Shown one piece after another: positions 1 through 64,000 of a stretch of DNA of 64,000 nt (position 1 is its first letter; every line of letters starts with the position of its first letter). The notes under the pieces were generated by a model. It worked only from the letters and a program-made list of their open reading frames with translations, ran no database searches and was not told the DNA's origin. The position numbers and the translations under genes were made by a program. The stretch spans positions 1 through 64,000 of the forward strand of contig JANWYD010000009.1 of the NCBI GenBank assembly GCA_025057155.1, read 5' to 3'. The stretch is from Chloroflexaceae bacterium. GTDB lineage: Bacteria; Chloroflexota; Chloroflexia; Chloroflexales; Chloroflexaceae.

Positions 1-103
1 GCCGCGGTGCCGCCGGGCCCGCGCCCCGGGGGGCTTGGGGTGACGGGGGGGGTGTTGGGGCGGGCGGCCGCGGGGGGGGGGCCGGTGCTTCGGCCCTACA
101 GAG
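1..103. other. G-rich low-complexity contig end
   Basis: This stretch is dominated by G runs and has no credible coding frame, although an upstream nuo gene would be expected here. The last bases before nuoH (about 87-99) read GCTTCGGCCCTAC, identical to one arm of the hairpin at 14792-14822; the matching arm is missing. I infer that assembly or sequencing broke down at a hairpin and that the bases further upstream may be unreliable. Confidence 0.55.
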
Positions 104-109
104 GTGCGT

Positions 110-1408
110 ATGAACTGGCTCAACCTGCTCATCCTGGTCATACAGGCCTTTGTCATTACCCTGGCCGTAACAACTGCTTTCGCCTACCTGACGCTCTTCG
201 AGCGGCGCCTGCTGGCCCGTTTTCAGAATCGCGTCGGACCGAATCGGGCCGGACCGGGGGGCTTTTTGCAGCCGGTCGCCGACGCAGTAAAGCTCTTTTT
301 CAAGGAAGACGTCGTTCCCGCCGCCGCCGATAAGCCCGTCTACCTGCTGGCGCCGGCGATTGCGGTGATCCCGGCGATTATCATCTGGGCAGTGATCCCC
401 TTCGGCTGCCTCAACCTGAACTGGGACTATCGCGCCTGCTTTGCCGACCCGCAGACGAGCAATGTGCGGAACATCCTTCAGATCGCCGAGATCAACGTCG
501 GAGTGCTCTACCTGTTCGCGGTAACCGGCATCGGCGTCTACGGCATCACCCTGGCGGGGTGGGCCAGCAACAACAAGTACTCGATGCTCGGCGGCATTCG
601 CTCCTCCGCCCAGTTGATCAGCTACGAACTGGCGCTGAGTTGCGCCGTACTGGGCGTGGTGATGACCTATAGCACTCTGAGCACCGCCCAGATCGTCTAC
701 CAGCAGGCGGGGCTGTGGGGGATCGTGCCGCAGTTCCTGGGCTTCGTGCTGTTCATGGTCGCCTCCACCGCCGAGGTGGTGCGCGCGCCCTTCGATCTGG
801 TCGAAGCGGAACAGGAACTGGTGGGTGGCTACAACACTGAGTATGGCTCGATGAAGTTCGCCCTCTTCTTCATGACCGAGTATATCAAGCTGATCGCCAT
901 CAGCGCCATCGCCGTCACCTTCTTCTTCGGCGGCTGGCGCTTCCCCGGCCTCCAGACCCTGGGGCAGGGGATCGAGAACCTGGCCGGCCCGGTAGCGGCA
1001 AGTCTGGTAGTGGGGCTGGTGTCGCTGGGCGCGTTCCTGCTCAAACTGGTGGCCTTTCTCTTCGTCTCGGTATGGATCCGCGCCTCGTGGCCGCGCCTGC
1101 GCTATGACCGGTTGATGACCCTGGGCTGGAAGTGGCTGCTGCCCCTGGGGTTGCTCAACCTGGCGTACACGGCGGTCGCCTTCGTCATCGTTCCCGACCA
1201 GCGCCTGGCCTCGTTCATTCTGCTGGCCCTGAGCCTGATCACGCTGGCCGTGGCCGTCGGGTTCAGTTCAGTGCCGCGACCGGTGGACAACGTGACCTAC
1301 GTGAAGGATCTACGCCAGGGAAGCGTGTTGCCTCCCGCCCCGGCAGAGGCCGAGGAGAGCCAGCCGGCCTCAACCAGCCCCCGCCAGCCGGTGAGTTCAC
1401 GAGGATAA
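110..1408 (+). CDS. nuoH: NADH-quinone oxidoreductase subunit H
   Basis: NuoH is the membrane subunit of complex I that forms much of the quinone-binding chamber and links the peripheral arm to the proton-pumping arm. About 432 residues with eight or more hydrophobic segments. Family hallmarks are visible: an N-terminal [19 protein letters not shown] motif and, mid-protein, the acidic loop [20 protein letters not shown]. The ATG at 110 is preferred over the in-frame GTG at 104 because GAGG lies just upstream of it. The C-terminus carries a Pro/Ala/Ser-rich tail of about 40 residues beyond the last helix, longer than in short bacterial NuoH. It is the first readable gene of the nuoHIJKLMN run. 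Confidence 0.95.
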
Positions 1409-1448
1409 CCCGGTTACCGCCCTGGAGGGGCGCAGGGAGGTGTAGCCT

Positions 1449-1620
1449 TCTCAGGTGCAGGGTTTTCCGGCGCATGCTCGCGTCGCATGCGCCATCCGGG
1501 GCATTGGGACGCCCAGCTCCCCCTCTTCCGCTCGCGGGAGAGGGGGGCGGGGGGGTGAGGATCATAAGCGCATTGGAATACCGAAAACCCCTTCTCGCTC
1601 GAAAAACCCTGCACCTGAGA
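1449..1620. repeat. MITE-like repeat family A, copy 1
   Basis: A 172-bp non-coding element with terminal inverted repeats (TCTCAGGTGCAGGGTTTT at the left, its complement at the right) and an internal hairpin around CTCTTCCGCTCGCGGGAGAG. It lies in the 382-base gap between nuoH and nuoI, in reverse orientation to the copies at 35247 and 37575. A 13-base near-perfect direct repeat, GGAGGYGTAGCCT, flanks it (1436-1448 and 1621-1633), as expected of a target-site duplication. The rest of the gap (1634-1790) shows no gene; it ends in the GAGAGGAG ribosome-binding site of nuoI. Confidence 0.75.
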
Positions 1621-1790
1621 GGAGGCGTAGCCTCCCTGCAACCACCTTTCGGCGGTTACCCGCTCTGGCGAAGCCGGGACAAGTCTGCCGCCGCGGGCGG
1701 AAAAAAAGGTCGCGGAGGGCACAGCCCTCCACACCTCCCTCGAACAAGCAGACAACCAACTGCGCAGCAAACTTCTGAGAGGAGCATCCA

Positions 1791-2288
1791 ATGCTCGGAG
1801 AGCTATTCAAAGGTCTTGGCACCACCCTGCGTTATATCTTCAAGCCTCCGGTGACGGTGCAGTACCCGGAGGTCAAGCGACCGGTGCGCGAACGCTTCCG
1901 CGGGCGCCACGAACTCAAACGCTTCGCCGACGGCAAGGAGCGCTGCATCGGCTGCTCGCTGTGCGCCGCGGCCTGCCCGGCCGACGCCATCCTGGTTGTA
2001 CCCGCCGAAAACGACCCGGAGAACCCCGTCTCGCACGGGGAACGCTACGCGGCGGTCTACGAGATCAACATGCTGCGCTGCATCTTCTGCGGCTACTGCG
2101 AAGACGCCTGTCCCACCAACGCGATTGTGCTGGAGCACCAGTACGAACTGTCATTTTACGACCGGCGCGCCTCGATCTATACCAAGGAGATGTTGCTGGT
2201 GCCGCCCGACAAGGGTCACGGCGATCCGCCGCCCATCTTGCAGGAATTGCGACGCCGGCCCAGCCCGCCAGCGCAGATCGATCTGTAG
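1791..2288 (+). CDS. nuoI: NADH-quinone oxidoreductase subunit I (2x[4Fe-4S])
   Basis: NuoI carries clusters N6a and N6b, which pass electrons through the peripheral arm of complex I towards N2 and quinone. The 165-residue protein shows two ferredoxin motifs: [12 protein letters not shown] (Cys 52, 55, 58, 62) and [12 protein letters not shown] (Cys 97, 100, 103, 107). The N-terminus ([15 protein letters not shown]) matches the NuoI membrane-anchoring segment, and the C-terminus contains the usual YELS.YDR region. The start is supported by GAGAGGAG upstream. The gap to nuoH is long for a complex I operon because a family A repeat sits in it. Confidence 0.96.
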
Positions 2289-2404
2289 TGGGGTGGAGGG
2301 GCGGAGGTGAGGTGCAGATAGCATGTCAAACACTTCTGCGCCCTCTGCGTCCTCTGCGGTTAGTTAGAGGCCCGCTGTAGTTGCAGAGATACGGGAGTGA
2401 AGGC

Positions 2405-2941
2405 ATGGATTTCGTCCTATTCTTCATAACGGCGGCAGTGGCCCTGATCGGGGCGATTGCCATGCTCGTGGCGCGGAACGCGGTGCACAGCGCCCTGTTC
2501 CTGCTACTGAACTTCGCGGCCATCGCTGTGCTCTTCCTGCTCCTCCAGTCGCCCTTCCTGTTCGCCATTCAGCTCACCGTCTACGCCGGGGCGATCATGG
2601 TGCTGTTCTTGTTTGTGGTAATGCTGCTGGGGGCCGAGCGGGTCGAGGACACGCCTGATCGCATCGCCTGGCAGCGCCCCCTGGCCCTGGCGCTGGGAGT
2701 GGCCCTCGTGGCCGTGGCGGTGGTCAGCGTGTTGCGCGGGGCCCGGGCAGCGCCGCCCGGCGGCGAGGCCGCGGCCGCCTTTGGCGACCCGGCCCAACTG
2801 GGGGCGCTGCTCTTCACCGGCTACCTGCTGCCCTTCCAGGTGACCGGCATCATCCTGCTGATCGCCGTGGTCGGGGTGGCGGTGCTGAACCAGCGCGGGC
2901 GCGCTGCTTCGGCGGCCAGGCGCGGGACCGGGGTCGAGTAA
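2405..2941 (+). CDS. nuoJ: NADH-quinone oxidoreductase subunit J
   Basis: NuoJ is a membrane subunit of complex I located between NuoH and the antiporter-like subunits. 178 residues and five predicted hydrophobic segments, including the family signature VTVYAGAIMVLFLFVVML-like stretch (here QLTVYAGAIMVLFLFVVML). The ATG at 2405 follows GGGAGTGA and starts directly in the first helix; an earlier TTG at 2381 would add eight unrelated residues and was not used. A loop rich in Gly/Ala/Pro (about residues 113-132) precedes the last helix. Confidence 0.94.
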   Translation: MDFVLFFITAAVALIGAIAMLVARNAVHSALFLLLNFAAIAVLFLLLQSPFLFAIQLTVYAGAIMVLFLFVVMLLGAERVEDTPDRIAWQRPLALALGVALVAVAVVSVLRGARAAPPGGEAAAAFGDPAQLGALLFTGYLLPFQVTGIILLIAVVGVAVLNQRGRAASAARRGTGVE

Positions 2942-2998
2942 GCGGTTCCGCCTGGGACGTTCCAGTTTGATGGTCGCGCCACTTGAGCCTGCAGAGCT

Positions 2999-3113
2999 GT
3001 GGAGGTGTGGAGATGTAGAGATGGAGACCCGGGGAGCAGATTGTTCAGCACGCTAACCAGTCTGAACGTCTTCCCTCCAACTCTACACCTCCCCACCTCC
3101 CCACCTCCACACA
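2999..3113. repeat. Palindromic GTGGAGGT-type array
   Basis: Two arms of short purine-rich units (GTGGAGGT/GTGGAGAT at about 2999-3025, complementary CACCTCC units at about 3078-3113) face each other across ~50 bases. The right arm runs into the AAGGAG ribosome-binding site of nuoK, so folding in mRNA could affect nuoK translation. A second array of the same design lies at 43210-43304. Confidence 0.6.
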
Positions 3114-3127
3114 AGGAGACCACATCC

Positions 3128-3430
3128 ATGGTGCCCACCAGTTACTACATCATCCTCAGCGCGACGCTGTTCGCCATCGGCGTGCTCGGCGTACTGATCC
3201 GGCGCAACGCGCTGGTCCTCTTTATGTCGGTCGAATTGATGCTCAATGCGGCCAACCTGGCGCTGGTGGCCTTCGCCCGCGAACGCCTGAGCATTGACGG
3301 GCAGGTGCTGGTGTTCTTCGTGATCACCGTGGCCGCCGCCGAGGTCGCCGTGGGTCTGGCGCTGCTGGTGGCGATTTTCCGCACGAAGCATACCGCCGAC
3401 GTTGACGAGGTCAGTACGCTCAGGGGTTGA
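3128..3430 (+). CDS. nuoK: NADH-quinone oxidoreductase subunit K
   Basis: NuoK is the small MrpC-like membrane subunit of complex I, with conserved glutamates in its helices that take part in proton translocation. 100 residues, the usual family length, with three hydrophobic helices. The family motif [19 protein letters not shown] is clear and contains the conserved Glu; a second helix carries [17 protein letters not shown] with a second conserved Glu. The ATG at 3128 follows AAGGAG. Its stop lies 23 bases before the nuoL start. Confidence 0.96.
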
Positions 3431-3453
3431 GCACGGAAGATCCGAGGTACACA

Positions 3454-5388
3454 ATGGAATGGTTGATCTGGCTCATCCCGTTGCTGCCGTTCATCGGCTT
3501 TTTGCTGAACGTCTTCGTGATCCGGCGCGAGCGCCCCGCGGGGCTGGTGGCGAGCGGGCTGGTAGTGGCTTCCTTCATCGTCGCGGTGATCGCCATCGCC
3601 GCCCTATCCGGCCTGCCCGAAGAAGAGCGGCGCATCATGTCAGTGAGCTGGCACTGGATCAACACCGGCGACCTGCGGGTACCCTTCGGCATCATGCTCG
3701 ACCCGCTCACCGCCGTCATGGTGCTGCTGGTGACCGGCGTGGGCGCGCTGATCCACGTTTACTCGATCGGCTACATGCACGGCGACCCGCGGGTGGTGCG
3801 CTACTTCGCCTACCTGAACCTCTTCATCACCATGATGCTGTTCCTGGTGATGGGGAACAACATGCTCATGCTCTTCCTGGGCTGGGAGGGGGTGGGCCTG
3901 TGCTCCTTCCTGCTGATCGGCTTCTGGTTCGAGCGCGCCGAGGCCTCCGCCGCCGCGGTGAAGGCCTTCGTGGTCAACCGTATCGGCGACGCGGCCTTTA
4001 TTCTGGGCATGCTGGCGATCTACGCCAACTTTAAGACGCTCAATTTCTACGAGGTGAGCGTTGGGGGGCAGGTGCAGCCGGGCTTCCTGGAGCGCGTGCC
4101 GGAGATCATCGGGCAGACGGTTGGCCCGACCTGGCAGCCCATCGCCCTGACCACGCTCATCAGCTTCCTGCTGCTGATCGGCGCCACCGGCAAATCGGCG
4201 CAGTTCCCCCTGTTCGTCTGGCTGCCTGACGCCATGGCCGGCCCCACGCCCGTCTCGGCGCTCATCCACGCCGCTACCATGGTCACCGGCGGCGTGTACA
4301 TGATGACGCGCAACGAAGCCCTCTTCGCCGCTTCGCCCGCCACCCAGAGCTGGGTGCTGTGGATCGGCGTGCTGACGGCCTTCATCGCCGGCACCTCGGC
4401 GATTGCCCAGTGGGACATCAAGCGCGTCCTGGCCTATTCGACCGTCTCGCAACTGGGCTTCATGGTGGCGGCGTGCGGCATGGGCGCCTACGTGGCGGCG
4501 ATCTTCCACCTGCTGACTCACGGCATCTTCAAGGCGCTGCTCTTCCTCGGCGCCGGCTCGGTGATCCACGGCACCCACGAGACCCAGGATATGCGCAAGA
4601 TGGGCGGGCTGCGCAAGGCCATGCCCACAACCTACTGGACCTACCTGGTCGGCGCGGGGGCGCTGGCGGGGATCGTTCCTCTGGCGGGCTTCTGGTCGAA
4701 GGACGAGATCCTGGCCCACGCCCTCAGCCACGACCACTGGCCGCAGTTGATCGTCCTCTTCCTCACCTCGCTGATCACCGCCTTCTACATGGGCCGGCAG
4801 GTGGCGCTGATCTTCTTCGGCCAGCAGCGCGACAGCCACTACCACCCCCACGAGAGCGGGCGGGTCATGACGACGCCGCTGATCCTCCTGGCGCTTGGCG
4901 CGATCATCGGCGGGGCGATCAACCTGCCCTGGGGCCACTGGCTCACCGACTGGCTCAAGCCGGTGCTGCACGAAGAGGCGGGCAAGTTCAATCTGGCCCT
5001 GGCGCTGATCGCCACTGCCGGCGCGGTGGGAATGAGCTACCTGGGCTGGTGGATCTATGCCAGCAACGCGGCGAAGATCAAGGTCGGCGGCAAAGACCCC
5101 GCCTACCGCTACACCGGCGACATCTGGGACGGGCTGGAAGAGGCCTGGTACTTTGACCGGCTCTACCAGCGGGTGATTGTGCGGCCCTTCCAGCGGCTGG
5201 GGGCCTTCCTCGCCGGCGTCTTCGACCCGCAGGGCATTGACGGGCTGGTACTGGGGGTTGGCGCCCTGTTCGGCCAGGCTGGCGAGCAGGTGCGGCGGTT
5301 ACAGAGCGGGTATGTACGCACCTACGCGCTGATCTTCACCGCCGGGGTGGTGCTTGTGCTTGGATTTGTGCTGGTGTTCAGCCGTTAA
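3454..5388 (+). CDS. nuoL: NADH-quinone oxidoreductase subunit L
   Basis: NuoL is the distal antiporter-like proton-pumping subunit of complex I and bears the long lateral helix. 644 residues, many transmembrane segments. Visible hallmarks: LGWEGVGLCSFLLIGFW, the channel-lining LFVWLPDAMAGPTPVSALIHAATMVTGG, and STVSQLGFM. The C-terminal ~100 residues (YFDRLYQRVIVRPFQ) fit the extension carrying the lateral helix. The ATG at 3454 is preceded by CCGAGGT; an upstream TTG overlapping the nuoK stop was not used because MEWLIWLIPLLPF is the normal NuoL beginning. Confidence 0.96.
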   Translation: MEWLIWLIPLLPFIGFLLNVFVIRRERPAGLVASGLVVASFIVAVIAIAALSGLPEEERRIMSVSWHWINTGDLRVPFGIMLDPLTAVMVLLVTGVGALIHVYSIGYMHGDPRVVRYFAYLNLFITMMLFLVMGNNMLMLFLGWEGVGLCSFLLIGFWFERAEASAAAVKAFVVNRIGDAAFILGMLAIYANFKTLNFYEVSVGGQVQPGFLERVPEIIGQTVGPTWQPIALTTLISFLLLIGATGKSAQFPLFVWLPDAMAGPTPVSALIHAATMVTGGVYMMTRNEALFAASPATQSWVLWIGVLTAFIAGTSAIAQWDIKRVLAYSTVSQLGFMVAACGMGAYVAAIFHLLTHGIFKALLFLGAGSVIHGTHETQDMRKMGGLRKAMPTTYWTYLVGAGALAGIVPLAGFWSKDEILAHALSHDHWPQLIVLFLTSLITAFYMGRQVALIFFGQQRDSHYHPHESGRVMTTPLILLALGAIIGGAINLPWGHWLTDWLKPVLHEEAGKFNLALALIATAGAVGMSYLGWWIYASNAAKIKVGGKDPAYRYTGDIWDGLEEAWYFDRLYQRVIVRPFQRLGAFLAGVFDPQGIDGLVLGVGALFGQAGEQVRRLQSGYVRTYALIFTAGVVLVLGFVLVFSR

Positions 5389-5454
5389 GTTTCTATTTTA
5401 GATTGCAGATTTTGGATTGCGGATTACTTAACGCAAGAACCATAGAAAGAGCCT

Positions 5455-7008
5455 ATGGACGCCTTCCCGATCCTCTCGCTGGTCCTGTGGCTGCCCGCGC
5501 TGGGGGCCCTCGGCCTGCTGCTCGTGCCGCGGGAGAACGCCGAACTGGCCCGCCGGGCGGCGCTGATCGTCGCCCTGCTGACCTTCCTGGTCTCGCTGGC
5601 GCTGCCCTTCGGCTACCGCGCCACACCCGGCGACGCCACCACCATGCGCTTCGTCGAGAACCTGCCCTGGCTGCCGATGTTCGGCGCCAGCTATAGCCTC
5701 GGCATTGACGGCGTCAGCCTCTGGCTGGTGCTGCTGACCACCTTTCTGCTGCCGATCGTCATCCTTTCAACCTGGGACTCGGTGCACGTCCAGGTGCGGA
5801 ACTTCCAGATCCTGATGCTGCTGCTCGCCACGGCGATGATCGGCGTGTTCATCAGCCTGGACCTGCTGCTGTTCTACATCTTCTGGGAGTTCACGCTTAT
5901 CCCGATGACCCTGCTGATCGGCATCTGGGGGGGAAGCAACCGCATCTACGCCGCCCGCAAGTTCTTCCTCTACACCTTCTCCGGATCGGTGCTGATGCTG
6001 GTGGCGATCATCGGCCTGTACGTGCTGCACCGCGACGCCCTTGCCGCCACTCAGCCGGGCTACGCCGGGACGTTCAACTTCAGCGCCATCCTGGCCAATC
6101 TGCGCAGCGGCGCCCTGCAACTGGATGCCACCGTCGAGCGGCTGCTCTTCGGGGCCTTCTTCCTGGCCTTCGCGATCAAGGTGCCCCTCTGGCCCTTCCA
6201 CACCTGGCTTCCCGACGCCCACGTCGAGGCCCCGACCGCCGGCTCGGTGATCCTGGCGGGCGTGCTGCTGAAGCTGGGCAGTTACGGCCTGATCCGCTTC
6301 AACCTGACCCTCTTTCCTGAAGCCTCACGCTGGGCGGCCCCCGCCGTGGCCATTCTGGCGGTGATCGGCATCATCTACGGCGCGATCGTCGCCTTCTCCC
6401 AGAGCGACATGAAAAAACTGGTGGCCTACTCCTCCGTCAGCCACATGGGCTTCATCGTGCTGGGGATCTTCGCCCTCAACCTTGAAGGCGTCAGCGGAGC
6501 CATGCTCCAGAGCATCAACCACGGTCTCTCGACCGGGGCGCTGTTCCTGATCGTCGGCGTGCTCTACGAACGGCGGCACACCCGCGAGATGGCCGAGTAC
6601 GGCGGCATCTGGAAGGTCATGCCCGTCTACGCCGGCATCACCCTGCTGGTGGCCCTCTCCTCAGCGGGTTTGCCGGGACTCAACGGGTTCATTGGCGAGT
6701 ACACGATCATGCAGGGGGCCTTCCTGGCGCCCGAGCTGGGCTGGCCCTTCCTGGCTTTCGCCGTACTCGGCGTGGTGCTGGCGGCGGTCTACCTGCTGCG
6801 GATGTACCAGAGCGTGTTCATGGGCGACCTGCGCAACCCGCAGAACCAGAACCTGAGCGACCTGAACCCGCGCGAACTGACGGCCCTGGCGGCCCTGTGC
6901 GTGCCGATCATCGCCCTGGGTCTCTACCCGGCCTTCGCCTTCGGGCCGATGCAGGCCAGCGTGGGCGAGACGCTCGCCGGGATCGCCACCGCCGTGGCCG
7001 GAAGGTAA
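5455..7008 (+). CDS. nuoM: NADH-quinone oxidoreductase subunit M
   Basis: NuoM is the middle antiporter-like proton-pumping subunit of complex I. 517 residues, about 14 hydrophobic helices. Diagnostic segments include FYIFWEFTLIPMTLLIGIWGG, VPLWPFHTWLPDAHVEAPT, the YSSVSHMGF motif and GLPGLNGFIGEY. It follows nuoL by 66 bases; that gap contains a short GATTGCAGATTTTGGATTGC run similar to the beginning of repeat family C. Length and motifs match full-length NuoM. Confidence 0.96.
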   Translation: MDAFPILSLVLWLPALGALGLLLVPRENAELARRAALIVALLTFLVSLALPFGYRATPGDATTMRFVENLPWLPMFGASYSLGIDGVSLWLVLLTTFLLPIVILSTWDSVHVQVRNFQILMLLLATAMIGVFISLDLLLFYIFWEFTLIPMTLLIGIWGGSNRIYAARKFFLYTFSGSVLMLVAIIGLYVLHRDALAATQPGYAGTFNFSAILANLRSGALQLDATVERLLFGAFFLAFAIKVPLWPFHTWLPDAHVEAPTAGSVILAGVLLKLGSYGLIRFNLTLFPEASRWAAPAVAILAVIGIIYGAIVAFSQSDMKKLVAYSSVSHMGFIVLGIFALNLEGVSGAMLQSINHGLSTGALFLIVGVLYERRHTREMAEYGGIWKVMPVYAGITLLVALSSAGLPGLNGFIGEYTIMQGAFLAPELGWPFLAFAVLGVVLAAVYLLRMYQSVFMGDLRNPQNQNLSDLNPRELTALAALCVPIIALGLYPAFAFGPMQASVGETLAGIATAVAGR

Positions 7009-7033
7009 GCGCAACAGACAGGGACATGCGCGT

Positions 7034-8497
7034 ATGGAGAGTTTACAGATTCCCCCGGTTGACCTGCGCCTGCTCACGCCTCTGCTGATCGTCGTGGGCT
7101 GGGCCTCGGCCTTGCTGCTGATTGATGTCTTCTTCGTTCCCGACGGGCGTAAGAAAATCACCGGCTACCTGGCAGTAGCCGGCCTGGCCGTGGCGGGGCT
7201 GGCCGGCATTCCCCTGTGGAGCGTGAGCGGCAGCACCTTTTCGGGGATGCTGGTGCTCGACCGCTACAGCCTGGCGCTGACCTGGATCTTCCTCATCGCC
7301 GGGGCGTTGAGCATCGCCGTGGCGCTGGACTACCTGCCACGGCACGCGATCGAGCAGGGGGAGTACTACCCGCTGATCATGTTCGCCGTCGGGGGCATGA
7401 TCCTGATGGCCCAGAGCGCCGACCTGATCACCCTCTTCCTGGGGATCGAGTTGCTATCCATCACCCTGTACATCCTGACCGGCTTCGCCTACCCGCGGGT
7501 GGCCTCGGAAGAGGCCGGGATCAAGTACCTGGTGCTGGGGGCCTTCGCCGCAGGCTTCTTCGTGTACGGCATCGCGCTGATCTTTGGCGCCACGGGCACG
7601 ACCAGCCTGGCCGGGATCGCCGACTACCTGGGCCGGCAACCTTTCCGGCCTCAGGATGAAACGCTGTTCCTCGTCGGCGCGAGCCTGGTGTTGATCGGCT
7701 TTGGCTTCAAAATCGCCCTGGCGCCCTTCCATATGTGGACCCCGGATGTCTATGAAGGCTCGCCCACCCCCGTAGCCGCGTTCATGAGCGTTGGCACCAA
7801 GGGCGCGGCCCTGGCGGCGCTGCTGCGGGTTACGCTGGCGATGGACGCGGCGCGCGAGTTCTGGCTGCCGCTGCTGGCGGCGCTGGCCACGGCGACGATG
7901 ATCATCGGCAACCTGGGGGCTCTGGGGCAGAGCAACCTGAAGCGCATGCTGGCCTACTCCAGCATCGGCCACGCCGGGTACATTCTGCTGGCGATCATGG
8001 TCACGGCGGAGCGGGGCGCGGAGGCGTTTCTGTTCTACATGCTGGCCTACACCCTTACCAACCTGGGGGCCTTCGGCGTGCTGATCGCCCTGGAGCAGCG
8101 GGGCGAGGCGGCCTGGAGCATCGATGACTTCGCGGGGCTGTACCAGCGCCGGCCCCTGCTGGCGGTGGCCATGGCCCTGTTCATGTTCTCACTCGCCGGC
8201 GTGCCGCCCACAGCAGGCTTCATGGGCAAGTTCTTCGTCTTTACCGCGGCCTACGCCGGGGGCCTGGGCTGGCTCGTGCTCATCGGCGTGATTACCAGCG
8301 CTATCGCCGCCTACTATTACCTGCGCGTGGTGGTAAAGATGTTCATGCAGGAGCCGGTGCGCGACGTGCGCCCCGAACTCACCCGCGGGCTGAACGCCGA
8401 GATCCTGATCGCCGGGGTCGCCACCCTGCTCCTCGGCCTGCTGCCCACACCGATTGTGTTGCTCGCCGAACGCTCGCTGGCGGCGCTGGGGGGATGA
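7034..8497 (+). CDS. nuoN: NADH-quinone oxidoreductase subunit N
   Basis: NuoN is the antiporter-like proton-pumping subunit adjacent to NuoK. 487 residues with about 14 hydrophobic helices. Family motifs: FLGIELLSITLYILTGF, FKIALAPFHMWTPDVYEGSP (the PFH.W.PDVYEG signature separates NuoN from NuoL and NuoM), LAYSSIGHAGYILLA and FSLAGVPPTAGFMGKF. It closes the nuoHIJKLMN block, 25 bases after nuoM. No clear rho-independent terminator is visible in the 183 bases before the convergent exporter genes. Confidence 0.96.
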   Translation: MESLQIPPVDLRLLTPLLIVVGWASALLLIDVFFVPDGRKKITGYLAVAGLAVAGLAGIPLWSVSGSTFSGMLVLDRYSLALTWIFLIAGALSIAVALDYLPRHAIEQGEYYPLIMFAVGGMILMAQSADLITLFLGIELLSITLYILTGFAYPRVASEEAGIKYLVLGAFAAGFFVYGIALIFGATGTTSLAGIADYLGRQPFRPQDETLFLVGASLVLIGFGFKIALAPFHMWTPDVYEGSPTPVAAFMSVGTKGAALAALLRVTLAMDAAREFWLPLLAALATATMIIGNLGALGQSNLKRMLAYSSIGHAGYILLAIMVTAERGAEAFLFYMLAYTLTNLGAFGVLIALEQRGEAAWSIDDFAGLYQRRPLLAVAMALFMFSLAGVPPTAGFMGKFFVFTAAYAGGLGWLVLIGVITSAIAAYYYLRVVVKMFMQEPVRDVRPELTRGLNAEILIAGVATLLLGLLPTPIVLLAERSLAALGG

Positions 8498-8574
8498 GGG
8501 GGTCAGACTGTGCTGCTTCGACGGGAGGGCGGAAGGCTGAATAACGAGCCTGGTCGCGCCGGAGAAGGCGCTTA

Positions 8575-8644
8575 CCTGAAGCGATTTGTCGGGCAGGCGC
8601 TCGATGGTGCGGGTCAGCTCGCCGAACGTGTTGCGAGTTCTCAT
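8575..8644 (-). pseudogene. Possible truncated 5' end of a gene
   Basis: On the minus strand, just after the exporter permease, an ATG at 8644 is preceded at good spacing by GAGGAGGT. It opens MRTRNTFGELTRTIERLPDK, which looks like a real N-terminus. After about 23 codons the reading loses protein-like character and continues antisense into the end of nuoN. I infer a remnant of a third exporter-operon gene removed by a deletion; a functional small peptide cannot be excluded. I do not recognise the family. Confidence 0.25.
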
Positions 8645-8680
8645 GCCGCGCGCTACCTCCTCACCACGCAGCCGACAGGC

Positions 8681-9427
8681 TTACACTCGCCAGCGAAACA
8701 CGCGCCCCGCGATAAGGGCAGCGACAACAAAGAGGGCAGTAAGCGAGACGAGCGCGACCCGGTGGTCGCTGAGGGGTGCGCCGAGCCACAGCCCGGTCAG
8801 CAGTTCCACGGCCTGGGTGAGCGGCACGAACTCGGTAACGCTCCGCAGCCAGGGCGGAAACTCCTCGCGCGGCAGCGCTGCGCCCGACGTGAACAGCATC
8901 ACGAAGAAGAGAGCCGAGCCGATCATCTGCGCCGCCCGCACATCCGGCACCATGCCGGCCAGAACCATCCCCAGGGCGAACATAGCGGCCAGACTCAGGA
9001 GTACCGCCAGCAGCACGAGCAGAGGGTTGCCGCCAAAACGCAACCCGAACACCAGAGTGGCGCAGACGATAATCAGCAGCGCGGAGACGAAGAACATGCA
9101 AACCTTGACCAGAACCTGTACCAGCAGCACCCACCAGGTCGGGATCGGCGTCGCCTGATAGCGTCTCAGGATGCCGACATCGCGGTAGCTCGCCAGGGTG
9201 ATCGGCACTTCCATCAGGGCGAGGTTGCCGATCACCGTGGCGAAGAGGGCGGGAACGTAGGCGTCTACATAGCGATAGCCACTGCCGATGTCGTAGGAGC
9301 CATAAACGGCGCCGAAGAGCAGCAGAAGCAATACTGGAAAGAACAGGGTGAAAAACAGCGAGAACGGGTCGCGCAGGAAGAGGCGCGACTCGGCGAGAAA
9401 CATGGTGCGCAAAGCTCGCGCAGCCAT
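8681..9427 (-). CDS. ABC-2 type exporter permease
   Basis: Membrane subunit of an ABC-2 export system, probably for drugs, lipids or polysaccharide precursors; the substrate cannot be read from sequence. 248 residues, six hydrophobic segments, starting with the cytosolic amphipathic region MAARALRTMFLAESRLFLRDP typical of DrrB/ABC2_membrane proteins, followed by FFTLFFPVLLLLLFGAVYG. The segment LRRYQATPIPTWWVL corresponds to the conserved cytoplasmic loop of this family. It starts 4 bases after the ATPase gene on the same strand, so the two are almost certainly cotranscribed and form one transporter. Confidence 0.88.
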   Translation of the reverse strand: MAARALRTMFLAESRLFLRDPFSLFFTLFFPVLLLLLFGAVYGSYDIGSGYRYVDAYVPALFATVIGNLALMEVPITLASYRDVGILRRYQATPIPTWWVLLVQVLVKVCMFFVSALLIIVCATLVFGLRFGGNPLLVLLAVLLSLAAMFALGMVLAGMVPDVRAAQMIGSALFFVMLFTSGAALPREEFPPWLRSVTEFVPLTQAVELLTGLWLGAPLSDHRVALVSLTALFVVAALIAGRVFRWRV

Positions 9428-9431
9428 AGGC

Positions 9432-10352
9432 TCACTCCTTTCGATAAGCCCGGCCCGTCATCAGGAGGTAGAGATCCTCGAGACGCGCAGGGCGGGTCTC
9501 GATCTGGCGAGGCGCCACACCCTGGGCCATGAGGGCCGGGGTGAGCCTGGTGTAAAGATCGTCGCCGGCGCCGTAGATCAGCACGTAGCTATCCAATGCC
9601 TCAACCTGGGTTGCCTCGGGCAGAGCCTCGAGGCGCCGGGGGTCAAAGCCATTGGACACCGGCACTTTGATCAGGGTCTCGATGCGCCGCTCAGCGAGTA
9701 GTTGCCGCGGTGAGCCCATGGCAATGACTCGTCCGTGGTCAACCATGCAGATCGTGTCGCACTGCTCCTGGGCCTCCTCGAGCAGGTGGGTGGTAAGCAG
9801 GATGGTCGTACCGGTCGCGCGGCGCTCGTGTAGCAACTGCCAGATGTTATAGCGCGCCTGCGGATCCATGCTGGCAGTGGGCTCATCGAGGATGAGCAGG
9901 CGCGGGCGACCGATCAGCGCGAGGGCAAGTAGCAGCCGGCGCTTCTGTCCGCCTGAGAGCTCGCCGTAGAAGCTCCGCTCGCGCCCCTCCAGGCCGCACC
10001 GCTCCAGCAGGTCGGCAATCGGCCAGGGGTCGGGGTAAAAGCTCGCGAACACCTCGAGGGCCTCGCGCACCCGCTGGCGCCGGTGCAGAGTGGACTCCTG
10101 GAGCAGCACCCCCGTGCGAGCATAGAGGGCTCGCCGCTCACGTACCGGATCGAGGCCGAAGACGCGCACCCGACCGCTGTCGGGGATGGTCAAGCCCTCG
10201 ATGCACTCTACGGTAGTAGTCTTGCCAGCGCCGTTTGGGCCGACGAGACAGAAGATCTCGCCGTCGCTCACACGCAGGCTGATGTCGTCAACGGCAACGG
10301 TTGCGCCGTAAGTTTTGCGGAGCTCCTCGACCTCGATCACCGACGTAGTCAT
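9432..10352 (-). CDS. ABC exporter ATP-binding protein (DrrA-like)
   Basis: Cytosolic ATPase that powers the ABC-2 permease encoded directly downstream. 306 residues. Walker A is GPNGAGKTT (about residues 38-46), the ABC signature is ELSGGQKRR, Walker B is LLILDEPTASMDP, and the switch His is in TTHLLEEA. The C-terminal ~90 residues form the extra domain usual in DrrA/CcmA-like exporters. No ribosomal-type or multidrug-specific signature identifies the substrate. An 18-bp inverted repeat upstream (10371-10388) suggests a dedicated repressor. Confidence 0.92.
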   Translation of the reverse strand: MTTSVIEVEELRKTYGATVAVDDISLRVSDGEIFCLVGPNGAGKTTTVECIEGLTIPDSGRVRVFGLDPVRERRALYARTGVLLQESTLHRRQRVREALEVFASFYPDPWPIADLLERCGLEGRERSFYGELSGGQKRRLLLALALIGRPRLLILDEPTASMDPQARYNIWQLLHERRATGTTILLTTHLLEEAQEQCDTICMVDHGRVIAMGSPRQLLAERRIETLIKVPVSNGFDPRRLEALPEATQVEALDSYVLIYGAGDDLYTRLTPALMAQGVAPRQIETRPARLEDLYLLMTGRAYRKE

Positions 10353-10370
10353 GGCAACCCTTTCACGAAG

Positions 10371-10388
10371 ATTAAGGGATTGCTTAAT
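10371..10388. promoter_or_regulatory. Palindromic operator candidate (ATTAAG-N6-CTTAAT)
   Basis: A perfect 6-6-6 inverted repeat lies 18 bases upstream of the exporter ATPase start codon, where a TetR/PadR-type repressor could block transcription. No regulator gene is adjacent, so the cognate factor is unknown. Confidence 0.35.
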
Positions 10389-10919
10389 ATGCCGCCAGAA
10401 GCCGAGCCAGAAGCATTCCTTGCAAACGATCCCGGAGATCGCTACTATTCATTGAGTTTTATTGCTTTTGGGTGTTACTATCCGATCCCAATATATAGAG
10501 CGCGCTAGAGGGGTAACGTAGGGGCGATATCCCCGCGGAACAGGGATTTTTCCACTCTTACAGCGGCATCTAACGCCAGAGCTGATCTGCCGAGGCCCGC
10601 CCCTGTACGCGCCGGAGAGGTTCGGCAGCCAGGCGTCAGTTGGCGCCGCCCGCCGGCTCGCCCTTACAGGCACAAGAGCGATGCAGGCTTCCGGGGTTGT
10701 CGCTTCTTTACCAAAAGTTTACAACCAGCTTAATATTTCTTGACGCAACTATCCTACAATTGACTTACTCAGCAACACAGCAGGGATAGTGCGTTAGATT
10801 CCAGCCATGCGCGCGTGGCGGTTGCAAGGCGCCGCAGGACGTGGTATTGTGTCGCCACCGCAACATGGGCTGTTGTTTCATCGTATCCGCAGCAGATCCT
10901 CAGAGAGGAGGCTTCCGCT
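10389..10919. other. Divergent intergenic region without a visible gene
   Basis: About 530 bases between the exporter (minus) and the acyl-CoA synthetases (plus). It is locally AT-rich (10440-10500 and 10700-10800) and must hold the promoters for both directions. TTGACG (10740) and TTGACT (10760) resemble -35 boxes and GATAGT (10785) a -10 box, but spacing is imperfect, so no promoter is called. The leader ends in GAGAGGAGG before the prpE start. Confidence 0.5.
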
Positions 10920-12818
10920 ATGGGCTATGCGGAGATGCACCGTCGGTCGATCCAGGACCCGCAGGGCTTCTGGGAGGAACTGGCCGAAGAACTCCACTGG
11001 TACAAGAAGTGGGACGCCGTGCTCGACGACAGCAAGGCGCCGTTCTACCGCTGGTTCGTAGGCGGAGAGACGAACCTGTGCTACAACGCGGTTGACCGGC
11101 ACGCCCTGGGCGCGCGCCGCGGCCAGGCGGCGCTGATCTGGGAGAGTCCCGAGGTGGGCCAGTCGCGCACGCTTACCTACTTCGAACTCTACCGGGAGGT
11201 GAACCGGCTCGCCGCGGCCTTCCAGCGGCTCGGCGTGAACAAGGGCGACCGGGTAATCATCTACATGCCAATGGTGCCCGAAGCGGTCTTCGCCATGCTG
11301 GCCTGCGTGCGTCTGGGCGCGGTGCACTCCGTGGTGTTCGGCGGATTCTCCATCGCCTCGCTGGCCTCGCGCATTGACGACGCCGAGCCGGTGCTCATTG
11401 TCACCGCCGATGCAGGTATGCGCAAGGGCCTGCCGGTGCACCTGAAAGAGATCGTGGACCGGGCCCTGGAAACGGTCGAGAAGCGCACCGTGCGCCACGT
11501 GCTGGTGCTCAACCGCGGTCTGGTCAACATTGAGATGCAGGAAGGCCGCGACCTGGACTGGGCCGAGCAGATCAAGGAGTCAGGCTCCACCTATGTCGAG
11601 CCAGCGCGCGTGGCTTCGACCGATCCCTCCTACATCCTCTACACCTCCGGCACCACTGGCAAGCCCAAGGGCGTCGTGCGCGACACTGGCGGCTACATGG
11701 TGGCCCTGCACGCCTCGATGAGTCAGATCTACAACTGCGGCGACGGCGATGTGTACTGGTCTACGTCGGATATCGGCTGGGTCGTGGGGCACAGCTACAT
11801 CGTCTACGGGCCATTGCTCAAGGGCGTGCCGACGGTGGTCTACGAGGGCCGCCCCGACCACCCCGATCCGGGCGTCTGGTGGCGGGTGATCGAGAAATAT
11901 GGCGTCACCCACGTCTTTACGGCGCCAACGGCGCTGCGGGCGCTGCGGAAGTTCCCCGAGCACTGGATGCAGAGCGCCGATATTAGCTCGCTGAAGATCC
12001 TCTTCGCTGCCGGCGAGCCGCTCGACGCGCCCACCTACGAGTGGGCGCGGGCCGCGCTGAACGTGCCGGTCATTGACCACTACTGGCAGACGGAGAGCGG
12101 CTGGGCCATGCTCACCAACCCCGTCGGCGTGGAGATGTTGCCGGTCAAAGCCGGCTCGCCGACTATGCCGGCGTTCGGCCACAATCTCGAAGTCGTGGAC
12201 GCCGACGGCAATCCCGTGCCGCGCGGCGAGAAGGGTTTCCTGGTAGATCACGGCCCTCTGCCTCCTGGGATGCTGATGACGCTCTGGAACGACGACGAGC
12301 GTTACCTTCAGAGTTACTGGAGCCACTTCAAGGGCAAACTGCTCTACATGACCGGCGACTACGCCATTCAAGACGCCGACGGCTACTTCTGGATGCTGGG
12401 CCGCGCCGACGAGGTGCTCAACGTCTCCGGCCACCGCCTCGGCACCCGCGAGATCGAGGAGGTGATCTCCGGCCATCCGGCCGTGGCCGAGGCCGCGGTG
12501 ATCGGGGTGCGCCACGAACTCAAGGGCGAAGGCGTCCTGGTCGTTGCCGTGCTCAAGCAGCACATCGCTCCCGCCGATCAGGACAGCGTCGCGCGCAGCA
12601 TCACGGCCCTGGTGCGCGACAGCATCGGCCCCATCGCCACCCCTGACGCCATCCACTTCGTGAGCATGCTGCCCAAGACCCGCTCGGGCAAAATTATGCG
12701 CCGGGTGATCCGCGCCGTCTATCAGGGCGACAACATCGGCGACCTGAGCACCATCGAGGACGACGCCACCGTGGATATGGTGCGCGAGGCCATTGATGTG
12801 CTCAAGAGCGATCTGTAG
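10920..12818 (+). CDS. prpE: Propionyl-CoA synthetase-like AMP-forming ligase
   Basis: Converts a short-chain acid (probably propionate) plus ATP and CoA to acyl-CoA through an acyl-AMP intermediate. 632 residues, the usual PrpE length. ANL motifs: YTSGTTGKPKGVV (about residues 240-252), DHYWQTESGW (the QTESGW form is characteristic of PrpE rather than Acs), TGDYAIQDADGY, GHRLGTREIE hinge, and LPKTRSGKIMRR with catalytic Lys 591, also the usual acetylation target. The ATG at 10920 follows GAGAGGAGG; earlier in-frame starts lack such a site. It lies 26 bases before the Acs-like gene. 3-Hydroxypropionate or acetate as substrate cannot be excluded. Confidence 0.85.
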   Translation: MGYAEMHRRSIQDPQGFWEELAEELHWYKKWDAVLDDSKAPFYRWFVGGETNLCYNAVDRHALGARRGQAALIWESPEVGQSRTLTYFELYREVNRLAAAFQRLGVNKGDRVIIYMPMVPEAVFAMLACVRLGAVHSVVFGGFSIASLASRIDDAEPVLIVTADAGMRKGLPVHLKEIVDRALETVEKRTVRHVLVLNRGLVNIEMQEGRDLDWAEQIKESGSTYVEPARVASTDPSYILYTSGTTGKPKGVVRDTGGYMVALHASMSQIYNCGDGDVYWSTSDIGWVVGHSYIVYGPLLKGVPTVVYEGRPDHPDPGVWWRVIEKYGVTHVFTAPTALRALRKFPEHWMQSADISSLKILFAAGEPLDAPTYEWARAALNVPVIDHYWQTESGWAMLTNPVGVEMLPVKAGSPTMPAFGHNLEVVDADGNPVPRGEKGFLVDHGPLPPGMLMTLWNDDERYLQSYWSHFKGKLLYMTGDYAIQDADGYFWMLGRADEVLNVSGHRLGTREIEEVISGHPAVAEAAVIGVRHELKGEGVLVVAVLKQHIAPADQDSVARSITALVRDSIGPIATPDAIHFVSMLPKTRSGKIMRRVIRAVYQGDNIGDLSTIEDDATVDMVREAIDVLKSDL

Positions 12819-12844
12819 TGTCAGTGGAACAAGGAGGTTATCCA

Positions 12845-14779
12845 ATGGCCGAGATCCGCGACGTTGCGCTGCCGACCACCTCGGACGTGTACCGGCCCAG
12901 CGACGCCATTGTCGAGAACTCGAATGTGATGGCCTATGCGCGCTCCAGGGGCTTCAGCAGCTACGAGGAACTCTACCAGTGGACGCTCGACAACACCGAG
13001 CAGTTCTGGACGGATATGGCGTCTGAGCTGGAGTGGTTCCAGCCCTGGGAGAAGGTGCTCGACGACAGCAACAAGCCCTTCTTCAAGTGGTTTGTCGGCG
13101 GGAAAACCAATATCGTCCACAACGCCATTGATCGCCATGCGGCCTCCTGGCGCAAGAACAAGCTCGCCTTAGTCTGGGAAGGCGAGGACGGCACCCAGCG
13201 CACGTTTTCGTACCACGCGCTGAACCGCGAGGTCAGCAAGATGGCGAACGTGCTCAAAAGCGTCGGTGTGAAGAAGGGCGACATCGTCACCATCTATCTG
13301 CCCCGCATCCCTGAACTGCCCATGATGATGCTGGCGTGCGCCAAGATTGGCGCGGCGCACTCGGTGGTCTACGGCGGCTTCTCCGAGGCGGCCCTGGCCG
13401 ACCGCCTGGCCGACGCGCAGAGCAAGGTGCTGGTCACTGCCGATGGCGGCTTCATGCGCGGCAAGGTCGTCGAGTTGAAGAAAATCGCCGATGAGGCCAT
13501 GGCCCGCACCCCCACGGTGCAGACCTGCCTGGTGGTCAAGCGCACGGGCCACGCCATCAACATGGAAATCGGGCGCGACCTCTGGCTCCATGAGTTGATG
13601 GGCCTGCCCATCGCCGCCGCCGATTGCCCCACCGAGGTGATGGACGCCGAGGATCCGCTCTTCATCCTTTACACCTCGGGCACGACCGGCAAGCCCAAGG
13701 GGGTGGTGCATACCCACGGCGGCTACATGGTCGGCATCTATGCCACCCTGAAGATGGTCTTCGACATTAAGGAAGAGGACCGCTACTGGTGCGCCGCCGA
13801 CCCGGGGTGGATCACCGGCCATAGCTACATCGTTTACGCGCCCTTGATTACCGGCGCCACGTCGTTTATGTACGAGGGCGCGCCGAACTACCCCTTCCCC
13901 GACCGCTGGTGGTCGCTGATATCCAAGCATTCGATCAGCATCCTCTACACCGCCCCCACCGCCATTCGCGGCCTGATGCGCTTCGGCGAGGCGTGGCCCT
14001 CGCGCCACGATCTGAGCAGCCTGCGGCTGCTCGGCTCGGTGGGCGAGCCGATCAACCCCGAAGCCTGGAAGTGGTTCTACACCGTCATCGGCAAGGAGCG
14101 CTGCCCGATCATGGATACCTGGTGGCAGACGGAGACGGGCCACTTCATGATTACCCCCACGCCGGTCGTGCCGCTGAAGCCCGGCAGCGCCACCCGGCCC
14201 TTCCTTGGCATTGAGGCCGACGTGGTGCGTGAGGACGGCGCCTCCTGCGGCCCCAACGAGGACGGCCTGCTGGTGATCAAGCGCCCCTGGCCGGGGATGA
14301 TGCGCACCATTCTCAATGACCCGCAACGCTACGTGGATACCTACTGGACGCGCATCCCCGGGATGTACGCCGCTGGCGACAGCGCCCGCAAGGACGAGGA
14401 TGGCTACATCTGGGTCATCGGGCGCCTGGACGATGTGATCAAGGTCTCGGGCTACCGCCTGGGCACGGCGGAGGTGGAGAGCGCCCTGGTGAGCCATCCG
14501 GCGGTGGCCGAGGCCGCGGCCATCGGCCTGCCCCACGATGTGAAGGGCAATGCCATCCATGCCTTCGTGATCCTGCGGGCCGGCTTCGAGGGCAGCCCCA
14601 AGCTCGAAGAGGAACTGCGCGCCCACGTGGGCCACGAACTTGGTCCCATCGCCCGGCCCGACGCGATCACGTTCGTCAGCACCCTGCCCAAGACGCGCTC
14701 GGGCAAGATTATGCGCCGCGTGCTCAAGGCGCGCGCCCAGGGCCTGCCTGAGGGTGATATCTCCACCCTCGAGGAATAG
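12845..14779 (+). CDS. acs: Acetyl-CoA synthetase-like AMP-forming ligase
   Basis: Activates acetate (or another short acid) to acetyl-CoA. 644 residues, close to the ~650 of Acs. The N-terminal ACAS_N region (YEELYQWTLDNTEQFW) is followed by ANL motifs YTSGTTGKPKGVVHTHGGY, DTWWQTETGH (acetate-pocket Trp in place), AAGDSARKDEDGYIW, SGYRLGTAEVE and LPKTRSGKIMRR with catalytic Lys 621. AAGGAGG lies at good spacing before the ATG. The tandem arrangement with the PrpE-like gene suggests joint assimilation of fermentation acids such as acetate and propionate. Confidence 0.85.
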   Translation: MAEIRDVALPTTSDVYRPSDAIVENSNVMAYARSRGFSSYEELYQWTLDNTEQFWTDMASELEWFQPWEKVLDDSNKPFFKWFVGGKTNIVHNAIDRHAASWRKNKLALVWEGEDGTQRTFSYHALNREVSKMANVLKSVGVKKGDIVTIYLPRIPELPMMMLACAKIGAAHSVVYGGFSEAALADRLADAQSKVLVTADGGFMRGKVVELKKIADEAMARTPTVQTCLVVKRTGHAINMEIGRDLWLHELMGLPIAAADCPTEVMDAEDPLFILYTSGTTGKPKGVVHTHGGYMVGIYATLKMVFDIKEEDRYWCAADPGWITGHSYIVYAPLITGATSFMYEGAPNYPFPDRWWSLISKHSISILYTAPTAIRGLMRFGEAWPSRHDLSSLRLLGSVGEPINPEAWKWFYTVIGKERCPIMDTWWQTETGHFMITPTPVVPLKPGSATRPFLGIEADVVREDGASCGPNEDGLLVIKRPWPGMMRTILNDPQRYVDTYWTRIPGMYAAGDSARKDEDGYIWVIGRLDDVIKVSGYRLGTAEVESALVSHPAVAEAAAIGLPHDVKGNAIHAFVILRAGFEGSPKLEEELRAHVGHELGPIARPDAITFVSTLPKTRSGKIMRRVLKARAQGLPEGDISTLEE

Positions 14780-14791
14780 ATGGCACCATTC

Positions 14792-14822
14792 GTAGGGCCG
14801 AAGTATTATGCTTCGGCCCTAC
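14792..14822. terminator. Hairpin between convergent genes
   Basis: Perfect 12-bp stem GTAGGGCCGAAG / CTTCGGCCCTAC with a 7-base loop, 12 bases after acs and 6 bases from the end of the convergent CHAD gene. It has no long T run, but position and strength suit a bidirectional terminator. One arm of the same sequence appears at the start of the contig (about 87-99). Confidence 0.6.
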
Positions 14823-14828
14823 TTACGT

Positions 14829-16430
14829 TTACCACAGACCGACCAGACACGCCGCCAGGTCGCGCCGGTAGTCCAGACTGTTGAGCTTCTCCCAGCGGGC
14901 GGGCAGCTCGGTGCCAAGCTGGGCGGCCTGTTGCTCCCGCAGCGCCAGATAGGCCGCCACGGCGGGGCCGGTGCGCGGATCATCGGCGTGGGGCGTCAGC
15001 AGGTGCCGGGCTACGCTGATGTCATTGAGCACCCCCAGGTGATCCTGAAAGGCCATCAGCGGCTTGATGACCTCGTCGGCCTGGGGGCCGAGGGTCTCGG
15101 CGAAGAGCTCGAGCACGTAGCGCAGACGCTTGCCGTCGATACGCATCGCGTGAAGTGCTTCGGGATCAACCGGCAGGCCACCGTGGTCGTGCGCGCGTAG
15201 CAACTCGTAGTGGCGCCAGATGGTGCTGCCGGCCAGATCGCATATGCGCTGCCGATCATCCCAACCATCGGGTTCGTTCATCAGGGCGGCGAACTCGCGC
15301 AGGAACCCGGCGTAGGCATCGCTTTCCAGGAAGCCGATCATGTCCGCGAAGGCCTTGTCGCGCTCCTCGCCAAGCCGCTCGCTCAGCGCCGCGACCGCCG
15401 GCTGTACCTCTTCCGGCAAGGCCGGGGCGCGCTCCGCAAGATCGGCCAGCAGCACGTCACGGTCGCGCACCGGCCCGGCGACGCCGGCCAGCCGCCCCAG
15501 GCCCTTGCTGTAGGCCCGCAGGCCGCCCGGCGCGAAGACGGGGGTCAACAGCCGCAGGGTGGCGCGCAGGCGGCGCGTGGCAACCCGCAGATCGTGCACC
15601 GCTTCGATTGGCGCATCGCCGCGCGCCGCGCGTTCGGCCAGGCGCAGGCGCCGCAGGTGGCGGCGCAGGAGCACCCGGCCCAGTTCGGCCAGGGGCGCCT
15701 CGGGATCGGCGTACCAGCGTCCGGGGACGGCGACCTGTTCGGCTTCGTCGGTGGCCGGCCCGTCAGGCGTTTCGGAAACCGGGGCGACGGTCGCGCCAGC
15801 CTCTTCCGCTTCCCCGGCGGCTGGCCCATCCGGGGCATGGCTGGCCGGCGCGGCGTCCGCCCCGACCCCTTCCACCCGCGCCTGAAGCGGCTCGCCGAAG
15901 ACCTTGCGCCACAGATCGGCCTTGGCGATGGCGCGCGCTCCGTCCTCCGCGGCATATGGACCACTCAGGGTCAGCGTCAGGCCGTCGCCCGCAGGCGTCA
16001 CCGCCAGCAGGCGAGTAGTTTGCGACTGGCTGTAATCCAGGCCATCGGCCACACGCAGAATGGCCGAGAGGCGCAGGGCGTCGCGCTGCCCGCGCCGGCC
16101 CAGGGCCAGGTAGGCCGGTTCGAGGTCGGGACGCACCTTCTTGCGGTGAAAGGCGACCATACAGGCCACAATCGCGCGTTCGCGGAGCGACAGATCTTCA
16201 ATCTCCCGGTTCAGCACGATGTCACGCCCGACCAGGTGATGCTCCGGCGGGTCGGTGGTCATCCCGACATTGTGGAGCAGGGCGCCGATTTCGAGCAGGC
16301 GGCGCTGCGCGGGCAGTAATTCATAGCGTTCGGCCACAGCATCGAAGAGCGCCAGCGCCAGATCGGCCACCTGGCGCGCGTGGGCCACGTCAACACGATA
16401 GGTGTCGAGAAGTTCTTCTACTTCTGGCAT
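14829..16430 (-). CDS. Ppx-type HD domain fused to CHAD domain
   Basis: A 533-residue protein in three parts. Residues ~1-165 resemble the C-terminal HD-like domain of exopolyphosphatase/GppA (HARQVADLAL, ALLHNVGM, EHHLVG, AFHRKKV); the HD aspartate position is Asn. Residues ~165-250 form an Ala/Pro/Glu-rich linker. Residues ~250-530 are a CHAD alpha-helical domain with VHDLRVATRRLRA and the later MRIDGKRLRYVLELF, the conserved His/Arg/Lys surface that binds polyphosphate. The ATG at 16430 follows AGGAGGA. It is downstream of a CYTH gene on the same strand; CYTH and CHAD are often fused, so the pair probably acts on or binds polyphosphate. Enzymatic activity of this protein is not assured. 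Confidence 0.82.
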   Translation of the reverse strand: MPEVEELLDTYRVDVAHARQVADLALALFDAVAERYELLPAQRRLLEIGALLHNVGMTTDPPEHHLVGRDIVLNREIEDLSLRERAIVACMVAFHRKKVRPDLEPAYLALGRRGQRDALRLSAILRVADGLDYSQSQTTRLLAVTPAGDGLTLTLSGPYAAEDGARAIAKADLWRKVFGEPLQARVEGVGADAAPASHAPDGPAAGEAEEAGATVAPVSETPDGPATDEAEQVAVPGRWYADPEAPLAELGRVLLRRHLRRLRLAERAARGDAPIEAVHDLRVATRRLRATLRLLTPVFAPGGLRAYSKGLGRLAGVAGPVRDRDVLLADLAERAPALPEEVQPAVAALSERLGEERDKAFADMIGFLESDAYAGFLREFAALMNEPDGWDDRQRICDLAGSTIWRHYELLRAHDHGGLPVDPEALHAMRIDGKRLRYVLELFAETLGPQADEVIKPLMAFQDHLGVLNDISVARHLLTPHADDPRTGPAVAAYLALREQQAAQLGTELPARWEKLNSLDYRRDLAACLVGLW

Positions 16431-16487
16431 TGGTCTTCCTCCTGAGGTGCAACATAACATGAAGATGAGGGGGAGCAGATTCCTATG

Positions 16488-16516
16488 TGTAGAGCAACCC
16501 TCCGGGTTGCTCTACA
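16488..16516. repeat. Intercistronic hairpin (GCAACCC-TCC-GGGTTGC core)
   Basis: Perfect 13-bp stem TGTAGAGCAACCC / GGGTTGCTCTACA with a 3-base loop, between the CYTH and CHAD genes. The same core with different outer bases occurs at 39433-39457 inside another minus-strand operon. It may set the level of downstream expression or be a mobile palindrome. Confidence 0.6.
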
Positions 16517-16530
16517 GGGACCCCCAATAT

Positions 16531-17133
16531 TCACAGCGCGAGGGCGCGCTCCAGCTTGCTGCGTGGTTCGGGCGTTAGCGTGACGCGACTGGCCAGCTCG
16601 CGGGCCAGGTCGCTCAGGTCAGCAGCTGTGCCGGCCTCGCGCAACTCGATCTCCACCTCGGTGAAGGAGCGCTCGCGCGCGCCTGAGCGCATTATCCCGC
16701 GGTCGAGGCAGAGTTCGGCAATCGGAGCGCCGTCTCGCGTGACATGCAGCACGCGCCGCTCGGTGCGGATCAGCACCCGCGGCAGGAGCGGCTCGCCCCT
16801 GGTAAGGGCGAGCGCCAGGTCGCGCGCGACGCCGTCGGGCCAGGTCTGGGGATCAGGATCGGCGCCGGGGAACTCGAACTCGGCCCGACGATGCACGCCT
16901 TCCTGACCGACCTCGGAAGGACCCTTGAGAGTGATCAGCGCGTGATCGCCAGTGCGTCGGACCCGCAGGCCGTAGCGCGCCGCGCTTAGCCGAGCGTCGG
17001 TAGTATCGTAATAGATGTTTTCCTGAAGTTCCGGCGCCGGCGCCGGCGTGACCGTGTATCTACCCAGTTGCCTGACACTCGCAAGGGCTTCCAGATCGTC
17101 GCCGCTCACAGCGTATTTAGCTTCGATTTCCAT
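16531..17133 (-). CDS. CYTH domain protein (triphosphate tunnel family)
   Basis: CYTH proteins bind metal and triphosphate inside a beta-barrel tunnel and include inorganic triphosphatases and class IV adenylate cyclases. 200 residues if started at 17133, where the family signature begins at once as MEIEAKY (ExExK: Glu 2, Glu 4, Lys 6). Other tunnel elements visible are YYDTTDARL, GLRVRRTG, ITLKG, RTERRV and the acidic strands AELCLD and FTEVEIEL. An upstream in-frame start would add 23 residues before ExExK and is unlikely. The Ppx-HD/CHAD gene lies 100 bases downstream, favouring a polyphosphate or triphosphate role over cAMP synthesis. Confidence 0.85.
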   Translation of the reverse strand: MEIEAKYAVSGDDLEALASVRQLGRYTVTPAPAPELQENIYYDTTDARLSAARYGLRVRRTGDHALITLKGPSEVGQEGVHRRAEFEFPGADPDPQTWPDGVARDLALALTRGEPLLPRVLIRTERRVLHVTRDGAPIAELCLDRGIMRSGARERSFTEVEIELREAGTAADLSDLARELASRVTLTPEPRSKLERALAL

Positions 17134-17348
17134 GTTTTTACTGGAAAAAGCGAGATACCCCCGCCTGGCAGCCAGGGGTGCGGGGAAACCAGGCTTCCCC
17201 ATACCCCTCCAGGGTTAACCAATGGCGCCAGACGGCAAAGGGAACAAAGAGATCTCCCTGCCAGGGCAAGGGCGCAGCCCTTCCAGAGCCTTTCTTTCTA
17301 ACTGATTACGCTAAATGATAGTCTACCACATTTTCGGAAGCCCGGACT

Positions 17349-19064
17349 TCACCAGGCAGGCACAGCGACCCCGGCGAAGGCGCGGAACTGCCTGCTCATC
17401 CCATCCGGATCAGGCGCGGCGCGGGTAGCCGGGGTGACACTGAAGTAGACGTCCACCCGCGCGCCGCTGGCTTTGCCACGGAAATGCACCCCGTAGACGC
17501 CGGGCAACGAGTTGGGCTGGATCTGCAGGTCGCGCGGCGGATTGTAGCCTATGCGTCCCTGATCATCGGCGACGGGGGTTTCGGGGAACAGCACGTAGGC
17601 GCCCGACGGATCAGTGATCCAGAACTCCAGCGGTTCGCCGGGACGCAGACCTTCACCACGGATCTGGACGACCCCGCCCGGTTGAACATTCGCAGGCGCG
17701 GCGCTGCCGCGATTGTTGCCGGGCAGCGGCGTTCCCGGCCCGGCTACAAAGTCGCGGGTGAGACTGAAGGCGGCGGCCACGGTCACCCCGCTGCGCTGCC
17801 CACGGGCCACGGCGGTATACACGCCCTCCGCCAGGCCGCTGGTGGTCACACTGACCTGTGCTGTGGTTCCATCACGGCGCACCTGCGCGGGATTGATCGG
17901 CGCGGAGCGACCGGCAGGCCCGGTGATCCAGGCGCTCACCTCTTCACCCGACTGAAAGCCGCGAGCCAGGAAGGTAAAGTTTGTACCCGGCGGCGCGGCG
18001 ACCGGAACGATGAACCCGTCACCCTGTCGGCCAAGCTGGTCGTGCGCCACGCGGCCCAGACGGTCAGGATCGCCCGCAGGCGTGACACGGCTCACGCGGA
18101 AGTAGCCGATGGCCTCGCGCCGGCTGCTGATACCGCGGGCATTGAACGACCAGATGCCTTCGAGAGCGTTCCGGTCGGCGGTGAAGGTGATATTCTCGCC
18201 CTCAATTGTGCCCCGGTTATCGGCGGTCGCCTGGAAGCCCACGCTAAAGGTGGCCTGGTTCGGCGCGGTCACCCAGATGCCAACGCGCTCGCCAGGCGCG
18301 AAACCGCTGGCAACAAACAGGAAGGTGGCGCCAGGCGGCCCGATCTCCGGCGTCACCCGCCCGTTAATGCCGGGCGGGAGCGGCGGCAGCGGGGTTGGTG
18401 AAGGCGCAGGCGGCGTGGGCGGACCCGGAGGCGGCGCGGGGACCTGAAGCGCGGGCGGGGCCAGCCGGCGGCCAAGGTTGCTGATCAGCACCCGGCGGCC
18501 AGGAGGGAACTCGGGCCAGTACTCAAAGCGCGCCTTTTCGAAGTACTGCACCGTGTGCCAGCGACCGCTCTCCAGTTGTTCCTGGATCTCGTTGCTGATA
18601 GGGAAGCCAAAAATCCGCTCCGCGCCCCGGGTTTCCCAGATCTCCTTGAAACCGTACTGAATGATGGTCTGGGTCTGCGGAATGTAGCGGCGGTCAGCCG
18701 TGTTTGGAATGGGCGGCGACTTGGGGAAGATCCGTCCCTGGGTGAACTCCACGCCGAGGTTGCCCAGTTCTACCACCGGCGTGCTGCCACCCTGCGCCAG
18801 TTCAAAACGCGCCCGCTCGAACCACTGCGTGATGCGGCCATTGGGACCGGTGAACTCCTCAGTGATGGGAAACCCAAAGATTTCAACGCCGCCATTGGCT
18901 TCCCAGAACACCCGAAAGGCCCCGCGCAGGGAATGCTGGGTCTCGGGAAAAAAGCGCACATCGGATTGCGCCCGGAGCGCGGGCAGGCCACCCAGCAGCA
19001 GGGCCAGCGCCAGCGCCACCCCTCCCAGGAGCGCGGCCAGGCGACGTAGCGGTCGTGCAGCCAT
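17349..19064 (-). CDS. Secreted protein with FPET/LGFP-like repeats and Ig-like modules
   Basis: 571 residues. A signal peptide is evident (MAARPLRRLAALLGGVALALAL...ALRAQS). Residues ~38-200 hold repeats of the type found in many Chloroflexota exported proteins: FFPETQHSLRGAF..FWEANGG..IFGFPITEE, then IPQTQTIIQYGFKEIWE...IFGFPISNE. A Pro-rich linker (PAPPPGPPTPPAPSPTPLPPLPPG, about residues 207-232) leads into three beta-sandwich-like repeats, each starting with a glycine-rich turn such as PPGATFLFVASGFAPGERV, PPGTNFTFLARGFQSGEEV and QPGGVVQIRGEGLRPGEPL. I infer a cell-surface or extracellular binding protein; no catalytic residues were seen. A well-formed promoter lies upstream at 19293-19322. 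Confidence 0.75.
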   Translation of the reverse strand: MAARPLRRLAALLGGVALALALLLGGLPALRAQSDVRFFPETQHSLRGAFRVFWEANGGVEIFGFPITEEFTGPNGRITQWFERARFELAQGGSTPVVELGNLGVEFTQGRIFPKSPPIPNTADRRYIPQTQTIIQYGFKEIWETRGAERIFGFPISNEIQEQLESGRWHTVQYFEKARFEYWPEFPPGRRVLISNLGRRLAPPALQVPAPPPGPPTPPAPSPTPLPPLPPGINGRVTPEIGPPGATFLFVASGFAPGERVGIWVTAPNQATFSVGFQATADNRGTIEGENITFTADRNALEGIWSFNARGISSRREAIGYFRVSRVTPAGDPDRLGRVAHDQLGRQGDGFIVPVAAPPGTNFTFLARGFQSGEEVSAWITGPAGRSAPINPAQVRRDGTTAQVSVTTSGLAEGVYTAVARGQRSGVTVAAAFSLTRDFVAGPGTPLPGNNRGSAAPANVQPGGVVQIRGEGLRPGEPLEFWITDPSGAYVLFPETPVADDQGRIGYNPPRDLQIQPNSLPGVYGVHFRGKASGARVDVYFSVTPATRAAPDPDGMSRQFRAFAGVAVPAW

Positions 19065-19292
19065 GCGGTCCTCCTTCTATCAGGCGCGGTTCCAGAAACG
19101 GGGTCAACCGTGGCGCAGGCGGCCCGGCAGGGGCGCCCGAACATCCGCGACGTGATCCCGTGAAGACCGGCGAGGTGACCCACGACAGGGTCCGCGATCT
19201 CCCGACCTCCTTCGACCCGTTGCCAGAGTCGTTTGTGTAGGAAGACCGCCGCACCATCCCGGTTTTACGGGTGATCGGCGATCATGGGCTTT

Positions 19293-19322
19293 ATCATAGT
19301 CTTTTTGCGTATGATCTGTCAA
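19293..19322 (-). promoter_or_regulatory. Sigma70-type promoter for the secreted repeat protein
   Basis: On the minus strand a consensus TTGACA (19317-19322) is followed after 18 bases by TATGAT (19293-19298). It points at the gene starting at 19064, leaving a leader of roughly 220 bases. The rest of the 540-base gap (19065-19604) holds only the hairpin at 19408-19440 and no evident gene. Confidence 0.55.
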
Positions 19323-19407
19323 GCGGGCGAGCTTGCCCTGCGGATAGGGACAACGCCCATCCCCGGCAGTGGGTTTGACGCGGCTGCGCCCTCCGCCGGG
19401 GTTTTTT

Positions 19408-19440
19408 GTTAGTTCTGGCAGCCATGCCGCCAGAACTAAC
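19408..19440. repeat. Hairpin upstream of comEC-like gene
   Basis: 12-bp inverted repeat GTTAGTTCTGGC / GCCAGAACTAAC with a 9-base loop, preceded on the plus strand by TTTTTT. The T run is on the wrong side for a plus-strand terminator and would be A in minus-strand RNA, so its function is unclear. Confidence 0.5.
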
Positions 19441-19604
19441 GCAAAAGCTGGAGGATGGGCCTGCCCCAGAGTCACGGACAGCAACGCAATCCTCGGGGTT
19501 GCGCCCGGAATCTGGGAGAGCTTCGCCGACCACAGACCCTTCACCGTATCGCACAGCCCGTTCAGGCGGTGTATTGTAGAGAGAAGCACTTCGCGGAGAG
19601 AGAG

Positions 19605-21182
19605 ATGCTCGTCCGTCTGGCGATTGCCTGGATGCTGGGGATCGTTGTTGTCGAGCAGGTCCGCCCCCCGGCGCCGTGGCTCTGGGCCGGGGCCATAGCA
19701 GGGCTGCTCGCGGCGCTGGCGCTGCGCGGCGAGGGCCGCCAGCGAGTGCGCCTGGCAGCCCTGATACTGCTGTGCGCCGCGCTAGGAGGGCTACGCTATC
19801 TGGGAACGCTGCCAAATCTGGGGCCGCAGAGCGTTACCAGCCTGCTCGAGCATGGCGAAGTGACGCTCACCGGCAGCGTGGCCGGCGAACCGCGGCGGAG
19901 CGAGGAGCAGCAGCGCGTAACGCTGCGGGTCGAAACGGCCACGGTTGATGGGCGGACGGCGGCCTATGAGGGCCTGGTCCTCGTGGTATTGCCACCCTAC
20001 CCGGCGTATGCCTACGGCGATCGGCTCCAGGTCCGGGGTGAACTACGCCGCCCTCGCGCCGCCGAGCGTTCCGGGGAGTTCGATTACCGCGCCTACCTGG
20101 CCCACCGTGGCATCTTCGTGATCATGACCGAGCCGGAAGAGGCGCGTCTGTTGCCCGGCAGGCGCGGTCTGGCGCCGCTGGCGGCGGTGCTGGCCTTTCG
20201 CGCCCATTGCCAGGGGGTGCTGCTGCGCGCCTTGCCCGAACCCCAGGCCGCTCTGGCCATCGGCGTCGTGCTGGGCATTCAGTCGAGCATTCCCGACGAG
20301 GTGTACCGCACCTTCTCGATCACCGGCACGAGCCATATCCTGGTCGTTTCGGGATGGAACTTCACCATCGTGGCAGGGATGCTGGGGGCGCTGGCGGCGC
20401 GCCTGCGTCTGGGGCGCGGAGCGACCCTGGCGCTGGCGCTGGCGGTGATGTGGGTGTATGCCGTATTTACCGGGGCGTCGGCGGCAGTGCTGCGGGCGGC
20501 AGCGATGGCGAGCCTGGCGGCCGTGGCCCGTGCCACCGACCGCAGCACCGAGCCCTGGCATCTGCTCTTCGGCGCGTGCTGGCTGATCACCCTGGCAAAC
20601 CCCCACACGCTCTGGGACGTAGGCTTCCAGCTCTCGGCGCTGGCAACGGCCAGCCTCTTCGCCTACGGGGCGCCGGTGGCGGCGTGGTTCGCCCGGCGCC
20701 GGCCCTTCAACTGGCCGGTCATGGCGCCGCTGACGGAGGCTCTGGCGGCCACCCTCGCGGCGCAGGCGCTCACGCTGCCGCTGATCCTCTATGCCTTCGG
20801 CAACCTCTCGCTGGTGGCGCCGCTGGCCAATGTCGTCATCGTGCCCGTGGTGCCCTTTGCGATGGGCCTGGGGGCGCTTGTGCTGCTAGGGGGCCTGGTG
20901 TGGCTGCCGCTGGGCCAGTGGCTGGCGCTGGCGGCCTGGCTGCCGCTGACGTGGATCACCGAATGGGCGCGCCTCCTCGCCGCGCCGCGCTGGGCCAGCG
21001 CGCAGACGCCCCCCTTTCCGCTCTGGATGCTCGTTGTCTGGTACACGCTGATCGCCGTGCACTGGTGGCATACGCAATTGAGGGGCGCCGAGAGGCAGCG
21101 CCTCCCTGCGCCCCCTGTTCCCCCGATGGCGGATGCGCGCTCTGGAGAAGTCAGCACCAGCTCGCCGCTGCGGGCGGAATAG
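19605..21182 (+). CDS. comEC: ComEC/Rec2-family competence membrane protein
   Basis: ComEC forms the inner-membrane channel for single-stranded DNA during natural transformation. From the ATG at 19605 (preceded by GCGGAGAGAGAG) the protein has 525 residues: N-terminal helices, a soluble OB-like DUF4131 region (~75-210), then the competence domain with FSITGTSHILVVSGWNFTIVAG, close to the family's SG.N/H.. motif, and about eight more helices. There is no C-terminal metallo-beta-lactamase domain; the protein ends after the helices with a short polar tail. Such truncated forms exist, and the nuclease-like domain may be encoded elsewhere. No other competence genes are adjacent. Confidence 0.85.
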   Translation: MLVRLAIAWMLGIVVVEQVRPPAPWLWAGAIAGLLAALALRGEGRQRVRLAALILLCAALGGLRYLGTLPNLGPQSVTSLLEHGEVTLTGSVAGEPRRSEEQQRVTLRVETATVDGRTAAYEGLVLVVLPPYPAYAYGDRLQVRGELRRPRAAERSGEFDYRAYLAHRGIFVIMTEPEEARLLPGRRGLAPLAAVLAFRAHCQGVLLRALPEPQAALAIGVVLGIQSSIPDEVYRTFSITGTSHILVVSGWNFTIVAGMLGALAARLRLGRGATLALALAVMWVYAVFTGASAAVLRAAAMASLAAVARATDRSTEPWHLLFGACWLITLANPHTLWDVGFQLSALATASLFAYGAPVAAWFARRRPFNWPVMAPLTEALAATLAAQALTLPLILYAFGNLSLVAPLANVVIVPVVPFAMGLGALVLLGGLVWLPLGQWLALAAWLPLTWITEWARLLAAPRWASAQTPPFPLWMLVVWYTLIAVHWWHTQLRGAERQRLPAPPVPPMADARSGEVSTSSPLRAE

Positions 21183-21279
21183 GGCTGCGCCTCCGCTGGA
21201 GAACTTGCCGGAGACGCCACTAATTGATGAAGCAACATTTTGAGACATTATCATAGTATAATTCTAACCGTTTTTTCGC

Positions 21280-21308
21280 TTGATCCGGCGCGAGCAGAGG
21301 TGTATACT
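21280..21308 (+). promoter_or_regulatory. Promoter candidate upstream of BTAD regulator
   Basis: TTGATC (21280-21285), 17-base spacer, TATACT (21303-21308), ahead of the regulator starting at 21561, which would give a leader of about 245 bases. A separate TATAAT at 21257 lacks a matching -35. Nothing else was recognised in the 21183-21560 gap. Confidence 0.45.
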
Positions 21309-21560
21309 TACAATCGCTGTATGTTCAATACGGCGCCAGTGCTCATCGGCGCATCCGCCAGGTTCCGTGCTGCACATAGTTCGGTAAAGAGGAGTTGGCG
21401 GGAGGCTTCCATCCTTCCAGACCCTCCTGCTTGAGACCTCGCAGGATGCGACGCTAACACTGCGATCAGACATCATCCTCGCGGGGGGTGCGTTGGTTGA
21501 CGCCCCCCCGCTGTGTTTCCGGCAGCAAGGAGCGATATCGCAGCGCACGGAGAAGGTCGT

Positions 21561-24410
21561 ATGCCACTGGTTGCAAAAGCGTCCGCTCCGCTCTATTCGC
21601 CATCATCTCTGACGGTGCTGCTTCCTCCAGCTCTGCAACGGGCCATCAATGGGGGAATGACCCTGGTGAGCGCCGGGCCTGGCTTTGTATCCTCCGCCGG
21701 TCTCGCCCGGGCGCTAGACGCGCTGCAACGTCGCTGCCTGTGGTTGCGGCTTGGCCTGGAAGATCGCGATCCGGGGATGTTGCTGGTATCGCTGATCGGC
21801 GCGCTGCGCCGGCTGGCGCCCGCTGCCGGCGGCAAGACCCTCGAACTGATGCGCCGGCGCCCCGGCCCGGTGGCCGGCTGGCCGCCGCTCTTCGCCAGCT
21901 TCGCGGAAGAACTGCTCGAAACCCTCGGCCCGGACGGAGCGGTGGTGCTCGAAGCCTGCCATGCTTTCGATGGGGCCACAGGCGCGTTGCGGCTCCTTGG
22001 CATGCACGTGCTTGCCAACCTGCCGCCTGAGACGACCTGTGTGGTGATCACCGAACGGTCGCCGGCAAGCGATGCGCTCCCCGCGAGAATGAAGATCCTC
22101 GGCGCCGATGATGTGCGTATCAGGGATTACCAGTTGCCGGCAGTGCATGAGCACACCGGGGGCGTGTTGCCGCTGCCGCTCCTCCGTCGGGCCAACGCGC
22201 TGGCGGAAGGGCGGATTGAAGCATTCGAGGCCCTCCGGTCCAGTTGCGCAACGCTGGGCTGCGACCTGGTCAGCCGCATGCTCGAAACCTCAGGCGGGCT
22301 ACTTGAACTCCTCACGCGGCTGGCGCAGGCCCATCTGTCGCTGGCGGATCCAGCGGCGCAGCGCAACCTCGACATCGCGCTGCGGATCGGGTACGGTCAC
22401 CCCGATCTGAGCGATCCCGCCCCGGCCTCTGGCCCGTGGTTCGAAGCGCTCGAAGGCGACTGGCACCACCTCAAGACCCTGTGGCGCGAACCGCTCCGGA
22501 TCGCGCTGCGCCAGCGCCCGGCAGAAGTCCGTGCCATCCAGCGCGCCGTCGAGGCGCTGCTGGTGCAGGGAGCGGTGGAACCAGCCGTGGCCCTGCTGCT
22601 CGACACGGGTGAGCGGGCCGGCGCGGCGCGGATCATCGCCCGGATCGCGCCGACGTCAATGGACCTGGGGCAGTGGGACACGCTGGAAGAGTGGTTGAGC
22701 CAGCTCTCGCTCCAGATCCTCAGCGAATGGCCATGGCTGGTGTACATCAGCGGCGAGTTGAGCGCGGCCCAGGGGCAGAACGACGCCGCTCAGCGGGCCT
22801 TTCACCTCGCCACGCGCCTGTTTACCGCCCGGCACGACCCGCGGGGCGCCTGCCAGAGCCTGCTGGCGGAGAGCACCCTGGCCGTCTGGCAGGGCGAGAG
22901 CGGGTTGGCGCGCGCCCGCGCACTGGCCGCGAGCCACCTGGCCGAGTCGTCCGGCCTGTCCTCGCAGCAAGCCTGGGCGTGCTGGCAACTGGGATGCCTG
23001 GCGGTGGTCGCTGACGATCTCGATACGGCCCTGGATTATTTCGAGCGCGCCACGAATATCGCCTCCTCCGCGGGCGACGCGTTGATGGCAGCGTTACCGC
23101 AACGAGCCAGTGGCCTGGCTCTAAACCAGCGCGACCTGCGAGTGCGTTGCGAGTTTCACCGGCAAACGCTGCAAGCCCTGGAGCAAACCGAGCGCGAGGT
23201 GGGAGAAGCGCTGCGGGCCTTGCTCACCTCGACCACCCTTGATATCGAGCAGTTGCTGGAAGCCTATGGCTGGGCCCATCTGCCCCTGATGCTGAAACTG
23301 GCCGCGCCCGCGCGCGTAGAGCATGCCCTGGAAGTGGGGCGCAAAACCAGCCTGTGGGGCCGGTTGCTGGACATGCTCCGTGGCGGATACCGGCAGCCGA
23401 TTGGTGGGGAGAGAGCGCGGAACGGCGCAGGGCGGACGCGGATAGCGGAGGGGACAACCATTATCGGCGCCAGCGAGCGCTCGCCGGCCGGACCGCTCCA
23501 CATCCAGACTGTACCGGCGGCGCCCGGCGCTGCCTCCGCACGAGCGACGCCAGCGCAGGCGGTCGCTGCCGCAGTTGAGCCAGAGACGGCGGCGCGTCCT
23601 GCCGCGACCGGGGCGGCGGTCGCCGAACGGACGCGCGAGGCGTCGGCCCCGCCACGGCTGAGCGTCTCGATGCTCGGCTCCTTCCGAGTGATGCTGAATG
23701 AACACGTGGTTGAAGGCTTCAACAGCGGGCGAGGTCGGGCGGTGTTCCAGTATCTCATCGTTCATCATGACCGCCCGGCGCCGCGCGAGGTGCTGATGGA
23801 TTGCTTCTGGCCCGACGCAACCCCCGAGTCGGCCCGCAACAGCCTGAACGTGGCCGTGCACCACGCGCGGCAGGCTTTTCGCCCCCTGACCAATGCGCCG
23901 ATCATCCTCTACAAGGATGGAGCCTACAGCCTCAATCCGGATCTCCGGCTCTGGATAGACTTCGTCTCCTTTGAACGGCACGTGCAGCACGCCCGCAAGC
24001 TCGAGGCCGAAGGGTTTCCAGGAGAGGCGTGCGCGGCATATGAGGCGGCTCTGGGCCTGTATCAAGATGACTTTCTGGTTGATGAGCCGTATGAGGAGTG
24101 GACGGTGCTGACGCGCGAGCGGCTGCGGCTGATCTACCTGGAAGCCCTGGATCGCCTGAGCCAGATCTATATGAGCCAGGGACGTTACGGGCCGGCGGCG
24201 AGCCTGTGCCAGCTTATCCTCGCCCGGGATAATTGCCGCGAGGACGCTCATGCCCGTTTGATGCGCTGCTATAGCCGCCAGGGCCAGTTGCCGCTGGCGA
24301 TTCGCCAGTACCAGTTGTGCGTGCAGGCCCTCGCCACCGAACTGAACATCGGCCCTTCACCGATGATTGAGACCCTCTACGAGCAGCTCCGGCGCCGGGA
24401 GACGGTGTGA
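21561..24410 (+). CDS. BTAD-family transcription regulator with degenerate NTPase domain
   Basis: 949 residues. The N-terminus follows the layout of MalT/STAND regulators, but where Walker A is expected it reads LVSAGPGFVSSAGLARAL (about residues 35-52) with no GKT/S, and the Walker B-like VVLEACHAF (128-136) has Glu in place of the usual Asp. The middle is alpha-helical and TPR-like (about 330-620), followed by an Ala/Pro-rich linker. Residues ~700-795 form an OmpR-type winged helix (LSVSMLGSFRVMLN, LMDCFWPDATPESARNSLNVAVHHARQAF) and ~797-949 the BTAD helical repeat domain. The ATG at 21561 has GGAG upstream. I infer an activator that has lost nucleotide switching. It lies 194 bases upstream of the HhH/protease cluster in the same direction and may control it. 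Confidence 0.82.
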   Translation: MPLVAKASAPLYSPSSLTVLLPPALQRAINGGMTLVSAGPGFVSSAGLARALDALQRRCLWLRLGLEDRDPGMLLVSLIGALRRLAPAAGGKTLELMRRRPGPVAGWPPLFASFAEELLETLGPDGAVVLEACHAFDGATGALRLLGMHVLANLPPETTCVVITERSPASDALPARMKILGADDVRIRDYQLPAVHEHTGGVLPLPLLRRANALAEGRIEAFEALRSSCATLGCDLVSRMLETSGGLLELLTRLAQAHLSLADPAAQRNLDIALRIGYGHPDLSDPAPASGPWFEALEGDWHHLKTLWREPLRIALRQRPAEVRAIQRAVEALLVQGAVEPAVALLLDTGERAGAARIIARIAPTSMDLGQWDTLEEWLSQLSLQILSEWPWLVYISGELSAAQGQNDAAQRAFHLATRLFTARHDPRGACQSLLAESTLAVWQGESGLARARALAASHLAESSGLSSQQAWACWQLGCLAVVADDLDTALDYFERATNIASSAGDALMAALPQRASGLALNQRDLRVRCEFHRQTLQALEQTEREVGEALRALLTSTTLDIEQLLEAYGWAHLPLMLKLAAPARVEHALEVGRKTSLWGRLLDMLRGGYRQPIGGERARNGAGRTRIAEGTTIIGASERSPAGPLHIQTVPAAPGAASARATPAQAVAAAVEPETAARPAATGAAVAERTREASAPPRLSVSMLGSFRVMLNEHVVEGFNSGRGRAVFQYLIVHHDRPAPREVLMDCFWPDATPESARNSLNVAVHHARQAFRPLTNAPIILYKDGAYSLNPDLRLWIDFVSFERHVQHARKLEAEGFPGEACAAYEAALGLYQDDFLVDEPYEEWTVLTRERLRLIYLEALDRLSQIYMSQGRYGPAASLCQLILARDNCREDAHARLMRCYSRQGQLPLAIRQYQLCVQALATELNIGPSPMIETLYEQLRRRETV

Positions 24411-24604
24411 TGCGCCCTTTCCGGCCCGGTACGCGTGTTGCCGCCCGGCGACACTTGTGATATTCTTCCCGCCGAGATGCCGCGTCCGGCGGTCTATGCC
24501 TCCCGCGCGCCAGTAGGAGCATTTCGTTTGCAGGGTTCCAGCAGGAGGAAACCATCTCTTCGCGTCTCTCCGTCCATCTTTCAGGCGCGCTGTCGAGATC
24601 GTCT

Positions 24605-25654
24605 ATGACCGACGCTTACGACTGGCACGAAGAAGCGAGCGAATCCGGATTACCGGGCGATGATTTCACTCGTATCGCCGGCATTGGTCCGGTAATCAAA
24701 CGGCAACTGTACGCGGCAGGCATTCGCACCTTTCAGCAACTTGCAGCCATCGCGCCGGAAGATATCATCCGTCTGGCGAAGGATCTGCCCCTGCTCTCGG
24801 TCGAGCGGATCATCCGCCAGGACTGGACCGGTCAGGCGCGCCGGCTGGCCGCGGAACGGTCCAGAGAGAGGGCCGCCAGATACGACCTGCCGGCCGGTGA
24901 TCGCGGCGTGCGCGTTGAGGTCGTGGCGATCAGCCTCGATGACGTGGCGGACGACCGACGACTGCCGCGCCCGGCACGGCGCTTTCAGGCGCGTCTGTAT
25001 CTGCGTTTGCGCGGCCCGCGCGCCTTCCCCGTAGCCGCCGAACGGCTCTGGTTTACCACGTTGCTGCTGGCATGGAGCTATGCCACGGGAGCGGCGCGGG
25101 TGTTGAGCAGCGGTCGAGCGCGCCTCAGCGCCGACCGGCTGGTTTACAGCCCGGCTCTCACGGGCGCCCTGACCGATGATGACCGCTATCACCTGGCGGG
25201 GATAGCGTTTCTCGCCGATGAAGCGGTAGTGGGGCATGCTTCCGGCCCCTATCTGTTCGGACCACGCCCCCCCGCCGCGCGCCGCCTCGCGCCGCCAGAC
25301 GTGTCGGCGCGAATTCAGAGGATCATCCTCGATGCTCCGTCCGGCGCGCCCTTCCTGGCCGCCGACCACCCCGTCGAGGCGGCAATCCGCTTCCGGGTCG
25401 AACCGGCCCCCGCCCGGGGCGCGACGGGCTTTGCCTGCCTGCTGGCGCACGAAGCCTCCACGGGAAGAATGCTGATCCTGGGCGGGGAAGGCCGGGAACT
25501 CCAGGCGGGCCGGCGCGACCAGACCATCACGATGACCTTGCGCGCGTCCGGCGCTGCGCGCTACCACTTGATTAGCGCCGTCTTTGTGCCCGAAATGAGC
25601 CTGCTCGACGTGGCCGCCGGCCCCGTGATCCGGGTCGCGCGACAGGAACGGTGA
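24605..25654 (+). CDS. HhH-domain protein with C-terminal beta domain (module 1)
   Basis: 349 residues, no signal peptide or membrane helix. Residues ~21-75 form a helix-hairpin-helix unit resembling DUF4332 (FTRIAGIGPVIKRQLYAAGI, then LAAIAPEDIIRLAKDL), a fold that often binds DNA or mediates protein contacts. The remainder is beta-rich. The last ~60 residues read LQAGRRDQTITM...VPEMSLLDVAAGPVIRV, which aligns by eye with the end of the protein at 28044-29060 (LQPGRREYTLTL...VPQFALAGTTTGPAFTV). The two are therefore paralogues of the same design. The protease gene starts 3 bases after its stop, so they are translationally coupled. Function unknown. Confidence 0.75.
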   Translation: MTDAYDWHEEASESGLPGDDFTRIAGIGPVIKRQLYAAGIRTFQQLAAIAPEDIIRLAKDLPLLSVERIIRQDWTGQARRLAAERSRERAARYDLPAGDRGVRVEVVAISLDDVADDRRLPRPARRFQARLYLRLRGPRAFPVAAERLWFTTLLLAWSYATGAARVLSSGRARLSADRLVYSPALTGALTDDDRYHLAGIAFLADEAVVGHASGPYLFGPRPPAARRLAPPDVSARIQRIILDAPSGAPFLAADHPVEAAIRFRVEPAPARGATGFACLLAHEASTGRMLILGGEGRELQAGRRDQTITMTLRASGAARYHLISAVFVPEMSLLDVAAGPVIRVARQER

Positions 25655-25657
25655 CCC

Positions 25658-26728
25658 ATGGAGGTCGGGGACGATCCGCGCCAGGAGCACGACCGGCGCC
25701 AGGAGCAACCTTCCAACCCTTCCTCACATTCCTATGCTCTGGAGCAGCCGTCCTTGACAGGCCAAACCGCACGCACCCCTTCAGAGCCTGAGGACGACTC
25801 GCCAGTCACCAGCGAGGCGCCGAGCACCTGGGAAGAGGAGATCGGCGCCCCCGTGTACGGCGAACTGGCCCCTCCGGGACGTATGCGGCGCGATCTGGAG
25901 ATCGAGCCGCTCTCGCCGTCCGCCACGCTACTCACCACGTCACAGCCACAGAGGCCGGCTGAAGCCTATCTCCTTGATGCGTGGTACGCAACCTTTGGTC
26001 ATCCAGGACTGACTGCGCGCCTCCAGCGTCCGGGACTGGCCGAGATGCTCTTCAGCGTGCCCGAGCCGAGTGACCTGCGCGTGGCGATCACCGACACCAC
26101 GGCCTACCCCTGGCGCTGCGTGTGCGGATTGATTATCACCGCCGCCGACGGCAGCCAGTGGCTGGGCACCGGCTGGCTGGCCGGCCCCTGCCTGGTGGTG
26201 ACGGCGGGGCATTGTGTGTATATGCCCTTTCGTGGCGGCTGGGTGGTGGAGGTTGAGGTGATCCCCGGCTGGAACGGCAACGCGCGTCCCTTCGAATCGG
26301 CAATTGCGCAGAGCTTTCGTAGCGTGCGCGGCTGGGTGCACAAACTTTCGCTCGCCCACAATTATGGCGCGATTGTGCTGCCCGTGGATCGCCGCTACGG
26401 GGAGCGCCTCGGCTCGCTCGGCTTCATGCGCCCCGCCTATCGTGATCTGCGCGAGCGCGCGCTCAACCTGGCCGGTTATCCCTGTGACAAGCCGCGCGGC
26501 ACCCTGTGGTATCAGGCTCGCCGGCTAGAGATGGGCACGGAGCGCACCCTGGAATACCCCATCACCACGGCGGGCGGCGAGAGCGGCGCGCCAATCTGGT
26601 TGCTGCGCAATGGCGAGCGGTATGTCATTGGCATGCAGACCGGCGGCGACGCTGCAGGGAGCGCGGCGGTGCGGCTCAACGAGGCCGTGTTTGCCAATCT
26701 GAGCCTGTGGAAAAGCGAAAGCTCCTGA
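25658..26728 (+). CDS. Trypsin/V8-like serine protease homologue, Asp replaced by Asn
   Basis: 356 residues. Residues 1-~100 are polar, Pro/Glu/Ser-rich and lack a signal peptide. The protease domain (~145-350) has VTAGHCVY with His 185 and GGESGAPIW with Ser 309, the usual nucleophile setting of glutamyl-endopeptidase-like (S1B) enzymes. At the catalytic Asp position the sequence is AHNYGAIVL (Asn 235), whereas the paralogue at 29060-30127 has THDYGAIIL. It may be weakly active, inactive or a binding decoy. Shared flanking motifs AYPWRC.C...ITAADG and LNLAGYP.DKP show that the two proteases are close relatives. It follows the HhH gene by 3 bases. Confidence 0.88.
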   Translation: MEVGDDPRQEHDRRQEQPSNPSSHSYALEQPSLTGQTARTPSEPEDDSPVTSEAPSTWEEEIGAPVYGELAPPGRMRRDLEIEPLSPSATLLTTSQPQRPAEAYLLDAWYATFGHPGLTARLQRPGLAEMLFSVPEPSDLRVAITDTTAYPWRCVCGLIITAADGSQWLGTGWLAGPCLVVTAGHCVYMPFRGGWVVEVEVIPGWNGNARPFESAIAQSFRSVRGWVHKLSLAHNYGAIVLPVDRRYGERLGSLGFMRPAYRDLRERALNLAGYPCDKPRGTLWYQARRLEMGTERTLEYPITTAGGESGAPIWLLRNGERYVIGMQTGGDAAGSAAVRLNEAVFANLSLWKSESS

Positions 26729-27092
26729 TACGATCTTGTAAAAAAGGCATTCTCGCGAAGAGTCCTCACGCCATTTCCTGACAACCACGGGCGCGCAGGC
26801 ATCATCGCCTGGTCGCAGCGCGACGCCGTATACGACCCCTCAAAATCCACATTCCAAAATCAAAAGTCAGGGTCTCAACAACCGCAATAAGCGAAATTTA
26901 AGCCTCTCCCGCGGCGCCGTCCGGACACGGCGCGCGCAGCGCCTCATGATTTAGTCCGAAATTATCCTTGCTTTAGACTCGATTAAGCGGGTTTCTCTAA
27001 AGTAGCCTCGCTTCCAGGCAGAGGCGCAATTATCTGGAAGCCGGGCAACCAATGGTGGTTGTCTGCGTAGAGGTCACGAAAGGAGCCATGCT
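26729..27092. other. Intergenic region inside the HhH/protease cluster
   Basis: 364 bases with no credible gene. It holds a GCGCCGT-N6-ACGGCGC hairpin near 26920 and an AT-rich stretch (26950-27005) with a CTTTAGA...TCTAAAG inverted repeat (26971-26977, 26996-27002) just ahead of the next gene, suggesting a separate promoter or operator. It ends in AAAGGAG before the ATG at 27093. Confidence 0.45.
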
Positions 27093-27857
27093 ATGACGAC
27101 CGCTATCGAGCAGCCGACGTTCAAGCTCAGCAAGAGGCTGGAAGTGGTCACTGCCGCGGAACTGGGCGCCCGTGGGCCCGAGGTTGCTCTGACGCCTGAG
27201 GAGCTGGAGCCGGCCGAGAACTGGCGCCTGAGCCACCAGCCGCGTCTGATCGAGGCAGCCGAAAGATACGTGCGCGGTCTGATCGCCTCCGCGGCGAAGG
27301 GCAATGGCAAAGGCGCGGAGGAAATAGGCGGCCCGCGGGTTGGCCCCTACGTGCCCTGGGACGTGGTGGCCTATTCGCCGATTGAACTTGGCGGCGCCGG
27401 ATTGATCGGTGAACCGAACAAGATCGTTCCGGCGGGAAGCTGGATCGTCGTCTATGCCCTGATGTGGGCCAACCCGGTGTCCGACCCGGTTCACGGCTAT
27501 AAGGTGCCTGCAAATATGCAGCTTGGCGGGCGGCCCTACCGCGTCACCTGCCATCAACTGAGCAAGACCACCGGGGCGGCGCTGCCGCCGATGAGCTACA
27601 CCGGCACCTTCCCGGCGGTCGTGCCGGCGTTGAGCTGGTGGCCATTCTATATCAAGACCCCCGCTACGACCACGGCCGAGCTGATCGAGGTCAACATCAC
27701 CGCCGATATTGAGTTCCCGGCTCAGCCATTCGCCGCCTTCGCCACCTGGCACTACGACGTGGATATGGAATTGCCCTGGTTCTGGGGCTTCCCGCCGCCG
27801 GTTCCTCCGCAGTGGCGGCACGGCATGCCGATGCAGTATCTGGTCTTCCCCCAGTAG
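27093..27857 (+). CDS. Unknown beta-rich cytosolic protein in protease cluster
   Basis: 254 residues; family not recognised. The start is well supported by AAAGGAG seven bases upstream. An N-terminal helical part (~1-85) is followed by a basic Gly/Lys stretch (SAAKGNGKGAEE) and a beta-rich, aromatic C-terminal half (YVPWDVVAYSPIEL, IVPAGSWIVVYALMW, PALSWWPFYI, ATWHYDVDMELPWFWGF) that ends in a Pro/Trp-rich tail. No signal peptide, membrane helix or catalytic motif was seen. It sits between the two HhH/protease modules on the same strand, so it could be a structural component or a substrate of the proteases; this is inference only. Confidence 0.6.
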   Translation: MTTAIEQPTFKLSKRLEVVTAAELGARGPEVALTPEELEPAENWRLSHQPRLIEAAERYVRGLIASAAKGNGKGAEEIGGPRVGPYVPWDVVAYSPIELGGAGLIGEPNKIVPAGSWIVVYALMWANPVSDPVHGYKVPANMQLGGRPYRVTCHQLSKTTGAALPPMSYTGTFPAVVPALSWWPFYIKTPATTTAELIEVNITADIEFPAQPFAAFATWHYDVDMELPWFWGFPPPVPPQWRHGMPMQYLVFPQ

Positions 27858-28043
27858 CCAGCGCCTGACCCGGCGGGGCGCGCGCTTCGCAGCCGCGTCG
27901 CTCCGCCGGGGAGGAGCGGGGGATCGCCATAGGGAGGCGGATTCCTCCCTGGTGCGATCCCCTGGCTTATCCATGGCGCAACCTGGAAGGTTGTGTCCAC
28001 CTTCTTCCAACGGCTCGCAAGCATAGAGAACCACGAGGTGGCT

Positions 28044-29060
28044 ATGGAGCCCGAAACCGCGCACCCGGAGCGATCCCTGTCAACGTGGGATGAACCTGGC
28101 GCAATCAAAGGCGGCGTCATCAAGGGGATCGGCAAGCAAACCGCCCAGGCGTTCCACGAGGCCGGCATTCATACCTGGAGCGAACTGGCGCGCCTCGATG
28201 CGACCGCGATCGCCGAACGTCTGGGCAGCAGGATCAAGGGGCTGACTCCCGAGCAGATTGAGGAGTGGCGCAACCTGGCCCGCGCCCTGGCCGAGACGGC
28301 AGGGTCCGTTCAGATGCCCGACAAGACGCACGTGGTTACGCTGGAGCTGGTGCTGACCGAACGGCGCGGCGTCTTCAGCACCAAAGCGACCTATGCGCCA
28401 ACCGGCGTCTGGGATCGCTGGGTCGGCTGGAATGCGCGCCGGCTCGAGGCCTTCATCGTCGCCCAGACCGGTTGTCATCTGAGCCTCACGGGCGAAATTG
28501 GAACCCTCGTCAGCGACGACGAGCCGGTGGGTGCGCCGCCAGGGCGCGCCCCGGCGCTTGAAACGCCAGCGGCCTCTGAGCCTGCGACGCTATCTTCTGA
28601 GCTTCAGGCCCCGGCGGCTCCACCTGCGCCCCCCGCGCCGGAAGTCTCAGCGCCGCCTCAGGAAGCCCTGGCAACTTCGCCCGCGCCGCAGGCGCCCGAG
28701 GCGCTGATCCTCGAAGTCGGGCCGCTCACCCTGCAGGCGCTGGATCACCAACGCGGACGGGCGACCCTGTCATTCAGGCTGGGTGGCGCGAACGTCAGGC
28801 AGGCGCTCGACAGCGGGGCGCTGGCCGAGATTGAACTGTGCGGCTGCGCGGGCGAACGGGGTGAGGAGCTTCCTCTTGCTTCGACGCGCCACCGGCTTCA
28901 GCCCGGACGCCGCGAGTACACCCTGACGCTCGAGTTCGCGCCGTATGCCGTAGGACGGTTCCAGGCGTGCGCGACGGTGCGCGTGCCACAGTTTGCGCTC
29001 GCCGGCACGACGACCGGACCAGCCTTCACGGTGGAACCGCCCAACCAGGAGGAACAGTGA
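28044..29060 (+). CDS. HhH-domain protein with C-terminal beta domain (module 2)
   Basis: 338 residues from the ATG at 28044, which follows GAGGTG. Residues ~20-80 are a helix-hairpin-helix/DUF4332-like unit (GVIKGIGKQTAQAFHEAGI, LARLDATAIAERLG). A short alpha/beta segment (~98-160) is followed by a long Pro/Ala-rich linker (~165-225) and a C-terminal beta-sandwich-like domain (~230-330) ending in LQPGRREYTLTL...VPQFALAGTTTGPAFTV, matching the end of the protein at 24605-25654. No export signal. Its stop codon overlaps the start of the next protease (TGATG), so translation is coupled. It is the second copy of the HhH-beta/protease module. Confidence 0.75.
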   Translation: MEPETAHPERSLSTWDEPGAIKGGVIKGIGKQTAQAFHEAGIHTWSELARLDATAIAERLGSRIKGLTPEQIEEWRNLARALAETAGSVQMPDKTHVVTLELVLTERRGVFSTKATYAPTGVWDRWVGWNARRLEAFIVAQTGCHLSLTGEIGTLVSDDEPVGAPPGRAPALETPAASEPATLSSELQAPAAPPAPPAPEVSAPPQEALATSPAPQAPEALILEVGPLTLQALDHQRGRATLSFRLGGANVRQALDSGALAEIELCGCAGERGEELPLASTRHRLQPGRREYTLTLEFAPYAVGRFQACATVRVPQFALAGTTTGPAFTVEPPNQEEQ

Positions 29061-30127
29061 TGGCAGACCAGACCAGTCCGACCGGGATCATCGGTCGCGA
29101 GCAACTCCAAAAGATCAGCACTGATCGGCGACAGGAGAGGAGCGTCTACGAGACCGGCGGAGAGGGCGACGACACGCCGGTCACCAGTTTCGACGAGACT
29201 GAGACGGCCATCCAGGGCGGCGCCCCCAGCTACGGCGCCGGTGGCGAACCCGCGCCGATTGGCGCGGGCCGGGTGCTGGAGGACCTGCCAGGCTACCATC
29301 TGCCGGGGGCCGTGGAGCGAGCCGAAGCGCGCGCCCTTGGCGGCGCCGCCACGCTGGCGGCGGAGGAGAGCAGACCCGCAGCCCGCTTGCTCGATGCCTG
29401 GTTCGCTGATCTGCCCTTACGCTCTAACGCGGAAGTGCTTGGCATGGTCCAGGAAGTACTCATCGGCCCCGATGACCGGGTGCAGGTGACAAGCACGCGG
29501 GAGTACCCCTGGCGTTGCATCTGCGCGCTGGAGATCACCGCCGCCGATGGAACGCGCTGGATCGGCACCGGTTTCTTCGTTGGCCCGCGCACCGTGCTTA
29601 CCGCCGGTCACTGCGTTTACATCCACGGGCGCGGCGGATGGGCGAGAAGCATTCGCCTCGTTCCAGGAGCCAACGGCGCCGAAGCGCCGTTCGGCGCATT
29701 GAGCAGCGGCGATCTGCGCAGTGTGCGCGGCTGGACCGAGAAGCGCCTGCGGACCCACGACTATGGCGCGATTATTCTGCCCCGAAGCTACACCGCCGGC
29801 GAACAGATCGGCTGGTTCGGCTATGCAAACCTGCCCGATGTGGAACTGAGCCAGGCGATTGTCAATCTGGCGGGTTATCCTGGCGACAAACCCCTCAAGA
29901 CCCAGTGGTTCCATGGCCGCGAAGTGACCAGGGTTGACCGGCGGACCATCACCTATCTGATAGACACTATGGGCGGCCAGAGCGGTTCGCCGGTGTGGCG
30001 CATCAAAGACGGGCAGCGTTACGTGGTGGGCATTCACACCAATGGTGACGCAAGCGGCAACTCGGCCACCCGCGTCTGCGCGCCGGTGGCGGCGAACATC
30101 CGGCGCTGGATCGAGGAGGGAGGGTAG
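29060..30127 (+). CDS. Trypsin/V8-like serine protease with complete triad
   Basis: 355 residues. An acidic, Gly/Glu-rich N-terminal region of ~105 residues without a signal peptide may act as a propeptide or targeting arm. The S1B-like domain has LTAGHCVY (His 184), THDYGAIIL (Asp 234) and GGQSGSPVW (Ser 308), so the triad is intact, unlike the paralogue at 25658-26728. The start overlaps the stop of the upstream HhH protein. The absence of a secretion signal in both proteases implies an intracellular target or export by a non-Sec route. Likely specificity after Glu/Asp, as for V8-like enzymes, is only a family-level guess. Confidence 0.9.
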   Translation: MADQTSPTGIIGREQLQKISTDRRQERSVYETGGEGDDTPVTSFDETETAIQGGAPSYGAGGEPAPIGAGRVLEDLPGYHLPGAVERAEARALGGAATLAAEESRPAARLLDAWFADLPLRSNAEVLGMVQEVLIGPDDRVQVTSTREYPWRCICALEITAADGTRWIGTGFFVGPRTVLTAGHCVYIHGRGGWARSIRLVPGANGAEAPFGALSSGDLRSVRGWTEKRLRTHDYGAIILPRSYTAGEQIGWFGYANLPDVELSQAIVNLAGYPGDKPLKTQWFHGREVTRVDRRTITYLIDTMGGQSGSPVWRIKDGQRYVVGIHTNGDASGNSATRVCAPVAANIRRWIEEGG

Positions 30128-30131
30128 GATG

Positions 30132-30236
30132 ATTTCAGATTTTGGATTTTGGATTTTGGATTTTGGATTGCTATGGCTGGCGTCCGGAGGGCAGGTGGCG
30201 ATGTGCGCATGAAGTCCGTTCAAGGGAACCGGCTTG
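30132..30236 (+). repeat. Repeat family C, copy 1
   Basis: Begins with tandem GGATTTT units, then ATTGC, a GGCGTCC block, TGGCGATG and TTCAAGGGAACCGG. The same order of blocks occurs at 34862-34970 and 45071-45177, all on the plus strand and each just after a gene. This copy ends at the ribosome-binding site of the next small gene. Confidence 0.6.
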
Positions 30237-30250
30237 AGGAGGAGGCAGGC

Positions 30251-30532
30251 ATGGATGTTCAGACCCGGGCGCGGAGCGAAGCGAGCATCGCCGGGCAGGT
30301 GCGCACCGCCAGCGGTGCGCCCGTCGCCGACGCGGTGGTGATGATCACCGCTCCCAGCCCGCCCCATCCCGACATCGCGGCGCTGACCGATGCACAGGGA
30401 CGCTACCGCTTCGACGGGTTGATCGCCGGACGCTACACGCTACAGGTGAACGCGACCGGCTACGCTCCGCGAACCGGCGCGGTGCAGACGCGTCCCGGCG
30501 AAACGGTCCGGCTCGATTTCGTGGTGGAGTAG
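30251..30532 (+). CDS. Single CarboxypepD_reg-like (Ig-fold) domain protein
   Basis: 93 residues from the ATG at 30251, which follows GAGGAGGAGG. The sequence is one carboxypeptidase-regulatory-like beta-sandwich: SIAGQVRTASGAPVADAVV, ALTDAQGRYRFDGLIAGRYTL, TRPGETVRLDF. Such domains normally decorate surface proteins, but here there is no signal peptide or partner domain. It is the last gene of the HhH/protease cluster, 123 bases after the second protease, and may be an accessory or substrate protein. An upstream in-frame start at 30149 would translate the repeat and is rejected. Confidence 0.7.
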   Translation: MDVQTRARSEASIAGQVRTASGAPVADAVVMITAPSPPHPDIAALTDAQGRYRFDGLIAGRYTLQVNATGYAPRTGAVQTRPGETVRLDFVVE

Positions 30533-30905
30533 GAGCGGCCACTCGCGCCTCCCTACGAAACCTTGTCGAAGCGAGTGGAACGTCGCGCGTGATCGGCAGG
30601 AACGGCTCAGCCTCCGGCCTTTCTGCCAGTCGGAAACGGAAGGGACGACCGCCGGGTCGCCCCTTCTGATTTGTTCGTCGGTTGCAGACGCGACGGATTA
30701 TCCGCGGGCAGGGGCGGGTTTCTTAAGTTTTATGCATTAGATCCGGCATCTCTTGCCGGCAGCGCCCTGAGCCGGTCAGCGGGCGGGTTTCGCTCCCGCC
30801 CTCTGACAGTCTCGGAGTGGAATACCCGCATAAATACGTTATGGAAGCGGCTTTCAACTAAACTTTCGCTATATAAAACCAGACGATGCCAAAACAGGAA
30901 TACCA

Positions 30906-30934
30906 TTGAAAACGATATTTGATAGTAATACTCT
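30906..30934 (+). promoter_or_regulatory. Promoter candidate for receiver/HEAT/GT operon
   Basis: TTGAAA (30906-30911), 17-base spacer, TACTCT (30929-30934) inside the AT-rich part of the gap. It would give a leader of about 260 bases ending past the hairpin at 31117. The -10 box is a weak match. Confidence 0.3.
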
Positions 30935-31116
30935 GCCCTTTTCACCACATGGACTATGGGAATATACGACGAACAGGCTATTCAGAACGCGAGATTTATC
31001 GAATATCTTTACTCTTACAGCGCATCGCTTACAGCACGTAGCACCTTTACTGCCGACCACGCGGGTCGGACAAGATGGCGAGGCGACCCCGAGGGCATCC
31101 AGATACCCGGGCGCGG

Positions 31117-31150
31117 CGAACCGGGCCTGGCGCGCCACCGGCCCGGTTCG
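31117..31150. promoter_or_regulatory. Strong leader hairpin before response regulator
   Basis: 11-bp stem CGAACCGGGCC / GGCCCGGTTCG enclosing TGGCGCGCCA, itself a palindrome, 48 bases upstream of the receiver-domain gene. No T run follows, so it is not a typical terminator; it could be a leader structure or a protein-binding palindrome. Confidence 0.45.
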
Positions 31151-31197
31151 CCCTCGCGATTGTGCGACTAAATGCAGCGATCTAACGTGAGACAGCT

Positions 31198-31587
31198 ATG
31201 GCCAGTATCCTCATCGCAGAAGACAACGCCACCATTTTCAAGCTGCTCGACTTTCGGCTTACCCACCTGGGCCACGAGACGATCTGGGCCCGCGATGGCG
31301 AGCAGGCCCTGATCGCCATGCGCGAGCGGCATCCCGATCTGGTGCTGCTTGATGTGTTGATGCCGGTCTACGATGGCTTTCAGGTGCTCACGCATGCCAA
31401 AGCTGATCCGGAACTCAAAGATATTCCCGTGATTATGTTAACGGCCCTCGGACAGGAGAACCACGTTGTCAAGGGGATGCGGCACGGGGCCGACGATTAT
31501 GTGATTAAGCCGTTCAGTTTTCCGGAGGTCATCGCGCGCATAGAGGCGGCGCTCAGCCGGCGCGAGGCGCGGGTGACTACGATGTGA
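31198..31587 (+). CDS. Single-domain response regulator (CheY-like receiver)
   Basis: 129 residues forming one receiver domain. The acidic pocket is Glu 8/Asp 9 (IAEDN), the phospho-acceptor is Asp 52 (LLDVLMP), the switch Thr is 82 (MLTALG) and the conserved Lys is 104 (IKPFS). There is no output domain, so signalling must be through protein contact. It starts an apparent operon with a HEAT-repeat membrane protein (7 bases downstream) and a GT2 glycosyltransferase, suggesting phosphorylation-dependent control of polysaccharide synthesis. No histidine kinase is adjacent. Confidence 0.92.
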   Translation: MASILIAEDNATIFKLLDFRLTHLGHETIWARDGEQALIAMRERHPDLVLLDVLMPVYDGFQVLTHAKADPELKDIPVIMLTALGQENHVVKGMRHGADDYVIKPFSFPEVIARIEAALSRREARVTTM

Positions 31588-31594
31588 GGGCCGC

Positions 31595-32692
31595 GTGTCA
31601 GTGTCCACCACACTGGTTCTCAGCATTATCCTTGTCTGCGGCGGCCTGATTACGGTCCTGGTCGGCGTTCTTATCCTGAGACGCCTGGCGTTGAGAGCGG
31701 CTCGCGCCTACAACCACCGGCGGGAGGCCTTCTTTGAAGATTTGATTTTCCATGCCATCCTGGATCCACAGCATGCCGAGCGCCTGCGCGAGATTGCGCG
31801 CCGGGTGTACGCGCGCCGGTGGGGCGGCGCGCCCGGCCTGCGCCCCTTTGACGTCCGGGCGCTTGAACGCAGCCTGCTGCGAGTCGCCCGAGAGCTGCGC
31901 GGGTCAGAGCGGCAGATGCTTACGGATATTTTCGAGGAGACCGGCGGCCTGGCGCGCGGGCTGCGGCAACTGCGCTCCCCCGGCTGCTGCCGACGACTCG
32001 CCGCGGTGCAGAAGCTGCGGATCATGCGCAGCCGTCAGGCAGTGCCGGAGTTGATCGCCGCGCTCAACGACCGCAGCCGGATCGTGCGCCATGCGGCCCT
32101 GCGCGCCCTGGGGGAGATTGGCGATGAGCGCGCCTACCCCTTCCTGCTGCAAGCCCTGGAGACGCCGGCCCGCTGGTCGCCCCTCCGGGCCGCCGACAGC
32201 GTGCTGGCTGCGGGTGCGGCAATTGCGCCGCTGCTGATCGAGCGATTTGCCGCCGTGCGCGAGCCGCAGATCCGGGCGGTCTACGTGCGTCTGTTTGGCC
32301 TGCTGCGCGATCCGGCGGCAATGCCTCTCCTGCTCCCCCTGCTCGACGCTCCCGAACTCCCCCTCTGCATTGCCGCTATTCAAGCCCTGAGCGCCATTGG
32401 CGACGCCGAGGCGGCCAGCCGTGTGCGCATGATGCTCAGTGATCCGCGCTGGGAAATTCGTGCCGCAGCGGCAACTGCGCTGGGCGCGCTTATGGATCTG
32501 GAGAGCGCGCCGATGCTTGAGCGCCTGCTTGATGATCCGGTATACTTAGTGGGCTACAGCGCTGCGCAGAGCCTGATCACGCTGCGCGGCAAGGGCCGGG
32601 CGATGCTCCAGGAGGCGCCTGAAGCCAGCGAAACCTGCATCGTCCCTCTTGCCCTCCAGGCGCTTGGCGAACTTGCGTATGGTCTTGTATAG
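31595..32692 (+). CDS. Membrane-anchored HEAT-repeat protein
   Basis: 365 residues. One N-terminal membrane helix (LVLSIILVCGGLITVLVGVLIL) is followed by a cytosolic alpha-solenoid. HEAT/PBS-lyase-type repeats are visible from about residue 130, for example AVPELIAALNDRSRIVRHAALRALGEIGD, with further units at ERAYPFLLQAL, RVRMMLSDPRWEIRAAAATALGAL and PMLERLLDDPVYLVGYSAAQ. The start is a GTG (31595 or 31601). Placed between a receiver protein and a processive-type glycosyltransferase, it probably serves as a scaffold linking signal and enzyme at the membrane. Confidence 0.8.
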   Translation: MSVSTTLVLSIILVCGGLITVLVGVLILRRLALRAARAYNHRREAFFEDLIFHAILDPQHAERLREIARRVYARRWGGAPGLRPFDVRALERSLLRVARELRGSERQMLTDIFEETGGLARGLRQLRSPGCCRRLAAVQKLRIMRSRQAVPELIAALNDRSRIVRHAALRALGEIGDERAYPFLLQALETPARWSPLRAADSVLAAGAAIAPLLIERFAAVREPQIRAVYVRLFGLLRDPAAMPLLLPLLDAPELPLCIAAIQALSAIGDAEAASRVRMMLSDPRWEIRAAAATALGALMDLESAPMLERLLDDPVYLVGYSAAQSLITLRGKGRAMLQEAPEASETCIVPLALQALGELAYGLV

Positions 32693-32707
32693 CCCGGCCC
32701 GGCTCGT

Positions 32708-34129
32708 ATGCAGGCGCATGATCCGGGCGCGCTCGCGCTCCTGGTCGCTAACACGCTTATTCTCGGCTACTTCCTCCTGCTGCAAGGGAGCTACCTGATC
32801 CTGCTGCTGATCTCCTCGATGGCGATACTGCGCTATCGCCACATTGTGGCCGACGAACACTGGCGCAGCATCATCCAGTCGCCCCTCACCCTGCCCATCT
32901 CGCTCATTGCCCCCGCTTACAATGAAGAGCGGACGATCATCGAGAGCGTGCGCTCATTGCTATCGCTGGAGTATCCCGAATACGAAGTGATCGTGGTGAA
33001 CGACGGTTCGCGCGACAGCACCCTCGCGACCCTGATCGAGCACTTCCAGTTACAACCGATACCTGCCCGCATCGAGTATGCCATTCCCTGCCAGCCAATC
33101 CGGCATGTCTATCGCTCGGCCAGATATCCGCGCCTTGTCGTGGTTGACAAGGAGAATGGCGGCAAGGCCGACGCGCTGAATGCCGGCATCATTATGGCCT
33201 CTCATCCGCTCTTCTGCGCCATGGACGCCGACTCATTGCTTGAAGGCAATGCTCTGTTGCGCATTACCCGGCCCTTCCTCGAACACCCGGAAACGGTCGC
33301 CGTGGGCGGGATTGTACGCATCGCCAACGGCTGTCAGGTCGAGCAGGGGAAGGTGAAAGCGGTCGGCCTGTCTCGCAATCCACTGGTCATCTTTCAACAT
33401 GTGGAGTACCTGCGCGCCTTTCTCTTCGGGCGCGTCGGCTGGAGCGCCCTCGGCGCGCTGCTGATTATCTCCGGGGCCTTTGGCGTCTTCAAACGCCAGG
33501 CCGTGCTCGATGCTGGCGGCTACCGCCACGACACGGTGGGCGAAGATTTTGAACTGGTGGTCCGTATGCACCGGCGCCTGCGCGAGCAGAAGCGCGCCTA
33601 CCGGATCGTGTTTCTCCCTGACCCCGTCTGCTGGACCGAGGCGCCAGAGACGCTGCGCGTGCTGGGCCGGCAGCGCAACCGCTGGCAGCGCGGGCTGATT
33701 GACACCCTCAAGATCCATCGGCGCATGACGTTGAACCCGCGCTACGGGCGAATCGGCATGGTAGCGATGCCATATTTTGTTATTATCGAACTGATCGGCC
33801 CGGTAATAGAAATGTTTGGCTATCTCTTTGTCACAATGGCCTTTCTCCTGAAGCTGATTAATCTGCCTTTCTTTTTGCTCTTTCTGACCCTTGCCATTCT
33901 TCTGGGGGCGCTTCTATCAGTCGCCTCGGTGACGCTCGATGAGATCGCTTACCATCGTTTTCCCCGGCTCAGCCAGTTGCTCATCCTCGTCGCCTTCGCC
34001 CTGCTCGAACAATTCGGCTACCGGCAGCTTACCGTCTGGTGGCGGATCAGAGCCTTCGTAGATTACTGGCGCGGCAACAAAAGTTGGGGAACAATGGAGC
34101 GTAAGGGGTTCGCCCGGCCACGGGCGTAG
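32708..34129 (+). CDS. Membrane family 2 glycosyltransferase
   Basis: 473 residues. An N-terminal membrane segment (~8-40) precedes a cytosolic GT2 domain with VVNDGS (Asp 99), MDADS (Asp 173/175), VGED (Asp 280, likely catalytic base) and QRNRW (322-326). This set is that of processive inverting synthases such as PgaC, BcsA or hyaluronan synthase. Several C-terminal membrane helices (~350-440) follow. The donor sugar and polymer are not determined by sequence. It closes the receiver/HEAT/GT operon, 15 bases after the HEAT gene, so an exopolysaccharide made under receiver control is the likely output. Confidence 0.88.
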   Translation: MQAHDPGALALLVANTLILGYFLLLQGSYLILLLISSMAILRYRHIVADEHWRSIIQSPLTLPISLIAPAYNEERTIIESVRSLLSLEYPEYEVIVVNDGSRDSTLATLIEHFQLQPIPARIEYAIPCQPIRHVYRSARYPRLVVVDKENGGKADALNAGIIMASHPLFCAMDADSLLEGNALLRITRPFLEHPETVAVGGIVRIANGCQVEQGKVKAVGLSRNPLVIFQHVEYLRAFLFGRVGWSALGALLIISGAFGVFKRQAVLDAGGYRHDTVGEDFELVVRMHRRLREQKRAYRIVFLPDPVCWTEAPETLRVLGRQRNRWQRGLIDTLKIHRRMTLNPRYGRIGMVAMPYFVIIELIGPVIEMFGYLFVTMAFLLKLINLPFFLLFLTLAILLGALLSVASVTLDEIAYHRFPRLSQLLILVAFALLEQFGYRQLTVWWRIRAFVDYWRGNKSWGTMERKGFARPRA

Positions 34130-34178
34130 TTGTCTGCGCGGATGACCGCTTCCAGAAACTCTTTGCCTGGTCATATGG

Positions 34179-34212
34179 AGGGGCGTGGGGAAAGCGGAGT
34201 TCCCACGCCCCT
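34179..34212 (+). terminator. Hairpin after glycosyltransferase gene
   Basis: 11-bp stem AGGGGCGTGGG / CCCACGCCCCT with a 12-base loop, 50 bases after the operon end. There is no T tract, so termination is inferred from position only. Confidence 0.4.
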
Positions 34213-34306
34213 GCTGACGTAGCGCAACCTTCGAGGTGATACGCGGGGTGGTCGGAGGAACTGTTCCCTTCCGGACTGTCAGCGAATAACAGGGAGCGTC
34301 TTAACG

Positions 34307-34858
34307 ATGAAGATCCGTGAACAAACAGCGGACCGGCTGGTCCTCAGCGGGACGCCATCCTTGCTCTTTGTCGGCTGTTTTTTCATCGCGATGATACCGC
34401 TGGGCATCGTAGCGGTGCGCGGGGCCTGGAGCGCCATTTATAACACCTCCGGCGACTTCAGCCCGAGTCAATTGACATACCAGCTTTCGATCTTCGTCAT
34501 CGTTGTTCTCACGACCCTCGCCGTTGGCGCGATGGGCTTTGGGATTCTCGTATCCCAACCCTCCCGCGTTACGGTAACCTTCAACCGTTCCGATAACCTC
34601 CTGACGGTTGCCAGACGCTATCTGTTCAGGGGACAGGAAGAACGGCGCCTCCCGCTCGACAGGGTGGTGGAGGTGGACCTCCACAAAGAGGAGTCGGCGT
34701 ATCGGGTGCGCCTGCGCCTGGATGATCGCACCCATCTTGCGCCTTTTGAAAGTTATTCGACCAGAGACGCGGCTGAGGAGCTCGCCTCGGTAATCAGCCA
34801 GTTTCTGGATGTGCCGATCTTTGAGGATCGGGAGACTGGAGACCTTGTAGGGCCATAA
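34307..34858 (+). CDS. Two-helix membrane protein of unknown function
   Basis: 183 residues; family not recognised. Two hydrophobic helices (~18-38, LLFVGCFFIAMIPLGIVAV, and ~60-83, LSIFVIVVLTTLAVGAMGFGIL) are followed by a cytosolic beta-rich domain (VTVTFNRSDNLLTVARR, LDRVVEVDLHKEESAYRVRLRLDD) resembling the PH-like or DUF3592-type domains of small membrane proteins. GGGAG precedes the ATG. It stands apart from its neighbours, with the GT operon upstream and a block of repeats downstream. Confidence 0.6.
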   Translation: MKIREQTADRLVLSGTPSLLFVGCFFIAMIPLGIVAVRGAWSAIYNTSGDFSPSQLTYQLSIFVIVVLTTLAVGAMGFGILVSQPSRVTVTFNRSDNLLTVARRYLFRGQEERRLPLDRVVEVDLHKEESAYRVRLRLDDRTHLAPFESYSTRDAAEELASVISQFLDVPIFEDRETGDLVGP

Positions 34859-34861
34859 TTA

Positions 34862-34970
34862 TGATTTCGGATGGTGGATTTCGGATTGCCGCAGATGGCG
34901 TCCAATCAGGCGTGGCGATGATGCACACGCGTGGTGTTCAACAGGAACTGGTATACGACCAGTGAGAGCT
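34862..34970 (+). repeat. Repeat family C, copy 2
   Basis: GGATTTCGGATTGC, ATGGCGTCC, GTGGCGATGATGC and GTTCAACAGGAACTGGTAT blocks in the family order. It ends in ACTGGT-ATACG-ACCAGT, a small hairpin; the copy at 45071 has CCGGT-ATA-ACCGG at the same place, so both arms have changed together. Confidence 0.65.
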
Positions 34971-35027
34971 TCCAGGTCTGCGGGGCAAGCCTGAGACTCC
35001 AGATTCAGCATGGCGGACGGCCTGGTA

Positions 35028-35188
35028 GTCTGTGCATTAAGTTTTCCGGTATTTCGCTCGCCCTGTATTTCCTGGCCTTTCCGCCACTCTCCCGGCCTCC
35101 TCCCGTTGGGGGGAGGAGCCGGACTCCCTCCCCCAGCGGGGGAGGGGTGGGGAGGGGGCGGAGTTGCCGAAAAACTTCGTTCACAGAC
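35028..35188. repeat. Repeat family B, copy 1
   Basis: Matches the reverse complement of 62411-62538: a GC-rich core with two nested hairpins (CCTCCTCCCGTTGGGGGGAGG and CTCCCTCCCCCAGCGGGGGAG) and the right-hand terminus AACTTCGTTCACAG. The left terminus is degraded (CTGTGCATTAAG). Non-coding. Confidence 0.65.
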
Positions 35189-35198
35189 TACTTAGTGG

Positions 35199-35246
35199 TC
35201 TGTGCACGAAGTTTCCTGGCCTTTCCGCCACTCTCGCGGCCTTCCC
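35199..35246. repeat. Repeat family B fragment, interrupted by family A
   Basis: GTCTGTGCACGAAG and CCTGGCCTTTCCGCCACTCT repeat the first part of the family B copy at 35028 and then stop exactly where the family A element begins at 35247, suggesting that A inserted into, or deleted part of, a tandem B copy. Confidence 0.5.
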
Positions 35247-35419
35247 TCTCAGGTGTAGGGTTTTTCGAGCGAGAAGCGGTTTTCGACATTCCCATGCGCT
35301 TACGATCCTCACCCCCCCGCCCCCCTCTCCCGCGAGCGGGAGAGGGGGGCGCTGGGCGTCCCAACGCCCCGGATGGCGAATGCGACGCGAGCATGCGCCG
35401 GAAAACCCTACACCTGAGA
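35247..35419. repeat. MITE-like repeat family A, copy 2
   Basis: 173 bp, with TCTCAGGTGTAGGGTTTTTCG at the left and the matching inverted terminus ending CACCTGAGA at the right. It contains the central CCTCTCCCGC-GA-GCGGGAGAGG hairpin. It is about 90% identical by eye to copy 3 and to the reverse complement of copy 1. No direct flanking duplication is visible here. The following 295 bases up to 35714 hold no recognised gene. Confidence 0.75.
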
Positions 35420-35714
35420 AGAGAGGCGGGGAGGAGGGGCGGCTAAGCCGCCCGATACGGTCATTTCCGAACAAAAAAACCTGGAATCTGGAGACTCCCT
35501 CGAAGGCTTGGCCTCAGCCCTGAGCCCTGAGCGTCTTCAGAGGTTTCGACAGGGTATACATGGTATGATGGATTCATGCGAAACACTGAGGGTTGCGCAG
35601 GGCCGATGCCAGATCTGTGAGGCAAGTCCTGGACTCCACCGTGGGAGGCAGAGTCGCGCCAGCCCCGAGGGGTTGAGGAAACCTGGTTTTCTTACTTATA
35701 AACATAAGGACACC

Positions 35715-36614
35715 ATGCAGGCATTCAAAACACTGATCGGTTTCGCTCGACCGCATACGGTCATTGCGACAACCGTTCAGGTAATAACCATTTTTCTAAT
35801 TGTGGCGGGGTGGACGACCGCGCCAGGGGCGTTGATGGCGATTGCGGTAACGCTGGCGGCCTGTCTGGCGCTGAACCTGTATGTGGTGGGCCTGAACCAG
35901 CTTACCGACGTGGCGATTGATCGAGTGAACAAGCCCTGGCTGCCGGTGGCGGCGGGGGTGTTGACGCACGAAGAGGGCCGGCTGCTAACCTTCGGCGCGG
36001 CAGGGATCAGTCTGCTGCTGGCATGGTTGAGCGGGCCGTTTCTGCTGCTGACGGTGGCGCTGATCATGCTCATCGGCAGCGCCTACTCCTTGCCGCCCTT
36101 GCGCCTCAAGCGCTTCCCGGTGGCTGCCGCGTTGAGCATCGCCATCGCGCGGGGCGTCATCGCTAACCTGGGGCTGGCCCTGCACTACCAGCAACTCTTC
36201 CGGAGCGGCATGCCGCTGGCGACGCTGGCCATGCTGGGGCTGTTCTTCTTCGGCTTCGGCCTGGTCATTGCAATCTACAAGGACATCCCCGACAGCGAGG
36301 GCGACCGTCTCTATCAGATCGAGACTTTCACCACGCGGCTGGGTCCGCGCCGCGCCTTGAACCTGGGGCGAGCGGTGCTGACGGCCTGCTACGCCCTGCC
36401 GATCGGGCTGGCGCTGGCGGGACTGCCGCGGAGTGATGCGCTGTTCCTGTTAGTGACCCATGCAGCGTTGATCATTCTCTTCTGGGTGATGAGCATGCGC
36501 GTGGATCTGCAACAGCGCCGCTCGGTGGCCTCGTTTTATATGTTTCTCTGGGGCATGTTCTATCTGGAGTTCGGGGTTCTCAGCATGTATGAATTAACCC
36601 GGACAAGCATATGA
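35715..36614 (+). CDS. UbiA prenyltransferase, homogentisate phytyltransferase-like
   Basis: 299 residues, about nine membrane helices. UbiA-type enzymes attach an isoprenoid chain to an aromatic acceptor using Mg-bound diphosphate. First Asp-rich motif: NQLTDVAIDRVNKP (Asn 61, Asp 65, Asp 69); second: YKDIPDSEGDR (Asp 190, 193, 197). The NQ..D...D..NKP plus KDIPD..GD combination is that of homogentisate phytyl/geranylgeranyl transferases of tocopherol or plastoquinone synthesis. In a menaquinone-using Chloroflexota this could instead act on another aromatic acceptor. The ATG at 35715 is chosen over an upstream start (35508) whose translation is not protein-like. Its stop overlaps the next UbiA gene. 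Confidence 0.8.
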   Translation: MQAFKTLIGFARPHTVIATTVQVITIFLIVAGWTTAPGALMAIAVTLAACLALNLYVVGLNQLTDVAIDRVNKPWLPVAAGVLTHEEGRLLTFGAAGISLLLAWLSGPFLLLTVALIMLIGSAYSLPPLRLKRFPVAAALSIAIARGVIANLGLALHYQQLFRSGMPLATLAMLGLFFFGFGLVIAIYKDIPDSEGDRLYQIETFTTRLGPRRALNLGRAVLTACYALPIGLALAGLPRSDALFLLVTHAALIILFWVMSMRVDLQQRRSVASFYMFLWGMFYLEFGVLSMYELTRTSI

Positions 36615-37543
36615 GCACTGGCGGTTTGCTGGCGCGCGCAGCCGACTTCGCGGCCCTGGGGCGGCCGCTGCACCTGATCGGCGGGGCAATCTTCTACGGG
36701 CTGGGGGTGGCCGTCGCCGGCTACGTCGGGGCGCCGTTCAACGGGCGCGCGGCGCTCCTGGGATTGCTGACCGTGGCCGCAGCCCAGTTGATGAACCACT
36801 ACTGCAACGACTACTTCGATCTCGAGGCCGACCGGGCCAATCCCACGCCCACGAAGTGGTCGGGAGGGAGCCGGGTGCTGGCGGAGGACCGGCTGCCGGC
36901 GCAGACGGCGCTGGCGGCAGCGCTGAGCTTCGGAGCGCTGGCCCTGGGCCTGGCTTCGCTGACGGCCCTGGACTCCCCGGCCCCGGCGACCACGCTGGCC
37001 CTGCTCGTGGCGGCCATCGGGCTGGCCTGGGTCTACAGCGGGCCGCCGTTGTTCCTGCACCGGCGCTCGCTGGGGGAGGTGACGGGCGCGATCATTGTGC
37101 CGGGATTGACGGCGCTGGTGGGCCACCAGGCGCAGACGGGAACGATTGGCGGCCCGGTGCTGCTGGCCATTGTACCGCTCTGCCTGTTGCAATTCGCCAT
37201 GCTGGTGGCAGTCAACGTGCCCGACGCGGCGGGCGACGCGGCAGTGGGCAAGCGCACCCTGGTGGTGCAGTTCGGGATGGAGCGCTCGGCGCAACTCTAC
37301 CTGGCGGCGCTGGGGCTGGCCTACGGCAGCCTGCCGGCGCTGGTCATGGCGGGGCTGCCCTGGCTGACGGCGCTGGCGCCCATGGCCACCCTGCCTATCG
37401 CCGCCTGGCTGGCCTACCGGGTGCTGCGGGGCGCCTGGCGCGACCCGGCGGCCTGGGACAGCCTGGGATTCTGGAGCATCGGGCAACTGGTGGGCAGCGC
37501 GGGCATGATGGCGCTGGCGTTTGCGCTGCTGGCAGGTCGGTAA
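36611..37543 (+). CDS. UbiA prenyltransferase, MenA-like
   Basis: 310 residues with about nine membrane helices. The first Asp-rich motif is NDYFDLEADRAN (Asn 66, Asp 67, Asp 70, Asp 74) and the second is VNVPDAAGDAAVGKRTL, fitting 1,4-dihydroxy-2-naphthoate prenyltransferase (MenA), which makes demethylmenaquinone. It overlaps the previous UbiA gene by four bases (ATGA), so the two are coupled; both may use products of the same isoprenoid pool. Assignment to MenA is by motif only, and a different aromatic acceptor is possible. Confidence 0.75.
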   Translation: MSTGGLLARAADFAALGRPLHLIGGAIFYGLGVAVAGYVGAPFNGRAALLGLLTVAAAQLMNHYCNDYFDLEADRANPTPTKWSGGSRVLAEDRLPAQTALAAALSFGALALGLASLTALDSPAPATTLALLVAAIGLAWVYSGPPLFLHRRSLGEVTGAIIVPGLTALVGHQAQTGTIGGPVLLAIVPLCLLQFAMLVAVNVPDAAGDAAVGKRTLVVQFGMERSAQLYLAALGLAYGSLPALVMAGLPWLTALAPMATLPIAAWLAYRVLRGAWRDPAAWDSLGFWSIGQLVGSAGMMALAFALLAGR

Positions 37544-37574
37544 TCGCTCGCTTCGCCAGGCGCACCTTCCCCCT

Positions 37575-37747
37575 TCTCAGGCGGAGGGTTTTTCGAGCGA
37601 GAAGCGGTTTTCGGCATTCCACTGCGCTTGCGATCCTCACCCCCCCGCCCCCCTCTCCCGCGAGCGGGAGAGGGGGAAGTTGGGCGTCCCGATGCCCCGG
37701 ATGGCGCATGTGACGCGAGCATGCGCCGGAAAACCCTACACCTGAGA
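37575..37747. repeat. MITE-like repeat family A, copy 3
   Basis: 173 bp, same orientation as copy 2. Its left terminus, TCTCAGGCGGAGGG, has drifted, while the right terminus CCTACACCTGAGA is intact. An 11-base direct repeat CACCTTCCCCC flanks it (37563-37573 and 37749-37759), consistent with a target-site duplication. It sits downstream of the MenA-like gene and before the convergent ABC importer. Confidence 0.75.
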
Positions 37748-37827
37748 ACACCTTCCCCCCCATTGCTGGGAAGCGATCAGTTCCTTCTCCGGGCAGGGGT
37801 GCGGAGCAAGCCGGTTTCCCCGTATCC

Positions 37828-38577
<750 letters not shown>

Positions 38578-38581
38578 CGAA

Positions 38582-39382
38582 CTACCCCCCGGGGCGCAAG
38601 CGGCGCTGGAGGAGTTGCAACAGGAGCGACAGCACCAGCGTCAGGGAGAGATAAAACAGGGTCAGAATAAAATAGGTCTCTTCATAGCGAAAACTGGTGC
38701 TCACCGAGAGTCGCGCCACCTGGGTCATCTCACGGACGCCGAGAACCGAGACCAGCGAGGAATCTTTAAGCATGGCAATGAGGTCGTTGCCAAGGGCAGG
38801 GAGCACGTTGCGCACGGCCTGAGGCAGAATGACGTAGCGCATGGCCTGCACATGCGACATGCCCAGCGAGCGGGCCGCCTCCATCTGGCCACGGCCGATC
38901 GACTCGATCCCGGCGCGAAAGATCTCGGCGATATAGGCCCCATAGATCAGCACCAGGGCGATGATCGCCCGTGTGGTGAGGGATACGGCGTTGTTCGGCA
39001 GGCCAAAGGTGCGCGCCACCATCGGCACCACGGCAAAGGAGATGGTGAAGATCAGCACCAGCATGGGCACGCCGCGGATGAATTCGATGTAGGTAATGGC
39101 CAGATTGCGCAGCACCGGGTTCTTCGCCACCCGCCCCAGGCCGAGAACGAGGCCCAGCACCAGCGACAGGCCGAAGGATACCACCGTGACGTAGAGCGTC
39201 AGCCCTAATCCCTGTACAATGGTAACGAAAATATCGCGGTAAATTGGATCAAAGATGATCCGCATCGCCATGATAGCGATGATCGTCAGAATGATCACCA
39301 GCCACCATGGAAACTGGGCCAGACCGGTGCGCCATGTTACAGTTGGTCTCGAGGGAATAATCTGATCGTGTTCTATCGCCAT
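38582..39382 (-). CDS. Polar amino-acid ABC importer permease
   Basis: 266 residues from the ATG at 39382 (MAIEHDQ). After a cytosolic N-terminal segment, about five membrane helices follow. The PAAT signature is clear: [35 protein letters not shown], and the EAA loop [32 protein letters not shown] that contacts the ATPase. An upstream in-frame start (39463) would run through the hairpin at 39433-39457 and is rejected. Middle gene of the order binding protein - permease - ATPase. Confidence 0.92.
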
Positions 39383-39432
39383 CGGCGCGGGGTCCTTCCA
39401 TTGGTGGACGCGGATTAGCCGGGTGGCCTGTA

Positions 39433-39457
39433 TGGCGCAACCCTCCGGGTTGCGCCA
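39433..39457. promoter_or_regulatory. Intercistronic hairpin in amino-acid importer operon
   Basis: Perfect 11-bp stem TGGCGCAACCC / GGGTTGCGCCA with a 3-base loop, between the binding-protein gene and the permease gene. In ABC operons such structures commonly protect the upstream mRNA or attenuate, so that the binding protein is made in excess. The core is shared with 16488-16516. Confidence 0.6.
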
Positions 39458-39477
39458 CCCCAACCGGCCATCAGCGG

Positions 39478-40335
39478 TTAGCTTCCCGGCAGCTTGAACT
39501 CCGCGCTGAAATATTTCTTTGCCAGTTCATCGAGCTTGCCGCTGCGCCGCATCTCCGCCAGGGCCAGGTTGACCGGCTCAACCAGATCGCTGCCCTTGGG
39601 GAAGATGAAGCCTAACTGGTCGCTGGAAAGCGGCTCGCCGACCAGTTTGACCTTTTCGGCGTTGGTTCCGACGTAACCCTGGCCCGCAGTTTCGTCAATG
39701 ATCACGCCATCCACATCGCCGTTGATCAGCGCGGCCACAGCGAAGGGGAACTGCTCGAAGGCCTGAATGCGCGACTCGGGCAGCAGGCGCGCGGCGGTCT
39801 CGTAGTTCGTCGTTCCGGTCTGCGTGCCGAGGCGCAGGCTCTCGTTGGCGATGAACTCGTCCATATTGCTGAAGCGCGTCTCATCAACGCGGGCCATGAG
39901 GCGCTGGGCCACCTGGATGTAGCCGTCGGAGAAGTCAACCTGCCTGGCGCGCTCCTCAGTGATGGTGATGCCGTCGGCGGCGGCGTCGAACTGCCCGTTG
40001 GCCACGGCCTGGATCATGCCCTCCCAGGAAGCCTCCTGGAACACGGGCACACAGTTAAGCAGGCGACAGATCTCGTTCCAGGCATCGTAGTCCCAACCCT
40101 CGCCCTTGCCGGTGGCGGGGTTGATGTAATTGAACGGCGGATAGGCGTTCTCGACAGCGATGGTCACTCGACGCCCGCCCAGGTCGGGCAGTTGGCCGGC
40201 GGCGGCGGTTGGCTGGGCCGCGCTGCCGCTGGCGGGGACATTTGTTGGCGGGGGCGAAACGGCCGGGCCGCCGCCGCAGGCCGCGAGGACAATGAGCGCC
40301 AGGCTCGCCAGGGCCAGAAGCACGATACGTCGCAT
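39478..40335 (-). CDS. Amino-acid ABC importer substrate-binding lipoprotein
   Basis: 285 residues. A lipoprotein signal peptide ends in LAAC (Cys 20), followed by a Pro/Ser/Thr-rich tether (~24-50). The mature part is an SBP family 3 domain with [52 protein letters not shown] and the Gly/Thr-rich [11 protein letters not shown]. This fold binds polar amino acids; the ligand is not determined. First gene of the importer operon. A perfect 16-bp palindrome upstream (40418-40433) may be its operator. Confidence 0.92.
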
Positions 40336-40719
40336 TCCATACGCTCCTTGCTCTACCGCGCCGCGCGGATTGACGCGGCGCCCGCGAAATGGGGGCCAAC
40401 CCTCTCACCTGCACCGTGCGCTCACGTGAGCGCGCCTTGCGCGGGTACGACGAGCCGACGTGGCGGCGCACGCTTCTGAATGGACGAGGGTAGCCGAAGA
40501 ACCGATACGAATAGGATAGCATAACTGGCCGAGGATGTGGCGCTCGTTCAGGCTTTTTGCCGCGCACGCAGGGGAGGGGGATCCGGCAACGCTCCGCGCC
40601 GAGTATCGTTCGGGCGAGATGGAGGAACACTGGCAGGAAGGGTGCGCTTTGCGTTACCATGAGGACGGTGCTATCCTGCCGGACGTGGAGCAAGGCAAGC
40701 AACAGAGGGAGAACCTGTG
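40336..40719. other. Divergent intergenic region
   Basis: 384 bases between the importer operon (minus) and the propeller-like gene (plus). Apart from the palindrome at 40418-40433 and an AT-richer patch near 40495-40530 that could hold a minus-strand promoter, nothing was recognised. It ends with AGAGGGAG before the plus-strand start. Confidence 0.45.
40418..40433. promoter_or_regulatory. Perfect 16-bp palindrome, operator candidate
   Basis: GCGCTCACGTGAGCGC, 82 bases upstream of the binding-protein start codon. A gapless palindrome of this length in a promoter region suggests a dimeric repressor site, perhaps sensing the amino acid imported. Confidence 0.4.
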
Positions 40720-41352
40720 ATGGCCAGGGCCAGTATTGTCTACGTGGGCACAACGGAAGGACTGGCAATCTACAGCGACCCGGGGGGGACGGGGCGCTGG
40801 CGACGAGTGGGCCGGGTGCTGGAGGGACAGGCTATCCGCGGCCTGCTGGCCGCAGACGCCCTCAATCTGGTGGCGGCGGTGGACGATGGCCCGCCCCTGC
40901 GCACCAGCGATGGCGGGCAATCCTGGGCGCTCGCCGACGCCGCTGACGCCGAGAGGTTGCTGGCACTGCTCAGGAGTCCTGGACCGCTGGTATACACCGC
41001 CCAGGGACCGGCACAGTGGCGCGGCGCCGCATCGCCCGACCCCGAAGCGAACGCGCTGGCCCTCCTGGCCGGCAAACAGGAGACGCTGATCGCCGCCCGC
41101 GCCGGAGGGTCAATCCTTGCCCGCAGCGAAGACGGCGGCGCGACCTGGAGCGTGTCCACGGTCGAAGGCGGTCTCGATGGCCGCGTGCAGACGCTGGCCC
41201 CTGCCAGTTACCATATGGACTACATCTGGGCGGGCACGAGCGCGGGGCAACTGCTGCGCTCCGAGGATCGCGGGCGCACCTGGCAGGAAGCAGGCCGGGA
41301 GCCGGCAGCCATCACGTGTATCGCGGCGTTACGGATTGTGGGGCAAGGATAA
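40720..41352 (+). CDS. BNR/sialidase-like beta-propeller repeat protein
   Basis: 210 residues (one more if the GTG at 40717 is used). No signal peptide. Short repeats with Asp-box-like motifs are visible: RTSDGGQSWALA, RSEDGGATWSVS, RSEDRGRTWQEA, the S.DGG.TW pattern of BNR repeats, as in YCF48/HCF136-like or sialidase-type propellers. With only about three to four repeats it is too short for a full propeller by itself. Role unknown; such proteins often report on or bind other macromolecules. It is convergent with the McrB-like ATPase gene. Confidence 0.75.
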   Translation: MARASIVYVGTTEGLAIYSDPGGTGRWRRVGRVLEGQAIRGLLAADALNLVAAVDDGPPLRTSDGGQSWALADAADAERLLALLRSPGPLVYTAQGPAQWRGAASPDPEANALALLAGKQETLIAARAGGSILARSEDGGATWSVSTVEGGLDGRVQTLAPASYHMDYIWAGTSAGQLLRSEDRGRTWQEAGREPAAITCIAALRIVGQG

Positions 41353-41488
41353 TCGAGCGCACCGACCGGAATGCTCAATCCCCTGAGGCCCATGAGCTGT
41401 GTGCCTCGCTGCGCTCTTGCCCCTATCGTTTGCGGAGCAATGTTTTCGAGAACCGCTGAAGCAGGGCTGCGCTTTCCCCACTATTTCT

Positions 41489-43192
41489 TCAGGCATAAAA
41501 ATCGGTCACCCCGTCCTGATCAAGGCGTTCAAGCATGCGGCGCAGCCTGGCGGCGCTCTCGGGGAAGGGCGCGGCAGCCAGTTGTTCGTCAGAGACCTGA
41601 GCGGCGCGCCCCCACACCCGCGGCTCGAGACCCAGGGTCAGGCTGAGCAGGCCGGTGAGGGCGCGGCGCAGCCGGGGATTATCCTCGCCGCGGAGACGGG
41701 GAAGCACCTTCTGTTTGATCTGCGCGTCGAGGGCCTGGGCCGGGGTCAGGGCGCCCGCGGCCTGCTCGATGAAGCGGAGCATCTCACCCAGCGCCCGATA
41801 GCCGAAGGGATGCCCGGCCTCTGTCGCCAGGCTGTGCACCGCCACCAGCGTCCGCCAGACATGCTCGTCCACGGCGGCTGCGTGCATCGCCCGGAAGCCC
41901 TCCAGGTCCACCTCGGTCAACTCGATCAGATTGGCCCGATCGAGCAGTTTGTCGCTCAGGACAAAGGCGCTTTCATCAACGTTCACCGTGCCGATGATGC
42001 GCAGATTAACCGGCAGGCGCACAGGGTTCTGCAGCACGCCGCCGCCGGCCAGGGGCGTTTCGGCGAGGGGGCTGCCCAGATCGAGGAACCCTTCGAGGGT
42101 TTCCATTGCCGAAAGGATGGGCGCAAGATAGTACTCCGGGCGGGCCAGGTTCAACTCGTCGAGGCACACATAGTAGAACTGCTGGGGATCGGCGGCCGCC
42201 TGCAAGAGGAAGCGCAGAAATGGCGTAGGATGGTAGACGCCGGTGAGCGTATGGTAGTAGCCGAGCAGGTCGTGGGCGTTGTGCCAGTCGGGTTGTACGG
42301 CGACGATCAAATAGTAGGGATTATCGCGTCCAGGTGGAAGATCGTAGACGGCATCAGCGTAGAGGCGGGTCAGGCGCGTCTTGCCGACGCCGCTGATGCC
42401 GGCCAGAATGACCAGCGGACGGGTCTGGAGGGCGACGTGGTAGGCGCGCAGGGTCAGGTCGGCGATGCGAAAGCCGCGGGCGCGGATGCGTTCGGCGATC
42501 ACCTCAATGGGCGGCATCTCGTGAGGAGCATACGTGACCGGGCGCTCGCGGAGGCGCGCCGCGGGAAGCGCTGCGCCCGCCTCGGCCTGCTCCATTAATG
42601 CCTCGTTCAGGGGCAGGAGATCGAGCACATCGGCGACGATGCGCTGTTCCAGATCGTCAGGCAGGTTCGACCAGGGATAGACAAAGCCCGCCCAGAGATA
42701 ACCGGCGTTGCGCGCGCCGAGGTAGCGCTCGATCCACAGATCGGGCGTGGCGCCTTCGGGGGCGGCGAAGCGGGCCTGCCCTTCGCGGGCGATGCGTTCC
42801 ACCAGCGGGCGCCAGACGGCGGGCGCGCCGGCCCAGAGACGCGCCAGATCCTCCTTGCGGGCGCGCCAGAGTTGCAGCCCCACCAGCACGGCGCGGTCGG
42901 CCGCGCTCACGGCCACCAGCACTCCTGCGCCGCGCGGCGGCCGGTCAAAGGCCACCCAGTAGTCTTCGATCGGATCGCGCTGCCCCCGGCCACGGTGCAC
43001 GTAGCGCTGGCTCTTGAAACTGATCTCGTAGAGCGGCCACTGGCGAGGATAGCGCCGGGCAGCCGCCGTCCGCACGCGCTCGGCCAGGGCGGCCAGCAGG
43101 GGGTGCAAACGCTCCTGGACGGCCGTCCAGCGTTCGGCGACGCCCGGCGTTGTCAGGGCCGCCAGAGCCTCGGGTGGAAAAAGGGGCGCCAT
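41489..43192 (-). CDS. McrB-like AAA+ ATPase with N-terminal DUF domain
   Basis: 567 residues. Residues ~1-200 form a separate alpha/beta domain (WPLYEISFKSQRYVHRG, GVLVAVSAADRAVLVGLQLWR) that resembles DUF2461/DUF1054-type folds by eye. The AAA+ domain (~225-500) has Walker A AGISGVGKTR (Lys 271), Walker B CLDELNLARPEYYLAP (Asp 345, Glu 346) and the sensor/arginine region IIGTVNVDES...LLDRANLIEL. This is the McrB/AAA_5 pattern of modification-dependent restriction and related conflict systems. There is no McrC-type nuclease next to it; the only same-strand neighbour is the 228-residue protein upstream. It could be a remodelling ATPase in defence or in protein quality control. Confidence 0.8.
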   Translation of the reverse strand: MAPLFPPEALAALTTPGVAERWTAVQERLHPLLAALAERVRTAAARRYPRQWPLYEISFKSQRYVHRGRGQRDPIEDYWVAFDRPPRGAGVLVAVSAADRAVLVGLQLWRARKEDLARLWAGAPAVWRPLVERIAREGQARFAAPEGATPDLWIERYLGARNAGYLWAGFVYPWSNLPDDLEQRIVADVLDLLPLNEALMEQAEAGAALPAARLRERPVTYAPHEMPPIEVIAERIRARGFRIADLTLRAYHVALQTRPLVILAGISGVGKTRLTRLYADAVYDLPPGRDNPYYLIVAVQPDWHNAHDLLGYYHTLTGVYHPTPFLRFLLQAAADPQQFYYVCLDELNLARPEYYLAPILSAMETLEGFLDLGSPLAETPLAGGGVLQNPVRLPVNLRIIGTVNVDESAFVLSDKLLDRANLIELTEVDLEGFRAMHAAAVDEHVWRTLVAVHSLATEAGHPFGYRALGEMLRFIEQAAGALTPAQALDAQIKQKVLPRLRGEDNPRLRRALTGLLSLTLGLEPRVWGRAAQVSDEQLAAAPFPESAARLRRMLERLDQDGVTDFYA

Positions 43193-43209
43193 ATGGGGAT
43201 ATCAGGGTA

Positions 43210-43304
43210 GTGTGGAGGTGTGGAGGTGTGGAGATGTGGAGATGTGGAGGTGCAAGCAGACCCACACCTCGACACCTCCACACCTCCACGCCTCTACGCC
43301 TCCC
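43210..43304. repeat. Palindromic GTGGAGGT array between ATPase and partner gene
   Basis: Left arm (about 43210-43252) consists of GTGGAGGT/GTGGAGAT units and right arm (about 43262-43304) of the complementary CACCTCCA units, giving a long imperfect hairpin with a short loop. It fills the gap between two same-strand genes. It is the same design as 2999-3113. Confidence 0.65.
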
Positions 43305-43311
43305 CATACAC

Positions 43312-43998
43312 TCAGGCCGTGGGGGGCTTCAGATAGCGTCGATCAAGTGAGAGGCCATTGGCGCCAGGAGCGGCGTCGGAACGCGAGCCGTACTGTTCGT
43401 GGAGCATCTGGAGCATCGCCCGCAACTCGGCGCACAGCTCCTCGAAGGTGACCTCGAGCAGATCGGCGTCGTAGAGCGCCTCATCCAGGCTCCAGAGGCG
43501 CACCGCGACAAGTGACTGCACGTGCGGGGCGCCGCCGGGATTGAAGGACAGTGTGCCGTCCACCCTCAGCCCGTCCTCATTGTCCACCAGCATGGCATGG
43601 AGTTGCTGGAGGGCCTGGGCAATCGCCGGCAGATCGCGCGGTTCGATCTGGGCCCTGCCATTAACGGGCAGGTGATAGGTCACTTCCACATCGAGGGAAG
43701 GACCGCCGCGGGCCTGGGCGAAGAGACGTTCGTCCACATAGCGTTCGATGCCATCGAGGGACTCGGCGCCGCGCAACGAGAACACAGTGAACTCGGGCGA
43801 CCAGCGGAAAGCAATCACCGCACGCAGCGGCGGCTCCTGCGGCCCGCAGTCGTCCACCACCCCGTCGGGCAGACAGGTAATGCTCAGGCTGCGCCCAAGG
43901 GCGTGCGTATCGAGCAATTCCTGGGTGTAGGCGATGTTCAGCCCCGTTCGCTCGATGGCGCCGAGCAGCACTGAGACAAAGTTCTCGTAGGTTAGCAT
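43312..43998 (-). CDS. Unknown partner protein of McrB-like ATPase
   Basis: 228 residues; family not recognised. It begins MLTYENFVSVLLGAIERTGL and is mixed alpha/beta, with acidic stretches (PDGVVDDCGPQEPP) and no membrane helix or signal peptide. No nuclease motif of the PD-(D/E)XK or HNH type was seen. It starts the minus-strand pair whose second member is the AAA+ ATPase, 120 bases downstream across a palindromic array. A candidate TATAAT lies 30 bases before the start. It may be a regulatory, adaptor or substrate protein of the ATPase; the link is positional only. Confidence 0.65.
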   Translation of the reverse strand: MLTYENFVSVLLGAIERTGLNIAYTQELLDTHALGRSLSITCLPDGVVDDCGPQEPPLRAVIAFRWSPEFTVFSLRGAESLDGIERYVDERLFAQARGGPSLDVEVTYHLPVNGRAQIEPRDLPAIAQALQQLHAMLVDNEDGLRVDGTLSFNPGGAPHVQSLVAVRLWSLDEALYDADLLEVTFEELCAELRAMLQMLHEQYGSRSDAAPGANGLSLDRRYLKPPTA

Positions 43999-44027
43999 GG
44001 CAATCCCCGGGTAATGTTATACCTTGT

Positions 44028-44033
44028 ATTATA
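44028..44033 (-). promoter_or_regulatory. -10 box candidate before the ATPase-partner gene
   Basis: On the minus strand GTGTATAAT lies 30 bases upstream of the start at 43998. No good -35 was found at the normal distance. Confidence 0.3.
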
Positions 44034-44140
44034 CACGTCTGGAGCGAAGGTGGGGGCGTTCGCCGGAGCGCCCTTTCCAACGGCGGGGGTATGGGGAAAC
44101 CAGATTTCTGCGGACCATCCAACCGCAAAGGTAAAACTCA

Positions 44141-45070
44141 ATGCGACCCAAACTCAAGCTGCGCGCGCGGCGCGCACTGACCACCCTGACCCACTACGGG
44201 ATGATCACCCTGGGAGCACTGCTGGTCGCGCTGGCAGTTCGCATTTTTCTGGTGCCGAATGACGTGATTGTCGGCGGAGTGACGGGCGTGGCGCAACTGT
44301 CGAGCACCTACCTTGGCACGCCGGTCGGCGGGGTGGTGCTGGCCCTCAACGTACCGCTGATGATCCTCGGCTGGCGACGCCTGGGGGGCTTTGTCTTCGG
44401 CATGCGCACGGTCTATGCCCTGCTCGTCATGTCGGTGGCGATTGACGCCCTGGCCCCCTACGCCCGGCCCGTGACGAGCGACCCCCTGCTCTACAGTCTC
44501 TACGGCGGGCTGCTCGACGGCCTGGGGCTGGGATTGATCCTGCGGGCGCGCGGCACCGCCGGGGGCACCGACATCATTGCGCGGCTGGTCGAAGCGGGCA
44601 CAGGGGTGCAGCCTGGCCGCGTGCTGCTGGTATGTGACGTGGTGGTCTTCAGCGCGGGCCTGTTCGCCTATGGCCCCGAGAAGGTGCTCTACGCCCTGCT
44701 GGTGGCCTTCGTCAGCAGTCGCACAGTTGATTTCGTGCTCTCGGCGGGGCGCGGCGCGCGGCAGGCGCTGATCATCACCGACCGGCCCGAAGGCATCATG
44801 CGCGCCCTGCTCTACGATCTGGGACGAGGGGTGACCCGCCTGGAAGGCGTCGGAGGCTATACTGGCGCGACCCATGCCATTCTGCTCTGCATCATTAACC
44901 GCTCCGAGGTCAGCACGTTGCGGGCAGCGGTGGCGGCGGCCGATCCGCACGCCTTTGTGGTGATCAGCGAGGCGAGCGAAGTGATCGGCGAGGGCTTCCG
45001 CCCCCTGCGACCGGGGCAGCGTCCGCCTGCTCGCGCTCCGGTCGCGGAGCCAACAGAACGCCGAGGGTGA
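44141..45070 (+). CDS. YitT family membrane protein (DUF161/DUF2179)
   Basis: 309 residues. Five to six hydrophobic helices in the first ~200 residues with the YitT signature FLVPNDVIVGGVTGVAQL and the glycine-rich GLGLILRARGTAGGTDIIARLV, then a C-terminal soluble DUF2179 domain (~205-290; ALIITDRPEGIMRALL, GVTRLEGVGGYTG, VVISEASEVIGEGF). Members are predicted transporters or regulators of unknown substrate. AAAGGT precedes the start. No obvious operon partner: gyrB follows after 315 bases with its own promoter. Confidence 0.88.
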   Translation: MRPKLKLRARRALTTLTHYGMITLGALLVALAVRIFLVPNDVIVGGVTGVAQLSSTYLGTPVGGVVLALNVPLMILGWRRLGGFVFGMRTVYALLVMSVAIDALAPYARPVTSDPLLYSLYGGLLDGLGLGLILRARGTAGGTDIIARLVEAGTGVQPGRVLLVCDVVVFSAGLFAYGPEKVLYALLVAFVSSRTVDFVLSAGRGARQALIITDRPEGIMRALLYDLGRGVTRLEGVGGYTGATHAILLCIINRSEVSTLRAAVAAADPHAFVVISEASEVIGEGFRPLRPGQRPPARAPVAEPTERRG

Positions 45071-45177
45071 TGGCATTTTGGATTTGGGATTTGGGATTTG
45101 GGATTGCCGGTATGGCGTCTCAATGGGACCTGACGGTGATGCGTCTGCACTGTGTGCAACAGGAACCGGTATAACCG
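45071..45177 (+). repeat. Repeat family C, copy 3
   Basis: Tandem GGGATTT units, ATTGCCGGTATGGCGTC, GACGGTGATGC and GTGTGCAACAGGAACCGGTAT blocks, ending in CCGGT-ATA-ACCGG. It occupies the first third of the gap between yitT and gyrB; the remainder holds the gyrB promoter and leader. Confidence 0.65.
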
Positions 45178-45260
45178 GCGGATGTTTTCCCAGGAGAGAG
45201 CCGCCCGGCAGGTGGGACGGCCACGGCGCTGCCGGGACATGCGCTCATGCGTTCTGGGGA

Positions 45261-45292
45261 TTGTAACGGATGCCGCCCGCGTGTGGTATAAT
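45261..45292 (+). promoter_or_regulatory. gyrB promoter with extended -10
   Basis: TGGTATAAT (TATAAT at 45287-45292, preceded by an extended -10 TG) with TTGTAA at 45261-45266, a long 20-base spacer that the extended -10 would tolerate. It lies about 94 bases upstream of the gyrB start. Confidence 0.5.
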
Positions 45293-45385
45293 AATAAGGT
45301 TGTGAGGGGGCCAACTGAAGCATTCCAATGCCACGGAACGCCGATCGGTCCGGTAGGCGCGACGCCGTGGAAGAAAGCGCCAGCA

Positions 45386-47314
45386 ATGAACGACAAAAAC
45401 ACTACTGCTCCCCAACCCCAGAGCTACGACGCGAGCCAGATCACCGTCCTTGAGGGCCTTGATGCGGTGCGCAAGCGCCCAGGCATGTACATTGGCCCGA
45501 CCGACATCAACGGCCTGCATCATATGATCAAAGAAGTGGTGGATAACTCGGTTGACGAGGCCCTCGCCGGGTACGCTAACCGCATTGAGATTACGATTTT
45601 TGAGGACGGCTCGGTACGGGTTACGGACAACGGACGTGGCATCCCGGTGGACATCCACCCGAAGTACGGGGTGTCGGCGCTGCAACTGGCCGCCACCGAG
45701 CTACACGCGGGGGGCAAGTTCGGCGACGGGGGCTACAAAGTCTCCTCGGGGCTGCACGGCGTGGGTCTCTCGGTGGTGAATGCCCTCTCGGAGTGGATGC
45801 GCGCCGAGGTGCGCCGGCACGGGCAACTCTGGGTGCAGGAGTATCGCGCGGGCAAGCCGATCGCCGAGGTGCGCGCCGTAGGCCCCGCCGAGGGCACCGG
45901 CACGACCATTCACTTCAAGCCCGATGTGACGATCTTCAAAGATGGCATTGACTACAACTTCAAGGTCCTGGCCCAGCGCTTCCGCGAGATGGCCTACCTC
46001 ACCAAGGGCCTGCATTTCAAGTTCGAAGATCGGCGCGACGGCCAGGAGGTGAACTTCTACTTCGAGGGCGGCATCGTCTCTTACGTGCGCCACCTGAACA
46101 AGGACAAGACGCCGCTGCACAAGCAGCCCTTCTATGCCGAGCGCACGGTGAACGATGTGGCCGTCGAGGTGGCGATGCAGTACACCGACACCTACGACAC
46201 CGACTCGATCTACGCCTTCGCGAATAATATCAACAACACCGACGGCGGCACGCACCTCTCGGGCTTCCGCACCGCCCTGACGCGCATCATCAATAACTAC
46301 GCCCGCGCCAAGAACCTGCTTAAGGAGAACGAGGCCAATCTCACCGGCGACGATGTGCGCGAGGGCCTGACGGCGGTGATCAGCGTGAAGCTGAAGGACC
46401 CTCTGTTCAGTTCGCAGACCAAGGAGAAACTGGTCAGCCCGGAGGCCGCCGGGGCGGTCGCCACCGTGCTGAACGACGCCTTTGCCGCCTGGCTCGACGA
46501 GAACCCGAGTGAGGCGCGGCGCATCATCGAGAAGACCCTGGCCGCCGCCCGCACGCGCCTGGCGGTGCAGAAAGTGAAGGAGACGGCGCGCAAGAGCGCG
46601 ATGGAGGGCTTCTCGCTCCCCGGCAAGCTGGCCGATTGTTCGGATACCAACCCGGCGCGCTGTGAACTGTACATTGTCGAGGGCGACTCGGCCGGCGGCA
46701 CCGCCAAGCAGGGCCGCGACCGGCGCTTTCAGGCTGTGCTGCCTCTGCGGGGCAAGATCCTCAATGTCGAGAAGAGCCGCCTCGACCGCATGCTCTCCAA
46801 TGCCGAGGTGAAGGCGCTGATCACCGCCATCGGCACGGCCATCGGCGAGCAGTTCAGCCCCGATAAACTGCGCTACCACCGCATTCTGCTCATGACCGAC
46901 GCCGATGTTGACGGGAGCCACATTCGCACGTTGCTGCTGACCTTCTTCTTCCGCCATATGCGCCCGTTGATCACCAACGGCCACCTGTACATCGCCCAGC
47001 CGCCCCTCTACCGCATCAAGCACGGCAAGGAGCATCGCTACGTCTACTCCGATGCTGAGCGCGATGCTTACATCGCCAGTCTCCCGCCAGGGACGAAGGT
47101 CGAGATCCAGCGCTACAAGGGGCTTGGCGAGATGAACGCCGAACAGCTCTGGGAGACGACGATGAACCCCGCTAACCGTGTCATCCTCCAGGTCACTCTG
47201 GAAGACGCCCAGCGCGCCGATGAGACGTTCACCATGCTGATGGGCGATCTGGTGCCGCCCCGGCGCCGCTTCATCCAGACCCACGCGGCCGAGGTGAGCG
47301 AGCTGGATATTTAG
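45386..47314 (+). CDS. gyrB: DNA gyrase subunit B
   Basis: GyrB supplies the ATPase and part of the cleavage centre of the type II topoisomerase that introduces negative supercoils. 642 residues, the usual size without the proteobacterial insertion. GHKL ATPase motifs: VVDNSVDEALAGYA, TDNGRGIPVDIHPK, SSGLHGVGLSVVNALS; transducer Lys region SSQTKEKLVSPE; TOPRIM motifs YIVEGDSAGG and LMTDADVDGSHIRTL; C-terminal YKGLGEMNAEQLWETTM. The ATG at 45386 is chosen; an upstream extension in frame runs through the leader and promoter. ParE is a theoretical alternative, but the QTKEKL and domain lengths favour GyrB. Confidence 0.94.
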   Translation: MNDKNTTAPQPQSYDASQITVLEGLDAVRKRPGMYIGPTDINGLHHMIKEVVDNSVDEALAGYANRIEITIFEDGSVRVTDNGRGIPVDIHPKYGVSALQLAATELHAGGKFGDGGYKVSSGLHGVGLSVVNALSEWMRAEVRRHGQLWVQEYRAGKPIAEVRAVGPAEGTGTTIHFKPDVTIFKDGIDYNFKVLAQRFREMAYLTKGLHFKFEDRRDGQEVNFYFEGGIVSYVRHLNKDKTPLHKQPFYAERTVNDVAVEVAMQYTDTYDTDSIYAFANNINNTDGGTHLSGFRTALTRIINNYARAKNLLKENEANLTGDDVREGLTAVISVKLKDPLFSSQTKEKLVSPEAAGAVATVLNDAFAAWLDENPSEARRIIEKTLAAARTRLAVQKVKETARKSAMEGFSLPGKLADCSDTNPARCELYIVEGDSAGGTAKQGRDRRFQAVLPLRGKILNVEKSRLDRMLSNAEVKALITAIGTAIGEQFSPDKLRYHRILLMTDADVDGSHIRTLLLTFFFRHMRPLITNGHLYIAQPPLYRIKHGKEHRYVYSDAERDAYIASLPPGTKVEIQRYKGLGEMNAEQLWETTMNPANRVILQVTLEDAQRADETFTMLMGDLVPPRRRFIQTHAAEVSELDI

Positions 47315-47533
47315 CGCCAATGCGTCAACCACTTACCCCTGCACGAGCTTATTCATGTCAACCGCTGGGGATAACGGTTGGGTGATGGCCCGCTGAAAAC
47401 GTTCCTGCAGACTCCTGAACGGCATACGTCCGGGGACGAAGGGAGATGATCGGCAAGGGGCCGTGCGACGTGGAGATCGGATCAGCGCGGTTCCGCGCCG
47501 TACAGGTTCTAGCAGGACTGTTGAGGAGAGCAA

Positions 47534-48535
47534 ATGGCCCGTGTAGGGATTTACGGAGCGACGGGGTATACCGGATTTGAGCTGATCAAGCTCCTGGCGC
47601 GGCGCCCTGAGGTGGAGATCGCCTTCGCAACGGCGCGCTCGGCGGCGGGGCAGCGACTCGGCGACGTGTTTCCGTCCTTCATTGATCTGCCGCTGGTGAA
47701 TGCTGAGGAAGCCGAACTGGACGGTGTGGACCTGGTCTTCACCTGCCTGCCCCACGGCGCGCCGGAGTTGATTCCCCTGGTGCGGCAGGCGCTCGAGCAG
47801 GGCGTGAAGGTGATAGACCTCTCCGACACCTTTCGCCTGCGTGACCCGGAGGACTACCGGCGGCGACGCGGCCACGAGCACCCCGCGCCTGACCTGCTCG
47901 CCAGAGCGGTCTACGGGCTGCCCGAGTTGCACCGCGAGCGCATCCGTGCCGCGCGTCTGGTCGCCAACACCGGCTGCTACCCCCTGACGGCCATTCTACC
48001 CCTGTGGCCCCTGGCGCGCGCCGGGTTGATCGCCGACCCGACGGTGATCGTAGACAGCAAATCGGGCGTGTCGGGGGCCGGGCGCTCCCTCTCTCTCCGC
48101 ACCCACTTCGGCGAGACCCACGAGACTTTCAGCGCCTACAATGTGGGCCGGGTCCACCGCCACCTCGGCGAGATGGAGCAGGAGACTGGACTGCACATTA
48201 TCTTCGCGCCGCACCTGCTGCCGGTCTATCGCGGCATCCTCTCCACGATCTACGTCACCCTGCGCCCCCACACCAGCCTGGCGGAGGCGCGGGCGGCCTA
48301 CGCTGTCTTCGCCGATGAGCCGTTCATCAAACTGCTGCCCGAGGGTCGCCTGCCCGAACTGCGCCACGTGCAGCAGACGATGTACCTGGCGATTGGCCTC
48401 CAGCCAGTGGAAGCGGAGACAGGCCGCTACATCATCGTGTCTGCGGTGGACAATCTGCTGAAAGGGGCCTCGGGACAGGCGGTGCAGAACATGAACCTGA
48501 TGCTGGGCTTCCCGGAGACGATGGGGCTGAGCTGA
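47534..48535 (+). CDS. argC: N-acetyl-gamma-glutamyl-phosphate reductase
   Basis: Reduces N-acetylglutamyl-5-phosphate to the semialdehyde with NADPH, the third step of arginine synthesis. 333 residues. Rossmann motif VGIYGATGYTGFEL at the N-terminus, catalytic Cys 148 in ANTGCYPL, the substrate-binding loop SKSGVSGAGR, and His-containing PHLLPVYRGILST. GAGGAGAG precedes the ATG. No other arg genes are adjacent. The 219 bases after gyrB hold short hairpins (for example GCGCGG-TT-CCGCGC near 47490) but no clear riboswitch. Confidence 0.95.
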   Translation: MARVGIYGATGYTGFELIKLLARRPEVEIAFATARSAAGQRLGDVFPSFIDLPLVNAEEAELDGVDLVFTCLPHGAPELIPLVRQALEQGVKVIDLSDTFRLRDPEDYRRRRGHEHPAPDLLARAVYGLPELHRERIRAARLVANTGCYPLTAILPLWPLARAGLIADPTVIVDSKSGVSGAGRSLSLRTHFGETHETFSAYNVGRVHRHLGEMEQETGLHIIFAPHLLPVYRGILSTIYVTLRPHTSLAEARAAYAVFADEPFIKLLPEGRLPELRHVQQTMYLAIGLQPVEAETGRYIIVSAVDNLLKGASGQAVQNMNLMLGFPETMGLS

Positions 48536-48863
48536 AGAACGGGGGCGGCGCAGGGCAAGCTGTTTGCCCTCACTATCCTTGCGCTTTTAACCACCATTAC
48601 GCAGCAAGCTGCCGGACGATAACGGCGAAGGTTTCCTGATGTTGAAACTGCTGGCGCAACCAATTGAGCAGATCGACCCGGTGGGCTCGCTCGATGGCGC
48701 GCTGTGCGTCGCCAATCGTGACGTGCTGCCCAGTGGTACCGGCAAGTTGGCATCCGCATCGCGCTTCTGCGGTTGACAGTTGCGTGGCGCATCCTGTTGT
48801 ACCGGATGCAGCGCGATGCGGCAAATCAGCCGAACGTCTGAGCGGAATGGTTAAAGGGCAGTG
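48536..48863. other. Intergenic region after argC
   Basis: 328 bases. A weak terminator-like stem AGGGCAA / TTGCCCT (48552-48558, 48564-48570) follows argC. On the minus strand a 75-codon open frame (48824-48597) reads THVTIGDAQRAIERAHRVDL-like text and might be a gene fragment, but it has no ribosome-binding site and I do not recognise it. The gap ends in AAAGGG before the regulator start. Confidence 0.35.
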
Positions 48864-51800
48864 ATGGTATTACCTGTTTCCGAGCCAGCCGCTGCCGGGA
48901 AGCTGCCCCTGGCCCTCACCCCGCTCCTGGGCAGACGTCGCGAGGCGCGGGCGGTGCAGGCCCGGCTAAGCGAGGCCCGGCTCGTAACCCTTACTGGCGC
49001 GGGAGGCAGTGGCAAAACCCGCCTGGCGTTGCACGTGGCCGGGTCGCTGGCCCCGCGCTTCACGGCCGGCGCCTGGTGGTGCGACCTTGGCCCCATTTCC
49101 GACCCGGCCTTCGTCCCTCAGGCCGTAGCTTCGGCCCTGGGCCTTGCGGATGTTGTCCGCTCGCCGCTGGCGGCGCTAATGGCGACCATCGGCCCGACGC
49201 CACGGCTGCTGGTGCTGGACGCCTGCGAGCATCTGACCGTGGCCGTGGCCGCCCTGGCTGATGCCCTGCTGCGCGGCTGCCCCGGCCTGCGCGTCCTGGC
49301 CACCAGCCTGCAACCCCTGGGCGTGCCTGGCGAGCAGGTCTGGCCAGTGCCGCCGTTGCCCCTGCCGCCGACCAACCTGCCTCCCGCCCGCCTGGCCGAA
49401 CACCCTGCCGTCGCCCTGTTCGTCGCCCGCGCAATGGCCGCAGTGCCCGACTTTCGTCTCACCGTCGAGAATGCCCCCCTGATTGCGGCCATCTGCCGGC
49501 GGCTGGAGGGCCTGCCCCTGGCCATCGAACTGGCCGCGGCCTGGTCCGCGATCCTCGGCCTCGAGCAGATCGAGCGCCGCCTGACCGAGGGTCTGACCAT
49601 GCCGGAACGGGGGCCAGCGGCGGGCGCGACTGCGCGAGCGCGCACCCTGACGGCGACCTTGGCCCGGGGCTATAACCTGCTGACCACCGACGAACAGCGC
49701 CTCTTCCGCTGCCTGTCGGTCTTCCCCGGCGACTTTACGCTGGCGATGGCGGCCGCTGTGGCCGGCGAGGACGAGGAGACGGCGCTGGCGCCCCTGGCAG
49801 GGCTGGCCCACAAGTCTATGGTCATCGTCGCCGACCTGCCCGCCCGTGGCCCGGCCCGCTATCGCCTGCTGGAGCCGGTGCGCATCTACGCTCGCGAGCT
49901 TCTGGAGGAAGCCGGGGAGGGGCCGATCGCCCGCGACCGGCACCTGGACTGGGCCACGCGCCTGGCCGAGGAGGCGGCGGGCGCCCCGCTGGGGCCGATC
50001 TCCGGCGAGGCCATGGTCCGGCTGAAGGCGGAATACGATGGCCTGCGCGCCGCAATGCGCTGGGCCGTCACGACGCGGCAGGTTGAGGCGGGCCTGCGCC
50101 TGGTGGTGGCGCTCTTCCGCTTCTGGTTCAACCGCGGGCCGCTCGCCGAGGGACGCGGCTGGGCCGACGAATTGCTCACCCTCCCCGAGGCCGATGCCGT
50201 ACCACCGATCCTCCGCGCCCGCGCGACCTTCGTTTCCGGCCGGCTGGCCTGCCGCCAGGGGGACGACCGCGTCGCCCTCGCCCGCGGGGCCGAGAGCCTG
50301 CGCCTGGCGCAAGAGGCGGGCGACCGCGCGACCGAGGCCCGCGCCCTCGACTTGCTGGGCCTCGTCAACCACGACCTGAACGACTTCGACGGGGCCATCG
50401 CCCATCATCGGGCCGCCCTGGGCCTGCGCCGCGAACTGGGCGATGACTACGCCGTGGCCGTCTCGCTGAACAACCTGGGTCTGGTCCACTTTGACCGCGG
50501 CGACTATGACGAGGCTGCGGCGAGCTTCGCCGCCGGCCTCGAAGTCGCGGCCCGCGCCGGGGTGGACCTGCTGCCCGCCCTGCAAAACCTGGCCGAGATC
50601 GCCCTGGCCCGCGGCGACAGTGAGGCGGCAGGCGCACACACCCGGCGCCTCCTGGCCCTGGCCGAAGCCGCCGGCGACCAGCATTCCCTTGCCACTGCGA
50701 CGGGCGTCCTGACCTCGATCGCCCGTCTGAACGGCAATCTGACCGAAGCCGCACGCCTGGGTGAACGGGCGCTGGCCCTCTGCCGCCACCTCGACGGGCC
50801 GACCTGGGAGGGAGACGCGCTGCGCGAACTGGGCGACCTGGCAGCCACGCAGGGAGACCTCTTGGCCAGCCAGGCACGCTACAACGAAGGGCTGGCCGCC
50901 TACGCTCGCGCCGGCTCGACCCGCGGGCGCGGGGTCCTGCTGGCCCGGCTGGCGCTGCTGGCAGCCCGGCAGGGAAATACCGCAGGGGCCCTCGCCCAGG
51001 CCCGCGAAGCGGTGACGCTGCTGGCGCCGACCGGGCACCGCCACCCGCTGATCGAGGCGGTGGAGGCGGTCGCCGTCGCCCTGGCCGCGACCGATCCCGA
51101 CACAGCCGCCAGGCTGCTGACCGCAGCCTCGGCCGAGCGCGAGCATCTGCGCGTTCCCCGGCTACCGCCCTGGCGCGACCTGATACAGCAGACGGTCGAG
51201 AGGCTCGCCGCCGCGGTCGAATTGCCCATATCCCTGGAAGCAGCCGCGCGCCTGGCCGTTGGCGAGCGACCGTCCCCGGCGGTAGCAGTGACTATGCAGC
51301 CGCCAACACCGGAGCTGCGCGCCCGCGCGCTGGGGCCGGTCCAGGTGACGGTCGGCGGTCAGCCCGTGCCCGCGTCGGCCTGGAACTACCGTAAGGCGTG
51401 TGAGCTGTTTTTCTATCTGCTGGACCGGCCCGCGGCGACCAGGACGACCATTGGTCTGGACCTGTGGCCCGACGCCTCGCCAGCGCAACTGCGCAACTAC
51501 CTGCACCGCAGCCTGCACTTCATCCGCCGGGCCCTGGGCGACGCCGAGCGCATCCGCTTCGCCGCCGGCGCCTACGCGGTTAACCGGGAGCTGCCCCTGT
51601 GGTACGACGTGGCCGCGCTGGAGGCCACCTTGCGACAGGCGGCGGCGATGGGCCCGGCCGATGCGCTGTCCCCCGGGCAGCGCGCCGTGGCCATCGCCCT
51701 GCTGGAGGAAGCCGTGGGGCTGTGGCGCGGGGAGTTCCTGGCCGACCTCGACCCCGGCGAATGGGCGATCCTGCGTAGGGAGGAGCTGCGCATGACCTAC

Positions 51801-52073
51801 CTGCAGGCGCTGCTCGACCTGGGCCGGCTCCACCTGCTGGACGGCCAGTACGAACGCGCCGCTGCCATCTATCGCCGATGCCTGGCCGAGGACCCCTATC
51901 TCGAACTGGCGCAGCGGGAGCTGATGCGTTGTCTGGCGCGACAGGGGGAACGCGGCCAGGCCCTGCGCCGGTACCGCGAGCTGACCGACCTGCTGGCCGC
52001 CGATCTCAAGGCCACCCCCTCGCCGGAGACGACGCTGCTGTACGAGCGGATACGGCGAGGCGACGATGTGTGA
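48864..52073 (+). CDS. STAND NTPase / TPR / BTAD transcription regulator
   Basis: 1069 residues. The N-terminal NTPase domain of the AfsR/LuxR-associated STAND type has an intact Walker A GAGGSGKT (45-52) and Walker B LLVLDACEHL (Asp 119), with RLEGLPLAIELAAAW further on. Residues ~390-780 are TPR-like repeats (for example DFDGAIAHHRAALGLRRELGD). Residues ~817-910 are an OmpR-type winged helix (LGPVQVTVGGQPVP, LDLWPDASPAQLRNYLHRSLHFIRRALG) and ~910-1069 the BTAD helical domain. Unlike the regulator at 21561, its nucleotide-binding site is complete. The DNA-binding domain is at the C-terminus, the reverse of AfsR. It precedes a lipoprotein and a secreted peptidase-like gene that may be targets. 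Confidence 0.85.
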   Translation: MVLPVSEPAAAGKLPLALTPLLGRRREARAVQARLSEARLVTLTGAGGSGKTRLALHVAGSLAPRFTAGAWWCDLGPISDPAFVPQAVASALGLADVVRSPLAALMATIGPTPRLLVLDACEHLTVAVAALADALLRGCPGLRVLATSLQPLGVPGEQVWPVPPLPLPPTNLPPARLAEHPAVALFVARAMAAVPDFRLTVENAPLIAAICRRLEGLPLAIELAAAWSAILGLEQIERRLTEGLTMPERGPAAGATARARTLTATLARGYNLLTTDEQRLFRCLSVFPGDFTLAMAAAVAGEDEETALAPLAGLAHKSMVIVADLPARGPARYRLLEPVRIYARELLEEAGEGPIARDRHLDWATRLAEEAAGAPLGPISGEAMVRLKAEYDGLRAAMRWAVTTRQVEAGLRLVVALFRFWFNRGPLAEGRGWADELLTLPEADAVPPILRARATFVSGRLACRQGDDRVALARGAESLRLAQEAGDRATEARALDLLGLVNHDLNDFDGAIAHHRAALGLRRELGDDYAVAVSLNNLGLVHFDRGDYDEAAASFAAGLEVAARAGVDLLPALQNLAEIALARGDSEAAGAHTRRLLALAEAAGDQHSLATATGVLTSIARLNGNLTEAARLGERALALCRHLDGPTWEGDALRELGDLAATQGDLLASQARYNEGLAAYARAGSTRGRGVLLARLALLAARQGNTAGALAQAREAVTLLAPTGHRHPLIEAVEAVAVALAATDPDTAARLLTAASAEREHLRVPRLPPWRDLIQQTVERLAAAVELPISLEAAARLAVGERPSPAVAVTMQPPTPELRARALGPVQVTVGGQPVPASAWNYRKACELFFYLLDRPAATRTTIGLDLWPDASPAQLRNYLHRSLHFIRRALGDAERIRFAAGAYAVNRELPLWYDVAALEATLRQAAAMGPADALSPGQRAVAIALLEEAVGLWRGEFLADLDPGEWAILRREELRMTYLQALLDLGRLHLLDGQYERAAAIYRRCLAEDPYLELAQRELMRCLARQGERGQALRRYRELTDLLAADLKATPSPETTLLYERIRRGDDV

Positions 52074-52088
52074 TCTTGCAAGGTGTTT

Positions 52089-52269
52089 TTAGCTCTCCTT
52101 TGTCACTTTGCCCCTGGCGGCGATTGGGAGGTCGCAGGCCCTCGAAGATCTACCCTTCCTGGCGCGGCGCGGCAAAGCCGCGCCCCACCAGGAAGGGGAA
52201 AGCTCGAAGGGTATGGTCCCTCCGAACCTCCTCGTAGCGGAAGCTGCGGATATGACAAAGGAGAGCTAA
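52089..52269. repeat. 181-bp element with perfect 17-bp terminal inverted repeats
   Basis: TTAGCTCTCCTTTGTCA at 52089-52105 faces its exact complement at 52253-52269. The interior contains a second imperfect stem (CCTTCCTGG...GGCGCGGC-AAA-GCCGCGCC...CCAGGAAGG), so the whole element can fold into a large hairpin. No open frame of interest. Probably a miniature mobile element; only one copy is in the window. Confidence 0.7.
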
Positions 52270-52436
52270 TAAGGCGGCAGGCAGGGTGTCCGCTCCCACA
52301 AGGCGAAAATACCCGCAAATTCGCAGGACGGATATCGTTAGTAGTCTGTGCACTACTCCCGGTGTTTGTCACCCCGAGCGCAGCGAGGGGTAGCCTGAGG
52401 CGAAACGGACATTCACCGGAAGCCGCACAACCAGCT

Positions 52437-52471
52437 CAGGGACGCCAACGTTCGGAACGTTGGCGTCCCTG
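52437..52471. terminator. Strong hairpin before small gene
   Basis: Perfect 16-bp stem CAGGGACGCCAACGTT / AACGTTGGCGTCCCTG with a CGG loop, followed by TATCTTTTGG. It is the best terminator-like structure after the large regulator, about 365 bases from its stop; the rest of the 52074-52531 gap holds the 181-bp element and nothing else recognised. Confidence 0.6.
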
Positions 52472-52531
52472 TATCTTTTGGCCGCTTCCTCTGTAAGCAC
52501 TTCTGTAAGCGCACTGGCATAGCCTGGCAGC

Positions 52532-52753
52532 ATGACGTCACCACCCTATCGTCCTCTGCAACAGGAAACCTTCATCGTGCGCCTGTGGCGCGAGGCGGGC
52601 AGCATGGTCTGGCGCGGGGAGATCATCCACCTGCCCGACCGCGCGGCCCGCCGCTTCACCTCCCTGGAGCATGCCGTGGCCTTTATTGCTGCCTACGCGC
52701 CGGGCATCTCCGCCGAGGCCCCGCCAGCGGACGACGATGCGCCGTTCCAGTAA
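52532..52753 (+). CDS. Small conserved-looking hypothetical protein
   Basis: 73 residues. Reads like a compact alpha/beta domain: ETFIVRLWREAGSMVWRGEIIHLPDRAARRF then TSLEHAVAFIAAYA, with an acidic tail. Similar short proteins with the pattern F.VRLWRE......WRG.I.H......F.....A..FI are common next to regulators in Chloroflexota, to my recollection; function is unknown. The ribosome-binding site is weak. It lies 60 bases upstream of the lipoprotein gene. Confidence 0.6.
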   Translation: MTSPPYRPLQQETFIVRLWREAGSMVWRGEIIHLPDRAARRFTSLEHAVAFIAAYAPGISAEAPPADDDAPFQ

Positions 52754-52813
52754 CAGCCGCCAGTGACGGAACGCTGGCATCCGTCGCTGGCGTAGAGTGG
52801 CCAGGAGGCGAAC

Positions 52814-53434
52814 GTGAGACACGAATTCGACATGCCCGTGGTTTTGCTCACGGTTCTTGCGGCCCTCGTCCTCGCCGCCTGCGGGGGCGGTCAACCCATC
52901 TCACAGGGCGCGCCGACACCCGCGGCCATCCCGCCATCGCCCGCGGCCACAACCCCGGCTGAGCCAGCGACCACGCAACCCGCCGCCGCGTCGGCCCCGT
53001 TGACCATCCCCTGCGCCGAGCTGGCGCCTGCCGACGAGCTCCAGCGGCTGATCGGCACGCAGCCAGACAACCTGATGGATACCGTCTTGCCGGGCTGGAC
53101 CGCCTGCACGTGGTTCTACACCCCGCCCGGCGCCGCCCAGCAGGCCGAGTTCACGGTGCAGGCCTACACCGGTGAGGAGACCCTCGTCAAATGGCGCCTG
53201 GACACCGATCCCGCCAACAGACTGCCAGGGGTTGTCGTGAACAGCCTGGCGGACTATGTGCAGGAGGGCTACACCTGGGTCATCCCCGAGAGCCAGTTGC
53301 GCGCCGTGCAGGCGCTGCAAGATGGTCGCTACGTTTTCTTGCGCTTCCCCTCCAGCAACCTGGCGTTGAGCAGCGAGGCGCAGATTGCCGACTGCCTGGC
53401 CGTGCTGTTCCGACGTCTGCAAGAGAAGGAGTGA
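52814..53434 (+). CDS. Secreted lipoprotein of unknown function
   Basis: 206 residues from a GTG start with AGGAGGC just upstream. The signal peptide ends in LAAC (Cys 23), giving a lipid-anchored protein, followed by a Pro/Ala/Thr-rich tether (~27-65). The globular part (~66-200) is mixed alpha/beta with several Cys (IPCAEL, WTACTWF, IADCLAV) that could form disulfides outside the membrane. No enzyme motif was recognised; the fold may resemble DUF3558-type lipoproteins. The secreted peptidase-like gene starts 6 bases after its stop, so they are cotranscribed. Confidence 0.75.
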   Translation: MRHEFDMPVVLLTVLAALVLAACGGGQPISQGAPTPAAIPPSPAATTPAEPATTQPAAASAPLTIPCAELAPADELQRLIGTQPDNLMDTVLPGWTACTWFYTPPGAAQQAEFTVQAYTGEETLVKWRLDTDPANRLPGVVVNSLADYVQEGYTWVIPESQLRAVQALQDGRYVFLRFPSSNLALSSEAQIADCLAVLFRRLQEKE

Positions 53435-53439
53435 GACAG

Positions 53440-55542
53440 ATGAAGCCGATACGCTTTCCGACACGACACCTGACCTGGCTGGCGTTGCTGTTCCTGCTGG
53501 CGACCATGCTGCCCGGTCTGGCGCAATCACAGACGCCGCCACGGGCCAGTGTGACCCTCGATGCCTACACCGTGGCGCCGGGGCAGCCGCTGAGGATCAC
53601 CGGCGCCAACTTTCTGCCCGGGGTGATCGAGATCCGGCTGAACGGCGACGTGCTGAGCTACGCCGAGACCGGCAACGGCAGCTTCAGCCGCACCTTCGAT
53701 GTTCCGGCCGCTGCCACACCCGGTCTAGGGACGTTGACAGCCTGCTCCCGCGGCACATGCGGCGTTCCCGACCATCCCCAGAACGTGAGCGCCCCTCTGC
53801 GCGTGTTGCCGCGGCTGAACGATGTGCCGACGCCACATCTGCGCCGGGCGCTCAACTTCCTGTCCCTGCTGCGCGCCAGCGCGCCGGAGTGGTCGGGCGC
53901 GTTCTTCGACAACGTCGCCTACCCCTATTTCCGGCCCGACCTCCCCGCGCCGGCCTACTATGAGTTCGCCGTGCGCTCGGCGACGGGCGCGCCGTCCGGT
54001 TTTATCATCGTCAGCACTGGCGAGCATGACTACCCCCTGGCCCACTGGAAGACGGAGGGCGATCCCGTGTCGCGGGGACTGCTGTCGGCAGCGGACGGCC
54101 GCGCCCTGACGTTCTACAAGCTAGATACTCTGACCTATGGTGCAGAGACGCCGGACGGCCAGCAACTTATCCGCGCCGAGGGCGCCGAGAACCCCCTGCT
54201 CAAGATTGTGGGCCTGGAGGGGGTGAACCTGAACAGCTTGCACGGGACCTTCGAGTGGACGCCAGGACCCGATCCGGCTAACCCCGGTCCCGGCACACTG
54301 GTGCAGACCGGCCTGACGAGCACGCCAGCGGGCCTGGCACTGGCGGAATGGGAAAGCTGGCCGGAGCTGAAGGCGGGCTTTGCCGCCAACTACGCCCCGA
54401 TTCTGGCCGTGCGCCGGCAACATGCCAGCGACGACTGGGAGACCGTGCGCCAGTGGGAGCAGTGGGGCATCTCACTGCTGCCCGGCGAGTCGTTCACCGT
54501 GTTGGCGGCCGGCCCGGTCACCTGCGATCTAACGGGACCGGCCGCAGGGCTGGCGCGGATTGAGGCCATCGGCAATGGCTGCCGGGTTACGCTGCTGGCA
54601 CCGCCCGCTGAGATTACGCCGTTCGAGGCGGTGCTGGCTACCCAGGCCGGCCAGACCGAGCGGGTGCGCTTTCTGGCTGCCGCGTTGATCGCGCAGGTGT
54701 ATTTGCCGCTGATCAGGAGCGAGGGCCAGCCCGGCCGCGCGTCCCCGGTTCCAGCGCAGCCACCCGCCGAGACGGCGACGGCTGGTCCGGCCATTACCCA
54801 CAGCGTTCAGGTTATCCAGTGGCACTTCTGGGAAGCCGATGGCGGCTTCGCCGCGCAGCGGTTGTACCGCCAGATCCCGCCCTACACCTGGCCGAACACC
54901 AATAGCTGCTGGAGCGGCTGCGGCGCCACGGCGTGGGCCATGCTGTTCGGCTGGGTGGATGAACGAGCGGCGGCCGGTAATCCGGGCTGGGTGAACAAAT
55001 GGGGCGTCTACCGGCAGAACGGCGGCGTCAACACCCCGAACGTGGTTGCGCCGGTGGTGGTGGATGGCGGGGTCAACAATATGCAGATGGAAATCCGCAG
55101 CTACATCGGCGGCTTCTGCCTGGGGTCGGCCGGCCCGACCTGGCCCTGGAACATGGGCGGGGCCTACCTGTACCCTCAGAAGCGGGCCTCGGCCTGGATG
55201 GCCGTAGTGGGAGGCCACAACTTCGTCGTCAATGAGTGGCGGCACATCGCCAACGCCATTGAGTTCGAGAAAACGCCGGGCATTATCCTGACCGGCTCAT
55301 TCGCTTCGGCGCATTACCCGCTGGCCTACGGCCTGGCCCAGGCCTGGGTGCGCCAGTGTGGCTGGGACCTGTTTAAGGGCAATCACTGCGTGAACAAATG
55401 GGCCTTCCCGTACTTCAGGATCAACCCCGGCTGGGGGCCGAATTCGTCGGCGCTGGGCAGCTTCGTACCGGCCGATACCAGCTACTGGGGTACGGTCAAG
55501 GGGTGCTACTACTTGTCTGGCCGAGGCTGGGTGTGCCCATGA
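53440..55542 (+). CDS. Secreted C39-like cysteine-peptidase-fold protein
   Basis: 700 residues. A signal peptide (LTWLALLFLLATMLPGLAQS) leads into an Ig-like module (~34-125; APGQPLRITGANFLPGVIEIRLNG), a long middle region (~125-450) and a C-terminal domain (~455-700). The last contains NSCWSGCGATAWAMLFGW with Cys 494 in the CGA.A setting of C39-type papain-fold peptidases, and VVGGHNFVVNEW with His 593, a plausible catalytic pair. Several further Cys suggest extracellular disulfides. The YPLIRSEGQ-like linker near 425 is Pro/Ala-rich. It may cut or cross-link surface polypeptides, or be an inactive binding fold. Coupled to the lipoprotein gene upstream. Confidence 0.7.
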   Translation: MKPIRFPTRHLTWLALLFLLATMLPGLAQSQTPPRASVTLDAYTVAPGQPLRITGANFLPGVIEIRLNGDVLSYAETGNGSFSRTFDVPAAATPGLGTLTACSRGTCGVPDHPQNVSAPLRVLPRLNDVPTPHLRRALNFLSLLRASAPEWSGAFFDNVAYPYFRPDLPAPAYYEFAVRSATGAPSGFIIVSTGEHDYPLAHWKTEGDPVSRGLLSAADGRALTFYKLDTLTYGAETPDGQQLIRAEGAENPLLKIVGLEGVNLNSLHGTFEWTPGPDPANPGPGTLVQTGLTSTPAGLALAEWESWPELKAGFAANYAPILAVRRQHASDDWETVRQWEQWGISLLPGESFTVLAAGPVTCDLTGPAAGLARIEAIGNGCRVTLLAPPAEITPFEAVLATQAGQTERVRFLAAALIAQVYLPLIRSEGQPGRASPVPAQPPAETATAGPAITHSVQVIQWHFWEADGGFAAQRLYRQIPPYTWPNTNSCWSGCGATAWAMLFGWVDERAAAGNPGWVNKWGVYRQNGGVNTPNVVAPVVVDGGVNNMQMEIRSYIGGFCLGSAGPTWPWNMGGAYLYPQKRASAWMAVVGGHNFVVNEWRHIANAIEFEKTPGIILTGSFASAHYPLAYGLAQAWVRQCGWDLFKGNHCVNKWAFPYFRINPGWGPNSSALGSFVPADTSYWGTVKGCYYLSGRGWVCP

Positions 55543-55609
55543 GGTCTGGTTATTGGAGAAAGGGTCAGGGAGGCTGCGCCCCTCCGTGGCCTCCTCGCGG
55601 ACACACGTG

Positions 55610-56716
55610 CTACACCAGCGCCTTCTCGGTTTCGCGGTCAAAAATATGCATCTTCTCCATATCGAGAACCACCTCGAGGATTTCGCCGGGGCGGGCCGTG
55701 GTGCGCGGGTCAAGCCGCCCGATGAACTCCCGGCCACTGTTCTCCACATAAGCATAGACCTCGGAACCCATGGCCTCGGTCAGGTTCACCTGCACGGTGA
55801 GCTTGGCGCTCTCGTCCACCCCGCGAGCCACGTAATGAGCGTCGTGCACGTCTTCGGGGCGAATGCCGAAGTAGATGTCCTTCCCGATGTGGGTGCCGAC
55901 TCGCTCCACTTTTGACCGCGGCACAGGCACGATGAAGTCATTGCCGACCACGACGCTTACGCCGCCGTTCAGGCGCTCAAGGCGGGCCGCGAAGAAGTTC
56001 ATCGAGGGGCTGCCGATGAACCCGGCGACGAACATGTTCGCAGGGTGGTCGTAGAGGTGCTGGGGCGTATCCAGTTGCTGGAGAATGCCGTCACGCATCA
56101 CCGCGATCCGCGACCCCATGGTCATGGCCTCGGTCTGGTCGTGGGTCACGTAGATGAAGGTGGTTTTGAGGCGCTGGTGCAGCTTGGAGATCTCGGCGCG
56201 CGTCTGCACGCGCAACTTGGCGTCGAGGTTGGAGAGCGGCTCGTCCATAAGGAAGACGGCGGGGTCGCGCACGATGGCCCGTCCGAGAGCAACGCGCTGC
56301 CGCTGGCCGCCGGAGAGGGCCCTGGGCTTGCGGTCGAGCAGGTGGCCGATGGAGAGCATCTCAGCGGCTTCTCTGACGCGCCGGTCAATCTCCTGCCTGG
56401 GCACCCTGCGCAGTTTCAGGCCAAAGGCCATATTATCGTACACGCTCATATGCGGGTAAAGGGCGTAGCTCTGGAAGACCATGGCGATGTCGCGGTCCTT
56501 GGGCGGCACATCATTGACCACCCGGTCGCCGATCCAGATCTGGCCGTCGGTCACCTCCTCCAGGCCGGCCAGGCAGCGCAACGCCGTGGACTTCCCGCAG
56601 CCCGAGGGGCCGACCAGCACAAGAAACTCGCCATCAAGAACATCAAGATTGAGGTCCTTCAGTACGGTGACCTCGCCAAACCGCTTCCAGACATGATCGA
56701 ACTTGATGCCGGCCAT
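55610..56716 (-). CDS. ugpC: Sugar ABC importer ATPase (UgpC/MalK/MsmX type)
   Basis: 368 residues from the ATG at 56716, which follows GAGGAGGA. It hydrolyses ATP for a CUT1-type carbohydrate importer. Walker A GPSGCGKST, signature ALSGGQRQR, Walker B VFLMDEPLSNLDAK, switch His in VTHDQTEAM; the C-terminal ~130 residues form the TOBE/OB regulatory domain with FGIRPEDVHDA. No permease or binding-protein genes are adjacent, so it may be a shared ATPase serving several importers, as known for MsmX. A LacI-type regulator gene lies immediately upstream on the same strand. Confidence 0.9.
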   Translation of the reverse strand: MAGIKFDHVWKRFGEVTVLKDLNLDVLDGEFLVLVGPSGCGKSTALRCLAGLEEVTDGQIWIGDRVVNDVPPKDRDIAMVFQSYALYPHMSVYDNMAFGLKLRRVPRQEIDRRVREAAEMLSIGHLLDRKPRALSGGQRQRVALGRAIVRDPAVFLMDEPLSNLDAKLRVQTRAEISKLHQRLKTTFIYVTHDQTEAMTMGSRIAVMRDGILQQLDTPQHLYDHPANMFVAGFIGSPSMNFFAARLERLNGGVSVVVGNDFIVPVPRSKVERVGTHIGKDIYFGIRPEDVHDAHYVARGVDESAKLTVQVNLTEAMGSEVYAYVENSGREFIGRLDPRTTARPGEILEVVLDMEKMHIFDRETEKALV

Positions 56717-56756
56717 ACGGGCAAATCCTCCTCTGGATATTGTATGCATCCGTCGC

Positions 56757-56781
56757 AGAGACGGCCCGGCGGGCCGTCTCT
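56757..56781. terminator. Hairpin at the lacI-type gene stop
   Basis: Perfect 11-bp stem AGAGACGGCCC / GGGCCGTCTCT with a GGC loop, overlapping the regulator's stop codon and placed just before the ATPase gene. It could limit read-through from the regulator into the ATPase gene. No T tract follows. Confidence 0.5.
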
Positions 56782-57796
56782 ACCCGTGGCGTGGGGGCGG
56801 AGCCGTGGTGCGCCGGATGATCAACCGAAGGCCGAACGGGGCGTCGGGCGCAGCGTCGTCACGCCGTTCCACCAGGAGCGCCAGCCGCCGCGCCAGCGCC
56901 CTGCCCAGGGCCCGCCGCGGGGCCCGCAGAGTGGTGAGCGGCGGGTCGGTATGGGCTGCCAGCGGCAGGTCGCCCATGCCGACAAGCGATATATCACCGC
57001 CGACGGCAAGCCGGGCATCGCGCAGGGCGTGCATGGCGCCAAAGGCCAGCGCGTCGCCAGCGGCAAGCACCGCGGTTGGCGGTTCGGGCAACGCCAGCAG
57101 TTCCTGCATCGCGGTGATGCCACCGTCCTCGGAGATGCCCGCTTCGATCACCAGGGCCGGGTCAGGGACCAGGCCGGCGGAGGCCAGAGCCTGTAGGTAG
57201 CCCTCGGTAAACGGCTCGCTGGCCGCCAGGTCCGAGGGCAGGGCGATCAGGGCAATGCGCCGGTGGCCCAGGGCCAGCAGGTGGCGCGTGGCCTCGCGGG
57301 CCCCGCCTTCGAGGTCGTAGCCGAGCGCCGCGCACCCCGGCGCGACGGACGGGCCGGCGCAGACGCAGGGCGCTCCCGCAGCGACCAGACGCGCCGCTCG
57401 CGCATCGTCAACCCGCGGCTCGAGGAGCACCAGCCCGTCCACGCGATTGGTCGCAACCAGTTCCAGGGCCAGCTCGGCCTCGGCCACCTCAGGTTCGGCG
57501 GAGGCCAGCAGGAGACCATAGCCGAGCGCCGCGGCGCCCTCGGCCAGACCAGCCACCAGTTCGGCGAGGGCCGGGTCGGCCAGGCCAGGGGAATCGGCGG
57601 GCAGAACCAGGCCCAGGGTACGGGCGCGGGTGCGCAGGCTGCGGGCCGCGTGGTGGGGGCGGTAGTTAAGAGCTTCCACCGCCTCCAGCACCCGCTGCCG
57701 CGTAGCCTCGGTCACCGCGCCGGTGCCGTTCAACACATACGACACTGTAGCAGTGGAGACCCGCGCGCGCTGCGCGACATCCTTGATGGTAGCCAT
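56780..57796 (-). CDS. LacI-family transcription regulator
   Basis: 338 residues. N-terminal LacI helix-turn-helix and hinge: TIKDVAQRARVSTATVSYVLNG...VTEATRQRVLEAVEALNYRPHHAARSLRT. The remainder is a periplasmic-binding-protein-like effector domain (LGLVLPADSPGLADPALAELVAGL, GHRRIALIALPSD, AVLAAGDALAFGAMHALRDA). It binds DNA as a dimer and responds to a sugar-type ligand. An imperfect LacI-type palindrome, TTAATCGTTTAA, lies 4 bases before its start codon, suggesting autorepression. The adjacent sugar ABC ATPase is the natural target. Confidence 0.92.
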   Translation of the reverse strand: MATIKDVAQRARVSTATVSYVLNGTGAVTEATRQRVLEAVEALNYRPHHAARSLRTRARTLGLVLPADSPGLADPALAELVAGLAEGAAALGYGLLLASAEPEVAEAELALELVATNRVDGLVLLEPRVDDARAARLVAAGAPCVCAGPSVAPGCAALGYDLEGGAREATRHLLALGHRRIALIALPSDLAASEPFTEGYLQALASAGLVPDPALVIEAGISEDGGITAMQELLALPEPPTAVLAAGDALAFGAMHALRDARLAVGGDISLVGMGDLPLAAHTDPPLTTLRAPRRALGRALARRLALLVERRDDAAPDAPFGLRLIIRRTTAPPPRHG

Positions 57797-57799
57797 TGC

Positions 57800-57811
57800 T
57801 TAATCGTTTAA
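57800..57811. promoter_or_regulatory. LacI-type operator candidate
   Basis: TTAATCGTTTAA has the central CG and symmetric TTAA ends typical of LacI-family sites. It sits immediately in front of the regulator's start codon, so binding would block transcription or overlap the translation start region. Confidence 0.4.
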
Positions 57812-57969
57812 CCTGGGAGACGCTCACACGGAGTATACTAGCGGCAGGGTGAGGATGTCAAGGCGGGATGGAGGCGCATACGCAGCAACTCCTTGACAGC
57901 AAGCAGTCCGCAATCTACACTGCCATCACGCCAGGCAGAACTCAAGACAGCCCGCACACGAAGACCACG

Positions 57970-58824
57970 ATGGGGATCAAGAGTAACGATAAGAGTTTGT
58001 GGTGGTATTTTGCCGTTGCCTACGCGTTTACGTGGGCATGCTGGATACCCAACGCTCTGGTAGCACACGGTGTCGCTTTTCCTGCAGGGTGGACTGCTTT
58101 TCTGGCCGGTCCTCTTAACCCTGCCGCCTTCGGCCCGTTCGTTGCCGCCTTTACGCTGACGTTTCTCCAACAGGGCGCCAGAGGCGTTCTCCAGCTCTTG
58201 CAACGGGGGATTGACTTTCGCTTTAAGAAAATCTGGTTGGCGGCAATCTTACTTCTGCCTTGCGTTCTCTTCGGCGGGTCTATCTGGGTTGCGGCGCTGG
58301 CGGGCTTCAGACCGATTGACCTCTCGGTCGTTTCCAATCCGCCTTATGCGTTGATCGCCTTTTTCGTCATTCTCTTCACCGCCGGGCCGCTCCAGGAAGA
58401 GTTCGGCTGGCGAGGTTACGCGTTGCCGCGCCTGCAATCTCGCTTTAACGCTCTGGCTTCCAGCATTATCCTGGGATTCTTCTGGTGGTTATGGCATCTT
58501 CCGGCCGTTTTCATTCCTGGCAGGTTCATGACAGACAATCTCGTGGTTTTCTTATCGCTGCTGGTTGTTATTACCCTGGCGTCTATCCTGTTCACCTGGA
58601 TTTACAACAACACCAATGGCAGTATTCTGGCGGCCATCCTGACCCACAACTCGATGAACTGGTCTATCTGGCTAGCAATGCCAGACATGAAGATGGATCT
58701 GGCTGCCAGCGGATTTATGATCGGCTTTCTAGCGATAGCAGTGCTGGTTATCATCAAGATATGGGGGGCGGAGCATTTGTGTCGTGAACACGGGCCAGCA
58801 CAACTCCAGGCAACACGCCTTTGA
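57970..58824 (+). CDS. CPBP (CAAX/Abi) family membrane metalloprotease
   Basis: 284 residues from ATG 57970 (an in-frame ATG at 57868 would add 34 polar residues that are not typical of the family, though AAGGCGGG precedes it). About seven to eight membrane helices. CPBP motifs: QEEFGWRGY (Glu 143, Glu 144, Arg 148), FFWWLWHLP (His 177) and LTHNSMN (His 226, Asn 230). Members cleave membrane proteins or confer bacteriocin self-immunity; the substrate here is unknown. Base composition is less GC-rich than the neighbours, hinting at horizontal transfer. Confidence 0.88.
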   Translation: MGIKSNDKSLWWYFAVAYAFTWACWIPNALVAHGVAFPAGWTAFLAGPLNPAAFGPFVAAFTLTFLQQGARGVLQLLQRGIDFRFKKIWLAAILLLPCVLFGGSIWVAALAGFRPIDLSVVSNPPYALIAFFVILFTAGPLQEEFGWRGYALPRLQSRFNALASSIILGFFWWLWHLPAVFIPGRFMTDNLVVFLSLLVVITLASILFTWIYNNTNGSILAAILTHNSMNWSIWLAMPDMKMDLAASGFMIGFLAIAVLVIIKIWGAEHLCREHGPAQLQATRL

Positions 58825-58941
58825 ACCGGACGTCGCTCCGCCGCTTCGCTGCGCCGGCTGGAGCGCGAGCCATGAACCGGCAGCAGGCCATGAACACTCG
58901 TCGTTGATCCGGCTCCCCGGCAACACCTGCCCGAATCATGC

Positions 58942-61083
58942 TTACCGGCGGCATTCGTACAGCGCCAACCCCTCCTGACCAGGCCCATCCTGCGCAGGAG
59001 AAACCTCTTTCACCACCGCACAGGAGGAAGCCAGCCAGGCGGTAATGTCCGGCTTGCTGTCTTTCCCTCGGCCATAGAGCACATAGCGCAACTCATCCCT
59101 GGCGACCAGCGTGGCCAGATCGCGGGCGGTCGCCACGTTGTCCTGTCCGCTAAAGCCGCCGATGTAGAGCACGGGCCGCCCCGTAGCGATCACGTAAGGC
59201 GCGCCCTGTTGAGCAGAGGGTGTCGCTACCAGATAGCGCACGTCACCGGTGTTGGCTTGCAGGAAGTCCATCAAGGCGACATCCGGGCCTGGACGGGCAG
59301 GAAAAGCTCCCTGATGGCCTCGACCCATATACGCCGTGGGCAGGCGGTTATCCGGGCTATGCAGCACGGTCATGACGCTCCAATAGGCGGGGATGACGAG
59401 CATCGCGCTGAGGATGAGACCATACGCCGCCCGTCTCGAAAGGGGCATAAAGAAGATCCCCGCCCCCAGCAGGAGCACCGTTCCGAACATCCACCACGAA
59501 CGTTCATTGTATTGCGAAGCGGCGAACAGTTGAAAGCCCGGGGTTATTAGAACCACGAGGATCAGTCCCGCTATGGCCCGGGGCATACCTGTGTTCCAGC
59601 GATAGAGTTGCGCGAAACCGATCCCAACCAGGCCACCCAGCGGCGGTGCCAGCATAATGGTATAGTAGGCGTGAAAAATGCCCGACGTCGCGCTGAAAAA
59701 GATCAGGCAGACGAGCAGCCAGCCGCCCCAGAGGATCAGCCCCTTGTGGACGCCAGACCGGACGGGAAGCCGTATTGGCGCTCCGAAGAGCGCCAGCGCC
59801 ATGCTGATGAGCGCAAATGGCAGCAGCCACGACATCTGCTTGGAGAGAGGCGCGACAAAGAAGCGGAAGACGCCGGGCAGACCGGTCTCGTCGCGAAAGG
59901 GGACATTGCCGATTCGTCCGTTGGCCGCCTGACCGTTCTGCGGAGGCCTTGCCTCAGGAGCACAGACCAGTTCCGCGATAGCGGGAGGAGTAATGCACGT
60001 CCCGCCAATCATCTGCCCGTTGGGCTGGATGAACGAACAGGGCGCGCCCCAAGTCCGCCCGAAACACGCTTCAAGCGCGGCGGGAGGCAGTTCCCGAAAC
60101 TGGCCGACCAGTTCTTGCGGGCGAATCTCCGGATTGACCGAGGGATCGGCCTGTCCATTCCTTCCTTGCGTTGCGTTCAACGGGGGCGGGGCATCGGGAT
60201 AGGGGAAGCGGGCAGGCGAGGCGTCAGAAGGCGCCGCGTTTCTTGCGTCTATGACCGCGCCCAACCGCGCCGCAGCGTTGTGTCCGAATATCAATCCCAT
60301 CACGGTGTTATTGCCGCTGGAGCCAATATATGGTCGTTTTTCGGGCGGCGTCAGATCCACTGCCACCGCCCACGCAAGCGAGACCGCCACAAGAAGGAGG
60401 GTTGCCGCGCCGAGATGCAGACTCTTTCTAAGCCAGGTTCCTCTTGCGCCGAAGAAGTACAGCGCGTACAACGCGGGCAGCGGCAGAAAGGCTTGCAGCA
60501 TTTTGATATTGAAACCCAGGCCTACCAGGAAGGCCCCGAGCAGAAGCCAGCGTGCGTCGCCTGACTCAGTGGCGTGGAGGCAGGCCCATGCCGCGAGCAG
60601 AAGCGTGAAGACCAGCATCCCGTCCATGGTGTTGTTGCGGTTAGTGGCGATGAACACCGGGGTAATCGCCAGCGTCAACGCGGCCGTGACGCCAGCCAGC
60701 TCGCCCATGTGTGTTTTCGCCATCTGGTAGAGCACGCCAATGCTCAGGGCTCCCGCCAGGACGTTGGGAAGAATGACGCTGAACCCACTCACGCCCAGGA
60801 AGTACGCGAAGAGCGCCTCGACCCATAGACCCAGCGGGGGTTTGTCCACCGTCACCGAGCCTCCCGGCTCGGCCGCCACGAAGAAGAAGTTGCTCCAGGA
60901 TTGCAGCATAGCGTTAACCGCTGCGGTATAGTATTCGTTGGCATAGCCGATGGAACTCAGGTTGACCAGGTGCAGGGCCGACGAGGCGGCCATGAGACCG
61001 CCAACGATGAGCGCGCCGAGGCTCACTCCGGGCATGATCCTGTTGCTGAGGAAAGAGTTTTGGAAGACGAAGGGTGCGCGCAT
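58942..61083 (-). CDS. GT39/ArnT-like membrane glycosyltransferase
   Basis: 713 residues from the ATG at 61083 (GGGAGCA upstream). About 11-12 membrane helices of the GT-C fold. The first periplasmic loop has SIGYANEYYTAAVNAML with an acidic residue at the catalytic position, followed by TVDKPPLGLWVEALF, the D.KPP motif of dolichyl/undecaprenyl-phosphate-sugar-dependent PMT/ArnT-like enzymes. A long external loop (~285-430) rich in Pro, Asn and Cys and a C-terminal soluble domain (~620-713) follow. It probably transfers a sugar from a polyprenyl-phosphate carrier to lipid, protein or polymer outside the membrane; the acceptor is unknown. Confidence 0.82.
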   Translation of the reverse strand: MRAPFVFQNSFLSNRIMPGVSLGALIVGGLMAASSALHLVNLSSIGYANEYYTAAVNAMLQSWSNFFFVAAEPGGSVTVDKPPLGLWVEALFAYFLGVSGFSVILPNVLAGALSIGVLYQMAKTHMGELAGVTAALTLAITPVFIATNRNNTMDGMLVFTLLLAAWACLHATESGDARWLLLGAFLVGLGFNIKMLQAFLPLPALYALYFFGARGTWLRKSLHLGAATLLLVAVSLAWAVAVDLTPPEKRPYIGSSGNNTVMGLIFGHNAAARLGAVIDARNAAPSDASPARFPYPDAPPPLNATQGRNGQADPSVNPEIRPQELVGQFRELPPAALEACFGRTWGAPCSFIQPNGQMIGGTCITPPAIAELVCAPEARPPQNGQAANGRIGNVPFRDETGLPGVFRFFVAPLSKQMSWLLPFALISMALALFGAPIRLPVRSGVHKGLILWGGWLLVCLIFFSATSGIFHAYYTIMLAPPLGGLVGIGFAQLYRWNTGMPRAIAGLILVVLITPGFQLFAASQYNERSWWMFGTVLLLGAGIFFMPLSRRAAYGLILSAMLVIPAYWSVMTVLHSPDNRLPTAYMGRGHQGAFPARPGPDVALMDFLQANTGDVRYLVATPSAQQGAPYVIATGRPVLYIGGFSGQDNVATARDLATLVARDELRYVLYGRGKDSKPDITAWLASSCAVVKEVSPAQDGPGQEGLALYECRR

Positions 61084-61143
61084 TATAGGCTTGCTCCCGG
61101 ATGGTGCGGCGGCGCATATTCGGCACCGGGACAACCACGCACG

Positions 61144-61205
61144 TCCGGGAGCCGGGGAGGCTTGCCCTCGAACGCTGACGAGGGCAAACCGCCCTGGCTC
61201 CCAGG
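61144..61205. repeat. Long imperfect hairpin between sua5 and GT39 gene
   Basis: Two 24-base arms (61147-61170 and 61179-61202) pair with about three mismatches around an 8-base loop. Transcripts from sua5 or the glycosyltransferase leader would fold here. It may terminate sua5 transcription (the stop is 28 bases away). Confidence 0.55.
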
Positions 61206-61232
61206 AGAAGCGTGAACACGTACAACCATACC

Positions 61233-62279
61233 CTACCCCGAATTAAGCACCACCACCCGCCCGGCGGCGGCGCGGCTCAGCCGGTCGCGGATGGCCCGGG
61301 CGAGGCCGCGCTCGCCGAGGTCGCGGGCCAGAATGCAGTCGGGATGCCGGCTGTCAAGGGCGCGCAGGGCGGCATAGAGGCGCCGCGCCACGACGTCGAG
61401 GGCCGCAGAGGGGCCGAGGGGTTCGATGTCCGCGCCAAGATCGGCGAGCAGCGCCGCGTCTTCGTCGGGCACCAGCAGCCCCACTCGCCGCCCGGCGGCG
61501 CGCTCGGCGGCAGCGCGCTCGCGCAGCCAGGTCCGCGCGGCGTCCGCGGGGCCGATCACCAGCCACAACGGGCTGTGCGGAGCGTAGTGGCGCTCCAGCA
61601 AGCCCGGCGAGCGCAATGGCTCCGCTGTCGCGCTTCGGCTCTCCACGGCCACCTCGCCTAGATGGGCCTGAAGTTCTTCCAGACTGACTCCACCGGGGCG
61701 CAGCACCGTCGGCGGAGAGCGCGTCAGGTCAAGCACGGTGGACTCGACCCCGATGGGTGTCGGTCCGCCGTCAATTACCGCGGCGATGCGCCCGCCCAGA
61801 TCGGCCAGCACGTGCGCGGCGGTGGTGGGGCTGGTATGGCCGAAACGATTGGCGCTCGGCGCGGCGATCGGCGCGCCCGCCGCGGCGATCAGCGCCTGCG
61901 CTACCGGGTGCGCCGGAACGCGCACGGCCACCGTCGGCCCTCCGGCGGTTACGGCGAGGGGCACCGCCGGGCCGCGTTCCAGCACCAGGGTCAGCGGGCC
62001 GGGCCAGAACGCCGCAGCCAGCTCCTGCGCCACGGGCGGCACGGATGCCGCGACCCGGGGCAGATCGGCGGCATCGGCCAGGTGGACGATCAGCGGATCG
62101 TCGGCGGGGCGACCTTTGGCGGCGAAGATCGCCGCCACCGCCTCCGGGTTGAGGGCATCGCCACCCAGCCCGTAGACTGTCTCGGTGGGAAAGGCGACCA
62201 GTTGCCCGGCGCGCAGCAGGGCCGCGGCGGCGGCGATGCCAGCAGCGTCGGGATGGAGGATCTGGGTTTCTATACTCAT
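61233..62279 (-). CDS. sua5: L-threonylcarbamoyladenylate synthase (Sua5)
   Basis: Makes threonylcarbamoyl-AMP from threonine, bicarbonate and ATP for the universal tRNA modification t6A at position 37. 348 residues: an N-terminal YrdC domain (~10-200) with VAFPTETVYGLGGDA, IFAAKGRPADDPLIVH, FWPGPLTLVL, VAVRVPAHP and PIAAPSANRFGHTSPT, and a C-terminal Sua5 domain (~225-348) containing SPGLLERHYAP in the linker. The two-domain length separates Sua5 from the shorter TsaC. Start codon preceded by GAGAAG. Monocistronic by appearance. Confidence 0.94.
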   Translation of the reverse strand: MSIETQILHPDAAGIAAAAALLRAGQLVAFPTETVYGLGGDALNPEAVAAIFAAKGRPADDPLIVHLADAADLPRVAASVPPVAQELAAAFWPGPLTLVLERGPAVPLAVTAGGPTVAVRVPAHPVAQALIAAAGAPIAAPSANRFGHTSPTTAAHVLADLGGRIAAVIDGGPTPIGVESTVLDLTRSPPTVLRPGGVSLEELQAHLGEVAVESRSATAEPLRSPGLLERHYAPHSPLWLVIGPADAARTWLRERAAAERAAGRRVGLLVPDEDAALLADLGADIEPLGPSAALDVVARRLYAALRALDSRHPDCILARDLGERGLARAIRDRLSRAAAGRVVVLNSG

Positions 62280-62300
62280 AGAGGGCTTCTCAGAAAAGCT

Positions 62301-62375
62301 GACGCAAGGGCGCAGAGACGCAAGGCGTTGGTGATACTGATCTTTCGAGACTTTGCGCCTCTGCGCCTTTGCGTC
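62301..62375. repeat. Inverted repeat of the CGCAGAGACGCAA type
   Basis: 25-base arms (62301-62325 and 62351-62375) pair with three mismatches. The unit (GCGCAGAG..GCAA / TTGCGCCTCTGCGCC) resembles the half copy CTGCGCCCTCTGCGTCCTCTG near 2338-2358 before nuoJ. Together with the family B copy it fills most of the 62280-62737 gap, in which no gene was found. Confidence 0.6.
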
Positions 62376-62410
62376 ACTACCGGCGGTTCAGGCGGGGAAG
62401 CCTCAGTACT

Positions 62411-62538
62411 CTGTGAACGAAGTTTTTCGGCAACGCCCCCTCCCCAACCCTCCCCCGCTGGGGGAGGGAGTCCGGCTCCTCCCCCCAACGGGGGGAGGTT
62501 GGAAGGGGGGCAGAAAGGCAAGGAAACATCGTTCACAG
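62411..62538. repeat. Repeat family B, copy 2 (intact termini)
   Basis: 128 bp with terminal inverted repeats CTGTGAACGA / TCGTTCACAG, a core of two GC-rich hairpins (CTCCCCCGCTGGGGGAG and CCTCCCCCCAACGGGGGGAGG) and high similarity to the reverse complement of 35028-35188. Non-coding; probably a miniature mobile element. Confidence 0.7.
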
Positions 62539-62737
62539 CCTGCTCAGTTCCGTGAGAAAGACTGTAGGATTTATTGTAACCCTTAGCGAAGAAACTGCAC
62601 ACCCGTGGGAGGGCTGTCAGGGCCGTTGCAACGTCCACCACGTTTGGCCCTTATCTATTCACCCCTCACCCCCCGACCCCTGACTATGATACAGGGGACG
62701 CCCTCCGGCCGCATGAGAAGGCAGACCTCGCAGATCC

Positions 62738-63967
62738 ATGCCCAGCCTGACCCGCCCCGCGCGGCGCTACCTGTTCCACGCCGCGCTTCTGACCTCTGGC
62801 CTCGCCATCAGCGGCCTGTTCTACAACCTGTTGCTGGTGGAACTTGGCTATGACCGGCGCGGCGTCGGGCTGCCTCTGGCCGGCAAGACGCCGCTGCTGG
62901 GGCTGCTCAACAGCCTGCCGGTGCTGGCGGCTGCGCTGAGCAGCCTGCCAATCCTGTGGGCGGTGCAGCGGATCGGTCTGCGCCCCTCGCTGATCCTCGG
63001 CGCGCTGCTTCACACTGTGGCGCTGCTGGGCGTAGCATTGTGGCCAGATCCGGCCCCATTGCTGCTCTGCGCCGCGTTGAGCGGCCCGGCAGCGGTGCTC
63101 TTCCAGGTCAGCGCCGCGCCCTTCATGATGCGCCACAGCCGCCCGGCTGAACGCGATACGCTTTTCGCCCTCAATGGCGCGCTGCTCATTGGCGCGGCGG
63201 GCCTGGGCAACCTGATCGGCGGTCCGCTCCCAGGCCTGGTCTCCAGCGTCCTGGGAGTGCCGCCGGGCGCCCCGGCCTACCGCGCCACCTTTGCCATTGC
63301 CGCGACGCTGGTCACCCTCGCCGCGTTGCCGCTGCTGCTGCCAGCGGAACCGGCCTGCACACCGCAGCCCGGAAAGCCTGCACCGCTCGGCGCCAGCGGA
63401 CTGGTCCGTGCCGCCTTCAGCGCCTGGCCCTTCACCCTCTCGCCGCTGCTGATTTCCCTCGGCGCGGCGCTGCTCATCCCCTTCCTCAACCTCTACTTCC
63501 GCCAGCGCTACAACGCTTCCGATGCCGCTCTGGGCATCATCTTTGCGGCCATCGGCGTCGCCACCGGGGCCGCTACCCTCCTGGGGCCATGGCTGTCGCG
63601 ACGCTTTGGCAAGATTGGCAGTGTTGTGCTGACCCAGGCCCTCTCCATCCCGTGCCTGCTGCTGCTGGGCCTGGCGCCCACGCTCTGGCTCGCCGTTATG
63701 GTGGCTCTGGCCCGAGGATCGCTGATGAACATGTCCATGCCGATTTATGAAGCCTACGCTATGGAACGCACCCCCGAGGCCGCTCGCCCGACGGTGATAG
63801 GACTTATCGAGGGCGCCTTCTCCGCTGGATACATTATTGGTCCGACCGTCAGTGCTATCGTGCAGCAACGCTACGGCTTCGGCCCTCTCTTTGTCGCCAC
63901 CGCATGCCTCTACGCCTGCGCCGTCGTCGCCAATACGCTTTTGTTTCTGCGCCCCCGGCGCAGGTGA
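62738..63967 (+). CDS. MFS transporter
   Basis: 409 residues and 12 predicted membrane helices in two halves, joined by a cytosolic loop near residues 205-225. The protein shows typical major facilitator features: small-residue-rich helices (LNGALLIGAAGLGNLIGGPLPGL), a positively charged loop after helix 2 region (VQRIGLRPSLILG) and the second-half equivalent LGPWLSRRFGKIGSVVL. It most likely exports drugs or other small molecules, but sequence gives no substrate. The start lacks a strong ribosome-binding site. The last 33 bases of the window after its stop show nothing recognisable. Confidence 0.82.
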   Translation: MPSLTRPARRYLFHAALLTSGLAISGLFYNLLLVELGYDRRGVGLPLAGKTPLLGLLNSLPVLAAALSSLPILWAVQRIGLRPSLILGALLHTVALLGVALWPDPAPLLLCAALSGPAAVLFQVSAAPFMMRHSRPAERDTLFALNGALLIGAAGLGNLIGGPLPGLVSSVLGVPPGAPAYRATFAIAATLVTLAALPLLLPAEPACTPQPGKPAPLGASGLVRAAFSAWPFTLSPLLISLGAALLIPFLNLYFRQRYNASDAALGIIFAAIGVATGAATLLGPWLSRRFGKIGSVVLTQALSIPCLLLLGLAPTLWLAVMVALARGSLMNMSMPIYEAYAMERTPEAARPTVIGLIEGAFSAGYIIGPTVSAIVQQRYGFGPLFVATACLYACAVVANTLLFLRPRRR

Positions 63968-64000
63968 GGTGACCATGCGCCCCCACGCGCCATGTGCTGG

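Follow-up and report, generated by a model that had tools for sequence, protein, structure and literature searches.

Why does a bacterium encode proteases of a normally secreted class without export leaders, in one cluster with helix-hairpin-helix (HhH) proteins? The question is raised by six consecutive open reading frames, all on the + strand, at positions 24605-30532 of a stretch of Chloroflexaceae DNA (the window; 64,000 nucleotides of contig JANWYD010000009.1). The reading that we find likeliest, and hold tentatively, is a regulated intracellular zymogen-protease module, in which a constant chassis of adaptor and Beta protein would accept exchangeable proteases under SARP control. The genes and domains concerned are:

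21561..24410, + strand: SARP-type regulator of 949 aa with a C-terminal BTAD domain (Pfam BTAD, 1e-26)
24605..25654, + strand: HhH1, an HhH domain with two beta-sandwich copies (Pfam HHH_5, 1.4e-5)
24908-25255, + strand: second beta copy in HhH1 (profile match, E 2e-11)
25658..26728, + strand: Prot1, V8-type protease homologue lacking a leader, probable pseudoprotease (catalytic Asp position occupied by Asn)
27093..27857, + strand: Beta254, helix plus Ig-like beta sandwich, member of the Beta family (alignment, model)
28044..29060, + strand: HhH2, HhH plus middle domain plus C-terminal FN3/CARDB-like beta sandwich (Pfam, fold search)
29060..30127, + strand: Prot2, leaderless V8-type protease with intact triad (PDB match, alignment)
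30251..30532, + strand: lone CarboxypepD_reg domain, its start heuristic and its membership of the module uncertain (Pfam, 5e-20)

These coordinates agree with the preliminary description of six same-strand genes with tight junctions: a 3-base gap separates HhH1 from Prot1, and the HhH2 stop and Prot2 start share one base in a TGATG overlap. Each protease is in translational coupling with the HhH-beta gene before it. The CarboxypepD_reg-like domain called at the cluster's end is likewise borne out by Pfam (72 bits, cut-off 32.3), with a start near 30251 in a frame that could already open at 30149. Reading frames were picked heuristically, and the positions of HhH1 and of at least the picks at L092, L094 and L104, which were misplaced, were corrected by stop-to-stop frames. 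The SARP/BTAD regulator upstream probably belongs with the cluster; a promoter and terminator scan of the cluster gave nothing informative.

Prot2 resembles the secreted glutamyl endopeptidases (V8, BIGEP; S1B) in sequence, triad, S1 His and Glu|Val junction. It matches Pfam Trypsin (41.7 bits, cut-off 20.6) and, in a sequence search of the PDB, the glutamyl endopeptidase 1p3c (E 2e-18); the triad His184-Asp234-Ser308 is complete in the alignment, and the S1-site His of glutamyl endopeptidases is kept, with GIH present. Passages of PMC5508998 describe how glutamyl endopeptidases autoprocess at Glu(-1)|Val1 and depend on the S1 His. Prot2 is predicted to mature after Glu132 from a cleavable propeptide, giving a predicted mature protein that begins VLIGPDDR. 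Unlike the secreted enzymes, it has no export leader, is coupled to an HhH-beta partner and has a catalytically altered sister copy. Leaders were judged by a hydropathy proxy, in some neighbours by eye: the best 14-residue mean before the protease domain is 0.76 in Prot2 and 0.59 in Prot1, against 2.15-3.22 in leadered homologues (n=22). The HhH proteins and Beta254 contain no strong hydrophobic segment by hydropathy, and for these five proteins the claimed absence of signal peptides holds by this proxy. The residue-level features that distinguish the two proteases are:

26360..26362, + strand: codon 235 of Prot1, AAT, encoding Asn at the catalytic Asp position (alignment)
26636..26638, + strand: codon 327 of Prot1, CAG, encoding Gln where glutamyl endopeptidases have the S1 His (alignment)
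29453..29458, + strand: Prot2 Glu132|Val133, predicted maturation junction (aligned with the N-terminus of the 1p3c chain)

Prot1 and Prot2 share 137/300 residues (46%) and are sisters in the V8 tree (support 97/93). Prot1 reaches 18.4 bits against Pfam Trypsin, below the cut-off of 20.6. Because the catalytic Asp has become Asn (GAC in Prot2, AAT in Prot1, two base changes), the S1 His has become Gln, the Glu|Val maturation junction is absent in the alignment with Prot2 and 1p3c, and the branch is four times longer than that of Prot2, we consider Prot1 to be probably a catalytically dead pseudoprotease, judging from its sequence. The idea of duplicated modules thus stands for the proteases and is weakened for their partners, HhH1 and HhH2 being just 30% identical and differently built: HhH1 has two beta domains after its HhH domain, HhH2 a middle domain and one beta domain.

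Those losses and the longer branch would also fit a neutral duplication in decay, with Prot1 becoming a pseudogene of a leaderless V8 pair and the neighbours incidental. We regard this as very unlikely, as the Prot1 frame is still open across 356 codons and a second genus, represented by genome G001, keeps the order SARP, HhH-beta, V8. There, on contig C488, a regulator 51% identical to the window's SARP stands upstream of the HhH-beta and V8 genes; the V8 is known only from two pieces, the N-terminal one at a contig end and the C-terminal one on another contig with a stop before it. Since this order is kept, and the G001 HhH-beta protein is nearer to HhH1 (37%) than to HhH2 (31%) and the V8 C-terminal piece nearer to Prot1 (62%) than to Prot2 (54%), the duplication is probably old.

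Elsewhere, V8 homologues occur in 40 of 158 class genomes (53 matches), and those sampled are mostly leadered singletons. An export-like segment was found by hydropathy in 22 of the 26 distinct V8 rows examined; the four called leaderless separate from these 22 in the tree (support 98/91), one of them, L047, being unreliable (branch 3.94, no clear start). Flanks were read at 13 further V8 loci, other than those of the window and of G001, and held neither HhH-beta nor Beta (0/13); the HhH-beta C-domain adjoins a V8 gene in two (G000, G001) of at least 15 genomes that carry the domain. The coupling of a leaderless S1 protease to an HhH-beta partner, proposed from the window, is thus real and recurs in G001 and in the NAL1 cassettes described below, whereas most V8 homologues are unpaired and leadered; scattered or exported homologues, named beforehand as evidence against the proposal, do exist in these numbers.

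What, then, is the conserved unit? Across the class, Beta is found in at least 15/158 genomes and the HhH-beta C-domain in at least 15/158, with at least 14 carrying both, and the place of V8 in these cassettes is usually occupied by a NAL1-like serine protease. Beta lies directly upstream of this protease in 21/22 near-clade loci and in 0/12 remote-clade loci; among the 21, one Beta is a fragment of 51 residues at the edge of its contig, and the remaining near-clade locus, L106, begins within the protease. HhH-beta is the protease's neighbour in 17/22 near-clade loci, and the catalytic triads of the NAL1-like proteases are intact in 23/23. The window's own genome holds a second cassette on contig C4, ordered SARP, Beta, NAL1, HhH-beta. 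In G063, an M36-P-domain-HhH-beta fusion, M36 being a metalloprotease, accompanies Beta and SARP and is leaderless, with only 8 residues of open frame ahead of the chosen start. The scan for NAL1 loci required peptide patterns to match exactly (of 55 stretches, 34 were confirmed), which makes the census a lower bound, and the neighbourhood HMM E-values are inflated because the HMMs were iterated on the same loci. Relatives are found in other Chloroflexota and also in cyanobacteria, KSB1 and Gammaproteobacteria MAGs, as labelled in the records; in a thin phylum sample, Beta occurs in at least 9/400 genomes, with all matches from the window's order. The conserved unit is Beta plus HhH-beta, not HhH plus V8. 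The cassette is not described in the titles and abstract openings of the open-access literature searched.

Within the HhH-beta proteins, HhH2 matches HHH_5 (27.0 bits, cut-off 27) and DUF4332 (23.6, cut-off 23.2) in Pfam, and HhH1 falls just under the HHH_5 cut-off (25.9 bits). No HhH domain was detected in L090 or in L156 of G001, where the middle and beta domains are all there is, or in the L091, L092 and L104 frames, with beta alone; HhH is therefore not essential to the family. A search of 301 phylum genomes with the whole HhH-beta alignment gave matches in at least 45, mostly to the HhH part alone, and HhH-only proteins such as L077, L080, L083, L084 and L089 were set aside as family members because no beta C-domain was found there. 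Beta254, described beforehand as unrecognised, indeed matches no Pfam family and gives chance-level sequence matches in the PDB; it is no orphan, however, belonging to a family of 21 aligned members that recurs with the HhH-beta C-domain as counted above. It is modelled as an N-terminal helix and an Ig-like sandwich (mean pLDDT 65, pTM 0.62). The fold search found common Ig/FN3-like sandwiches for both Beta254 (best Z 8.1, 122 residues, 2.8 A, a score that on the tool's own scale may reflect no more than a common arrangement) and the HhH2 C-domain (Z 11.5, 97 residues, 2.3 A). Folds of this Ig-like type are widespread and point to no function for Beta or HhH-beta. Homology between the two was considered and is not claimed (hhalign probability 8.8, E 0.004).

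Beta is the protease's most constant neighbour, and its helix and sandwich could, from the model, assemble; the cluster might then serve housekeeping proteolysis, or mature a cytosolic assembly of which Beta is the building block. The patchy spread of Beta, in at least 15/158 class genomes, counts against a housekeeping role, and besides the cassette genes none recurs beyond close relatives in the listed neighbourhoods, inspected by eye; we judge this explanation improbable.

Leaderless V8 and M36 enzymes could instead reach the outside by contractile injection or other leaderless export, with disordered N-termini or HhH-beta serving as loading tags. A sheath gene is present in the window's genome (contig C30, not the contig of the cluster), and sheaths occur in 12/16 genomes that carry Beta, the HhH-beta C-domain or both vs 44/142 others (p 0.0014). 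This association is confounded by kinship, since within family f1 (G000-G040) the counts are 7/8 vs 18/33 (p 0.12), and four cassette genomes, G030 (99% complete), G065, G067 and G068, have no sheath match. Export by this route is possible, though the module does not need it, and seems to us quite unlikely.

A third possibility is a weapon of cell death or lysis, in which leaderless hydrolases build up and hit self, phage or neighbours upon cell breakage. The closest V8 outside the family, in G141 (45% identical to Prot2, leaderless by the hydropathy proxy), lies downstream of SLT, amidase+NlpC/P60 and M23 genes that look leaderless by eye; a CHAT-nSTAND1 gene there is divergent. According to parts of PMC7159879, trypsin-like peptidases take part in conflict systems of multicellular bacteria, and in effector position almost all are catalytically inactive. 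The 12.7-kb G141 contig, however, carries no HhH-beta or Beta, Pfam named no NTPase sensor among nine window proteins (21513-32689), and PADLOC gave weak matches, the best being LmuA at 4e-8 to the Prot2 protease domain; we hold this explanation to be unlikely.

Bacterial gasdermin operons set a protease beside a putative dedicated substrate. The Beta254 model resembles Ig-like sandwiches (Z up to 8.1, mean pLDDT just 65), and no gasdermin match to Beta254 was found in the libraries searched. As in the trypsin/caspase conflict systems, which occur in Chloroflexi and cyanobacteria among others, the cluster has S1-fold peptidases, some of which are catalytically dead in those systems, of the kind that frequently have dedicated partner genes (sections of PMC7159879). 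It differs from them in having no named vWA-MoxR or STAND NTPase and in its HhH-beta and Beta partners; Pfam named no vWA-MoxR/trypsin NTPase core gene among the same nine proteins. It also gave no Trypco1/Trypco2 match, from a library that may not hold these models. The terms HhH, helix-hairpin-helix, SARP and BTAD are absent from the text of PMC7159879. The Hachiman/AVAST nuclease-protease pairs, as portrayed in parts of PMC12799240, also join a trypsin-like protease to a partner gene, typically upstream and the protease's substrate; they differ in their MBL-fold nuclease partner and in that a defence enzyme is fused to the protease. No nuclease family matches Beta or HhH-beta, and Pfam found no MBL-fold nuclease among the cluster proteins.

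We return to the zymogen-protease module, for which we propose the following mechanism. A SARP-type regulator would control a constant chassis of Beta protein and HhH-beta adaptor, whose protease slot would be filled mostly by NAL1-like S1 enzymes, by V8-type S1B in the window and once by M36. In this cluster a secreted-type glutamyl endopeptidase would be retained in the cytosol: HhH2 would hold Prot2, made as a zymogen to be processed at its Glu|Val junction. HhH1 and Prot1 would be a diverged sister pair, Prot1, its catalysis lost, acting as a binding or regulatory subunit. Binding of DNA or a protein by HhH could be the signal on which Prot2 is released and matures. Mature Prot2 might then cut a dedicated target, for which Beta254 is the first candidate as substrate or scaffold; HhH2 stands between Beta254 and Prot2, which are not adjacent.

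A cell-death or conflict role for the module is plausible. Cleavage triggered by stress or phage, as suggested beforehand, may also be imagined, with weak matches in the defence library. That the chassis defines an undescribed intracellular effector family, taking proteases of unrelated clans, some of them secreted zymogens made leaderless, with active and pseudo-V8, each with its own adaptor, forming one cell-death or defence switch, is a bolder proposal that we consider possible and rather doubtful. The finding ties secreted-type proteases (V8 in two genera, M36 once) to an intracellular chassis whose protease is otherwise NAL1-like, and offers a natural active/pseudo V8 pair within one cluster. 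Should the chassis prove to be an effector system, the effector systems of multicellular bacteria would gain a protease-centred kind, and Beta and HhH-beta, families unnamed in the libraries searched, a testable function.

A phage origin was considered and rejected. Scans of viral contigs with the NAL1-like protease alignment and Prot2 found no relative, Prot2 matches in phage records are remote (27-30% identity, 8/50,697 records), and Beta254 has no match in plasmids. PHROGs matches are to families of unknown function only, phrog_13651 on Prot2 (5e-9) and phrog_14789 on the CarboxypepD_reg protein (2e-5).

Finally, a short motif, LLDAW(F/Y)A, lies ahead of the catalytic domain in both window proteases and the N-terminal V8 piece of G001. 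It is found in 0/14 other V8 frames, among which the 1p3c chain has no pro-region, and may possibly be a docking motif.

The window's six-gene cluster follows a regulator gene on the same strand. Its coordinates and junctions (3 bases within the first HhH/protease pair, a TGATG overlap within the second), as given in the preliminary description, are confirmed from the open reading frames:

21561-24410, +, SARP/BTAD regulator, preceding the cluster
24605-25654, +, HhH1, helix-hairpin-helix protein with a C-terminal beta sandwich (HhH-beta; C-domain)
25658-26728, +, Prot1, V8 (glutamyl-endopeptidase-type S1B) homologue
27093-27857, +, Beta254 (family Beta)
28044-29060, +, HhH2, HhH-beta
29060-30127, +, Prot2, V8
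about 30251-30532, +, CarboxypepD_reg domain

The V8/trypsin-like family call also holds for Prot2, which is V8-type by match to solved structures, and the proteases are indeed duplicate copies (46% identical). Downstream on the same strand (31198-32692) lie a response regulator receiver and then a HEAT-repeat protein with, by eye, a hydrophobic start.

Homologues of Beta254 lead to a recurrent cassette of SARP, Beta, NAL1-like serine protease, HhH-beta and a zinc-ribbon gene, often with a free-standing copy of the protease N-domain. Scanning the species-genome collection for patterns of the NAL1-like protease gave 34 loci, 22 near-clade (L090-L109, L112, L117) and 12 remote. Among the near-clade loci, Beta lies directly upstream of the protease in 21 (one a fragment) and HhH-beta beside it in 17; of the other five, L093 and L099 stop short of HhH-beta, and none is seen in L101, L105 or L108. 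The free-standing N-domain occurs in 14, SARP nearby in 11 and the zinc ribbon in eight, plus one weak case. Neither Beta nor HhH-beta was found in any of the 12 remote loci. Catalytic triads are intact in all 23 near-clade proteases. By record title, the near-clade loci come from Chloroflexota, two Gammaproteobacteria MAGs, two cyanobacteria, one KSB1 and one unplaced bacterium, though wrongly binned MAGs are possible. The free-standing N-domain, which adjoins the protease at L051:7901-8140 and in those 14 near-clade loci, is a candidate inhibitor or chaperone. The small zinc-ribbon protein (SGAEEW.CP.CG.R; L082:2730-3056, L074:10420-10770) is sometimes on the opposite strand.

The window's genome itself holds a second cassette of NAL1 type (L074). 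In another genome, G063, Beta and SARP adjoin an M36 fungalysin and P-domain fused to HhH-beta (C996; L046:1194-4382); this 1063-residue protein has a propeptide motif and neither an export leader nor room for one. Because Beta and HhH-beta are constant while the protease is exchangeable, we propose adaptor and substrate/scaffold roles for them in an intracellular module, in which the protease would be the executor, the zymogen junction of Prot2 the switch and Prot1 a non-catalytic partner. Predicted folds suggest that Beta254 and HhH2 are partners or scaffolds rather than enzymes: the Beta254 model (mean pLDDT 65) has an N-terminal helix (35-68) and a sandwich that is Ig-like by structure comparison, and that of HhH2 a confident HhH region (21-87) and a C-terminal FN3/CARDB/GH2-sandwich-like domain (221-330). 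The components are already known; searches of the open-access literature did not turn up the cassette.

Across the class set, Beta and the HhH-beta C-domain each occur in 15 of 158 genomes and together in 14 (Fisher p = 6e-18, a significance inflated by kinship); Beta254 alone as query finds 11. In a thinner phylum sample, Beta occurs in 9 of 400 genomes, all from the window's order. Export by contractile injection systems is possible: of the 16 genomes that carry Beta or HhH-beta, 12 have a sheath gene, versus 44 of the 142 others, but the association is not significant within family f1 (G000-G040), and one 99% complete genome with the cassette gave no sheath match.

The proposed pairing of HhH-beta with V8 proved narrow. 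Loci were read in all 15 class genomes with the C-domain (that of G024 is a contig fragment ending inside the gene), and a V8 stands next to it in two, the window's genome and G001; likewise, neither HhH-beta nor Beta was seen at the 13 V8 loci read in other genomes. One G001 contig carries SARP (51% identical), HhH-beta (37% to HhH1, 31% to HhH2) and a V8 N-terminus at its end; a second, separate contig begins with the C-terminal part of a V8 (62% to Prot1, 54% to Prot2), followed by a 173-residue protein, a protein containing the middle domain that HhH2 also has and a zinc-ribbon gene on the opposite strand. The motif LLDAW(F/Y)A precedes the catalytic domain in 3/3 HhH-paired V8s and 0/14 other frames.

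An alignment of 16 V8-type frames with the glutamyl endopeptidase chain 1p3c gives Prot2 a full triad, the S1 His and a Glu before the Val of the mature start. The catalytic Asp is missing in Prot1 only, where AAT stands in place of the GAC of Prot2; these are two base changes, so a single read error does not explain the loss. At the S1 His position Prot1 carries Gln; the second L052 copy is the one further row that deviates, with Glu. PMC5508998 describes the importance, for glutamyl endopeptidases, of autoprocessing at Glu(-1)-Val1, of the S1 His and of an N-terminal Val. Prot1 and Prot2 group as sisters (support 97/93) in a V8 tree built from 26 domains, where the branch of Prot1 is 1.31 long against 0.32. 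Judged by sequence, Prot1 is probably a pseudoprotease.

The class genomes yielded 53 V8 matches (40/158), of which 26 distinct rows entered the leader comparison and tree. By a hydropathy proxy, Prot1 and Prot2 lack a leader, as first described, but this does not extend to most of their homologues: in 22 of the 26 rows the catalytic domain is preceded by a strongly hydrophobic segment; the exceptions are Prot1, Prot2, a G141 protein and, less surely, L047. Leadered and leaderless rows split in the tree (98/91), which is midpoint-rooted, so that leader loss and gain look alike. The window's V8/CarboxypepD_reg neighbourhood may be older than export loss: compare L039:4574-6193 (G028:C514), where a leadered V8 precedes a CarboxypepD_reg protein with, by eye, a hydrophobic leader. 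A lysis or conflict role has circumstantial support, in that the leaderless G141 V8 adjoins seemingly leaderless peptidoglycan hydrolases and a CHAT-nSTAND1 gene. That locus (L034:1-8282, G141:C219) has consecutive V8, M23, amidase+NlpC/P60 and SLT genes without apparent leaders (V8 judged by the hydropathy proxy, the rest by eye) and a divergent CHAT-nSTAND1 gene, and may itself form a lysis or conflict cluster.

Proteins with C-terminal HhH domains also occur at L083:5102-6166 and L089:7640-9586, beside what we take, from start sequences, to be gas-vesicle genes.
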